The notes under the pieces: model-generated
Databases searched by the model: none
Told to the model about the DNA's origin: nothing
The model's input: only the letters and a program-made list of their open reading frames with translations
IMG/VR virus record: IMGVR_UViG_3300005527_000121
Span: 1-38,485 of that record
From: a virus
Length of the DNA stretch: 38,485 nt
Strand: one strand, 5' to 3'
Program-made: the position numbers and the translations under genes
Part shown: positions 1 through 38,485 of the stretch, piece after piece
How positions within the stretch are numbered: the first letter of the stretch is position 1
How the letters are laid out: every line of letters begins with the position of its first letter

Positions 1-1527
1 GTAATGTTTCACTCGATCGAAGAGACTAAGAGCTGACTCTTGATGACGAGTAATTGCACCTGCTGGAGATTCCTGTGGGATAGTAACTACAACGCCACTT
101 GGACTAAAAATGTCAGCCTCTACTAGCTCTGGGATAACTTTACTCAAATATCGAGCAAGTTCATCATCTTTATTCATTCGTACACGACGCAAGTAATACT
201 CACTGTGGCGAGCGTGGATTCCCGAGCTAGACCCAAGAACGCAAGAAGCCGTTCCTTCAGGCTTAATAGCAGTAGTTCTTGCGGCGATATTGATACCAAT
301 TTTGCGGGCATATTTTTCGTTGACTTCAAGTACCGTTCTAGCCGCAGCTTGGAGCTGATCGGCAGATAACCCGGGGGAATCCGCGATACCAGTGAAGGAG
401 CAACCAATAAGTGCTTCTTGTTCAGTAACTGTTCTCCATCTTTCTGAAAGATAAGGGAAATCAGTGAAGCCAGCCTGGAGAGTTCCCAGAAGTGCGGCTG
501 CATATACACGATTGTGAAAGTCTTTGTCATTCTTGATGCCAGTTAGATTTGTAGTGGTAAGATTGCAGAACTGATTCGATCGAAGACCGATCTCTGCACA
601 TGGGTTTGTTCCCCAATCCATATCATTAGTGAATACAAAACCGGGTTCGCCAGCGTTAGAAGCAATACACATATCAAAAACGTGCTTAAACTCTTCATAA
701 GTAACCTCGTGTCTTGGTAATACTGCACTATTGTTAGCTCTGGCTCTGTGAGGATGACGCTCCCACCAGTTACCATGCTTACATGTTAGCATATCATTGT
801 CGTCTCTGTCGAATAAAGCGATAAGTGCTGCTCTACGAATACCTCCAGATAGTACACAGTCTGCAATCAGACAAATCATATCGTGAGTTTCTAGAGTTGT
901 TAGCTTTCTTCCTACCGCTTTCTTTAGAATAGCTTCTACTTTTTCAAGCATTGCTTTAAGAGGCTCAGGTCCAGGAGCTTTTGCTCCAGTAGTTACAAGA
1001 TAAGAACCCTTCTGACGGACTCTGCTGAAGTCAAATACAGGTCTAATAGCACCGAATAGATATGCGGAGATAAGTTGGTTAAGCGATTCAGCCCAGCCTT
1101 CAATGGAGTCATGAACAACATAGATTCCTTCCTCTTTTGGTTGACGTACAGTAGGTAGTTGTCCTACGTGACGTTTTTGTACTGAATATCCAAAGCCAGT
1201 TCCTGATAGTAGTAGGAACAAAGCTTCCGCAAAGATACGCGGATATGTAATGTTTGCAAATGAACAGTTAAATAGTCGGACATTATTTCTAAAGATAGCT
1301 TCCCCTCCAAACTGTAGGGAACGCATAGATGGCATTACGTTAAAGTCATGTAGTTGTTTACCAGCTTTAAGAATATCTCGACTTAGCTTTGGGTATTTAT
1401 CAAGAAACATATGAAGGTTTCTATTCAATGTTTCTTCTAAAGTCTCTCGTCGATTCAAATGATTTAAATGTTTAGCGTATGTACGATATGCAACAATTTC
1501 TGACAATAGACGATTAGACTTATTCAC
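1..1527 (-). CDS. Adenosylcobalamin-dependent (class II) ribonucleotide reductase, 3' end cut by window
   Basis: Reduces ribonucleotides to deoxyribonucleotides for phage DNA synthesis using adenosylcobalamin, so it needs no separate radical subunit. The frame runs open for 509 codons from a GTG start with a strong AAGGAG ribosome binding site to the window edge, so the C-terminus with the redox cysteine pair is missing. Cys88 (LFNCSF) matches the first active-site cysteine. NPCAEIGL holds the thiyl-radical cysteine (Cys310) and its glutamate, and FCNLTT supplies Cys321, exactly 11 residues later as in the monomeric Lactobacillus-type enzyme. A KPEGTAS segment followed by SSGIHARHS is also typical. 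It is shorter than the Lactobacillus enzyme between the first two cysteines. It follows a small membrane-protein gene after 8 bases; its ribosome binding site overlaps that gene's stop codon. The class assignment is strong. Confidence 0.93.
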   Translation of the reverse strand, partial: MNKSNRLLSEIVAYRTYAKHLNHLNRRETLEETLNRNLHMFLDKYPKLSRDILKAGKQLHDFNVMPSMRSLQFGGEAIFRNNVRLFNCSFANITYPRIFAEALFLLLSGTGFGYSVQKRHVGQLPTVRQPKEEGIYVVHDSIEGWAESLNQLISAYLFGAIRPVFDFSRVRQKGSYLVTTGAKAPGPEPLKAMLEKVEAILKKAVGRKLTTLETHDMICLIADCVLSGGIRRAALIALFDRDDNDMLTCKHGNWWERHPHRARANNSAVLPRHEVTYEEFKHVFDMCIASNAGEPGFVFTNDMDWGTNPCAEIGLRSNQFCNLTTTNLTGIKNDKDFHNRVYAAALLGTLQAGFTDFPYLSERWRTVTEQEALIGCSFTGIADSPGLSADQLQAAARTVLEVNEKYARKIGINIAARTTAIKPEGTASCVLGSSSGIHARHSEYYLRRVRMNKDDELARYLSKVIPELVEADIFSPSGVVVTIPQESPAGAITRHQESALSLFDRVKHY

Positions 1528-1535
1528 AGTTCTCC

Positions 1536-1763
1536 TTATAGATATGGTTTAATTAGATAAGCAATTAGAAGAGCCGAGTTAATCCACATTCCAACAAATC
1601 CAAGCAAAATAAGAACAGCTAATAGATTTGGAATAACGCCAGTTACCACAAATCCAGGCTTACTTAAATCAATCTTCAGTGCCGAGACATATAGAGTTAG
1701 TGCAACTCTTCCTCCATAATATAACACAACACTAGCTAAAGTTGCAAGTAAAAAGATATTCAT
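1536..1763 (-). CDS. Small two-helix membrane protein
   Basis: A 75-residue protein with two hydrophobic segments, roughly residues 2-26 and 41-70, separated by a short polar stretch (KIDLSKPG). I do not recognise the family. It lies directly upstream of the ribonucleotide reductase and shares its stop region with that gene's ribosome binding site, so the two are probably translated from one message. A role in membrane remodelling or superinfection control is possible, but nothing in the sequence shows it. Confidence 0.7.
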   Translation of the reverse strand: MNIFLLATLASVVLYYGGRVALTLYVSALKIDLSKPGFVVTGVIPNLLAVLILLGFVGMWINSALLIAYLIKPYL

Positions 1764-1787
1764 AATTCATTTTCCAATGTTACTTAT

Positions 1788-2189
1788 TTAGCCATCACCA
1801 TTACTTAAAAGTTCTTCCATTTTTTTCTTCAAAGCAAGCTCTGATTCTGTTGGACCTCTAGTGAAATCTTCATCCATGATGATAGTACCCTCTTCTTCTT
1901 TCGAAGCTGATTTCTTAACTGGCTTTGGTTTTTCAATATTAACAACGGTTACATTTTTTCTACTAGCCTCAACCTTAGCTTTCTGTTCCTTCATTTTCTT
2001 TTCGTTGTCAAAAGCAGCAGAATAATATTCAATGCTAGAAATTGCTTCTAGTAGCTCTGCTTTATTGACAACCATACGACCTTGACCTAATCGCAAAAGA
2101 AGGAAGTCGGGGTCTTCTGTTACTCGTTGAACAATTACTTCTTCGCCTTCTTCATTTGTATTAACATAGACAGTTAATTCTTTTCTCAT
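1788..2189 (-). CDS. Hypothetical charged protein
   Basis: 133 residues, mostly charged. Residues 1-45 look like a beta-rich domain (ELTVYVNTNEEGEEVIVQR). A lysine-rich helix and linker follow, then an acidic segment (KEEEGTIIMDED) and a C-terminal helix rich in Lys and Glu. The start has a good ribosome binding site (AGGAGAAC). No family is recognised. The layout of a small domain plus a flexible charged tail resembles a nucleic-acid or protein adaptor, but that is only a guess. Confidence 0.7.
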   Translation of the reverse strand: MRKELTVYVNTNEEGEEVIVQRVTEDPDFLLLRLGQGRMVVNKAELLEAISSIEYYSAAFDNEKKMKEQKAKVEASRKNVTVVNIEKPKPVKKSASKEEEGTIIMDEDFTRGPTESELALKKKMEELLSNGDG

Positions 2190-2381
2190 TTAGTTCTCCT
2201 CTATATTTGATTCACATTGAAATTGAACAGAATCCATTTGGTAATCCTCGAACAAATGTGGTCCCATAACTACACTTTCTTTTTGTCTTGAAATAGACCA
2301 GTCTTTATGAATATTTGTTAAAGAGTTATAGGAAATAAAACAATAATCATATTTAGATGTTAGCTGTTGAAATTTAATCAT
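2190..2381 (-). CDS. MxIxQ-family small protein (MIKFQQ)
   Basis: 63 residues. The N-terminus MIKFQQ carries the family glutamine at position 5, and the second strand reads YCFISYN. The CFISYN string recurs in the family member at 4576-4764, which supports common descent. The start codon overlaps the stop of the upstream member by 4 bases (ATGA), indicating translational coupling. Function unknown. Confidence 0.72.
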   Translation of the reverse strand: MIKFQQLTSKYDYCFISYNSLTNIHKDWSISRQKESVVMGPHLFEDYQMDSVQFQCESNIEEN

Positions 2382-2560
2382 TTTGTAACCGCCCTGAAAT
2401 TAACAAACTCAGAACCTGAATCTGTTTTTTCAATTATATGTCTACCTTCCCAGGAGTATCCCTTTTCTGATGTTTTATTTTCCTCTGAAATGTAAATAGC
2501 AAAGTTGTAGTGATATTCCGATTTATCGAGTGGCAACATATATTGTGTAATTTCAATCAT
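2378..2560 (-). CDS. MxIxQ-family small protein (MIEITQY)
   Basis: 60 residues, starting MIEITQY with the glutamine at position 6, then a strand NFAIYISEE and a short charged C-terminal half containing one Trp. It is coupled to both neighbours by 4-base overlaps. Function unknown. Confidence 0.72.
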   Translation of the reverse strand: MIEITQYMLPLDKSEYHYNFAIYISEENKTSEKGYSWEGRHIIEKTDSGSEFVNFRAVTK

Positions 2561-2841
2561 ACTGGATGTCCCATAATATCATCTTCCTCTGTTTCATTAT
2601 ACTCATCTCGATTGACGTTGTAAAGTAAATTCTCATACATCTTATGAATTACTTTATTACCATCAATATTCAATACTCTAGAGTTATTTGAATGTGGTTC
2701 TAGAATTTCTAAAGGTCTTAAATCATTGAAGTCTTTTACCTTACACTCAGGAAATAGTTCATTGAATGTTCCAACTGTCTGGACTTCTAAGTTGTCGAAC
2801 TTATTAATTCTTTCACCAATTGTATAAAATTTAGATTTCAT
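2557..2841 (-). CDS. Hypothetical protein
   Basis: 94 residues, acidic at the C-terminus (ETEEDDIMGHPV). It begins MKSKFYTIGERINK and does not show the MxIxQ signature, although it sits inside a run of those genes. The start overlaps the upstream 47-residue gene by 11 bases and the stop overlaps the next start by 4. No recognised domain. Confidence 0.65.
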   Translation of the reverse strand: MKSKFYTIGERINKFDNLEVQTVGTFNELFPECKVKDFNDLRPLEILEPHSNNSRVLNIDGNKVIHKMYENLLYNVNRDEYNETEEDDIMGHPV

Positions 2842-2974
2842 ATTTAAATGCTCCTTTGTCTAAAAGCCACTCTTGATTTTCAAACTTTTCTTTTTCTATT
2901 ACTGAAAATTTAAGGTCTATACCTTGCTTTAATAAATTACTTAACCAACTATATCGATTTTGAAATAAGATCAT
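2831..2974 (-). CDS. MxIxQ-family small protein (MILFQN), 47 residues
   Basis: A very short gene. The product begins MILFQNRYSW, followed by a strand LKFSVIEKE and a KYEI end. The start overlaps the stop of the zinc-ribbon-like gene by 4 bases (ATGA). It is the shortest clear family member. Support comes from the signature and the overlap pattern rather than from length. Confidence 0.62.
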   Translation of the reverse strand: MILFQNRYSWLSNLLKQGIDLKFSVIEKEKFENQEWLLDKGAFKYEI

Positions 2975-3201
2975 TTATCAACCTCTTCCTTTTTAGCCTG
3001 ACATTTGCGACAGGTTATATATTTATTATTACTGAAATAAGAATCTTCGTACCATTCGTGCTTACATTTAGGAGTTTCTTCTAGTTCAAAATATCCCCAA
3101 TCATCTGGGTTGATATAGTAAGGATCGTATTCTCTGTCCCACTTAGTACCAGAAAAAAGCTTTTCAATTTCTTCATCTGTTAGCGTAATTGGTTTATGCA
3201 T
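2971..3201 (-). CDS. Small zinc-ribbon-like protein
   Basis: 76 residues. The N-terminal half is acidic and aromatic (DPYYINPDDWGYFEL). The C-terminal half has CKHEW and ITCRKCQAKK, a Cys-x-His plus Cys-x-x-Cys arrangement that could bind one zinc ion. The ribosome binding site AGGTAG lies just after the stop of the Mom-like gene. Zinc binding is inferred from spacing only; function unknown. Confidence 0.65.
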   Translation of the reverse strand: MHKPITLTDEEIEKLFSGTKWDREYDPYYINPDDWGYFELEETPKCKHEWYEDSYFSNNKYITCRKCQAKKEEVDK

Positions 3202-3204
3202 ATA

Positions 3205-3765
3205 CTACCTCAATTCATATACATATCGTAATTTTCTTTCTTGTTTTAAAACAGATGCTTCGCCTTTTTTAATTGCATCTTGAATTCTCTTAGCGTCTTT
3301 AGAGTACTCACCATCTTTCTTTTGATATAGCTGTCTAATATGGTAGTATCTATCTCCCCACTTTACAACCCTAGCATTATTCTTTTCTAAGCCATCGAAC
3401 TTGAAGTTAGTTGCTTTATATATTGTTCCTTGGTGACCTTTATTTGGATCAGCAAATGTTATAACTCTAGTATATCTCTTTTTCTTTAAGTGTCTAAGAG
3501 TAGCACCTAGAAAGAAACTCTCTGTGTTCTTCGGGGTATCGTCAATTAAACAGAATCTACGAAGCTCTAAATCGTTCATGTCACAGTTTGCCCCACAAGG
3601 CTGACCATAGATAGCTACCCCACAAAGTTCTCCAAATTCGCTCAACAAAAGAAAAACTTCCTTTTGTTTCATTGATCTACAACTCTTAGAGTAATGCCAC
3701 TTTTCTACAAAGTCAATAGTATTCTTTGAAAGGATCGATCCTACTGGCACGATTTTATATCTCAT
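3205..3765 (-). CDS. Mom-like DNA-modification protein (GNAT fold)
   Basis: 186 residues. It resembles the phage Mu Mom family, which converts adenine in phage DNA to a carbamoyl-methyl derivative and blocks host restriction. Landmarks in order: HY at 24-25, a GVAIYGQP strand near 49-56, LELRRF at 66-71, NTES at 80-83, and the strongest block, ADPNKGHQGTIYKATNF, at 105-121, where Mom-type proteins have the same AD-GH-GTIY-A-NF pattern. The extreme start reads TTG, so I place the start at the ATG at 3765, 4 bases after a GGGGAG site. It overlaps the stop of the upstream small gene. Adenine as target and resistance as role are inferred from the family. Confidence 0.82.
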   Translation of the reverse strand: MRYKIVPVGSILSKNTIDFVEKWHYSKSCRSMKQKEVFLLLSEFGELCGVAIYGQPCGANCDMNDLELRRFCLIDDTPKNTESFFLGATLRHLKKKRYTRVITFADPNKGHQGTIYKATNFKFDGLEKNNARVVKWGDRYYHIRQLYQKKDGEYSKDAKRIQDAIKKGEASVLKQERKLRYVYELR

Positions 3766-3941
3766 CAATCTCCCCAGATTTTTGTATAGCTATCTTTAAA
3801 TTGATTACTAAAATCTATTGATGCATATCCAGTTGTTCCATTATATCTAGGAAATGATGTTATTTCTCCATTCCATGTAATAAAGAAAAGGTCTTGACCA
3901 CACATATCATTAGTGTTTTTATATTGAGAAATTCTAAGCAT
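3765..3941 (-). CDS. MxIxQ-family small protein (MLRISQY)
   Basis: 58 residues from the internal ATG at 3941; an upstream in-frame ATG would add seven residues but would bury the signature. MLRISQY is followed by LFFITWNGEI and an aromatic-rich C-terminus. The start overlaps the stop of the next upstream member by 8 bases, and the stop overlaps the Mom-like start. Confidence 0.7.
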   Translation of the reverse strand: MLRISQYKNTNDMCGQDLFFITWNGEITSFPRYNGTTGYASIDFSNQFKDSYTKIWGD

Positions 3942-4104
3942 TGAAGTCTCCAATTTCAACATGATCTAAAAACTTCGAAGACACTGTACTGTGACTTCTA
4001 GGAACTCCGTTTTGTAAGTAGTGGAGGATTCCATCTTTTACAAAGTCAAAACAAAGCTGATCTCTTTGGTTAGGCGTTTTAATATATTGAAGTATTTTAA
4101 TCAT
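3934..4104 (-). CDS. MxIxQ-family small protein (MIKILQY)
   Basis: 56 residues: MIKILQYIKTP, then LCFDFVKDG as second strand and a mixed polar C-terminus ending GDFNA. It overlaps both neighbouring small genes by 8 bases. No ribosome binding site stands out beyond GAGTCT, so coupled translation is likely. Confidence 0.68.
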   Translation of the reverse strand: MIKILQYIKTPNQRDQLCFDFVKDGILHYLQNGVPRSHSTVSSKFLDHVEIGDFNA

Positions 4105-4255
4105 TGAAGACTCCTATTAGATTATATCCAATTAGCTCATCATATTTATAGTGCATCGAATAGATAATACCTCTATTTTGATAATAAAGAGTATCACCTA
4201 TAAGCTTATCAAGCATAAGCTCAAACTGTCCAAAATTGACTTGGATGATCTTCAT
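4097..4255 (-). CDS. MxIxQ-family small protein (MKIIQVN), divergent
   Basis: 52 residues. It has the signature (MKIIQVN), but the middle (FELMLDKLIGDTLYYQ) is more helical-looking than in other members. An AGGAAC ribosome binding site precedes it. It is the first gene after a 126-base intergenic gap, so it probably opens a sub-operon. Confidence 0.62.
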   Translation of the reverse strand: MKIIQVNFGQFELMLDKLIGDTLYYQNRGIIYSMHYKYDELIGYNLIGVFND

Positions 4256-4315
4256 TGTAAGTTCCTGTAATTAATATGATTTTAAATTTTTATTGAAGCG
4301 ATGTTCATTTTTTAC

Positions 4316-4346
4316 TTGACAGCATTTTCTTGACGTGATATATAAC
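4316..4346 (+). promoter_or_regulatory. Sigma70-like promoter on the plus strand, antisense to the local genes
   Basis: TTGACA at 4316-4321, a 17-base spacer, and TATATA at 4339-4344. It points rightward, opposite to all genes in this arm, inside the 126-base gap between two small genes. The word TAACAACT, shared with the late-arm control sites, lies at 4343-4350, directly at and after the -10. A transcript would be antisense to the gene block starting at 4382. Confidence 0.45.
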
Positions 4347-4381
4347 AACTATGCACAGTATATAATTGAAAGATGGTTGAT

Positions 4382-4576
4382 TTAAGGACAGGTATATTCA
4401 AATTTTACTCTTGACTTTGTGAAATATTCTTTATAGTCTGGTCTAGTTATATTTCCTTCCTCAAAACCATGTATAGTATTTCTACTATACTTAAACCAAA
4501 TATCCTTTCTCCTTACTATAGTAAAGGAAAGTGAGTTATATCCTACATCGCTACCATACTGAAAAATGTATATCAT
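4382..4576 (-). CDS. MxIxQ-family small protein (MIYIFQY)
   Basis: 64 residues: MIYIFQYGSD, then LSFTIVRRKDIWFKY, with a basic C-terminal third ending FEYTCP. The start overlaps the upstream gene's stop in a TAATG arrangement. It is the last gene before the intergenic gap at 4256-4381. Confidence 0.72.
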   Translation of the reverse strand: MIYIFQYGSDVGYNSLSFTIVRRKDIWFKYSRNTIHGFEEGNITRPDYKEYFTKSRVKFEYTCP

Positions 4577-4764
4577 TATTTACTCCATATTAAATTATAG
4601 AATTTACTTTCTACTATAAAACCAATGGATACATAACATCCGCCTAAGTCCTCTGTTTTTTTATTAGGATATTTATAAAAACTTCTATCTAATTCCTTAT
4701 TGTATGAAATAAAACAGAGGTGAAACTCCGAACTTTTACGAACGCACTGATCGAATCTCATCAT
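4576..4764 (-). CDS. MxIxQ-family small protein (MMRFDQC)
   Basis: 62 residues, or 61 if the second ATG is used; that form gives MRFDQC with glutamine at position 5. HLCFISYNKEL matches the YCFISYN strand of the member at 2190-2381. An AGGAG site 9 bases upstream fits the first ATG. It overlaps the upstream gene by 29 bases. Confidence 0.7.
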   Translation of the reverse strand: MMRFDQCVRKSSEFHLCFISYNKELDRSFYKYPNKKTEDLGGCYVSIGFIVESKFYNLIWSK

Positions 4765-4993
4765 AAACTTTAACTCCTAATTCCTTGAGTCTAGCTCTAC
4801 AATTAATCTTAGCTTGCTTTATACTGGAAGCTTGACCTATAATAATTACTGACAAATTGTGATCTATAATTCTGTAAGTGAAATCGTTTTGATTTATTAG
4901 AGCTTGTAGGATTGTATTTTTAGAGACAATGAATTGCTGAGATGCAAGTATGTTTGGGGCTTTATCTAAGGGCTTATATTGAATCCTCGTCAT
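4736..4993 (-). CDS. Hypothetical protein with MTRIQY start
   Basis: 85 residues from the ATG at 4993; a longer in-frame form starting at 5041 would add 16 residues that overlap the upstream gene. The product is alpha/beta-looking (TYRIIDHNLSVIIIG, then ASSIKQAKINCRARLKELGV), with a basic C-terminus. The MTRIQY start echoes the small-protein signature, but the rest is longer and different, so I do not count it as a member. Confidence 0.65.
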   Translation of the reverse strand: MTRIQYKPLDKAPNILASQQFIVSKNTILQALINQNDFTYRIIDHNLSVIIIGQASSIKQAKINCRARLKELGVKVYDEIRSVRS

Positions 4994-5237
4994 TGTCAAA
5001 ACCTCCTTCATAGAGTTCAACAAATCTATCTTCACCAACACAGAACAAAACCTTATCTCTGTTAACAGTTGCGAGATATGCTTGACTTTGTTTTTCAGGT
5101 GAATTAACTAGAACTTGCTCAAAAGCAAAGGCTAAACATTCTTCAGCAGATAAAGATTTATAAGAGCTATTTAGCTGAATTTCCTCAACTTGATCCTCAA
5201 TCGCTCTTAATAGTTCCTTTACTTTTTTATTTCTCAT
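4974..5237 (-). CDS. Hypothetical acidic protein
   Basis: 87 residues. The N-terminal half is helical (KVKELLRAIEDQVEEIQ). The middle and C-terminus have a strand-like segment (DKVLFCVGEDRFVELYEGG) and an acidic tail (DNDEDSI). The start lies one base after the stop of a small membrane protein. No family recognised. Confidence 0.65.
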   Translation of the reverse strand: MRNKKVKELLRAIEDQVEEIQLNSSYKSLSAEECLAFAFEQVLVNSPEKQSQAYLATVNRDKVLFCVGEDRFVELYEGGFDNDEDSI

Positions 5238-5238
5238 T

Positions 5239-5397
5239 TTACCTTGTGGTCATAAATAACCAAATCCAGAATATTGGAAATGAAAGATAAAAAATAATAC
5301 CATAGAAAGCCAAACTTGTCAAGGCATTAGCTACTCTAAATCCAATAATCTTACAAAAGAAGAGCAAGATAATTGCTCCAGCAATAACGTATCTCAT
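5239..5397 (-). CDS. Small membrane protein, 52 residues
   Basis: Starts MRYVIAGAIILLFFCKIIGF and has two hydrophobic stretches (about residues 4-16 and 24-47) ending MTTR. It overlaps the upstream small gene in an ATGA junction and is followed after one base by the next start, so it sits in a tightly coupled block. Function unknown; two-helix proteins of this size are common phage accessory products. Confidence 0.6.
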   Translation of the reverse strand: MRYVIAGAIILLFFCKIIGFRVANALTSLAFYGIIFYLSFPIFWIWLFMTTR

Positions 5398-5558
5398 TTG
5401 ATCCTTGTATAAAATATATTATATTCTTTATCATAGCTATAGGAAGCTAGTATTTGTCCTGTTTTTAATGTACTAACTTTTTCTTGTAAACAAGCAAACT
5501 GCAAGCACCATACTGTCTTCTCTTTAGCCATAGCTTTATATTGTTTTATAATAAACAT
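5394..5558 (-). CDS. MxIxQ-family small protein (MFIIKQY)
   Basis: 54 residues: MFIIKQYKAM, then VWCLQFACLQ, ending IFYTRIK. The same ending (FFTRIK) occurs in the member at 5875-6042, which suggests a recent duplication. TAATG overlap upstream, ATGA overlap downstream. Confidence 0.7.
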   Translation of the reverse strand: MFIIKQYKAMAKEKTVWCLQFACLQEKVSTLKTGQILASYSYDKEYNIFYTRIK

Positions 5559-5878
5559 TAATGCAATCCTTCTTTCTTAGCTGGTTTACTTGGCATATCC
5601 AACTCAATTCCAAGTTCACTAGAAAGCTCGTCAAATATATCTTCCGTAAGTTCGATAAGCTTAATAGGTTCATTCTGCTCACTAATTATATTAGCAAACT
5701 CACTTTCAAAAACAGAAAAAGCTTTCTTCATCAAGTCCATAGTTTTATTGTATGGGTCTTTTTCAAATTCAAGCTCGTCCTCTTTTTCCATAAGCTCGGC
5801 GGCTGCATCTGAAAATAATCCAAATGCTTGAGTCATCATTGTGAGAAGAAGTAACTGTGCTTTTTCTTTATCATTCAT
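5558..5878 (-). CDS. Hypothetical helical acidic protein
   Basis: 106 residues, almost entirely predicted helix and strongly acidic (EDELEFEKD, ELTEDIFDELSSELGIELD), with a methionine-rich N-terminal helix (LLLLTMMTQAFGLF). It ends in a lysine-rich tail. An antisense frame on the other strand covers part of it, but the gene on this strand is coupled to both neighbours by start-stop overlaps. Confidence 0.68.
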   Translation of the reverse strand: MNDKEKAQLLLLTMMTQAFGLFSDAAAELMEKEDELEFEKDPYNKTMDLMKKAFSVFESEFANIISEQNEPIKLIELTEDIFDELSSELGIELDMPSKPAKKEGLH

Positions 5879-6042
5879 TGTTTAATCCTAGTGAAGAAGT
5901 ATGTTTCTTTTTTTCTAAGTCTGCGATGACTTGACCGACCGCTAGTACTCCAGCTATAAAGATATTCGTTAAAGTTTTTTCCTTTGTAAAATGTTAAATC
6001 TCTGAAATTAAAATCGAAGCTTTTTCTTTGTGCAATTAACAT
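5875..6042 (-). CDS. MxIxQ-family small protein (MLIAQRK)
   Basis: 55 residues: MLIAQRKSFD, then LTFYKGKNF, a Ser/Arg-rich middle (STSGRSSHRRLRKK) and a FFTRIKQ end. It is preceded by AAGGAT and coupled to the next gene through ATGA. More basic than most members. Confidence 0.65.
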   Translation of the reverse strand: MLIAQRKSFDFNFRDLTFYKGKNFNEYLYSWSTSGRSSHRRLRKKETYFFTRIKQ

Positions 6043-6043
6043 A

Positions 6044-6232
6044 TCAATCCTTTATGTATTTAAATTCTCTACAAACTGGTGGTTTCATTATCCAACTATT
6101 AATATACCACCAGTTATAAATACTTCTATCATTTTCTACCGATGTTCCGCAATTCCCAATTAGTAATAAAAACTTAAATCTAATTCTTTCATTTACTCCA
6201 ATTTCTTTATGGTCGAACTGGTAAATTCTCAT
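6044..6232 (-). CDS. MxIxQ-family small protein (MRIYQFD)
   Basis: 62 residues: MRIYQFDHKE, then RFKFLLLIGN, with a Trp-rich middle (YNWWYINSW) and a KYIKD end. The start lies inside the 3' end of the ATP-grasp gene (26-base overlap), tying it to the enzyme cassette. Confidence 0.7.
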   Translation of the reverse strand: MRIYQFDHKEIGVNERIRFKFLLLIGNCGTSVENDRSIYNWWYINSWIMKPPVCREFKYIKD

Positions 6233-6962
6233 TGATGTACTCCTTCATTGCAACTACCCAACGCTGGGCATTATTAGAGTTCAATCCTGGTGCTGAGTTT
6301 ACTTCACAAACAAAGAAGTTACCATCCTTATCTCGAATCAAATCTACTCCACCAAATAATAAACCAAGAGCATTTACTGCATCAATTGCAATTTTTTGAC
6401 CGACTTCATTACATCGACTTCTTGTAGGATTGACGAGACTAAAGTGGCAGTTATGTGACTTGAATAAAGCGGGTCGTTCGTAGTTTTCTTCATTGATATT
6501 ATTAGGAATCTTTTCGTAAATGGCTACGATCTTGGAATTGAAGACATGAACTCGATACTCTCTCCTCTTATTTGGAATTGGCTTAGAGGCATACTGATCT
6601 GTTACTGGATTGAAGTCATTACCATAACGAACTTCACCTTGTCTCGATCTGATATAGTAGTTATTAGTTGTATCTTTTACTGAATCAATGCTAGTTAATT
6701 CTGTAGTAAATACAGGCATTGGAATATTTGCAGCAGAAAGTAATTGCATCATTCTTAGTTTATTGCTAGCGTTTAATACCGCCTCTGCTGTATTAAGTTC
6801 TAGTCTAGCTGTAGTCCTATTGAATACCTCAGAGCTACCCCAACGAATAAGAACATCTAATTTAGCACGACGCTGTGTTTTCTTTCTAGGACAGGAAAGA
6901 ATCTGACGAAGAAGCTTTCCAGTGTTGGATGATTTAGAATGGTAGGCAATCATTGTTTTCAT
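6207..6962 (-). CDS. ATP-grasp ligase (RimK-like)
   Basis: 251 residues. ATP-grasp enzymes join a carboxylate to an amine or thiol through an acyl-phosphate. The C-terminal catalytic half is clear: EYRVHVFNSKIVAIYEK near 135-151 (a substrate/ATP strand), GGVDLIRDKDGNFFVCEVN at 204-221 with metal-binding acidic residues, and SAPGLN ending at 228. A basic N-terminal region (CPRKKTQRRAK) comes before the pre-ATP-grasp part. The start at the ATG at 6962 has AAGGTT upstream. With the glutamine amidotransferase and GS-type amidoligase nearby it makes up an amide-bond-forming set. The substrate is unknown; small peptides, a cell-wall component or a nucleobase are all possible. Confidence 0.82.
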   Translation of the reverse strand: MKTMIAYHSKSSNTGKLLRQILSCPRKKTQRRAKLDVLIRWGSSEVFNRTTARLELNTAEAVLNASNKLRMMQLLSAANIPMPVFTTELTSIDSVKDTTNNYYIRSRQGEVRYGNDFNPVTDQYASKPIPNKRREYRVHVFNSKIVAIYEKIPNNINEENYERPALFKSHNCHFSLVNPTRSRCNEVGQKIAIDAVNALGLLFGGVDLIRDKDGNFFVCEVNSAPGLNSNNAQRWVVAMKEYINENLPVRP

Positions 6963-7143
6963 TTTTAACCTTCGCTTCTAACTTAGCTGTGAAACTATAT
7001 CGATGTTTCTCTATCGATTCATTATAGAAATCTTTTTTATTAATCTGTTTGATTAAACAAATATGATTAAGAATTCTACCAAAAGACAATTCGTACACAA
7101 TGAGACGAGAATGGTCTCTCATTTTATACTGAACGATTTCCAT
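6934..7143 (-). CDS. MxIxQ-family small protein (MEIVQYK)
   Basis: 69 residues: MEIVQYKMRD, then LIVYELSFGRI and a lysine-rich C-terminus. It overlaps the start of the ATP-grasp gene by 29 bases, and its own start lies one base after the stop of the preceding member. Confidence 0.7.
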   Translation of the reverse strand: MEIVQYKMRDHSRLIVYELSFGRILNHICLIKQINKKDFYNESIEKHRYSFTAKLEAKVKNENNDCLPF

Positions 7144-7144
7144 A

Positions 7145-7309
7145 TTAGTTCACCTTATAAAGTTCAATAAGTTGATCGTCAAAAACCCAACCACTAATAC
7201 TGTCACATCCAAGACTCCCCCACCTATCATCGTATTTATTTTTAATCCAAAATAATAATTGTCTTGGTCTACTATAGAAAGAGTTATTTTTTAATTGACA
7301 TATCTTCAT
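7145..7309 (-). CDS. MxIxQ-family small protein (MKICQLK)
   Basis: 54 residues: MKICQLKNNS, then LLFWIKNKY, with a WGSLGCDS turn and an ELYKVN end. AAAGGATAAAT precedes the ATG. It sits between the glutamine amidotransferase gene and the next member, with 2-base and 1-base gaps. Confidence 0.7.
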   Translation of the reverse strand: MKICQLKNNSFYSRPRQLLFWIKNKYDDRWGSLGCDSISGWVFDDQLIELYKVN

Positions 7310-7311
7310 AT

Positions 7312-8520
7312 TTATCCTTTAGCTTCTCCATAAGCAGAATTAAATACAAATTCAATCTCATCTACAACATCTTGGAAATCATCGAACTGCCAAGTATCTT
7401 GACGAAGATGAGTTGGAAGACATTCATACATATAAGAAAAATTACATCCGAACTCAGCGTCATACTCATATAGTCGATCGATCAATGGTTCGTCAACGTC
7501 ATAAAGGAAATCGAAAAGATCGGCGATGTTATAGAACTGTTCTCTTTCTGAGACCTGCGATAATACCTGAGTCTCTTCTCTCTCTGATTCTTTCTTCGAG
7601 GGTTTTGAAGGATTCATTGGTAGAAGGTAAGCTTGACTTTTTTTTTCTGGCTGACTTGCTTTTCCAGACATACGCTCCCAATCGAATCCGCCGTAGTAAT
7701 TGCCTCGGCTATTGAGAACCGAATCATTTAGCTGCGTTTGAGAAATAAGCTGACCAGTTACAGCATTGAATCGGAATAACTTATTTTCTTTAATCATTGA
7801 TGGTTTTGTAAATTCAAGTCCGAGCTTTGTTGCTGTTGATGTGATGATGTCGGTAGTCGTTGCCATTACTATTCCGAATCCTTCGATTTGTGAATAATAT
7901 AACCCCGCATCATTACGAATAACGTCAAGAATGCGAGTGCCGTCAGAGTCCCGAGTAAGAATACCAAACGCCCAATAACCAGAAAGAGTGTTAAGCCAAG
8001 CTTGCGCATTGGAAATATCCTTACCTACGTTATGATTGATATATGATTGCAACGCTGCCTCTGAATCGCAAGTAGAAATTTTATTAAGTCCAAGTGTAAA
8101 AGAGTTACTGATAACTCCGTTATGTACTAGAGAATGATCTGCGTCAACGAATGGGTGTGTATTGGCGAACTCTTTTCCACAGGTAGCATAACGTGTGTGC
8201 ATTGTTACTGTCGTAACATTTTCAAATGTCGGAACATCTACACCAAACAAAGAATAGTTTTGATCGATGTTAGTATATTTAGACAAATGCTTTTTATATG
8301 CAAGAAGTTCTTTAGCAATCTTCTCATCTCTAATTGCGTCTCGATCAAAGAACAAATCGTTATCATGCCATCGCTCAGTAAAGAAGTTACCATCATTCTT
8401 TACTGCACTATAACCAATTCCCATGTTGTTACCAACAGACATTGGAACCTTAGCTTCTAGCATAAATTTTTCAGTTAGCGATGGATTCTTAAGACCTGTC
8501 ATAAGTAATAATCGACACAT
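7312..8520 (-). CDS. Class II glutamine amidotransferase (Ntn hydrolase)
   Basis: 402 residues. It releases ammonia from glutamine for a partner ligase. The ATG at 8520 gives Met-Cys-Arg; loss of Met exposes the N-terminal cysteine nucleophile of this family. HTRYATCG at 108-115, NTHPF at 120-124 and LVHNGVISN at 131-139 are the classic glutamine-pocket blocks. About 100 C-terminal residues (from about 300) form an acidic, aromatic extension (FDFLYDVDEPL) absent from minimal amidotransferases, perhaps a docking region. The stop codon of the preceding gene overlaps the ATG (TGATG). The neighbouring amidoligase and ATP-grasp genes are the likely users of its ammonia, or of its reverse, peptidase-like activity. 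Confidence 0.88.
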   Translation of the reverse strand: MCRLLLMTGLKNPSLTEKFMLEAKVPMSVGNNMGIGYSAVKNDGNFFTERWHDNDLFFDRDAIRDEKIAKELLAYKKHLSKYTNIDQNYSLFGVDVPTFENVTTVTMHTRYATCGKEFANTHPFVDADHSLVHNGVISNSFTLGLNKISTCDSEAALQSYINHNVGKDISNAQAWLNTLSGYWAFGILTRDSDGTRILDVIRNDAGLYYSQIEGFGIVMATTTDIITSTATKLGLEFTKPSMIKENKLFRFNAVTGQLISQTQLNDSVLNSRGNYYGGFDWERMSGKASQPEKKSQAYLLPMNPSKPSKKESEREETQVLSQVSEREQFYNIADLFDFLYDVDEPLIDRLYEYDAEFGCNFSYMYECLPTHLRQDTWQFDDFQDVVDEIEFVFNSAYGEAKG

Positions 8521-8801
8521 CAATAATTTCCTTTGTTTAATTTGATAATAGATATAATTCCATTTCTTAGAGTTATCTTTTGTTTTAAACCATTTGGTTG
8601 AAGCATATCATAATCTTTTGATATGACCATACCATTTAAGTATAAAGTAGAAGATGTAATTTCACTACAAGCGTCAGAATATAGCGGGTCTGGTAGACTG
8701 AGAGTCAATAGCAGAGTGTTCTGGAATATCTCTACTCCAGAACCTCTGTAATAAAAGAACTTGATTTTAGGCTGCTTCGAACTCTTCGTTGCCGTTCTCA
8801 T
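8520..8801 (-). CDS. Probable MxIxQ-family small protein, start uncertain
   Basis: The reading frame ending at 8520 contains EIFQN followed by LLLTLSLPD and a strand-rich C-terminus ending IIKLNKGNY, which fits the family. The expected start position is the codon at 8735-8733, 7 bases after an AGAGG site, but that codon is GTA. The nearest canonical upstream start is the ATG at 8801, used for these coordinates; it has no ribosome binding site and overlaps the amidoligase by 35 bases. Either a non-standard start is used or the gene is decaying. The stop overlaps the amidotransferase ATG. Confidence 0.5.
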   Translation of the reverse strand: MRTATKSSKQPKIKFFYYRGSGVEIFQNTLLLTLSLPDPLYSDACSEITSSTLYLNGMVISKDYDMLQPNGLKQKITLRNGIISIIKLNKGNY

Positions 8802-10173
8802 CGATTCGAGATGAAACGTAGTCCATAGCAACTTTAGGGATAGATGGAGCCACCGAAGAAAGTTCCGTAATTGTCTCCATTTTCTTTGTAATAAGTTGAG
8901 CATTGTTCACTACTCCGATAAGAAACTTACACCAGTTAATAATCTGAACACAGTTTACTGTACCCTCGTGAACTCGAATCTCAAGAGTTTGGAACTTCTT
9001 AAATGCGTGAGTGTTAATAACGCTATATCTTTCAGAATCGTTACGCTCCTGTGTTACTTTGAAAGAAGAGTTTTTATTTGGTTTACAGTATGTATTTAGC
9101 TGTCTATACTCAGGTTGAGCTTTACGCATTAGACTCATTGTGTTAAACAATGCAGCGTATGAAGTCTCTGCGTTTCGAGTTCTGTGATCGAGATGAACGT
9201 GCAATCCACAAGATCGGTTTACAAGTGCATTGATTTCCTTGTCCCGTAGAACTTTTTGGATTCGCATTAGGACATTTTCTAGCTCATCTTCCGAGACTAA
9301 AACTCGAATTTCGCAAGAGAAATAATTCGGTGCATCTACATTGATCGAACCATCATCTGTAACATTGACATACTTATGAAGGCGAGCTTCGATGAATTTC
9401 TTCTTAAGCTTGTCACGACCACCCTTAACGATACACTCAATCTCGATACCAACATATTTTTTATTTGGATCGGAAGGAACTTTGTTTTGCTCAATAAAAG
9501 TAACAAGTCCTTGCTCAAAGATTTTACCATAAACATTGGATTCAACATTGATGCCACCCAACTTACGAACCTTAACACCTTGAACTTCTTTGACTGTCTC
9601 TTTTAGAACATTAGCTCTACGCTGTTCTGTGATAAGAGAGGCAAGGTGCATCTCTAACTCTTCTTTTTTGTCAGCTAGAGAAGTCTCAACTTCTACAACT
9701 CGCTTGAGCTTATCAACATAAAACTTTGTAGTTGCTGGATTTAGAGCAGATGAGATGGCGAGTTCAATTTTCTCAATCTCAGCAGCGTTCGCCTTCATTG
9801 TCCGACCATTTGGCTTATACTTTAGAGCCAAACGCTCACGCTTTTGACGAAGAAGTGAAAGCTCTGTTTGCAATTGACTCACATCAATCTTATCTTCAAT
9901 CTTTCGATAAGCAATGGTTCGTTTACATACAGCAGGTTGACAATCTGCAACTCTGAGAATTGGATTTCCTTGAACCTCTGGAACATTGAGAACTTCTACC
10001 TCAATGATTTCACCATGATAGCTATGCTTATCAGTTCTAAGAACTTTGAAAAGCCAATCACGCATAATACCAACATAACCTAGCTGACCGAAATGACCAT
10101 CTAGTTTGAAATTTTCAGCGAACATAGATGGATTAAGACGGATAACAGAACCAACTTTAATTTGATTTGACAT
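8767..10173 (-). CDS. GS-fold amidoligase (putative amidoligase family) with N-terminal coiled coil
   Basis: 468 residues from the ATG at 10173; GGAGG lies 8 bases upstream, and the TTG two codons earlier is too close to it. Residues 1-95 form a small beta domain, about 96-200 are a coiled coil, and about 235 to the end are the catalytic domain. YVGIEIEC at 240-247 has the metal-binding GIEIE. DDGS at 273-276 and SCGLHVHLD at 321-329 (glycine plus two histidines) are hallmarks of the glutamine-synthetase-like COOH-NH2 ligases. KFQTLEIRVHEGT is a later basic strand. This family forms amide bonds with ATP and usually travels with a glutamine amidotransferase and an ATP-grasp ligase, as here. 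The substrate cannot be told from sequence. Confidence 0.85.
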   Translation of the reverse strand: MSNQIKVGSVIRLNPSMFAENFKLDGHFGQLGYVGIMRDWLFKVLRTDKHSYHGEIIEVEVLNVPEVQGNPILRVADCQPAVCKRTIAYRKIEDKIDVSQLQTELSLLRQKRERLALKYKPNGRTMKANAAEIEKIELAISSALNPATTKFYVDKLKRVVEVETSLADKKEELEMHLASLITEQRRANVLKETVKEVQGVKVRKLGGINVESNVYGKIFEQGLVTFIEQNKVPSDPNKKYVGIEIECIVKGGRDKLKKKFIEARLHKYVNVTDDGSINVDAPNYFSCEIRVLVSEDELENVLMRIQKVLRDKEINALVNRSCGLHVHLDHRTRNAETSYAALFNTMSLMRKAQPEYRQLNTYCKPNKNSSFKVTQERNDSERYSVINTHAFKKFQTLEIRVHEGTVNCVQIINWCKFLIGVVNNAQLITKKMETITELSSVAPSIPKVAMDYVSSRIDENGNEEFEAA

Positions 10174-10194
10174 AGACAATACCTCCGAGTTATG

Positions 10195-10371
10195 TCAATT
10201 ATTATTTACATTTTCATTGGAGTCAATACCCCAAATTTTACCTTCATGTTCAAGTACGTTTTGCTCGAACCATTCTTTTAGTTCTTGCTCTGATTTTCTT
10301 TCGAGTTCGAGTTGAAGAAATAGATTTAATTTCCATACCTTTTTTGACTGGAACACTTTTGATTCTTCCAT
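10195..10371 (-). CDS. Small helical protein overlapping the 3' end of the 137-residue gene
   Basis: 58 residues starting MEESKVFQSKKVWKLN, a strongly amphipathic helix (ELERKSEQELKEWFEQ), ending in Asn residues. GAGG lies 5 bases upstream of the ATG. It overlaps the preceding gene by 122 bases in another frame. In the overlap this frame looks more protein-like than the other, whose translation is a run of Arg, Lys and Thr. It could instead be the true C-terminus of the preceding gene reached by a frameshift. Confidence 0.55.
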   Translation of the reverse strand: MEESKVFQSKKVWKLNLFLQLELERKSEQELKEWFEQNVLEHEGKIWGIDSNENVNNN

Positions 10372-10663
10372 TTTTCCTCATCTCTACTGGGATTGTTATT
10401 TGATTAATAAATTCAATACAATTGGTCGGTATGCTATGAATAGCATTTATGTTATATTTATTTGAGAAAAAAGAAGGAGTCAATCTACCTAGAGTCATAA
10501 TCTCAATAGGAATATCTTCACCTTCCTCGTCATCCCAAATTTCATCTGTATAAGTATCGTTTCTTTTAATATAAAACTCAAGTTCTTTATTAGGAGAAAC
10601 TCCACCATATAACTCATCACAAGTAGACTCATCAAGTATCTGAGCTAGAGTTATTTTTTCCAT
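10250..10663 (-). CDS. Hypothetical protein, C-terminus questionable
   Basis: 137 residues. The first 95 are acidic and ordinary (DEIWDDEEGEDIPIEI, then INQITIPVEM). The last 30 or so are a basic run (STRTRKKIRARTKRM) that looks like a shadow of the overlapping 58-residue frame. A good ribosome binding site (GGAGATTTAA) precedes the ATG, and the gene overlaps the upstream small gene by 32 bases. A frameshift near 10310-10350 would join the plausible parts of both frames. Confidence 0.6.
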   Translation of the reverse strand: MEKITLAQILDESTCDELYGGVSPNKELEFYIKRNDTYTDEIWDDEEGEDIPIEIMTLGRLTPSFFSNKYNINAIHSIPTNCIEFINQITIPVEMRKNGRIKSVPVKKGMEIKSISSTRTRKKIRARTKRMVRAKRT

Positions 10664-10853
10664 TTAAATCTCCAGTATAAAAAGTGAATCTATTTGGCTC
10701 ATCTTCTGTTGCATTTTTTAGTTTACGTTCTTGTTTAATTGGTGTTTTTCTTCCTTCATCTTTCCAAGTATAATAGTCACTTAGTACACATCTAAATTTA
10801 AGATGTGCTCCTTTTACCCAACTTTTATCATCCTTGTATTGAGCTATCTTCAT
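10632..10853 (-). CDS. MxIxQ-family small protein (MKIAQYK)
   Basis: 73 residues: MKIAQYKDDK, a Trp, then LKFRCVLSDYYTW and a long charged, Asn/Ser-rich tail (NGKNNSSSDT). It overlaps the upstream member by 26 bases and the next gene by 32 bases. Confidence 0.72.
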   Translation of the reverse strand: MKIAQYKDDKSWVKGAHLKFRCVLSDYYTWKDEGRKTPIKQERKLKNATEDEPNRFTFYTGDLNGKNNSSSDT

Positions 10854-11055
10854 TTTTTAACCCTTTAAGATTATACCTAAAGTCAGATTTTTCCGTATAA
10901 ATGTACATACCAGACGAGACTAACATCGTCTTTTTGCTTTCACAATTATACCAAGTTCCTTTTTTGTGATCTTTATTTATAACAATCACATTAAATCCTA
11001 AATGCGATTGCCAAATATATTTTCCGTCGATCGGAGTTTGATCGAAGTAAATCAT
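10828..11055 (-). CDS. MxIxQ-family small protein (MIYFDQT)
   Basis: 75 residues: MIYFDQTPID, then FNVIVINKDHKKGTWY and MYIYTEKSDFRYN. The ribosome binding site TAGGAGGATT is the strongest in this gene block. It is preceded by a 108-base untranslated leader with a hairpin, so this gene probably opens a transcript or is controlled at its leader. Confidence 0.73.
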   Translation of the reverse strand: MIYFDQTPIDGKYIWQSHLGFNVIVINKDHKKGTWYNCESKKTMLVSSGMYIYTEKSDFRYNLKGLKNEDSSIQG

Positions 11056-11163
11056 AATCCTCCTAAATAGTGACGAGCCGTCACCTCACAACTACTTTCC
11101 TGTCATCCAACAACAGAGGTCAGTAACCTTACGAGTTAGGTATGTGACACCTAGCATTTTATA
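11056..11163 (-). other. Structured 5' leader with hairpin
   Basis: No gene. On the minus strand a perfect 6-bp hairpin, GTGACG-GCT-CGTCAC, spans 11070-11084, just upstream of the strong ribosome binding site. Upstream of it, GTCAC could pair with the hairpin's GTGAC instead, an arrangement that could switch. The leader also has a partial hammerhead look (TCGTAAGG, CTGA, GAAA) but lacks essential core bases. Confidence 0.4.
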
Positions 11164-11427
11164 TTAGGCTTTCAGCTTCTCAGTAGAAAGCTTGTCCGCA
11201 TTTTCATTAATAAAATCGGCTAACTCAGGAGCCGAAAAAAGATCAGCTAACTTTTGAGCTTGATTAACATACAAGCTAACTGGAAATCTTGAGTTCAATC
11301 CGTAGATAAGAAGGTTCCCTTTATCACCTACCTTAACAGTCAATCCTCCGATTCTCTTAGTTGGAATCAAAGCCTTCATTTCCTTGAGCTTTGCTTCTAG
11401 TGCCTTGATTTCTTCTTTAGTTGTCAT
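11164..11427 (-). CDS. Hypothetical protein with N-terminal coiled coil
   Basis: 87 residues from the ATG at 11427, which has GGAGAAAG upstream; a longer in-frame form is less likely. Residues 2-25 form a Lys/Glu coiled coil, then GGLTVKVGDKGNLLIYGL is a beta hairpin, and the C-terminus is helical. This short layout (coiled coil plus beta hairpin plus helix) is common in small phage proteins of unknown role. Confidence 0.68.
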   Translation of the reverse strand: MTTKEEIKALEAKLKEMKALIPTKRIGGLTVKVGDKGNLLIYGLNSRFPVSLYVNQAQKLADLFSAPELADFINENADKLSTEKLKA

Positions 11428-11632
11428 TTTCTTTCTCCTTTTTTTCAAAGCGAAATCTGCTTTGATTGTATTGATTAACAAATAAATAGTTATCTATTCC
11501 ATTCGGACAATTAACTTTCTCAAATAGGTTAGTTCTATATTTAGAATTAACGTCTATACAAACAAATAGCAACGAAGATTTTTCATCTGCCCATCCATCT
11601 GGTATCCTCTGTTTTAAAATCATGTGATTCAT
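11417..11632 (-). CDS. MxIxQ-family small protein (MNHMILKQ)
   Basis: 71 residues from the ATG at 11632, which has GAGGT 5 bases upstream; the family-like start MILKQR is the second ATG, at 11623. The second strand is LLFVCIDVN. The C-terminus is rich in Phe, Arg and Lys. It overlaps the upstream member by 50 bases. Confidence 0.68.
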   Translation of the reverse strand: MNHMILKQRIPDGWADEKSSLLFVCIDVNSKYRTNLFEKVNCPNGIDNYLFVNQYNQSRFRFEKKEKENDN

Positions 11633-11813
11633 TTTTACCTCTAGTTGAAGCAATAAAATCTGTTAAGTAGCTTCTTGAGTCTCTATAACCATTTTTATTA
11701 AATATCCCCCAAGGTCTTGAACAAAAAGATTTATCCTTTTCATCAAAATCAAAGCCAAAGTTATAATTAGCATTAGCGTCGTTTCTAGTTCCGAATTGGT
11801 ATATTTTAAACAT
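11583..11813 (-). CDS. MxIxQ-family small protein (MFKIYQF)
   Basis: 76 residues from the ATG at 11813; an in-frame GTG four codons upstream also exists. MFKIYQFGTR, then NFGFDFDEKDKSF, a Trp-Gly turn and a charged tail. It is the first family member met in the direction of transcription and follows a 21-residue hydrophobic peptide gene. Confidence 0.7.
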   Translation of the reverse strand: MFKIYQFGTRNDANANYNFGFDFDEKDKSFCSRPWGIFNKNGYRDSRSYLTDFIASTRGKNESHDFKTEDTRWMGR

Positions 11814-11814
11814 A

Positions 11815-11880
11815 TTATATCTCACTTAATATCACTAACCCTATGTAAAATAAAACACAGTAACCCAATAACTCGATCAT
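11815..11880 (-). CDS. Tiny hydrophobic peptide, 21 residues
   Basis: Begins MIELLGYCVLFYIGLVILSE, followed by Ile and a stop; nearly the whole peptide is one membrane helix. The start overlaps the stop of the winged-helix gene (ATGA), and the stop lies one base before the next start, so it fills its slot exactly. The tight packing is the main evidence that it is real. It resembles the 20-residue peptide at 14399-14461 in size and character. Confidence 0.45.
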   Translation of the reverse strand: MIELLGYCVLFYIGLVILSEI

Positions 11881-12119
11881 TGAATCTTCCAATTGAGACA
11901 GTCTGTCAAGCTATAATCATAACCTCGCCAGTTACCACCTCTTTGAATCATGTTTAGTTCGCTCATAGTTTTAAGTAATTGTCTTACTTTAGTTTCAGAC
12001 AATCCGCTTCTAACTACAAGTCCAGACAATGTTAGAGTCCGATACTTTTTGAGCGTATGATAGAGAAGAAACATGGAAGCACCATAGTTTCTAGCCATCT
12101 CTAACTCTAAATCATTCAT
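11877..12119 (-). CDS. Winged-helix DNA-binding protein
   Basis: 80 residues from the ATG at 12119, chosen because it overlaps the upstream stop (ATGA); a GTG nine bases earlier is the alternative. Residues about 20-75 form a helix-turn-helix: MFLLYHTLKKYRTLTLSGLV, then SGLSETKVRQLLKTMSELN as turn and recognition helix, then MIQRGGNWRGYDYSL as the wing. It probably regulates transcription of this arm, but no target is visible. Confidence 0.7.
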   Translation of the reverse strand: MNDLELEMARNYGASMFLLYHTLKKYRTLTLSGLVVRSGLSETKVRQLLKTMSELNMIQRGGNWRGYDYSLTDCLNWKIQ

Positions 12120-12348
12120 ACCATGCACCTTGGTAAGTAAAGCCTAAATTTTTCTGCAAGTTACGCAACATTTTTTGCTGCTGTGGAGAAAGTTCAGGCT
12201 TTGTATAAACTTTCTCAGGTTGATTGTAAATAGCCTTTAAGCTAGCATCATAGCCCGCTTTGTTGCTATTTTTACCCAAGTCCTTTGCATTTTTTGAATT
12301 CAATTTTTCAGGTGGCTTAGGGAAGATTTTCTTTCTTGATTTTGCCAT
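12112..12348 (-). CDS. Hypothetical basic protein
   Basis: 78 residues, Lys/Pro/Asn-rich at the N-terminus (KSRKKIFPKPPEK) with a C-terminal helix (SPQQQKMLRNLQKNLGF). AAGGAG precedes the ATG. It is likely disordered in its first half. No family recognised; nucleic-acid binding is possible from charge alone. Confidence 0.65.
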   Translation of the reverse strand: MAKSRKKIFPKPPEKLNSKNAKDLGKNSNKAGYDASLKAIYNQPEKVYTKPELSPQQQKMLRNLQKNLGFTYQGAWYE

Positions 12349-12351
12349 AAC

Positions 12352-12525
12352 CTACTCCTTAATTATAGCATCTTCCTTGATGCAAAATTGACCATTCGTG
12401 GTCTTGATTAATACACCACCAGCTTGGAAACATTTAGAATCCACCTTAAGCGTTTTGTATACAAAAAAGCCGAGAATAAAAACGAAAAGCATAGACAAAA
12501 CTACTATGCCGATTCTATTAATCAT
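12352..12525 (-). CDS. Small membrane-anchored protein, 57 residues
   Basis: One N-terminal membrane helix (residues about 4-24, IGIVVLSMLFVFILGFFVY) and a short exposed domain with two cysteines (SKCFQAGG, GQFCIKED) that could form a disulfide in the periplasm. The start overlaps the upstream stop (ATGA). Its last codons overlap the ribosome binding site of the next gene. Confidence 0.62.
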   Translation of the reverse strand: MINRIGIVVLSMLFVFILGFFVYKTLKVDSKCFQAGGVLIKTTNGQFCIKEDAIIKE

Positions 12526-12695
12526 TGTTTTTCCTCAACCATATAGTTAAGTAATAGCTCGTCACACTTCTTAAGTTCAGAAATATATGCCTGAGTAAGA
12601 AGCCAATCACGCTCAGAATATATCTGAATCTTTGTCTCAAGTAAAGAGATATGTTCTACTAGTTTTTCTTTTGGCATTGTTTCTATATATAACAT
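12522..12695 (-). CDS. Small helical protein, 57 residues
   Basis: Starts MLYIETMPKEKLVEHISLLE and continues as a charged helix ending VEEKQ. GGAGG lies 5 bases upstream of the ATG. It probably forms a short coiled coil. It overlaps the next gene by 4 bases. Confidence 0.62.
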   Translation of the reverse strand: MLYIETMPKEKLVEHISLLETKIQIYSERDWLLTQAYISELKKCDELLLNYMVEEKQ

Positions 12696-12713
12696 AGATA
12701 CCTCCAGTATTAT

Positions 12714-13253
12714 TTACCAAGACACCATTCCTGAACTTGAAACAGCAAAGTTGCATTTAGTTCCGTCTGTAGTTCTATAATTTCCAGCAGATAATAAACC
12801 TAAGAATCTATTAGAACCTGATTCAAAATAAGCAAGAACCTTACCATCTCCAGTCTTTAAAAGAACTTCATCAAAACCTGCGGAATTGCCACAAGGATCG
12901 ATAATCTCTGTAATAGTTTTACCTTCTAATGCAGAAAGTTGCAACAATAAATTTGCTGTCTGTGTTTCTAACTCTAAAATTTCAAGCCTTATATCTTTAA
13001 TAGCAGTTTCAAAAGCGGTATGTCCTTGAAAAACCATGTCTTCTAATTCAATAAGTTCTGATGATAAAGTAATCATCTCTTCTTTATTTTTGGAAATAGA
13101 ATCTTTGATTGACGCAACTTGCTCCTCTAGTTTTTTAATCCTAACATCTTGCTTTTTTATTTTTTCATCATAGTCAGCACCGATCATTTTTCTTACGTTA
13201 TTTCCACAGGATACAAGAGATAACATAAAGAAAACAATAAATATATTTTTCAT
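12714..13253 (-). CDS. Putative lipoprotein with coiled coil
   Basis: 179 residues. A signal peptide ends in a lipobox, LVSC followed by Gly, with Cys16 as the lipidated residue; Gly at +2 fits outer-membrane sorting in Gram-negative bacteria. Residues about 28-95 are a long coiled coil (KKQDVRIKKLEEQVASIKD). A compact C-terminal domain has two cysteines (DPCGNS, TKCNFAV). The start overlaps the upstream small membrane gene by 4 bases. Phage lipoproteins made early often block superinfection by masking receptors, and lysis spanins are also lipoproteins. The position among early-arm genes favours the former, but that is inference. Confidence 0.72.
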   Translation of the reverse strand: MKNIFIVFFMLSLVSCGNNVRKMIGADYDEKIKKQDVRIKKLEEQVASIKDSISKNKEEMITLSSELIELEDMVFQGHTAFETAIKDIRLEILELETQTANLLLQLSALEGKTITEIIDPCGNSAGFDEVLLKTGDGKVLAYFESGSNRFLGLLSAGNYRTTDGTKCNFAVSSSGMVSW

Positions 13254-13378
13254 TTAATACCTTTTGCTAAAATAGTACCAACTTCTGATCTACCTTTATT
13301 ATAATTTGTAACATTAAACATTGTAGCTAATAGAAAAAACATAGACACTGGAACAAGCCAGAAAAATAGAGCTTTCAT
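13250..13378 (-). CDS. Small membrane protein, 42 residues
   Basis: Starts MKALFFWLVPVSMFFLLATM; one hydrophobic helix then a polar tail ending AKGIK. GGAGACAAA precedes the ATG. The stop overlaps the lipoprotein start (ATGA), so the two are coupled and may act together at the envelope. Confidence 0.6.
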   Translation of the reverse strand: MKALFFWLVPVSMFFLLATMFNVTNYNKGRSEVGTILAKGIK

Positions 13379-13396
13379 TTTGTCTCCTTAAAAGAC

Positions 13397-13426
13397 AAGC
13401 TCCCAAGCTATTAAGCTCAGGAGCCT
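13397..13426 (-). terminator. Hairpin terminator, minus strand
   Basis: A 13-position stem with G-U wobbles on the minus-strand RNA (AGGCUCCUGAGCU against AGCUUGGGAGCUU) closes a UAAU loop and is followed by GUCUUUU. It lies between the ribozyme-controlled 55-residue gene and the 42-residue membrane gene. The weak U-run means partial termination or a processing hairpin is also possible. Confidence 0.5.
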
Positions 13427-13535
13427 AGAGGTAGGGTATAAACAATTGATTTCATTTAGGTCGGCTTGACATAGCCATGACATCAATCGTTTGACAATAT
13501 AAATTTTGAAGGTTTGCCTTTATTTACCTACAATT

Positions 13536-13703
13536 TCACGCTATGCGAGCGGCTAATTCTTTCTTAGCTAAGTATCTAGTCTTTGCTTCTAATCCAATAT
13601 AATCATAAAATCTAGGCTTATTATTTCCTGTATAAAAAGTCCAAGCATTATAAAATTTCCACTTACCATTAACATATACAGCATAAAAGTTATATGGTCT
13701 CAT
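13536..13703 (-). CDS. Small basic aromatic protein directly downstream of a hammerhead ribozyme
   Basis: 55 residues starting MRPYNFYAVYVNGKWKFYNA, with a Tyr/Phe/Trp-rich beta-looking N-terminus (a three-strand sheet is plausible) and a basic helix at the end (TRYLAKKELAARIA). The start at the ATG at 13703 has AAGGAA 6 bases upstream. That AAGGAA is also the 3' strand of stem III of the type III hammerhead, so it is paired in the intact ribozyme and can be freed after cleavage. Function unknown. Confidence 0.65.
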   Translation of the reverse strand: MRPYNFYAVYVNGKWKFYNAWTFYTGNNKPRFYDYIGLEAKTRYLAKKELAARIA

Positions 13704-13708
13704 TTTAT

Positions 13709-13761
13709 TTCCTTTTCGTTCTTTTGAACTCATCAGGTAAGACATACATCTTACGAAGGAA
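13709..13761 (-). ncRNA. Type III hammerhead ribozyme
   Basis: All core parts are present in order on the minus strand. Stem III 5' strand UUCCUU ends in the cleavage-site C (g13755). Stem I is a 6-bp hairpin GUAAGA-UGUAUG-UCUUAC. The core CUGAUGA follows. Stem II is GUUC-AAAA-GAAC, then GAAA, then AGGAA, which together with the last core A pairs perfectly with UUCCUU. Predicted cleavage is between 13755 and 13754. The stem III 3' strand serves as the ribosome binding site of the 55-residue gene. Identification rests on the exact core and three perfect stems. Confidence 0.9.
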
Positions 13762-14064
13762 GGGGAGATTTTTGCCTCCCCGCTTCTAACCAATACCCTT
13801 CATTCCCATGTCAGGTATCAGTCCTAGTGATATTAGCCGTTTATTTGTGGTTCACACCTTATTAGCTAAATCACGCCCAAGAAAAAGAATAGTTTAGCCT
13901 GATCTTTTTCCGGTGAACATAGGTAGCCTCTCAGCTCGTCTTGTTGCGCAAGGACGCTCTTCTACCTACTGCCAACTATTTGTTGGACTTTCTTTTGATT
14001 ATTTTTGCTGCATCCGTACAGCCTAATTAGTTTTTTAGACTCATCAGGTAAGGCTCCACCTTAC
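13755..14064 (-). ncRNA. Predicted 310-nt RNA excised by two hammerhead ribozymes
   Basis: The segment lies between the cleavage sites of the two hammerheads. It has no open reading frame of note on this strand. Visible helices include CCAAC/GUUGG, a long-range UAGGUAG/CUACCUA enclosing a CUUG-CGCAA-CAAG hairpin, GUUCAC/GUGAAC enclosing GAAAAAGA/UCUUUUUC, AUACCU/GGGUAU, and a 3' hairpin GGGGAG/CUCCCC. Cleavage would leave a 5'-hydroxyl and a 2',3'-cyclic phosphate, ends that an RtcB-type ligase can join into a circle. No known RNA class is recognised. Confidence 0.6.
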
Positions 14065-14088
14065 GACGGCTGTTTAGCCGTTTCGTCT
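14037..14088 (-). ncRNA. Type II hammerhead ribozyme
   Basis: The order on the minus strand is a circular permutation of the other ribozyme: AGAC (stem II), GAAA, stem III hairpin ACGGCU-AAAC-AGCCGU, cleavage-site C (g14065), stem I hairpin GUAAGG-UGGAG-CCUUAC, core CUGAUGA, GUCU (stem II). Stem II, open at the ends, is only 4 bp and is the weakest element. Predicted cleavage is between 14065 and 14064. It lies just downstream of the basic 90-residue gene. Stem I is nearly identical to that of the type III copy. Confidence 0.87.
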
Positions 14089-14107
14089 TGTTTCTATTTT
14101 ACACCCA

Positions 14108-14380
14108 CTACACTTTTTTTACAAGCACAATTTTAGCAGATTCTTTTTCTTTTTTTGCTTTTCTTACTTGCTCCCGCAAATAATCAAGCCGTGCTCGCTC
14201 ATTAGACTTCATGTAATGTCCATTGTCAATGAGTCTTTTTTCATTTGTCACTACTCTACCCCATTGAGAGTGTAAGTTAGCGCCAGCTTTAATACAGCTC
14301 TTTGTTTTTTCTGCATTTTTAGCTGCCTTAAGCTGCGCTTCAATCTTTTTTTGAAGCAGCATCTCTTCTCTAGTCATCAT
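14108..14380 (-). CDS. Hypothetical basic helical protein
   Basis: 90 residues, rich in Lys, Arg, Glu and Ala, with two long helices (EEMLLQKKIEAQLKAAKNAE and ARLDYLREQVRKAKKEKE) around a central segment with one Cys and one Trp. GAGGT lies 5 bases before the ATG. The stop is followed within 20 bases by the type II hammerhead, which would trim the 3' end of its message. Confidence 0.66.
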   Translation of the reverse strand: MMTREEMLLQKKIEAQLKAAKNAEKTKSCIKAGANLHSQWGRVVTNEKRLIDNGHYMKSNERARLDYLREQVRKAKKEKESAKIVLVKKV

Positions 14381-14398
14381 ACTGCACCTCGTTTTATT

Positions 14399-14461
14399 TT
14401 ACAAGCGAAATAATTCAGCACCTACAATAAACACCAAACAAACAACACAAAAAGCAACCAT
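14399..14461 (-). CDS. Tiny hydrophobic peptide, 20 residues
   Basis: MVAFCVVCLVFIVGAELFRL, a single membrane helix, preceded by GGGAG with 7-base spacing. It is the first recognisable gene of the leftward arm after the intergenic repeats. It may be a functional micropeptide or a leader peptide for the next gene, whose start lies 18 bases downstream. Confidence 0.45.
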   Translation of the reverse strand: MVAFCVVCLVFIVGAELFRL

Positions 14462-14594
14462 CTTAAAACTCCCGATTGAAGCTTGTCGTTATTGACTCGC
14501 TTCGTTCGCTTCGTTAAAACCATCTTACCAAAACCCGAATTCAATTGCACCAAAAAAATAAAGCTCACTCAAAAAAACTGCAAAATTTCCACTT

Positions 14595-14880
14595 GTTTCA
14601 ATAACTTACGAGGCATCTCTAAAGATAAAAAATACTGCGTATATTCTATGGGTCTATGTGAATTCAATAACTTAAGAAAGCCCACTATATCTAACCATAT
14701 ATATAAGGATAGACCTATGTAAATTCAATAGCTTAAGCATGGATCTATATAATATCAACTAGATAGCATCTGGATGTATGTAAATTCAATAGGTTAGGTT
14801 AAGTGTCTAGGATGATGTATGTGAATTCAATAGGTTAGTGTGAGAGAGGTATAGGATGTATGTAAAATCAACTACTTAGC
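14595..14880 (-). repeat. Array of seven imperfect direct repeats (promoter, operator or origin iterons)
   Basis: Units of about 23 bases, plus-strand consensus TRTATGTRAATTCAATAGSTTA, start near 14653, 14714, 14744, 14775, 14816 and 14857; a half unit lies at 14596. Start-to-start spacings of 61, 30, 31, 41 and 41 are close to whole helical turns, so the sites face the same side of the DNA. Read on the minus strand each contains TTGAAT or TTGATW, like a -35 box pointing at the leftward genes. They could bind a phage regulator, a phage-directed polymerase or a replication initiator. Confidence 0.65.
14700..14728 (-). promoter_or_regulatory. Candidate leftward early promoter
   Basis: Within repeat unit three, minus-strand TTGAAT (14728-14723) is followed by a 17-base spacer and TATATA (14705-14700), close to the sigma70 consensus. 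It would start transcription about 230 bases upstream of the first leftward gene. Other repeat units have the -35-like part with poorer -10 matches. Confidence 0.45.
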
Positions 14881-15530
14881 TCTGTTTCCTAACTCTCCTA
14901 TCCGTTGCTATACCATGCCATAATGCCATAATAATCTCAGTATGTTGGAATTATATTATATTGCTGAGTGTATGGAGAATTAATCACTCCTCATCTCCTA
15001 AGGTTCTTCTCCTCTCTTCAGTTGCCCTTTAAAAGCATTTTACCCCATCATGGCGACATAGGTATAGCCCGCACCTTAAAAACGCCGTATAAGCCCGAGT
15101 AGGGGCATTTAACGCTTGTTTGGTGTATCGAACAGTCGGTCGGTCAACCAACTATAGGATAGCCCGTCAAAATGTTGTATATATATAAGGACAACAGTAG
15201 GTTGAGTCAAACAACAGTTGTATGATATGCCAAACAGTAGGTAAGTATGTGAAACTAGATGGGAAAAGACGAATGATGATGCCACCCCTATGGGTCCGCG
15301 ATGGTCACGGGTGCTTGTATATCACACACATATACCTCAACATTTCAAATATAGAAACATGCTATAACCCCCTGTAATCACGGCTAGAAACACATTGAGC
15401 ACGCACTACCTAAGTTATTGTATATACTAGAGGGGGAATTACAAATCCCGACACTTTTTTGAAGATAATCCGCATTATAGAAACATGGCTAGAAACGAAA
15501 TCGAAGGGAGGAGATAGAAATTCTTGCGCG
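14881..15530. other. Gene-free central region with short repeated words
   Basis: No credible gene. TTGTATATA/C recurs at 15175, 15315 and 15418. ACAGTAGGT occurs at about 15194 and 15234. TAGAAAC recurs at about 15352, 15385, 15478 and 15490. A CTCAG/CTGAG inverted repeat brackets an AT-rich core near 14936-14973, and CACCC/GGGTG pairs near 15282-15312. The stretch lies between divergent arms, where replication origins and divergent promoters are usual, but no decisive element is visible. Confidence 0.4.
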
Positions 15531-15539
15531 CCTCGAAAT

Positions 15540-15577
15540 CTCCGACCGGTAGATTTCTACTAGAGTTAAGGTCGGAG
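15540..15577 (+). promoter_or_regulatory. Leader hairpin upstream of the rightward arm
   Basis: CTCCGACC (15540-15547) pairs perfectly with GGTCGGAG (15570-15577) as an 8-bp stem. It encloses a smaller GTAGA/TCTAC hairpin. It is followed directly by TATAGAAAC and the TAACAACT word, then the first rightward gene. It may protect the 5' end of the message or be a processing site. There is no U-run, so a terminator is unlikely. Confidence 0.5.
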
Positions 15578-15586
15578 TATAGAAAC

Positions 15587-15600
15587 TTTAACAACTTAAA
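15587..15600 (+). promoter_or_regulatory. TAACAACT control motif, site 1
   Basis: TTTAACAACT lies about 23 bases before the ATG of the first rightward gene. The same word precedes six other rightward gene blocks, which suggests a late promoter element or another shared control site. No good sigma70 -35/-10 pair accompanies it. Confidence 0.45.
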
Positions 15601-15619
15601 TAGAAACGAGGTGATATAT

Positions 15620-15853
15620 ATGGATGAAGATTTAGACAAGAAGATTGAGTCCGATCTATCGACCTGTCGTCTTTGTGAAAAGATTAAGGTTCGAAGATAT
15701 GTTGGTAAGTATCCTAATGGAAGGGATAAGAAGTATGTTGATGAGAAGGGACAGCAGTGGTGCGGTAGGAAGTGTCCTGACTGTCAGGCTGATAGAGCTA
15801 GAAACAACATGAGACGGATTCGAAAAAATGGAAAACCCGAGTCTAACACTTAA
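15620..15853 (+). CDS. Small zinc-binding protein
   Basis: 77 residues from the ATG at 15620, which has GAGGTG upstream; the longer in-frame form would run through the leader hairpin. CRLCEKIKVRRY and WCGRKCPDCQADRARNN give two cysteine pairs, consistent with one zinc site, and the C-terminus is arginine-rich. It is the first gene of the rightward arm, a position suited to a regulator, but it could also be a decayed HNH-like protein. Function unproven. Confidence 0.68.
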   Translation: MDEDLDKKIESDLSTCRLCEKIKVRRYVGKYPNGRDKKYVDEKGQQWCGRKCPDCQADRARNNMRRIRKNGKPESNT

Positions 15854-16085
15854 GATTGAATTATTAGGTCAGCTCCTAGAAGAGCTTAATTACCTGGGTA
15901 ATGAACCAGAGGAAATTGAGTTTATAGATGAGGAGTTCGATGATGTTCTTGCTGCGGCAACGGAGCTAAAGGGAGTGGTGCTAGATGAACTCGAGGAGTA
16001 TTTTAATCATGCTAAACGCAATAATGAACCTATTTACCTACCATACAAAATCATCCAAAGAGACCTCAGAAACGCCAAATTCTGA
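15828..16085 (+). CDS. Hypothetical acidic protein
   Basis: 85 residues, strongly acidic in the first half (LEELNYLGNEPEEIEFIDEE), helical, with a more basic C-terminus (KIIQRDLRNAKF). It overlaps both neighbours in different frames (26 bases upstream, 77 bases downstream). Its ribosome binding site is weak, so coupling to the upstream gene is likely. Confidence 0.58.
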   Translation: MENPSLTLKIELLGQLLEELNYLGNEPEEIEFIDEEFDDVLAAATELKGVVLDELEEYFNHAKRNNEPIYLPYKIIQRDLRNAKF

Positions 16086-16527
16086 GCCTAAGAAGTCTGG
16101 TAGCTCAGCTAAGGAAGACAATGGATATTATGTTTGGAATAAGGGCGAGAACCCTGCTTTTTCGCCGTACTTCTCTGGAAAAGAGTTTGCTTGTAAATGC
16201 AATTTCCCAGATTGTAAGGTTCAGAGAATCTCTAAAACGATGATTGTTCGCCTTGATCTTATGAGAAAGGAGGCTAAACAGCCCTTGATTATAACATCGG
16301 CATATAGATGTTCTAAGTATCAGGAGTTTCTCAAGTCGGCTAAGGTTTCTACGATTGTTGCAAAGAAGTCAACCCATGAGCTTGGGGATGCGGTAGATGT
16401 AGTTCCTCAAGATAGAAATATAGAAACATTCCTAAAGCTAGCAGAAAAGCATTTTGATAGCATTGGAACAGCTAAAACATTTTTACACCTAGACCTGCGT
16501 GTTGGAAAAAGACGCTGGGTATATTAA
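16009..16527 (+). CDS. Endolysin, M15-family peptidase
   Basis: 172 residues from the ATG at 16009 (AGGAG 10 bases upstream); ATGs at 15985 and 16024 are alternatives. M15 enzymes are zinc peptidases that cut peptidoglycan stem peptides. SGKEFACKC opens the domain, ITSAYRCSKYQ is the conserved central block, STHELGDAVDVV carries His123 and Asp130 as zinc ligands, and FLHLDLR gives His160; the GKRRWVY end is typical. No signal peptide is seen, so release would need a holin; the next gene is a two-helix membrane protein. The stop overlaps a TAACAACT word. Confidence 0.88.
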   Translation: MLNAIMNLFTYHTKSSKETSETPNSEPKKSGSSAKEDNGYYVWNKGENPAFSPYFSGKEFACKCNFPDCKVQRISKTMIVRLDLMRKEAKQPLIITSAYRCSKYQEFLKSAKVSTIVAKKSTHELGDAVDVVPQDRNIETFLKLAEKHFDSIGTAKTFLHLDLRVGKRRWVY

Positions 16528-16532
16528 CAACT
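16523..16532 (+). promoter_or_regulatory. TAACAACT control motif, site 2
   Basis: ATTAACAACT overlaps the stop codon of the endolysin and lies 16 bases before the start of the holin-like gene, leaving little room for a classic promoter with a leader. Confidence 0.4.
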
Positions 16533-16548
16533 TATCTGGAGAGCACGT

Positions 16549-16932
16549 ATGCAAGGTGGAGAGTCCCTAGTGGGATCAAACAATGAGAGCCAGTCACGCA
16601 AAAGTTTCCTCTCATATTTTAACGTTGATTTTAGTAAGCTAAGTTATGGAAAGGTCGTTCGAGCCTCATTCCTTCTTTTGTTCATTTTATCCTGCCTAAT
16701 TTGTTTATTTAATCCCGGAGCTCAGACAAGCACTGTTGCAATTCTGTCTTTAATTGCATTTGTTTGCTTCGATGTTGTCTGTGTAGTTAAAAGCAATTTG
16801 AAGAAAGACGAGTCTGAGGATGAGATTATTAAACTAAAAGAAGACAATGAGAAGCTTAAAAAAGATTTCCAATACCTTAAAGATGAGCTTACCCTCGGAA
16901 CAGCTAATGCAATTTTCAGTCGCCGTAAGTAA
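16549..16932 (+). CDS. Holin-like membrane protein with cytoplasmic coiled coil
   Basis: 127 residues. Two membrane helices (about 39-55, RASFLLLFILSCLICLF, and 60-80, TSTVAILSLIAFVCFDVVCV) are followed by a charged coiled coil (EDEIIKLKEDNEKLKKDFQY). GGAGAG lies before the ATG. Its position right after the endolysin and its topology suit a holin. An alternative is an unrelated virion or membrane-anchoring protein. Confidence 0.62.
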   Translation: MQGGESLVGSNNESQSRKSFLSYFNVDFSKLSYGKVVRASFLLLFILSCLICLFNPGAQTSTVAILSLIAFVCFDVVCVVKSNLKKDESEDEIIKLKEDNEKLKKDFQYLKDELTLGTANAIFSRRK

Positions 16933-16965
16933 TCTAATTTTATTTATCATAGGAGTTTTAATAGT

Positions 16966-17430
16966 ATGAGTGAAAAAAATGATTCAATTGATAAATTAGT
17001 AGAAACATATAGTAAGTCCGAAGACGAGCAAAAAGCTTATATTAAAGCCCAGCAAACCACTATAATTAATCAAACAAAAGAAATCAATGCACTTAAGCGA
17101 GAAATAGAAAAGCTTGCTGCAGAAAATGAAAGGATTCTTTTAGAAAATGCACAGCTCAAGGCTTTGTCTGGTGGGGCTAAAGGTGATTTCTCAACAACAG
17201 CAGAGGAAACGATCTGTCTTGTTCAATTGGAAATGATTAAAAACATGGCTTTAACTCGCGAGCTTACTTTAGAAGAAACAAAGAAAAGTGAAATCTTTTT
17301 AAAGATGCTTCAATCTATTAGAGGCAAGGCTGCTCAGCAATCTGAAGAGGAAAAGGTTGAGAAACTTAGCAATGAAGATTTGTTGAAGTTTATGGAGTCA
17401 CTTGGTCCTGGAAGTAAAGAGGAGCAATAA
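16966..17430 (+). CDS. Probable terminase small subunit
   Basis: 154 residues, fully helical. A long N-terminal coiled coil (KEINALKREIEKLAAENERI) is followed by a compact helical part (ETICLVQLEMIKNMALTREL, LTLEETKKSEIF) and an acidic tail. Small terminase subunits recognise phage DNA and stimulate the large subunit, and they commonly sit immediately upstream of it, as here (2-base gap). Assignment rests on position and helical make-up, not on a recognised motif. Confidence 0.55.
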   Translation: MSEKNDSIDKLVETYSKSEDEQKAYIKAQQTTIINQTKEINALKREIEKLAAENERILLENAQLKALSGGAKGDFSTTAEETICLVQLEMIKNMALTRELTLEETKKSEIFLKMLQSIRGKAAQQSEEEKVEKLSNEDLLKFMESLGPGSKEEQ

Positions 17431-17432
17431 TC

Positions 17433-18896
17433 GTGGCTGATGAGGTAAAGAAAGCGGCGATATCTGCTAAAGCAGCCAAAGCTGAGCTCTGGAGGCGTGG
17501 ATTAATCCAATATAAAATGCACGTCAATCAGAAAGAGATGTACGATATTTATAAGAATGCACCAGATAACTCTATCATGGTGTGGCTTCTTGCTCGTCAG
17601 TCAGGTAAATCCTATTGTCTCGGACTCATTGCGGTTATGGAATGTCTTTCTAAGCCAAATGCGATTGTCAAGCTTCTGACCGATACAAAGCTCCACGTAA
17701 AAACAATCTTTGAACCTATTTTTAGACAGATATTCGATGACTGTCCAGAAGACATTAAGCCAGAATATATCCCCTCTCAGTATGTTTATGTTTTTAAGAA
17801 TGGTAGCCAAATCCAGCTGGCTGGTTCAGATGGTAACTCTGCAGAAAGACTACGTGGACAAAAATCTGACTTGGTTCTAGTTGACGAGGCTGCGTTTTGT
17901 TCTAATCTTGATAATAACGTAATGTCTATTCTTCTACCGACAACAACACACACTGGGGGTAAGATTGTACTAGCCTCAACCCCTCCGTCTGATCCAGATC
18001 ATGAATTTGTTCAGTTTATTGAAAGGGCGGAAAAAGACAAACTTCTTACAAAGAAAACAGTTTACGACAACCCACTACTAACCAAGGGACAGATAGACAA
18101 TATCATCTCTAAATTCAGTGGTGGTATTTATAATACACAGTTCCGTAGAGAGTATCTATGTGAAATGGTTAAAGATGAGAATATGTCTGTTCTCCCGGAG
18201 GTTGACGATGAGCTTCTTTCTCAAATAGTAAAGGAACATCCAACTCCTCCATTTTGCAATAGATATGTCGCCATGGATATTGGATTCAAGGACTTGACCG
18301 TTGTATTATTTGGATATTACGACTTCAGGGAAGATAAAATTATAATCCAGGACGAGATAGTAAAAAATGGTAAACAAATCCATCTGCCTGTTTTTACTAG
18401 AGAAATAATGGATAAAGAGGCTGAGCTTTGGACAAATCCTCTTACAAATGAACAATTTGAACCAGATAGTCGCGTATCAGATATCAATCCATTTGTTTTA
18501 CAAGAAATTAATATAGCTTCTGATGGTCAACTCTCCTTTTCTGTGGCAGCTAAAGATCATAAATTATCTAATATCAATAGGTTACGAGTTATGTTGGCTG
18601 GACATAAAGTTATTATTAGTCCAAAATGTGAGAATTTAATTCGTCATTTAAAAAACTGTAGATGGAAGGATAAGAGTTCAAAAGATGAATTTGCTAGGTC
18701 TCCAGATGACGGTCACTACGATGCTGTAGATGCTTTATTGTATTTTGTCCGTGCCGTAAACTACCGCAAAAATCCTTATCCAGTGGGTTATGGTCATAAT
18801 ATCAATAACATGCATATCGAAAATAGAAGCAAGTTTTATAACAATTCCCACGTAGAGATTTATAATCAAATTTTTGGTGTAAAGAAAAAGCGTTGA
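17433..18896 (+). CDS. terL: Terminase large subunit
   Basis: 487 residues from a GTG start with GAGGAG upstream. The motor cuts and pumps DNA into the prohead. Walker A is ARQSGKS at 54-60. Walker B is LVLVDEAAF with Asp151 and catalytic Glu152, followed by the coupling motif ASTPP near 181-185. The RNase H-like nuclease half starts at YVAMDIGFKDLTV (Asp282), and DDGHYDAVDALLYF near the end gives the last acidic pair. Length and order are typical. Confidence 0.93.
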   Translation: MADEVKKAAISAKAAKAELWRRGLIQYKMHVNQKEMYDIYKNAPDNSIMVWLLARQSGKSYCLGLIAVMECLSKPNAIVKLLTDTKLHVKTIFEPIFRQIFDDCPEDIKPEYIPSQYVYVFKNGSQIQLAGSDGNSAERLRGQKSDLVLVDEAAFCSNLDNNVMSILLPTTTHTGGKIVLASTPPSDPDHEFVQFIERAEKDKLLTKKTVYDNPLLTKGQIDNIISKFSGGIYNTQFRREYLCEMVKDENMSVLPEVDDELLSQIVKEHPTPPFCNRYVAMDIGFKDLTVVLFGYYDFREDKIIIQDEIVKNGKQIHLPVFTREIMDKEAELWTNPLTNEQFEPDSRVSDINPFVLQEINIASDGQLSFSVAAKDHKLSNINRLRVMLAGHKVIISPKCENLIRHLKNCRWKDKSSKDEFARSPDDGHYDAVDALLYFVRAVNYRKNPYPVGYGHNINNMHIENRSKFYNNSHVEIYNQIFGVKKKR

Positions 18897-18905
18897 TTGT
18901 TTCTA

Positions 18906-18920
18906 TTTAACAACTATAAG
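18906..18920 (+). promoter_or_regulatory. TAACAACT control motif, site 3
   Basis: TTTAACAACTATAAG lies between the terminase stop and the protease gene, about 28 bases before the chosen start. Confidence 0.42.
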
Positions 18921-18942
18921 CATGTTAATAAAAGGAAAACAA

Positions 18943-19680
18943 ATGCTTAAACACATCAAAATCGCGATAGCTACCATCGTCACAGCATCGGCGACCCTGT
19001 TCTTGGCGATCAATGCTCCTCAGTTACATAATAGCTATCTTCGATATGAGGTTGGACAGTCTGTTGTCCAAGTTCTTCGTCCTGATGAAAAGGGCGGAGG
19101 AACTGGTTTTGCTGTGAAAGCTGCTTCTGGAAAAGAGTTCATCGCGACCAATAAGCACGTTTGCGATGCTGCTATTAACGGTTGGATGAAAGTTTCCCAA
19201 CAAGATGGGATCACCGCTTTTAAGCGCGTTGTTTATAAAGACAACATTCATGATCTTTGTCTTATTGAAGGAGATTCTAGACTCGACTCCCTAGATATTG
19301 GATCAATCCCAAAAAAAGGCGAAATTATTCATATTGTCGGTCACCCAGGACTTCGCCAACTTACCGTATCTTCTGGGGAATTTATTGGTAGAGATACTGT
19401 TCATTTAATCGACAATGTAAAAAGTCGAGCTCAGTGCAAGGGAGAAGTTATCGAAGCTCCTCCAATTATGCAAATTCTACTAGGAATTGAATTTATTTGT
19501 GTTAGATCATACCCATCTTTTGCAACAACAGCAGTTGCCTATCCTGGTAACTCAGGAAGTCCAGTTGTAAATAAATACGGAAATGTTATTGGTGTTCTTT
19601 TTGCTGGCTCAACTCAACAAGAAAGAGACAATCACATTGTTCCTATTCAAGATTTAGCACGAGTTCTTAATAAATTTTAA
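18943..19680 (+). CDS. Trypsin-like serine protease with N-terminal signal anchor
   Basis: 245 residues from the second ATG, which has AAGGA 6 bases upstream; the first ATG lies seven codons earlier. Residues 5-23 are hydrophobic (IKIAIATIVTASATLFLAI), a signal peptide or anchor. The chymotrypsin-fold domain then shows GGGTGFAV, TNKHVC (His72), IHDLCLI (Asp104) and PGNSGSPV (Ser204), a full catalytic triad. Two or more cysteines could pair outside the cytoplasm. It sits between terminase and portal. It could mature head or tail proteins, but the signal anchor instead suggests activity in the periplasm, for example on host envelope proteins. Confidence 0.85.
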   Translation: MLKHIKIAIATIVTASATLFLAINAPQLHNSYLRYEVGQSVVQVLRPDEKGGGTGFAVKAASGKEFIATNKHVCDAAINGWMKVSQQDGITAFKRVVYKDNIHDLCLIEGDSRLDSLDIGSIPKKGEIIHIVGHPGLRQLTVSSGEFIGRDTVHLIDNVKSRAQCKGEVIEAPPIMQILLGIEFICVRSYPSFATTAVAYPGNSGSPVVNKYGNVIGVLFAGSTQQERDNHIVPIQDLARVLNKF

Positions 19681-19689
19681 GGAGTTACT

Positions 19690-21693
19690 GTGAGTGATTC
19701 ATTAAAGTATTTTGCTGCACAAGAGCCCGAAAAAACAGCAGCAAACCTTTTAAAGAAGTCAGAAACTTTCTTTAATACACTAAATTCAAATAGATATCTT
19801 GATAAAATTCGAGATATGTATCGCTACTATTACGGTAATTTTAACGGCGATGGAAATGATTCGCACGAGATTACCTTTACTGGTGAGCAAGGTGAGCTTG
19901 TTCGTCTTCCAGTAAACCACTTCAGAAACCTAGCTCGCCATATGTATAATATGATTACAGCTAACCGTCCAACTCTAGAAGCTAGAGCTATAAATTCTGA
20001 CTACAAATCCCTCTCTCAGACATATCTAGCTAATGGCATTCTTGATTACTATATGCGAGAAAAGGGTTTAGAAGATCGTATTTATGACGCAGTTGAAATG
20101 GCTGTTGTTCTTGGTAGTTCCTTTTTGAAAATGGAATGGAACGCTACTGCTGGCGAAACATATGATATTGACCCAGAAACTGGAGCTCCTGTAAATGAAG
20201 GAGAGCTTGAGTTTAGTCTTCTTAGTCCACTGGATGTTGTAGTCGATGGAACAAAAGAAAGCTGGAGTCAACAAGAGTGGGTTCTTGCTCGCACGTTTGT
20301 AAACCGATTTAATTTAATTGCAAAATATCCTGATCTTGAAGAAAAAATTCGTGCAATTCCTGCTAAGAATGCTCAGTCTCAGTATCGTGTTAATATCTTT
20401 TCCAATGACGATACCGACGATATTCCGGTTTATGAATTTTTCCACAAGAAAACAGAGGCAATGCCTGAAGGTCGTTATCTTCTTTTCTTATCCGACGACT
20501 GTATTCTCTTAGACTTAGATATGCCTTATCGAGGTATTCCTGTATTCCATTTAAGTCCATCGACTATTATGGGTACTCCATATGGCTATACAGATATGTT
20601 CGATGTATTTCCTATTCAGGAAGCAATGAACTCTATGTATTCTGCTATTATGACAAATAATAACGCATTTAATGTTCAGAATTTATTTGTTCAGCGCGGA
20701 GCTGACTTGTCTGTTGCTCAACTTTCTGGCGGTCTAAATGTTGTTGAAGGTAATGCAAAACCAGAACCTCTCCAACTTACCGCAACTGCTCCAGAAACAT
20801 TTAACTTTTTGAATATCCTAGTACAAGCATCTGAAACAATTACGGGCGTAAGCTCCGTTACACGGGGGCAGCCAGAGGCTAGTCTTCGCTCAGCATCTGC
20901 GTTAGCCCTCGTCCAATCTATGTCTCTCCAGTTTGTGTCTGGTTTTCAGAAGAACTATGTGAAATTCTTGGAAAGAGTTGGTACTAGTTTGATTGAAATT
21001 CTAAAAGATTTTGCACAAACTCCAAAACTAATTGCATTGGTTGGTAAAAATAAACAACCATATCTCAAAGAATTTACTGGAGATATGATTAAAGACGTTA
21101 AGCGAGTTGTCGTTGACGTTGGTAATCCTCTAGCCCGCACAACTGCTGGTCGAGTTCAGATGGCTGAACAGCTTGCACAAATGCAGCTTATTAAAAATCC
21201 ACAACAATACTTCATGGTTATTGAAACTGGTCGTATTGATACCATGATTGAAGGCGATCTATCTGATCTTATGCTTATTAAGCGCGAGAATGAGTGGCTT
21301 CTTGAGGGTAAGGATGTATTTGCTGCACTTCTTGATAAACACTCAATTCATATTATGGAGCACCAATCTGTAATTAATGATCCAGAGCTTCGCCAAAATC
21401 CAGAACTTCTTGCTAAGGTTCAAGCTCACATACAAGAACATATTGATATTCTTAGAACTGCTGATCCAGACTTACTCAGTCTTATTGGTCAACAGCCTCT
21501 ACAGAATCCACAAGCTCCACAAGAAGTTCCTCCTATGACTCCTCCAGGTGAACAACCAGTTCCTGGTCCAGCTGGAAGTCCAGCAGATCAGATGTCACAA
21601 ATGACAGGAGGAGTTCAAGCTCAGGCTCCTAGAGAAGTTGAGGTTCCGGCAGAGCTTCTTCCAAATCCAGCAATTGATCCGAGGGCAGTATAA
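19690..21693 (+). CDS. Portal protein
   Basis: 667 residues from a GTG start with AAGGAG upstream. Twelve copies form the head vertex through which DNA passes. Landmarks are the N-terminal YYYGNFNGDG and PVNHFRNLARHMYNMITANR blocks, a VLGSSFLKMEW strand, the stem/crown region around TGVSSVTRGQPEA, and a long helical C-terminal half. The last 60 residues are Pro/Gln/Gly-rich (PPMTPPGEQPVPGPAG) and probably disordered. The length and central sequence suggest a podovirus-type (P22-like) portal, but that subtype is uncertain. Confidence 0.87.
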   Translation: MSDSLKYFAAQEPEKTAANLLKKSETFFNTLNSNRYLDKIRDMYRYYYGNFNGDGNDSHEITFTGEQGELVRLPVNHFRNLARHMYNMITANRPTLEARAINSDYKSLSQTYLANGILDYYMREKGLEDRIYDAVEMAVVLGSSFLKMEWNATAGETYDIDPETGAPVNEGELEFSLLSPLDVVVDGTKESWSQQEWVLARTFVNRFNLIAKYPDLEEKIRAIPAKNAQSQYRVNIFSNDDTDDIPVYEFFHKKTEAMPEGRYLLFLSDDCILLDLDMPYRGIPVFHLSPSTIMGTPYGYTDMFDVFPIQEAMNSMYSAIMTNNNAFNVQNLFVQRGADLSVAQLSGGLNVVEGNAKPEPLQLTATAPETFNFLNILVQASETITGVSSVTRGQPEASLRSASALALVQSMSLQFVSGFQKNYVKFLERVGTSLIEILKDFAQTPKLIALVGKNKQPYLKEFTGDMIKDVKRVVVDVGNPLARTTAGRVQMAEQLAQMQLIKNPQQYFMVIETGRIDTMIEGDLSDLMLIKRENEWLLEGKDVFAALLDKHSIHIMEHQSVINDPELRQNPELLAKVQAHIQEHIDILRTADPDLLSLIGQQPLQNPQAPQEVPPMTPPGEQPVPGPAGSPADQMSQMTGGVQAQAPREVEVPAELLPNPAIDPRAV

Positions 21694-21914
21694 TGAAATT
21701 TGGTAAAACATTTGGTGCATTGAAAAAAGACAAGAAAAAAGAAGAATTGGAAAGTAATCCTATAAATGATATTTTTCACGCATTTGTAATGGAAAGAAAG
21801 GTTCGTGAAGATTCAGAAGAATACTCTGAACCAAAATTAGAAGATGATTTACAAGAACTAGAAGACCTTAAACGCGAGCGAGCAGAAAGAATTAAGAAAA
21901 AGTATGCTAGATAA
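21693..21914 (+). CDS. Small charged protein
   Basis: 73 residues: a lysine-rich N-terminus (FGALKKDKKKEE), an acidic middle and an Arg/Lys helix at the end (DLKRERAERIKKKYA). TAATG overlap with the portal stop. Probably a small structural or assembly accessory. Confidence 0.62.
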   Translation: MKFGKTFGALKKDKKKEELESNPINDIFHAFVMERKVREDSEEYSEPKLEDDLQELEDLKRERAERIKKKYAR

Positions 21915-22512
21915 ATTAATGAAATTGCTCCAAGCAAAGGAGCGAGACAATTATGTTGAGAAGAAACCTCGAGATGTTTATCGAGGAATTTCTCATTCTA
22001 CTAAGTTATCAAAAGAAGAAGCTGCTATGATTGGTGGTCTAGAGTCACAACATGGTAAATACGAAAAAAACATGGGTGGCGGTTCTGCTTCTGGTATTAT
22101 GCAAGTTATGCCAAATCTAGCAAAAATGATTCGCCCAGGTTCTGAAAAGAGAATTATGGATAGAAATGTTCAGCAGGAATTGGCTTCAGATATTATAAAT
22201 ATGAACGAACCAACTATCAAACAAATTGCAGCACAATCAAACAAAACTGCTGACGTTGTTGATAGATACGCTCTTTATAATTTGGGTAAAGGTAGAGGTC
22301 GTAAGTTTTTAGAAGCTTCTGACGATACTCCAATTGAAAAAATTCTACCAGCTGCAATTATTAAAGCAAATCCAAAGCTTTATAAGCATAAAACGGTTGG
22401 AGATGCAAAAAAAGCAATGAAGGTTGCATTGACCGAAGGTGGAAAAACTAACGAGTTTTATCCAGATATTCAAGATTTATTTACGGGGATGGGAAATGGA
22501 GAAGAAGAGTAA
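21904..22512 (+). CDS. Virion-associated lytic transglycosylase (SLT-like)
   Basis: 202 residues. Cuts glycan strands of peptidoglycan, probably during DNA entry. Glu47 in GGLESQHG is the expected catalytic acid. GGGSASGIMQVMP at 57-69 matches the GxMQxxP block of the lysozyme-like fold, and YNLGKGRGRKFL is the later conserved motif. It has no signal peptide and sits among structural genes, which suits a virion component rather than the lysis enzyme. It overlaps both neighbours. Confidence 0.83.
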   Translation: MLDKLMKLLQAKERDNYVEKKPRDVYRGISHSTKLSKEEAAMIGGLESQHGKYEKNMGGGSASGIMQVMPNLAKMIRPGSEKRIMDRNVQQELASDIINMNEPTIKQIAAQSNKTADVVDRYALYNLGKGRGRKFLEASDDTPIEKILPAAIIKANPKLYKHKTVGDAKKAMKVALTEGGKTNEFYPDIQDLFTGMGNGEEE

Positions 22513-22807
22513 ATTCGCACGTTTGCGCGAAACAATGAAATGTAATAAACCTCGACCTTCTTATAAGCCAGAAAAGAAAAGAATGGTTAAAGCTTGTCAA
22601 GGTGGAAAAGAGAAGATAATCCACTACGGAGCGTCTGATTATGGTTCTAATTATTCTGACGAAGCCCGTAAGAATTTTAGAGCTCGCCATAATTGCGACA
22701 CTGCTACAGATAAATTAACAGCTCGTCACTGGGCTTGTAAAAATCTTTGGTCAAAAAGTAGCACAAAATATTCTACTAAAGGTAAAAAGGGTGGGAATAA
22801 AAAATGA
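22496..22807 (+). CDS. Conserved phage protein with Cys/His-rich domain of unknown function
   Basis: 103 residues from the ATG at 22496; a longer in-frame form overlaps the previous gene extensively. The core, KACQGGKEKIIHYGASDYG, then RKNFRARHNCDTATDKLTAR and HWACKNLWS, matches a domain often seen in phage structural regions, with conserved Gly-Gly-Lys-Glu-Lys and Cys/His/Trp positions. The rest is Lys/Ser-rich. Function unknown. Confidence 0.72.
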   Translation: MEKKSKFARLRETMKCNKPRPSYKPEKKRMVKACQGGKEKIIHYGASDYGSNYSDEARKNFRARHNCDTATDKLTARHWACKNLWSKSSTKYSTKGKKGGNKK

Positions 22808-23406
22808 GCGATCGTAGAAAACTTCAAGATGAGTTAAATAGAATTAATAATTTGTATCAAGAATACGATCTTCAGCTCTCTAAGTCTGGTGCTACTATGC
22901 AACAAAGACAGCAACTTAGAGATATGATGAATGCTAAAAAAGATGCTCTTATTTCAGAAATGGGAGATGATCTTCAAAAGCTCAATCGCGGAGCTGGTAT
23001 CAATGTTGGTGGTGGAACAATCTCCAAAATTAAAGATGTTGCAGGAGAAGGATTTGATGCTGCAAAAAAAGCTGATATTATTAAGATGGTTGGAAAGAAA
23101 GCTATGGGAATGATTCCTGTTGGTGGTGTTATTGCTGGTGCTGTGTCTGGCGATCCAGCAATGGCAGCAGAAGAGCTTGGAAGAGATGCTATTGAAGCAG
23201 CTCCAGCAGCTTTGGCGACAGCAGCAAAAATAGGAGCTGGAACAACTCCAGTGGGCTTAGGAATGATTGCAGCAGATGCGTTTATGCCAGAACAAGCTGG
23301 TAATTCAGAAGAAGAGCGTATGATGCTTGCTGAAGATAAAGCAAGAAAAGCTTATGCTCAATCTCCAGGAAGAATGGCTAAATTAAAGAAAATGCTCGGA
23401 AAATAA
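22804..23406 (+). CDS. Probable internal virion or ejection protein
   Basis: 200 residues. An N-terminal helical, Gln-rich half (LQDELNRINNLYQEYDLQ) is followed by Gly/Ala-rich hydrophobic segments (KAMGMIPVGGVIAGAVSG and AALATAAKIGAGTTPVG) that could enter a membrane. Such proteins are often packaged and ejected to form the DNA channel. ATGA overlap with the gene before. Role inferred from composition and position. Confidence 0.6.
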   Translation: MSDRRKLQDELNRINNLYQEYDLQLSKSGATMQQRQQLRDMMNAKKDALISEMGDDLQKLNRGAGINVGGGTISKIKDVAGEGFDAAKKADIIKMVGKKAMGMIPVGGVIAGAVSGDPAMAAEELGRDAIEAAPAALATAAKIGAGTTPVGLGMIAADAFMPEQAGNSEEERMMLAEDKARKAYAQSPGRMAKLKKMLGK

Positions 23407-23538
23407 ATGATACGAAAATTTGGCAAGCTTTACAAGGTATTGTCGAGCAAGGGCAAAAATCTTGGGAAATACACTTCTAAAAAAGCGGCAGAAAAAAGAT
23501 TAAGACAAGTTGAATATTTTAAGCATAAGGCTAAATAA
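23407..23538 (+). CDS. Small basic conserved phage protein, 43 residues
   Basis: Starts MIRKFGKLYKVLSSKGKNLG and then reads YTSKKAAEKRLRQVEYFKHK. The arrangement GKxLG, aromatic, Lys-Ala-Ala, RLxQVxYF is a common short motif in phage structural regions. The start lies directly after the previous stop and the stop overlaps the next start (TAATG). Function unknown. Confidence 0.68.
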   Translation: MIRKFGKLYKVLSSKGKNLGKYTSKKAAEKRLRQVEYFKHKAK

Positions 23539-24377
23539 TGTCAGCACCAAATCCAACTAAGTTAGATGCGGGTCAAGTCCTTCAAGGGGCTTATGATGAA
23601 ACAACTGGAAGAATAAGAACGGACGCAGAGGCAACAATTGTTAATGCCGACATCGACGTTCAACTTGATCCAGATCAAGATGGTGTACATATCGGAGATA
23701 AGAACTCTGGAAATACATTAGCTATAGACAGCGATGGTGATATTGGCGTTAAAATTGACGCAAATGAATCATCGATTGAAGTTTTTCAAATCGATCCAGT
23801 TGATCTTCAAACTACATCACATATTTCAGTAAATAACTCTCCAGTTACAAACTCTAATCCTGTTCCAGTTTCTGTTCAAAACCCTATTGATATTAATAAT
23901 TTACCAAATAATTTAGCAACTACTGACAATCAAGATATTACTAATGGCTTCTTAACAACTATTAATGACTCAACTGGCGAAATTGCTTCTAAGTTACCGA
24001 ATTTAGGTCAAAATTCAGCCAGTGAATCGATCAGTGTAATACTTTCTTCGGATCAAACACCAATAGAAGTAACACAACAAATCGATGCGTTTACTAAACC
24101 AATTGCAGATAATATTCAGTTGGTTGGTAGTTTGGATGGTACTCAGTCTGGTCAAAAATATGGAATTGTTTACAATGCTAGACAACAAATATTAGACAGC
24201 CATGACAGGAATGCTGAGTTTATTTATGCTGACTTTGGAACAAAAGATCAAAGAATAGTACAAATTAATTATACAAGCGATACTTTTCCAGGAATAACAG
24301 TTAGAAGAGTTTTTACATATACCTTAATTGGTAATAAATACAGAAGAGATTCAGAAACTTGGAGTGAAATTATATGA
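23538..24377 (+). CDS. Tail or head-to-tail structural protein
   Basis: 279 residues, acidic and strand-rich, Asp/Asn/Gln/Thr-heavy with no Cys. It begins with short glycine turns (GVHIGDKNSGNTLAIDSDGD) suggesting a beta-fold spike or baseplate component, and ends with a compact aromatic region (RRVFTYTLIGNKYRRD). It precedes another large structural gene with ATGA overlap. No motif pins down the exact part. Confidence 0.6.
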   Translation: MSAPNPTKLDAGQVLQGAYDETTGRIRTDAEATIVNADIDVQLDPDQDGVHIGDKNSGNTLAIDSDGDIGVKIDANESSIEVFQIDPVDLQTTSHISVNNSPVTNSNPVPVSVQNPIDINNLPNNLATTDNQDITNGFLTTINDSTGEIASKLPNLGQNSASESISVILSSDQTPIEVTQQIDAFTKPIADNIQLVGSLDGTQSGQKYGIVYNARQQILDSHDRNAEFIYADFGTKDQRIVQINYTSDTFPGITVRRVFTYTLIGNKYRRDSETWSEII

Positions 24378-26428
24378 AATCTATTACAGCTAACCTTCTT
24401 CAGAATGTAGTTACATCTTACGATCAAACAAAAACTACAATTCAAGGTCGAGTTAATCAAAAAACAGTAGAGGGTTCTGTTGTTTTGGGACCACCACTAA
24501 ATGAGTTTATTGATACAGTTGCTGATACAGCCGGTACAACTGTACCTGTTTTATCTTACCTATCACCAAATGGTAGACTTTTTTCTATTGGAGCAGAGAC
24601 TGGTGGTATTTCTTTTATTTCTTTACATGAAGTAAATCTACAAACAGGAACAAAAACGTTTGTTGGTCAAATTCGTATGAATTTAGCTGATTTAGCAACT
24701 ACTACTCACGTATTCCGTGGGTTTAAAGTACTTGATGATGGTGTATCTGGTTGGAGAATTTTTTTAGCTACAACTGCTTCTGTTTTAATTAACGGAGGTC
24801 TTTATTGTGTCAATAATGTAGATCGTTCTGATTTTTTACCAACAGGTTCTACTCTTTTCCCATTTGCAACTGGCTCAAATCAAAAAGCAACATATCTTTT
24901 ACAAGACCCCTCTAGTATCGGTGTTTCTCAATTAAATACAGCATCCGCTGGGGTTACTTTAGATCGTCCAAATAACAGAGTTTACGTACATAATGGCGTT
25001 TCAGCAACCCATCAGTTCTATGTATATAGCTCAAATGCAACTCTAGATTGTCCGCTTTCTACTGGACTTGTTATTGATTCAGTTGCTGATACCATAACTC
25101 ACGTTGGTCATACTTTCCAAAACAGCGATCCTGTGTTTTTAACAAATTTATCAGGTGGTGCTGGTCTAACAAATATCACTACATATTTTGTTCGTAACGT
25201 CACAGCAACCACATATCAGTTATCAGCTACAACTGGAGGTGCTGCAATTAATATTACAACAAATGGAACTGTTGATATTTGTCGAGCATTTGGAACTAGT
25301 GGATCAGCTTGGGTACATAAAACTGGTAACTTGCCAGCTCTAACTGGTACATTAATTCAGTCAGATTCTGAAGATTATGCTGTTCCTGGACATACAACAA
25401 ACGCAGGTCAACCATGTATTTTCTTTTGTACTTCAAGTAACCTATACTTGGGGAGAATTTCTGAGCTTACACCAGGAGCAACTACTTGGACATCTTTAGT
25501 TACATCTAATATTTTGGGTACAGTTAATCAAATAACAGCACCGACGCTTACATTGGCGACATGGAGTAATGCTCTAGATAGAGCTGTTTATTTGACAAGT
25601 GGTACAGTTTTTGTAATGAAACAAGTAGTAAATAACCAAATCGATAAAGTTTTTGGTCGTCTATCTAATATTTATAGAGAAGGATTTCCTCAGTCTGTTA
25701 GACAAGGGCTTGGATTTATTTCAATTTCGGCAATGGATATTGAAGATGGGTGGCTAACTGTAACAGCATCGTCTTCCGGTCAAAGGGGTAATATTCTTTG
25801 TGATTTACGTTCTGATTCTTCTTTTGATTATTCGTATATTGTTACAAGAGTTTTAAATACACCTAGTTCAATTTACAAGCTTGTTTCTCTTTGTGAAAAA
25901 TTATCCGGAGACACTGGTAGTATTGATTTATTCTATAGAACATCAGGGTTTGGTTCTATATCTGGCGGATGGGTTCAAATTCCTTTTGGGGATGATCTTA
26001 GCTCAGTTGCAACCGGAAATGAAGTTCAATTTAAAATTAGATTTAACACTCTTCAATTAGGTGCTTCAATTCCTAGACAAATTTCTGAGATTTATTTAAG
26101 TTTAGAATCTCTTTTTGAAATTTCAGATAACTGGGAATTTTCTAGAGATTTATCTAGTAATTTAACTCCGTCTAGAGTAGCTTTTAGATTAAAAGAAGTT
26201 TATGTTGGTTCTGTCCCAACTCTTTATTTTAGAGCTTATGATCTTTCAAACAATTTATTAAATACTGCAGACAGTTCTACAAATTCTGGGAATTTTGAAT
26301 ATTCTACAGATAATGGAATTAGTTGGTTACCATTGGGTACTATTCCTAATACAGTTGGAACTTTAATTAGATATACGTTTACAACTCCTCCTGGTGTAGA
26401 TATTCGTCCTAGTCTGAAGGAGAGCTAA
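24374..26428 (+). CDS. Large tail structural protein (fibre or baseplate type)
   Basis: 684 residues, Ser/Thr/Gly/Asn-rich and almost all beta. Around residues 235-305, an ITHVGHTFQNSDPVFLTN and TTYFVRNVTATTYQLSATTG module matches a short domain that recurs in many phage structural proteins. The C-terminal third contains LSSNLTPSRVAFRLKEVYVG and a jelly-roll-like stretch. A role in adsorption or tail architecture is likely. Coupled to both neighbours. Confidence 0.65.
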   Translation: MKSITANLLQNVVTSYDQTKTTIQGRVNQKTVEGSVVLGPPLNEFIDTVADTAGTTVPVLSYLSPNGRLFSIGAETGGISFISLHEVNLQTGTKTFVGQIRMNLADLATTTHVFRGFKVLDDGVSGWRIFLATTASVLINGGLYCVNNVDRSDFLPTGSTLFPFATGSNQKATYLLQDPSSIGVSQLNTASAGVTLDRPNNRVYVHNGVSATHQFYVYSSNATLDCPLSTGLVIDSVADTITHVGHTFQNSDPVFLTNLSGGAGLTNITTYFVRNVTATTYQLSATTGGAAINITTNGTVDICRAFGTSGSAWVHKTGNLPALTGTLIQSDSEDYAVPGHTTNAGQPCIFFCTSSNLYLGRISELTPGATTWTSLVTSNILGTVNQITAPTLTLATWSNALDRAVYLTSGTVFVMKQVVNNQIDKVFGRLSNIYREGFPQSVRQGLGFISISAMDIEDGWLTVTASSSGQRGNILCDLRSDSSFDYSYIVTRVLNTPSSIYKLVSLCEKLSGDTGSIDLFYRTSGFGSISGGWVQIPFGDDLSSVATGNEVQFKIRFNTLQLGASIPRQISEIYLSLESLFEISDNWEFSRDLSSNLTPSRVAFRLKEVYVGSVPTLYFRAYDLSNNLLNTADSSTNSGNFEYSTDNGISWLPLGTIPNTVGTLIRYTFTTPPGVDIRPSLKES

Positions 26429-26429
26429 G

Positions 26430-27785
26430 ATGTCAGATATATTTGTTAGTGATGATTTTTATATGTCTACATCACAAGCATGTGTAGTAGACCTAACTCC
26501 TCCAACTTTTTCTGGAATTAATTTTCTAGATGTCGAATCTAGAGGACAGATTAGAGCTGGGTGGTCCGTTGCCACCGATCCTGACACTCCGATTAGATAC
26601 GAAATCTATATAAAAGCTTCAAATTCAATTGGATTATTCAATACTGCAAACATTACAGCAATAACAGATAAGTTGCAGTTTGATATTTTTACTCTACCAG
26701 ATGGTTCATTTCTTGTAAATGGAATAACTTATTATGTTGGAGTTAGAGCTGTAGATGCCTTGGGTAATAGAGATGCAAATACAGTATCCTTAAATGTAAT
26801 TTCTACTGGAGTTTTAACATCAATAGACACGTATGAATCTAAAGTTGTTTACTCAATTGACGAGAATAATGATTTTAGATTGACAGCTTGGGCTAATAAA
26901 AACGAAAGTTTGGCTATCGCACCATCAGCTGTTCTTGGTACAGCATCTTATCAAATATTTTCAAAAGCAGGGGTTGCTATTTCTGGAATGTCTGGTACTG
27001 GAATTTTAGCAAATGCTCAAGGATTATATGTTTTTCCTGCAGTTTCAAACCAAATATCTACACAATTAGAGCATTATGAAATCAGAATTTCAATATTCGT
27101 CGATGGAGAAGCTCGAGTTAATTATATTCCTTTAATAAATCAAACTCCAATATATGCGCTAGATGCTGGATTTTCAATTAATGCTAATAACCAATTAGTT
27201 GGTGCTCTTTGGTCGAAAGCTAATGGTTCTAGAATTATGGATTCATCTAGAATTAGTAATGGTTACTACTACGTTCATGATTCTAATGGTATCGCAGTTC
27301 CTGGTTTAACAGAATCTGGAATAGTTCCTAATTCTGAAGGATTTTTTGTTATAGCACCAATCTCTGCAACATCTTTAGATTTACAATCTTCTGTTTATTT
27401 TGCTCACATAAGAGCAGAAGTAGATGGGCTATTAATTAATGATAATGTTCCTTTGACTTTTGGAGTTCCAGAATATGAACCAAAAGCTCAATTTTCAATT
27501 AATTCAGCAAATCAATTCCAAGCTACAATTTGGGTTACTGCTAATGGCGATGTAAAAACAAATAATCTTGGAACTGCTTCTTATCAGGTTTATGATGTTG
27601 CTGGAAATCCAGTTTCTGGTTTATCACAAACAGGAATTACTGCGGATATTAATGGTAGATTCCAAATAACACCAGTTTCTGCAATTTTATTAACAGATTT
27701 AACACACTATTCTGTTAGAATTGGAGTTATTGTTGATGGAGTTGAGAGAGTATCTTATAAAGGCTTTACACTTTTAGGTACATAA
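26430..27785 (+). CDS. Tail protein with fibronectin-like and three tandem repeat domains
   Basis: 451 residues. Residues about 20-130 resemble a fibronectin type III fold (RAGWSVATDPDTPIRYEIYI, ending YVGVRAVDALGNRD). Three copies of a roughly 100-residue beta domain follow, each starting around FSIN or YSID plus xNxF, then a Trp strand, SYQIF or YYVHD, GIxxNxxG, and V/I-xVDG. Repeated Ig-like modules on phage tails usually give weak contact with cell surfaces. Confidence 0.7.
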   Translation: MSDIFVSDDFYMSTSQACVVDLTPPTFSGINFLDVESRGQIRAGWSVATDPDTPIRYEIYIKASNSIGLFNTANITAITDKLQFDIFTLPDGSFLVNGITYYVGVRAVDALGNRDANTVSLNVISTGVLTSIDTYESKVVYSIDENNDFRLTAWANKNESLAIAPSAVLGTASYQIFSKAGVAISGMSGTGILANAQGLYVFPAVSNQISTQLEHYEIRISIFVDGEARVNYIPLINQTPIYALDAGFSINANNQLVGALWSKANGSRIMDSSRISNGYYYVHDSNGIAVPGLTESGIVPNSEGFFVIAPISATSLDLQSSVYFAHIRAEVDGLLINDNVPLTFGVPEYEPKAQFSINSANQFQATIWVTANGDVKTNNLGTASYQVYDVAGNPVSGLSQTGITADINGRFQITPVSAILLTDLTHYSVRIGVIVDGVERVSYKGFTLLGT

Positions 27786-28330
27786 TGCCAATAATTAGAA
27801 AGTTAGTAGCACAAGATGAAAATGAAGAAAATCAATGGTTGAAAGTTGATCATTCTTCTCGTTATATTGTGAACTTAACCGAAGATTGGCAATTTTTATT
27901 TGGACCCAATAGTGAACTTAATAATAGCAACCAAATTGTAAAAATAGCAGCAAAATTTGACGACAACACGTTCAATAATATTAAAATAGCTGCTTATTTA
28001 TACGATCAAAAAAATGCAAGCATTGCAAATGCAGATACTTGCGTATTTAATCTTTATAAAACATCAGGTTCTATTTGGAGCGACGACTATTTAACATCTA
28101 TTAATGGGTCATTGTTACCAAATTCATACTTCTTTATTAATCCATCCTTAACAACATTTACTGGATTGGATTTTTTAGGAGGAGATACTATAATGATAGA
28201 GGCAACTATTATTCGCTTAGGTGTTACATATAGAGATAGAATTTATGTTAATCATCTTGGAATTTTTGATAATGCATCTAGACTCCGACAGGATTTCGAA
28301 TTTTTAGAAATTACTAAGAAGGATTTATGA
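27785..28330 (+). CDS. Structural protein, beta-rich
   Basis: 181 residues, starting MPIIRKLVAQDENEENQWLK. Strand-rich, with NIKIAAYLYDQK and GDTIMIEATIIRLG segments. TAATG overlap with the upstream gene and a 4-base overlap downstream. Likely a component of the same tail assembly; no fold recognised. Confidence 0.6.
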   Translation: MPIIRKLVAQDENEENQWLKVDHSSRYIVNLTEDWQFLFGPNSELNNSNQIVKIAAKFDDNTFNNIKIAAYLYDQKNASIANADTCVFNLYKTSGSIWSDDYLTSINGSLLPNSYFFINPSLTTFTGLDFLGGDTIMIEATIIRLGVTYRDRIYVNHLGIFDNASRLRQDFEFLEITKKDL

Positions 28331-28794
28331 TTAGAAAATATGCTTTTTTAAAAAATAACACAGTTTTGCTTATTGATAATATAGATGAAGTTGAGTATGT
28401 TAATCACATAAGAGAATGGGATAGTATTATTGATATAACCGATAGTTTACCAGAGCCTAGAACTGGCTGGATTTTAGATGGTAATATATTAGTTCCAGTT
28501 TCTCCCGATGAACAACAAAGAACACAGCAAGCTTTTGGTTCTGCTTTAGCACTAGAACTTGTTAATAGAATGGGTGCTAGAAATCTTCAATTGGCATCAC
28601 AAGGTACTCCGGTTAACGTAGCTGCGCTTCTTTCTAGCGTTGGTGGAATTAAGAGCTTAATTGAAACCGGAGCATTAAAAACAGCTAGAAGTATATTAAT
28701 TGTAAGTGCTCCTAATTTTCCAGATCATGCTGATATTTTTAATTACGGTTCTTCACAAATAACTAGTTTTTTACAATCAAAAGGCTGGGATTGA
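28327..28794 (+). CDS. Hypothetical tail-region protein
   Basis: 155 residues. N-terminal strands with PRTGWILDGNILVPVSPDEQ, a sequence type common near phage fibre-assembly proteins, then a helical C-terminal half (ALALELVNRMGARNLQLAS, GGIKSLIETGALKTARS). Could be a fibre accessory or chaperone. Confidence 0.58.
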   Translation: MIRKYAFLKNNTVLLIDNIDEVEYVNHIREWDSIIDITDSLPEPRTGWILDGNILVPVSPDEQQRTQQAFGSALALELVNRMGARNLQLASQGTPVNVAALLSSVGGIKSLIETGALKTARSILIVSAPNFPDHADIFNYGSSQITSFLQSKGWD

Positions 28795-28795
28795 T

Positions 28796-29284
28796 GTGGA
28801 AAGAATAACTATTGGATTTTCTAAAGCTAAGAGTCCATATAAGTTTGGAAGTTTAATATTAAGAACTTATATGAGAACTCCATATAGTCACGTTTACATT
28901 AAATTTCACAGCGAAAAACTAAATAGAGTGCTTATTTACGAAGCAGTTGGCTCTGGAGTTCGTTTTATTGGTAAAAAATCCTGGAATGAACATTCGATAG
29001 AAGTAGCTTCCTACGATATCAAAATAAAACAATGTAATTATATTCATCTTATGCAGTATTGCGTAGATCACGCTGGATATGAATACGGATTTTTACAAAA
29101 TATTGGTATTTTTATATCAGAATCTTTAAATATAAAGAACAATTACTTTAAAAAAGGTAAAAACTGTTCTGAAATTATTGCAGAAATACTTTCAATAGAA
29201 GGATATGATATTAAAAAGGATTTTAATTTAATAACACCAAAAGATATTCACGATTTATTATATGAAAATAAGAGTATTAGATAG
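28796..29284 (+). CDS. Permuted NlpC/P60-type (YiiX-like) hydrolase-fold protein
   Basis: 162 residues from a GTG start. YSHVYIKF gives His32, LIYEAVGSGVRF gives Glu49 and KNCSEIIAEIL gives Cys124: the His-then-Cys order of circularly permuted papain-fold proteins of the YiiX group. Members act on amide or ester bonds in lipids or cell-wall peptides. In the tail region it could be a virion hydrolase for envelope entry. The triad is inferred from motif order, not structure. Confidence 0.65.
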   Translation: MERITIGFSKAKSPYKFGSLILRTYMRTPYSHVYIKFHSEKLNRVLIYEAVGSGVRFIGKKSWNEHSIEVASYDIKIKQCNYIHLMQYCVDHAGYEYGFLQNIGIFISESLNIKNNYFKKGKNCSEIIAEILSIEGYDIKKDFNLITPKDIHDLLYENKSIR

Positions 29285-29408
29285 AAGTAATCCAAAAAGA
29301 GCTCCAAAAAAGCTTTCAACAAACAGAGATAAAGTCAAAAAATACAAGTATTTGTTTTTTGGTTCTCTAGTAATCAATTTAGCTTTGATAATTAACAACT
29401 TTTTATAG
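29262..29408 (+). CDS. Small C-terminally anchored membrane protein, 48 residues
   Basis: A basic N-terminal half (SNPKRAPKKLSTNRDKVKK) is followed by one membrane helix (LFFGSLVINLALIINNF) at the very end, a tail-anchored layout. The start lies inside the previous gene's end (23-base overlap) and has no strong ribosome binding site. The TAACAACT word is part of its last codons. Confidence 0.45.
   Translation: MKIRVLDRSNPKRAPKKLSTNRDKVKKYKYLFFGSLVINLALIINNFL
29391..29400 (+). promoter_or_regulatory. TAACAACT control motif, site 4
   Basis: ATTAACAACT followed by TTTTATAG lies about 80 bases before the scaffold start, overlapping the end of the 48-residue gene. The distance is longer than at most sites. 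Confidence 0.38.
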
Positions 29409-29481
29409 CCTATCCAATTACGGACGGCTTTAATAGGGTAATCAAGCCCGCTTATCCCAAACCATGGGGAAAAGGACATTT

Positions 29482-30426
29482 ATGTTTACACGTGCTATGC
29501 TTCTTAATGAAGCCGGTGACGCATCATCTGGTGGTGGCGTATCCGAAGAATCTCAAGCTGACTCCATTGATGAATCTTCAGATGAAGGTTCTGAGATCGA
29601 AGCTCAACAAGCAGCCCAAGAAGCTGCTCAGCAACGCAAAATGCTTAAAAAACTTAAGCTAAAGTTTAATGGTCGCGAAATTGAAGAAGACCTTCCTTTC
29701 GAAGTTCCAGAAGAGCACGCAGAATGGCTAGTAAAACAGCGTCAAATGGCTATGCTTTCTCAGCATAAAGCACAGGAATTGAGCCAATTTGAACACCAAG
29801 TTGAGGCTTTTTTGCAAGATTTGAAGACAAATCCAAAGAAGGCTCTGCAAAATCCAGCAATTGGGATCGATGTTAAGCAACTTGCTGCTGAAATCCTACA
29901 AGAAGAGATCGAAAATGCTCAAAAAAGCCCAGAACAGATCGAAAAAGAGCGTTTGGAGATGCGTCTTAAGGAACTAGAAGAAGAAAGACAGCGAGAAAAA
30001 GAAGAAATGGCTCGCCAAGAGCTTGAAAGGCTTACAGAAAGAGAGTTTGAGCGTTACGATAACCTAATGTCTAGTGCCCTAGAAGCCTCAGATTTGCCTA
30101 AATCTCCATATGTTGTCAAGAAAATGACTGAATATATGATCGAAGCTGTTGAAAATGGGTTGGATGTTGAACCAAAAGACGTAATTCCTCTAATTCGTGA
30201 GGAAATGATGTCTGATGTTCAAGAACTTCTTCGTCAACTCCCTCCAGAAATGATTGAAAAGCTTCTTGGAAATGACATTATTACAGCTCTTCGTAAGAAT
30301 CGAGTGTCTGCAGCTAAAAAGCCACCAGTTCCAGTTAAGTCTGCGATTAAGGACGTTGGGCAGCGTTCTGAGAAGAAGCAAACTGAAGCCAAACCTAAGA
30401 CAATGAAAGAGTTTTTTGGTTTCTAA
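29482..30426 (+). CDS. Scaffolding protein
   Basis: 314 residues from the ATG at 29482 (AAGGA 5 bases upstream; an ATG six codons earlier is the alternative). Acidic Ser/Glu-rich N-terminus, a long charged coiled coil in the middle (KERLEMRLKELEEERQREKE) and a basic C-terminal end (VKSAIKDVGQRSEKKQTEAK). That plan, directly before the capsid gene, is typical of internal scaffolds that guide prohead assembly and then leave. No protease domain is fused. Confidence 0.83.
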   Translation: MFTRAMLLNEAGDASSGGGVSEESQADSIDESSDEGSEIEAQQAAQEAAQQRKMLKKLKLKFNGREIEEDLPFEVPEEHAEWLVKQRQMAMLSQHKAQELSQFEHQVEAFLQDLKTNPKKALQNPAIGIDVKQLAAEILQEEIENAQKSPEQIEKERLEMRLKELEEERQREKEEMARQELERLTEREFERYDNLMSSALEASDLPKSPYVVKKMTEYMIEAVENGLDVEPKDVIPLIREEMMSDVQELLRQLPPEMIEKLLGNDIITALRKNRVSAAKKPPVPVKSAIKDVGQRSEKKQTEAKPKTMKEFFGF

Positions 30427-30437
30427 CTTATTGAAAT

Positions 30438-30471
30438 TTGGGCGATCCTTGATTTTTTAAGGGTCGCTCAA
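30438..30471 (+). terminator. Hairpin terminator after the scaffold gene
   Basis: A 13-pair stem with wobbles (TTGGGCGATCCTT against AAGGGTCGCTCAA), an 8-base T-rich loop, and downstream ATAAATTTT. The tail is not a clean U-run, so partial read-through to the capsid gene is likely. Confidence 0.5.
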
Positions 30472-30476
30472 TAAAT

Positions 30477-30486
30477 TTTAACAACT
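30477..30486 (+). promoter_or_regulatory. TAACAACT control motif, site 5
   Basis: TTTAACAACT lies just after the scaffold terminator and about 145 bases before the capsid start. A terminator followed at once by this motif supports a promoter role for it. Confidence 0.5.
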
Positions 30487-30630
30487 ACCATTGGATAACT
30501 CTGTAATATTATGTAGAATTCGGCGATTCTTGATATCCTTAACAGGACTCGATGATACCAAGGGGTGGGAAGTAATATGAACGAGATGTCAAAAACAAAA
30601 AAAAACAACAAATTTTAAAGGAAATTATTT
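30487..30630 (+). other. Structured leader of the capsid gene
   Basis: 144 bases with no full-length gene. CTTGATATC (30529-30537) pairs with GATACCAAG (30554-30562) with one mismatch, making a leader hairpin. A possible 13-codon reading frame at 30577-30618 and the AAAGGAAA ribosome binding site of the capsid gene follow. Long leaders with hairpins often stabilise abundant phage messages. Confidence 0.42.
30577..30618 (+). CDS. Possible 13-residue leader peptide
   Basis: MNEMSKTKKNNKF, with GGGGTGGGAAG upstream of its ATG, ends 12 bases before the capsid start. The A-rich lysine/asparagine codons could slow ribosomes. Evidence is limited to the ribosome binding site and position. Confidence 0.3.
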   Translation: MNEMSKTKKNNKF

Positions 30631-31878
30631 ATGTCAGCTAACAAGTTCTCAACCCCAGACAATACCGTTGGTAATCTAAACGGTTTTTTCAAAGAAACTT
30701 ATGCAGATTCTCTACATGAGCTCATTCCTGAAGGTCTTAAACTCGTAAACCTCATCAAGTTCATCTCTAAAGACAAGCAGGGCGGTAACCTGTTCCACCA
30801 GCCAGTTATTCTTGGTATGGAGCACGGTGTAACTTTCGCTTCATCTGACGATGACGCTTTCAACCTTAACCCAGCTGTTGCCGGTGTTATTAAGGATGCT
30901 CAAGTTCGTGGTAACCCAATGGTTATGCGTTCACTCCTTGGTTACGTTGCTGCTTCTCGTGCTGCTGGTGGCAAGAATGCATTCATGGACGCTACTAAGT
31001 ATCTCGTAGCTAACATGCTCCGTTCTATGTCTAAGAAGCTAGAAATCCACATGCTCTATGGTCAAAAAGGCTATGGCGTTGTTGCTACTGGTGGTGTTTC
31101 TGGTTCTCAGATCACAATCGCAACTGCTGAATGGGCTCCTGGTATCTTCGCTGGTGCTGAAGGTATGCCAATCGAAATCGTTGACGCTGCTGGTACAACT
31201 TCTCGTGGTGAATTCACAATCGTTTCTGTAAACATGGAAACTCGAGTTCTTACTCTTAACTCTTCTGCTGCTACTGCCGGTGTTATCGACACTGACGTTA
31301 TCTACCACAAGGGTGCTTTCGGTAATGAATTCGCTGGTATCCACAAGATTCTCGAGAACACTGGAACACTTTTCAACATCAACGCTGGTACTTACAACCT
31401 CTGGAAAGGCAATAGCTATAACGTAGCTGGTGCTCTTAGCTTCCAGAAGCTTTCTAAGTCTATCACTCGCGCTGTTGAGAAGGGTCTTGACTCTAAAGTA
31501 ACAGTTCTTGTTAACCCTCGTGGTTGGGCTGACCTCCTTCAAGACCTCGCTGCTCTTCGTCGTGTTGACAGCTCTTATAGCGCAGCTCAGCTTGAGCAAG
31601 GTTCTAAGTCTATCAAGTTCTACTCTCAGAACGGTGACCTCGAAATCGTTCCTTCTATCTACGTGAAAGAAGGCTACGCTTACGCTCTCTGTATCGAAGA
31701 TTGGATGCGTGTTGGTTCTTCTGACATCACATTCAAGCGTCCAGGTCAGGGCGAAGAGTTCTTCCGTGATCTTGAGAACTCTGCAGCTTACGAGCTCCGT
31801 CTTTACACAGACCAAGCTGTATTCTGTATGTCTCCAGGCAAGAACGTTCTTCTTACTGGAATCGTTAACGTCGCTTAA
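30631..31878 (+). CDS. Major capsid protein
   Basis: 415 residues, directly after the scaffold gene and followed by a strong terminator. The composition (Gly/Ala/Ser/Thr-rich beta with a long helix, AFMDATKYLVANMLRSMSKK) and position fit an HK97-fold shell protein. TVLVNPRGWADLLQDLAALR and IEDWMRVGSSDITFKRP are in the expected C-terminal parts. The N-terminus starts directly with the mature-looking MSANKFSTPD, with no delta domain. Its codon use is strongly biased to C-ending codons (AAC, ATC, CTC, TAC), unlike neighbours, as expected of the most abundant product. Confidence 0.85.
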   Translation: MSANKFSTPDNTVGNLNGFFKETYADSLHELIPEGLKLVNLIKFISKDKQGGNLFHQPVILGMEHGVTFASSDDDAFNLNPAVAGVIKDAQVRGNPMVMRSLLGYVAASRAAGGKNAFMDATKYLVANMLRSMSKKLEIHMLYGQKGYGVVATGGVSGSQITIATAEWAPGIFAGAEGMPIEIVDAAGTTSRGEFTIVSVNMETRVLTLNSSAATAGVIDTDVIYHKGAFGNEFAGIHKILENTGTLFNINAGTYNLWKGNSYNVAGALSFQKLSKSITRAVEKGLDSKVTVLVNPRGWADLLQDLAALRRVDSSYSAAQLEQGSKSIKFYSQNGDLEIVPSIYVKEGYAYALCIEDWMRVGSSDITFKRPGQGEEFFRDLENSAAYELRLYTDQAVFCMSPGKNVLLTGIVNVA

Positions 31879-31901
31879 TAAAAATAAGCATTTATCCTTC
31901 C

Positions 31902-31930
31902 AAGGGCATCCGTTCTGGATGCCCTTTTTA
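31902..31930 (+). terminator. Rho-independent terminator after the capsid gene
   Basis: Perfect 8-bp stem GGGCATCC-GTTCT-GGATGCCC (31904-31924), extendable by A-T pairs, followed by TTTTTA. This is the cleanest terminator in the window. Confidence 0.85.
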
Positions 31931-31976
31931 TTTTCAATAAATCAATAACTTAGATATATTTTTCTTAAGACTCCTA

Positions 31977-31986
31977 ATTAACAACT
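31977..31986 (+). promoter_or_regulatory. TAACAACT control motif, site 6
   Basis: ATTAACAACT lies about 47 bases downstream of the capsid terminator and 31 bases before the next gene, a position where a new promoter is needed. Confidence 0.5.
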
Positions 31987-32017
31987 GTATGTGTAAACTC
32001 TTGTCTTTCGGAGCAAT

Positions 32018-32518
32018 ATGCCAAGAATTATCATTAAGGGAACAGAAATACAGTTTCCCAATAGCGCAGCTTCCCCGAACTGGGCTCCTTCAGTTATTGA
32101 AGCTGTCGAAGCTTTGGCGGATGCCGTTAACTCAGTTACAGCAACTTACGACGTTCCTCCTCAAGCTCAGAATATCGATGCCAATAACTCTTCAACAAAT
32201 GTCGATCTAAATAATCTGTCTTTTCCAAGCTCAGATGTTAGAGCAGCAACCATTTATTATACAGTTTATCGTAAAACTGACCCTTCTGGACCGCCAGATG
32301 CTCAGGAAGTTTCTGAAGCTGGAACCCTAGAAATTTGTTTCAATGCTTCCCGTCCAATTACAGAGAAATGGGAGATGGTTAGAAGCTTTCAAGGTGATGC
32401 TAAGATTAGCTTTGACATTACAGACAACGGACAAATTAGATTTTCTACAACAGCTTTGAGCGGTATTAATCATATTGGAATTGTTTCGTACCGGGCTATA
32501 AGTATTTTAAATTCTTAA
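32018..32518 (+). CDS. Structural protein sharing a C-terminal domain with the next gene
   Basis: 166 residues. A small helical N-terminal part (SPNWAPSVIEAVEALADAVN) is followed by a beta domain from about 75: TIYYTVYRKTD, an AGTLEICFN strand, then ISFDITDNGQIRFSTT and GINHIGIVSYRA. The same order (DYAIYRQTD, VFSIQPSGQIRYTSS, NYTGSLKYNIRK) ends the next protein, so the domain was duplicated. Probably a decoration, neck or fibre component. Confidence 0.63.
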   Translation: MPRIIIKGTEIQFPNSAASPNWAPSVIEAVEALADAVNSVTATYDVPPQAQNIDANNSSTNVDLNNLSFPSSDVRAATIYYTVYRKTDPSGPPDAQEVSEAGTLEICFNASRPITEKWEMVRSFQGDAKISFDITDNGQIRFSTTALSGINHIGIVSYRAISILNS

Positions 32519-32533
32519 AAATAGGAATATATA

Positions 32534-33970
32534 ATGGCATTTTCATTTAAAAAGTTTCTACAAGGTCTTAATATTGTTCCTAAGTCTACATCAACTGCGG
32601 ACTCTAAAGGTGATCTTGAAGTAATCGACTCTAGTGGTAAGTTACAATACCACAATGGTTCCACTGCTTCTCCAGTTGTGACAGAAGACCACACAGCTAC
32701 GATCATTAATAAAACGATCGATGCGGATGATAACACAATTACTGACTTAGTGGTAGATAACCTTAAGTCTGGGGTTCTAAATACCTCAACGACTCTAGCT
32801 GGAGCAACTGATACTCAGCTTCCTTCGGCTCTTGCAATTAAAACGTATGTAGATGATAAGATTGCTGGTCAAAACGATGCATCTGAAATTACTTTCACTC
32901 CTTCTGGAACAATTGTTGCTACAAATGTTCAAGATGCAATTGAAGAGCTAGATACCGATCTTTCCAATTTAGGAGATGATTTCGGTATCCATGTTCTTGA
33001 TACTTCAGCTCACGGAACAACCGGGGATGTTGTTGGTACTACAGACACACAAACTCTAACAAATAAGACAATTCAGGGTGCTGATATTCAAGACCCGGTT
33101 CGTTCTGATGTTAAGAAAGGAACTCGTTCTGCTCTCGAGACATATGCTCTTACCGCAACGAACGGACAAATTGTATTCGCCACAGATGAAAAACAAATGT
33201 ATCAAGTGGTCGATGCCGAGCTTGTCCCAATCGGTGGTGCTGGTATTGTCAAAATCACAGCCGGGGAAAATCTCGCTGTAAATGATCTAGTTTATATCTC
33301 TTCTGGAACTGGAAATGATTCTGGTCGTACAGCTGGAAGAGTTTATAAAGCAGATGCTTCTAACGATGATCGAATCGATGTTATCGGATTTGTTACGAAA
33401 GTAGTTACAGCTGGTAGCATTGCTGAAATCCAAGTCTCTGGTATTATGAAGGGCTTCTCTGGGTTGACCTCTGGAAAGCTTTATTATGCTTCTACAACGC
33501 CAGGAGCAATTTCTTTAACTCCTCCTAGCTTAAACGGACAATGGATTGTTTCAATCGGTATTGCTTCCTCTGCATCCGAAATCGTAATTAATCCAGCAGC
33601 TTCTGCCGGTGCTATCTATATTACAGATACTGAAACTATTTTTACTATTGCAAATAACCAGTCAAGTGCAGCTAATATCACTGGACTTTTGATTGATCCA
33701 ATTGCTACGAGATCGTTTGTAATTGATTACGCGATTTATCGACAAACAGACACGGGTGGATCAGCAGTTGCACAAGCCGGACAACTCCGTGGAGTATATA
33801 ATACACAAGCAACAACGTGGTTTATGTCTGATGATTATTCAGGACAAAATTCTGGAGTTGTTTTCAGCATTCAGCCTTCTGGACAAATTCGCTATACGTC
33901 CAGTAACATTGCTGGTGCTAATTACACTGGCTCACTTAAATACAATATTCGCAAAACATTTGGAGTATAA
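32534..33970 (+). CDS. Tail fibre-type protein
   Basis: 478 residues. N-terminal AFSFKKFLQGLNIVPKST, then GDLEVIDSSGKLQYHNGSTA and TEDHTATIINKTIDADDNTI, repeats seen in shafts and attachment regions of phage fibres. QTLTNKTIQGADI repeats the N-K-T-I element. A central compact domain (AGENLAVNDLVYISSGTG) and the shared C-terminal domain follow. It lies just before a tail-collar protein and a very long fibre, forming an adsorption cassette. Confidence 0.7.
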   Translation: MAFSFKKFLQGLNIVPKSTSTADSKGDLEVIDSSGKLQYHNGSTASPVVTEDHTATIINKTIDADDNTITDLVVDNLKSGVLNTSTTLAGATDTQLPSALAIKTYVDDKIAGQNDASEITFTPSGTIVATNVQDAIEELDTDLSNLGDDFGIHVLDTSAHGTTGDVVGTTDTQTLTNKTIQGADIQDPVRSDVKKGTRSALETYALTATNGQIVFATDEKQMYQVVDAELVPIGGAGIVKITAGENLAVNDLVYISSGTGNDSGRTAGRVYKADASNDDRIDVIGFVTKVVTAGSIAEIQVSGIMKGFSGLTSGKLYYASTTPGAISLTPPSLNGQWIVSIGIASSASEIVINPAASAGAIYITDTETIFTIANNQSSAANITGLLIDPIATRSFVIDYAIYRQTDTGGSAVAQAGQLRGVYNTQATTWFMSDDYSGQNSGVVFSIQPSGQIRYTSSNIAGANYTGSLKYNIRKTFGV

Positions 33971-33973
33971 CAT

Positions 33974-34552
33974 ATGCCTTTAAAGAATGGTAGAACTACT
34001 GCAGCATTGCAAACAATCCTTGTTGGGTCTGTAATCCCGGCTGGCACTATCGCTCCATTTGGTGGAGGAACTGTTCCAGATGGATGGCTACTTTGCGATG
34101 GAGCTACAGTTAGTCGCTCTACATATGCAAATCTTTTTGCAGCCATTGGCACTCTGCATGGTCAAGGAGATGGCTCGACAACTTTCCACCTTCCAGATTA
34201 TAGAGGTCGATTCCTTCGTGGCGCAGATAATATGGGTACAGGGGCTGCTGGTCGTGATCCAGATGCCGGTACTCGCACAGCTCCAAACACAGGAGGGGCT
34301 ACAGGGTCTGGAGTTGGGTCTGTACAAGGTGGGGCAAATGCTTCACATACTCACCCACAAAACACAGGATTCAACTCCAGTCAAGTTAGACCCCAAGTTG
34401 GTGTTAGCGGTCAAGGACCGTCAACCAGTGGTTTCTGGATAGCTTCGGGAGCACAAGCTACTACATCGAATCGAGTATTGACAGATGCAACAGGAGACTC
34501 AACAGAATCTCGTCCACAAAACGCTAACGTAGAATACATCATTAAGGTATAA
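33974..34552 (+). CDS. Tail fibre protein with phage tail-collar domain
   Basis: 192 residues. The collar block is clear: AGTIAPFGGGTVPDGWLLCD, then GATVSRSTYANLFAAIGTLHG, then FHLPDYRGRFLRGADNM. The C-terminus has SHTHPQNTGFNSSQVRP and ends ENANVEY-like (QNANVEYIIKV), the usual ending of receptor-contacting microproteins of this family. Trimer formation and receptor binding are inferred from family. Confidence 0.87.
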   Translation: MPLKNGRTTAALQTILVGSVIPAGTIAPFGGGTVPDGWLLCDGATVSRSTYANLFAAIGTLHGQGDGSTTFHLPDYRGRFLRGADNMGTGAAGRDPDAGTRTAPNTGGATGSGVGSVQGGANASHTHPQNTGFNSSQVRPQVGVSGQGPSTSGFWIASGAQATTSNRVLTDATGDSTESRPQNANVEYIIKV

Positions 34553-34554
34553 CA

Positions 34555-34767
34555 ATGAAAATTATTGAAGTATCGACCCAATCTGAGATTTCGTCTAAAC
34601 AAGAAGAACTTTCTACTAAAGTTGCAGCATACCAAGCCGCACAAGCTCACCAGCTGGAGAATGGCGGTCCCGGTCCTGTAGCTGATTACGACATCATGGA
34701 AATTGTAAATGAACATAATGGAGAATTTCAAGTTGTAGCAAAACAACAAGAAGAACCAGTAGAATAA
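34555..34767 (+). CDS. Small helical protein in fibre cassette
   Basis: 70 residues: MKIIEVSTQSEISSKQEELS, a helix rich in Gln/Ala (AAYQAAQAHQLEN), a Pro/Gly break and an acidic end. It might be an assembly helper for the adjacent fibres. The stop overlaps the next control motif. Confidence 0.6.
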   Translation: MKIIEVSTQSEISSKQEELSTKVAAYQAAQAHQLENGGPGPVADYDIMEIVNEHNGEFQVVAKQQEEPVE

Positions 34768-34783
34768 CAACTTAATATATAAT
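34763..34783 (+). promoter_or_regulatory. TAACAACT control motif, site 7, with TATAAT
   Basis: AATAACAACT overlaps the stop of the 70-residue gene. A perfect TATAAT follows 5 bases after the motif (34778-34783), and the next start is 25 bases further on. This is the clearest association of the motif with a -10 box. Confidence 0.5.
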
Positions 34784-34807
34784 ACATAAAATGGAGAATG
34801 AAATTTT

Positions 34808-37800
34808 ATGAGTAATTTTTTTCGTGTACGTAACGGATTAAATCTATCCCCGGTCGATCTAACAACTCTCACAAGTCCTCAAGCTGGCGATCTTGCTTGC
34901 GACATCAACGACAGCAATAAGATTAAGCGATATGACGCTAACCTTTTAAGCTGGACAGAAGTTGGCTCTGGAGGCGTTGGCAACATAGATGCACTGCTTA
35001 CTCAAAACTTTGACAGCGCAGCACTTTCTCAATTCACTCAAACAGGACTTGCTCTTGTTACAAGCAATACCCTTAATGGCTCTCAAACTGCTCGCTTAAT
35101 TCATCAATCTGGCTCTCCCCAGTCTTTCAAGCAAGTAATTTCTGTTGACCGCAAATATCGCTCACAGCTTATGCAGCTTAGCTTATTGCTGCAATCTTCT
35201 GCTCCACAGGGCGATGTCACACTTAATATTTTCGATGAAACTAATGCTGTTAACATTGTAGCCTCTGAGCAGCTCACAACGGGCTCACAAGCTATTTCTG
35301 GACTTGCGACTACCAATCTATCACCTACCATTTCAGGCTTCACTAACGCTGTTATAAACACGCTGAAAGTAGGCGAGCGAGTTACTGGCTCTGGCATTCC
35401 AACTGGCTCAATCATTAATTCTATCAATGCTACAGCTCTAACTGTAACCATTTCACAAAATGCTACAGCCACAGCTTCTGGATTAACGTTAAACTTCTCT
35501 GAGCTTCCAGCTCGTCAAGTAGTTAGCTTTGTAATTCCTGCGTCTTGCGCAAGCCTTTCATACACAATAACGGCATTGGCTGAAGCTGGACTTCCTGAAA
35601 CTTACGTAGATGATGTTGTAATTGAGCTTGCTGAGACAGCTCTTCTTGAAACCTCTGTTGAGGTTCCAGTAGTTACTGCTTGGCAGGGTTATACTCCGAC
35701 ATTCCAAGGCTTCGGTACTCCGACGAACGTAGAGTTTGAGTGGAGACAAGTTGGGGAGAATGTTGAGATTAGGGGTAAGTTTACTTCTGGCACACCTACA
35801 GCAGTTGAAGCTCGTGTAGGACTTCCGGCAGGATTAACTTCAGCAGGAACTTCGTTAATTCCAAGTATTCAAGTTATCGGAGGTTCGTCTACTACATACT
35901 CTTCTACTCTGTATTTTTCTAATACTACATTAATAGAACCTTCGGTCACATATTTAACGTTTGGAGTTCAAACTAGTACTACAGGAAGTTTGAGTAAGGC
36001 AACAGGTACGGCGGTAGCTGTAACGTCTACTCAAGTTTCACTCTTCGCATCAGTCCCATGCGCGGGACTTTCCGCAACGCAAGTTAAGGAAATCCCGCTT
36101 ACTCAGAGTGGGCTTGTGCAGGAAGCTGATAGTTATTTATATATAACAGGAAACGCTGGACAAGCAATTACAGCGAATGTAACAAATATTCCTTTTAGTA
36201 CAGTGCAACAATCTGTTGGTGATGCTTTTTCTTGGAATGGGTCACAACTGACTGTATTTAAAACAGGAGTCTATAGCATTCTTGGTGTTGTAGTTGCTAC
36301 GGGAAACCTCTCTAACAGAATTCAGTTATTTAAAAATGGCGTAGCAAATATTTTAATATCACCATATACAACAACATCCATTCACTATGGGGAATGTTCA
36401 ATCTACTTATCTGCTGGTGATGTTGTATCTCTTAGATTTCCTGACTCTAATACAACTTTAGTGAATAGTGTTGCGCATAACTTTAGTGCGACTTATCAAG
36501 GCTCCCTCAAGCAAGTCAACGTCATCGCCAATCAAAAAGCGACGATTCCAACTTCCGAGCTGAGATTTGAAGGTGCTTCTAACAGGGGTACAGGTTCTGA
36601 ATCTACAATCGTACAGTTCACTACTCAAACTCGTTTGCGTGGAGACGCTTTTAGCATCCTAAGCACCACTACCGAAGGCACTGCGATTACTATGCTTAAG
36701 GCTGGTAGATTGAACATTTCTAGTAACTTGGTACTTCCTAGTGCTCAGACAATTGCTATTAGCCGAAATCAACAAAATAGAACAGCCTTCCCTTCTGGTT
36801 CGGAAGTTTTAAGTGCTACAGATGTTACAGCGGCTGGTATTAGAGGTCAAGTTTCTTGGTCTGGTGATGTCAATGTTGGTGATGTAATTCGTATTTACGC
36901 AGGAACTACCCCAACTGCAAACGGATCAAACCAGCTCAACCTCAGCTTCCAAGAGCAATCAGTACAAGTGTCAGTATCCAACGTATTGCCGCAGTTTAGC
37001 GAAAGCGACTCAAGTGTTCGCGTAGATACTGCAAATGGATACGGCTCAACTGGTACACGCATTCGTAGGTTCAGCAATGTGCGCGACAATATAGGCGCGG
37101 ATATTGTATATGCGGATAGTGCTACTGCCGGATCAAGCTTTACTATTGTAACAAGTGGAATATACTCTGTAAGCTACAGTGATATTTTTACAGCATCTAT
37201 ACTATTTGGTATATCTAAAAACGCATCATCTTTAACAGCTGACGTACAGTCTTTATCTGCTACAGAAAGATTGGCAAATAACACTTCAGTAGCTAATTCG
37301 GTCGCTAACGTGGCATGGGAAGGGTACTTAGTTGCTGGGGATGTAATTCGTGCTCACTCTAATGTAGGCACTCAAGTAAATCCAGAGCTAGCATCTTTCA
37401 CAATCTCGAAAGTAGGAAAGCCTAACGTAACTGGGGTGAATGTCACTCCTTTTGTGAATGTGCCACAGCCGGAGAGTCAAGTAGCTTATATGCTTAATAC
37501 TTCAGGGTTTACAAATGCTGACATAACAGGAACATTAACGTCCTTATATGGTAACGGTATATTCTCATACGACAGCACTACTGGCGTTTACACAATACTT
37601 AAAGCATGTACGGTGTTTGCAACATACGGGTCTAGGTCTAACGGAGCAAGTTACACAGCGCCAGCAATAATCATAAATGGATCAGTTGTTGCAATAGCAG
37701 ATTCTGTAGCAGCTTCATCGTATACAATATCAGTATCTCATAACTTTAGAGCATTACCCGGAGATCAGTTAAAATTTAAGAACAGTTCAATTGTTTCTTC

Positions 37801-38485
37801 TATTAACCACAGAATAAGCGTTACAGCAACGGCACTCTCCGATCAAATCCTAACAGCACCTGAAACCTTCAGTACAGACACAGCAGCTTTGCAATACGCG
37901 CCGTCAAGTCTATATAACTTGACAACGCTTAGCAATGCTCCTGTAGGCACTTACATCACATTCACTTACGCAGCGAATACGAATACGAGAACGCAGACAA
38001 CGACAAGACCTACGCAAACTGATGCGGATATGAATGCTAATGGTATGTTGATTTATACCAGAGTGTACGCTTCTCCTAGTACGGCTGCTCAACCATCAAC
38101 AATTGCAATTCAGATTGGTAAAGGTTTAAAGGGTAAAACTATAGACTTATACAAAAATTCAGGAAAAGCAATAGCCGGAAACCCTGATCTTTTTGCATCA
38201 GGTGGAAATAACGACCAGTATGGATTATATTTTAAAGACTACAATGAAGTAACTGGAGTGCTTTTATTAGACGCAGGATTTCTCAGATATGCTACAGCGA
38301 CAACAAACCAATTTTGGTTTTCAGACACTACCGTACAAGCTTCAGGCTACCTCGTAATTAATGCGAGCAAGAATGTTTCGCTCACGGGAATGAATATTGA
38401 GCGAGTGGCAGCTAGAGGAATTAACACCGCAGGAACAGTAATGAACGCAACTGGTGTAACAATGCCAGTAACTGTTGTATTTGAT
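34808..38485 (+). CDS. Very long tail fibre with repeated C1q-like jelly-roll domains, 3' end cut by window
   Basis: 1,226 codons open to the right edge, so the C-terminus is missing. Residues 1-60 hold an attachment-like GDLACDINDSNKIKRYDAN. At about 297-350, AWQGYTPTFQGFGTPTNVEF is a module common in phage tail proteins. Four later blocks of 110-140 residues share a C1q/TNF-like pattern (a SGVYSI or SGIYSV strand, FKNG or SKNA turn, LxAGDVV or LVAGDVIR, HNFSATY). Such trimeric jelly rolls bind surface sugars or proteins. The gene starts at ATG 34808 after GGAGAATG. It is the likely receptor-binding protein. Confidence 0.75.
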   Translation, partial: MSNFFRVRNGLNLSPVDLTTLTSPQAGDLACDINDSNKIKRYDANLLSWTEVGSGGVGNIDALLTQNFDSAALSQFTQTGLALVTSNTLNGSQTARLIHQSGSPQSFKQVISVDRKYRSQLMQLSLLLQSSAPQGDVTLNIFDETNAVNIVASEQLTTGSQAISGLATTNLSPTISGFTNAVINTLKVGERVTGSGIPTGSIINSINATALTVTISQNATATASGLTLNFSELPARQVVSFVIPASCASLSYTITALAEAGLPETYVDDVVIELAETALLETSVEVPVVTAWQGYTPTFQGFGTPTNVEFEWRQVGENVEIRGKFTSGTPTAVEARVGLPAGLTSAGTSLIPSIQVIGGSSTTYSSTLYFSNTTLIEPSVTYLTFGVQTSTTGSLSKATGTAVAVTSTQVSLFASVPCAGLSATQVKEIPLTQSGLVQEADSYLYITGNAGQAITANVTNIPFSTVQQSVGDAFSWNGSQLTVFKTGVYSILGVVVATGNLSNRIQLFKNGVANILISPYTTTSIHYGECSIYLSAGDVVSLRFPDSNTTLVNSVAHNFSATYQGSLKQVNVIANQKATIPTSELRFEGASNRGTGSESTIVQFTTQTRLRGDAFSILSTTTEGTAITMLKAGRLNISSNLVLPSAQTIAISRNQQNRTAFPSGSEVLSATDVTAAGIRGQVSWSGDVNVGDVIRIYAGTTPTANGSNQLNLSFQEQSVQVSVSNVLPQFSESDSSVRVDTANGYGSTGTRIRRFSNVRDNIGADIVYADSATAGSSFTIVTSGIYSVSYSDIFTASILFGISKNASSLTADVQSLSATERLANNTSVANSVANVAWEGYLVAGDVIRAHSNVGTQVNPELASFTISKVGKPNVTGVNVTPFVNVPQPESQVAYMLNTSGFTNADITGTLTSLYGNGIFSYDSTTGVYTILKACTVFATYGSRSNGASYTAPAIIINGSVVAIADSVAASSYTISVSHNFRALPGDQLKFKNSSIVSSINHRISVTATALSDQILTAPETFSTDTAALQYAPSSLYNLTTLSNAPVGTYITFTYAANTNTRTQTTTRPTQTDADMNANGMLIYTRVYASPSTAAQPSTIAIQIGKGLKGKTIDLYKNSGKAIAGNPDLFASGGNNDQYGLYFKDYNEVTGVLLLDAGFLRYATATTNQFWFSDTTVQASGYLVINASKNVSLTGMNIERVAARGINTAGTVMNATGVTMPVTVVFD

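Follow-up and report, generated by a model that had tools for sequence, protein, structure and literature searches.

Predicted hammerhead and twister ribozymes of exchangeable class around a structured RNA in a phage operon

The locus and its two hammerheads

The DNA analysed here, called the window throughout, is the whole stretch of 38,485 nt at positions 1-38,485 of IMG/VR record IMGVR_UViG_3300005527_000121. Its gene content identifies it as an uncultured tailed phage. Genes for a large terminase, an SU10/P22-like portal, a major head protein and an endolysin lie on the plus strand, and many small ORFs on the minus strand form a leftward operon. Within this operon, between an ORF of 90 aa and one of 55 aa, sits a pair of hammerhead ribozyme motifs. 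The features of the locus are listed in the order in which a leftward transcript would contain them; L021 is a related phage locus described below.

14108-14380, minus strand: upstream ORF, 90 aa, ending in a stop codon 19 nt upstream of the type II ribozyme
14037-14088, minus strand: type II hammerhead (stem II open), predicted cut 14065^14064
13755-14064, minus strand: structured non-coding RNA of 310 nt, predicted to be released by two cuts, with no ORF longer than 14 codons
13919-13993, minus strand: best conserved domain of that RNA (window against L021), an AAAUA-loop hairpin and, after it, a long stem that carries AAGAGCGU
13709-13761, minus strand: type III hammerhead (stem III open), predicted cut 13755^13754
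13536-13703, minus strand: downstream ORF, 55 aa, with its start codon 51 nt past the type III cut

The type II motif reads AGAC (14088-14085), GAAA (14084-14081), a hairpin forming stem III, GUC ending at 14065, a hairpin forming stem I (14064-14048), CUGAUGA (14047-14041) and GUCU (14040-14037). The CUGANGA, GAAA and NUH elements of a type II hammerhead are thus all present (here as CUGAUGA, GAAA and GUC), with stems I and III closed and stem II open; the stems have 7, 4 and 6 pairs. A pseudoknot between loop I and the 3' tail is typical of bacterial type II hammerheads, and by eye the window copy has no convincing one; the pseudoknot is also absent from some type II copies described previously (PMC3088659). 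The type III motif consists of UUCCUU (13761-13756), C13755, a hairpin forming stem I from 13754, CUGAUGA, the stem-loop GUUC-AAAA-GAAC, GAAA (13717-13714) and the 3' strand of stem III, AAGGAA (13714-13709). Here too the core is complete, with stems I and II closed and stem III open, and AAGGAA contains the ribosome-binding site of the 55-aa ORF. The stem I sequences of the two hammerheads are nearly identical. A sequence-only reading of this DNA had already placed both motifs on the minus strand, and its coordinates agree with ours base for base, as do its predicted cuts at 14065/14064 and 13755/13754, which are 310 nt apart.

Covariance models from Rfam recognise the pair only in part. At gathering score, no family reaches threshold anywhere in the window. 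Hammerhead_3 does match the type III motif from end to end, with 36.1 bits (E=3.9e-6, 601 bases searched) against a curated gathering score of 48.5, and Hammerhead_II does not match the type II copy. The search with hammerhead models that the sequence-only reading had proposed therefore recovers one of its two motifs, below gathering. Little weight attaches to the Hammerhead_II miss: the model is too narrow and fails also on the obvious type II arrays that other phages carry. Those arrays comprise 3 to 7 co-oriented type II hammerheads in L007, L009, L012, L013 and L014 (also L004 and L011). They form a regular unit of ribozyme plus ribosome site, in which the start codon often lies ~43 nt past the cut and is directly preceded by AGGAGG.

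A descriptor scan of the window finds these two motifs and no other good hammerhead. In 300 dinucleotide-preserving shuffles of the window, the same quality is reached by two single motifs and by no pair. Beyond the window, the 95.6-kb contig of this virus (L001) yielded no further hammerheads.

Several other searches and observations concern the surroundings of the pair. A tRNA and tmRNA search found none, a BLAST comparison of the segment with phage records gave chance matches only, and a terminase search of bacterial genomes, in which a host was sought, gave no match. Between 2190 and 11825 on the minus strand, at least eight small ORFs have similar N-termini (MKIAQYKDD, MIEITQYML, MEIVQYKMR, MRIYQFDHK, MIYIFQYGS, MIYFDQTPI and similar); the encoded proteins of 60-80 aa look like paralogues of one family, spread along the leftward operon. 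Adjoining genes for a RimK-like ATP-grasp ligase, a glutamine amidotransferase and an amidoligase (6207-10179, minus strand) suggest a phage set for modifying peptides or proteins. At 14640-14880, in a long divergent intergenic region, several TATTGAATTTACATA-like copies are spaced ~60 nt apart and are possibly phage promoters or origin repeats.

Ribozymes at the same place in related phages

Relatives were collected in two ways. A pattern describing a type III hammerhead that holds a ribosome-binding site in stem III retrieved L021 (79% terminase identity). In L021, a homologue of the upstream ORF is followed by a type II hammerhead, 262 nt, a type III hammerhead and an ORF of 57 aa, which is the counterpart of the 55-aa ORF at the same place. 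The 262-nt segment has no ORF longer than 20 codons and folds like the window RNA. A scan based on a terminase alignment gave 80 loci, many of which carry hammerheads in the leader of the leftward operon, usually just before the ribosome-binding site. The 90-aa ORF is a conserved marker of the locus, with homologues in L021, L041 and L039 and weak ones in L043 and L051; a scan for relatives of the 55-aa protein matched only the same virus.

Another type II/type III pair is found in L051 (58% terminase identity), where 349 nt separate the two. With 42.5 bits, the type II copy of L051 is above the Rfam gathering score; the type III copy reaches 25.2 bits (E=0.004). L041 has a type II hammerhead in front, and its contig ends inside the RNA. 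Altogether, the syntenic type II motif recurs in L021, L041 and L051, where its stems show compensatory changes, and the type III motif recurs in L021, L039 and L051. Stem positions differ from copy to copy, and pairing is retained in nearly every cell of the comparison; because the copies were picked by a descriptor that demands pairing, the percentage tells less than the variety of pair types. In L042 and L002 only the 3' hammerhead is found. Neither Rfam nor a core search with one mismatch allowed gave a 5' ribozyme in L042. The RNA there (3500-3640, minus strand) has its 3' hammerhead and no recognisable ribozyme in front, and its 5' end could come from an undescribed ribozyme or from a promoter.

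At two of the related loci the ribozymes belong to another class. In L039 (71% terminase identity) a type P1 twister stands in front of the RNA (38.6 bits, E=6.5e-7) and a Hammerhead_3 match behind it (33.8 bits, E=1.9e-5). In L043 (60% terminase identity) a twister lies on the 5' side (38.2 bits, E=6e-7) and a second one on the 3' side of the RNA. Both 5' matches are below the curated gathering score of the Rfam twister-P1 model, 67.2. The 3' twister of L043 is unmatched by Rfam; it was spotted by eye and then scored with a model built from the three twister copies, which it matches by construction. A separate descriptor in which the pseudoknot is required also recovers it, with pseudoknot bases UGC/GCA rather than CAC/GUG. 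All the twister copies of L039 and L043 have the UAA, P1, P2, P4 and the pseudoknot from loop to GAG. Run over the relatives and most of the contig of the window virus, the twister descriptor returns these three twisters and one poor match (L077).

The terminase tree places L039 with L041, which has a type II hammerhead in front, and L043 with L042 and L051, which have hammerheads. Because the twister-bearing loci group with hammerhead relatives in this way, the class must have changed at least twice. Judged from the sequences, the predicted ribozymes are exchangeable in class, and the non-coding RNA that they bracket stays at the same syntenic place. We argue from this exchange around a retained RNA that release of the RNA is what is selected; it suggests that selection acts on excision of this RNA at fixed points and not on a hammerhead as such.

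The same comparisons bear on whether the two hammerheads of the window are coincidental and inactive. Short hammerheads can arise randomly in large databases, and the Rfam scores are modest. However, the shuffled sequences yielded no pairs, the arrangement recurs in synteny in diverged relatives with compensatory changes in the stems, and twisters replace the hammerheads at the same place. A coincidence is thus highly improbable: the hammerhead pair is real, well beyond chance.

Fold and conservation of the bracketed RNA

The longest ORF between the ribozymes has 14 to 37 codons in the window, L021, L039, L043 and L051, too short to be convincing in any of them. The inner segment of the window has a folding energy of -95.6 kcal/mol (z=-4.4). 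Since the neighbouring coding ORF has z=-3.9, a low folding energy is not specific to the inner RNA and is weak evidence when taken alone. For a better test of the fold, the RNA can be compared with its closest counterpart. The inner RNAs of the window and L021 share 61 consensus pairs, of which 20 are compensatory (both sides changed) and none is broken; when partners are shifted by one column as a control, no pair has compensatory changes. If the structure predicted for one sequence is instead tested on the other, 20-21 compensatory pairs are found where 9-10 are expected, and the broken pairs are fewer than in any of 2000 simulations. The sequence-only reading had proposed a structured RNA between the cuts, and this comparison bears it out; that reading lacked the comparative evidence from relatives.

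Conservation is clearest in the domain at 13919-13993, where 8 of 22 pairs are compensatory and none is broken between the window and L021; the same fold is present in L042. Its AAAUA hairpin recurs with different stem letters in L039, L041 and L042, and in L043 with one extra base in the loop; it is not seen in L051. Only the window and L021 can be aligned confidently over the inner RNA. Homology in L039, L042, L043 and L051 rests on synteny, on the AAAUA hairpin (except in L051) and on short motifs.

Ribozymes aside, no Rfam 15 model gives a credible match to the inner RNA in the window, L021, L051, L039 or L042. A short-pattern scan for the RNA over viral and bacterial contigs returned the window virus, L021 and otherwise chance matches only. 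A covariance model of the conserved domain found only the window, L021 and fragments of L041 and L039, and it is too narrow for distant relatives. We regard the inner RNA as a candidate new RNA family.

The window and L021 have two further features in common. After loss of stem III, the terminal CUUC becomes available to an invariant GAAG located ahead of the last hairpin, a pairing found in the fold of the window RNA, and a conserved UUGGGC is a possible partner for the freed strand of stem II. Refolding of this kind would, in these predicted structures, make release one-way.

Release of the RNA and its possible roles

The preferred reading is that this locus probably encodes a phage small RNA both of whose ends are made by the predicted self-cleaving ribozymes. 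The leftward operon would be transcribed through the ORF at 14108-14380, the RNA and the ORF at 13536-13703, and both ribozymes would cut the transcript as it is made. The type II cut, just past the 90-aa ORF, would leave the upstream mRNA ending in a 3' hairpin with a cyclic phosphate. After the type III cut, 51 nt before the next ATG, the downstream mRNA would begin with a 5'-OH and a short leader folded as a hairpin. What lies between, the 310-nt RNA, would be freed as a linear molecule, folded into the conserved multi-helix structure. The motifs, the predicted cut positions, the architecture, the fold (window against L021) and the ribozyme exchange are all read from the sequences themselves; from them we infer that the transcript is cut in the cell, that a stable linear RNA is released and that this RNA acts in trans.

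Alternatively, the ribozymes could serve the flanking genes: they would divide the operon into separate mRNAs whose ends are protected by hairpins, a task that hammerhead arrays seem to perform elsewhere in phages, and the inner RNA would be a leader or spacer. The type II arrays of other phages, with their cuts ~43 nt before start codons, fit this explanation, as does the hammerhead just upstream of the ribosome-binding site in most relatives. The binding site of the next gene lies in stem III in the window, L021 and L039, and in the window it is predicted to become more open after cleavage (0.31 to 0.63). However, the effect is small in L021 and L039, small or absent in L002 and L042, and absent in L051. 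Release of the ribosome site was therefore rejected as the main function: it is not general, and as it is clear only in the window, it is a side effect at best. A spacer would also not be expected to keep its fold through compensatory changes, and the second ribozyme, at the 5' end of the RNA, is kept or swapped for a twister. Processing of the mRNAs alone thus seems unlikely to us. A role as primer for DNA replication near the repeat-rich intergenic region is unlikely as well, because a 2',3'-cyclic phosphate end cannot prime.

Self-cleavage on both sides would leave the small RNA with a 5'-OH and a 2',3'-cyclic phosphate, which suit an RtcB-type ligase of the host, and the sequence-only reading had raised the possibility of a circle. 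Such an RNA would resemble a natural version of the engineered Tornado system, a stable circle, and L043, with a twister on either side of its RNA, has the arrangement of the Tornado cassette (PMC10288759). The end chemistry still makes a circle possible, but the other evidence points away from it. RtcB was not found in ten phage contigs of the family, and the contig of the window virus has neither RtcB nor a ligase of the PF09414 type. RNA_ligase (PF09414) genes occur only in relatives without a detected pair (the contigs of L053, L055, L066 and L087, and none of the pair-bearing contigs searched). Folding gives no conserved helix joining the ends, and Perreault et al. sought circles and spliced products from phage hammerhead clusters and saw none (PMC3088659). 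Circularisation is therefore a minority reading, possible but distinctly improbable. In its fullest version, a conserved regulatory RNA is cut from an early message by exchangeable hammerhead and twister ribozymes and closed by a host ligase into a Tornado-like circle; we think this unlikely too. If it were true, the circle would give the phage a nuclease-resistant RNA effector during infection.

Ribozyme-mediated splicing is a further alternative, in which a hybrid hammerhead ligates the upstream and downstream fragments and the RNA is an intron-like insert. The near-identical stems I of the window hammerheads count in favour of this scheme, and a weak hybrid stem II of three pairs is possible in the window. 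However, inspection of the stems shows that it cannot form in L021 or L051, the scheme is inapplicable where the 5' ribozyme is a twister (L039), and spliced products were sought in vain for other phage hammerhead clusters (PMC3088659). Since the hybrid stem is not conserved, we reject splicing as barely credible.

Excision of a small RNA, the reading that we prefer, can be set against several known systems. Perreault et al. (2011) described type II hammerheads and prophage clusters in which types I, II and III flank genes (PMC3088659); some hammerheads of phage clusters cleave in vitro and in Escherichia coli. Mixed topology is thus not new, a point overstated in the sequence-only reading, and two topologies are ordinary for phages. 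Like those (pro)phage clusters, the window has at least two co-oriented hammerheads of different types close together on one phage transcript, and cutting is expected to process the message. In contrast, the clusters flank protein genes, whereas the window pair flanks a conserved non-coding RNA with no ORF longer than 14 codons, and relatives of the window use twisters at the same positions. Hammerheads also occur close to halovirus start codons (PMC3088659). In HHphage of haloviruses HF1 and HF2, the hammerhead lies a few bases upstream of the start codon and, as would be the case here, defines the 5' end of an early message; HHphage differs in being a single ribozyme with a variant core, for which no second ribozyme or excised RNA is described (PMC3088659).

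Bacterial twister and hammerhead ribozymes are enriched near genes of Mu-like phages and near each other (summarised in PMC10085705). Both there and here, two classes are found in similar places of phage genomes; in the present family the class is exchanged at one orthologous place and on both sides of one RNA. Hammerhead cuts also set the ends of viroids and retrozymes, whose RNAs are a few hundred nt long, but these use repeats of the same ribozyme, which the circle regenerates (PMC7761336). The window has two different ribozymes, and the element is single-copy in a DNA phage; the released RNA would lack both GAAA strands and could not re-form either ribozyme. Tornado RNAs are, similarly, placed between two self-cleaving ribozymes and have 5'-OH and 2',3'-cyclic phosphate ends, with two twisters as in L043; they are closed by RtcB (PMC10288759), whereas for the window RNA such closure is a minority reading. 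Our search of open-access literature, outside which most subscription papers and preprints lie, found no report of a phage non-coding RNA excised by a ribozyme pair, and a family of RNAs cut out by ribozyme pairs of interchangeable class appears to be new.

The finding bears on the reasons for the abundance of hammerhead and twister ribozymes in phages and bacteria. At one place in a phage family we find two hammerheads, a twister with a hammerhead, or two twisters, and each of these arrangements encloses a non-coding RNA. For this one case it offers a testable answer, namely that the ribozymes exist to excise a small RNA with exact ends, and such loci may provide natural templates for ribozyme-delimited RNA expression.
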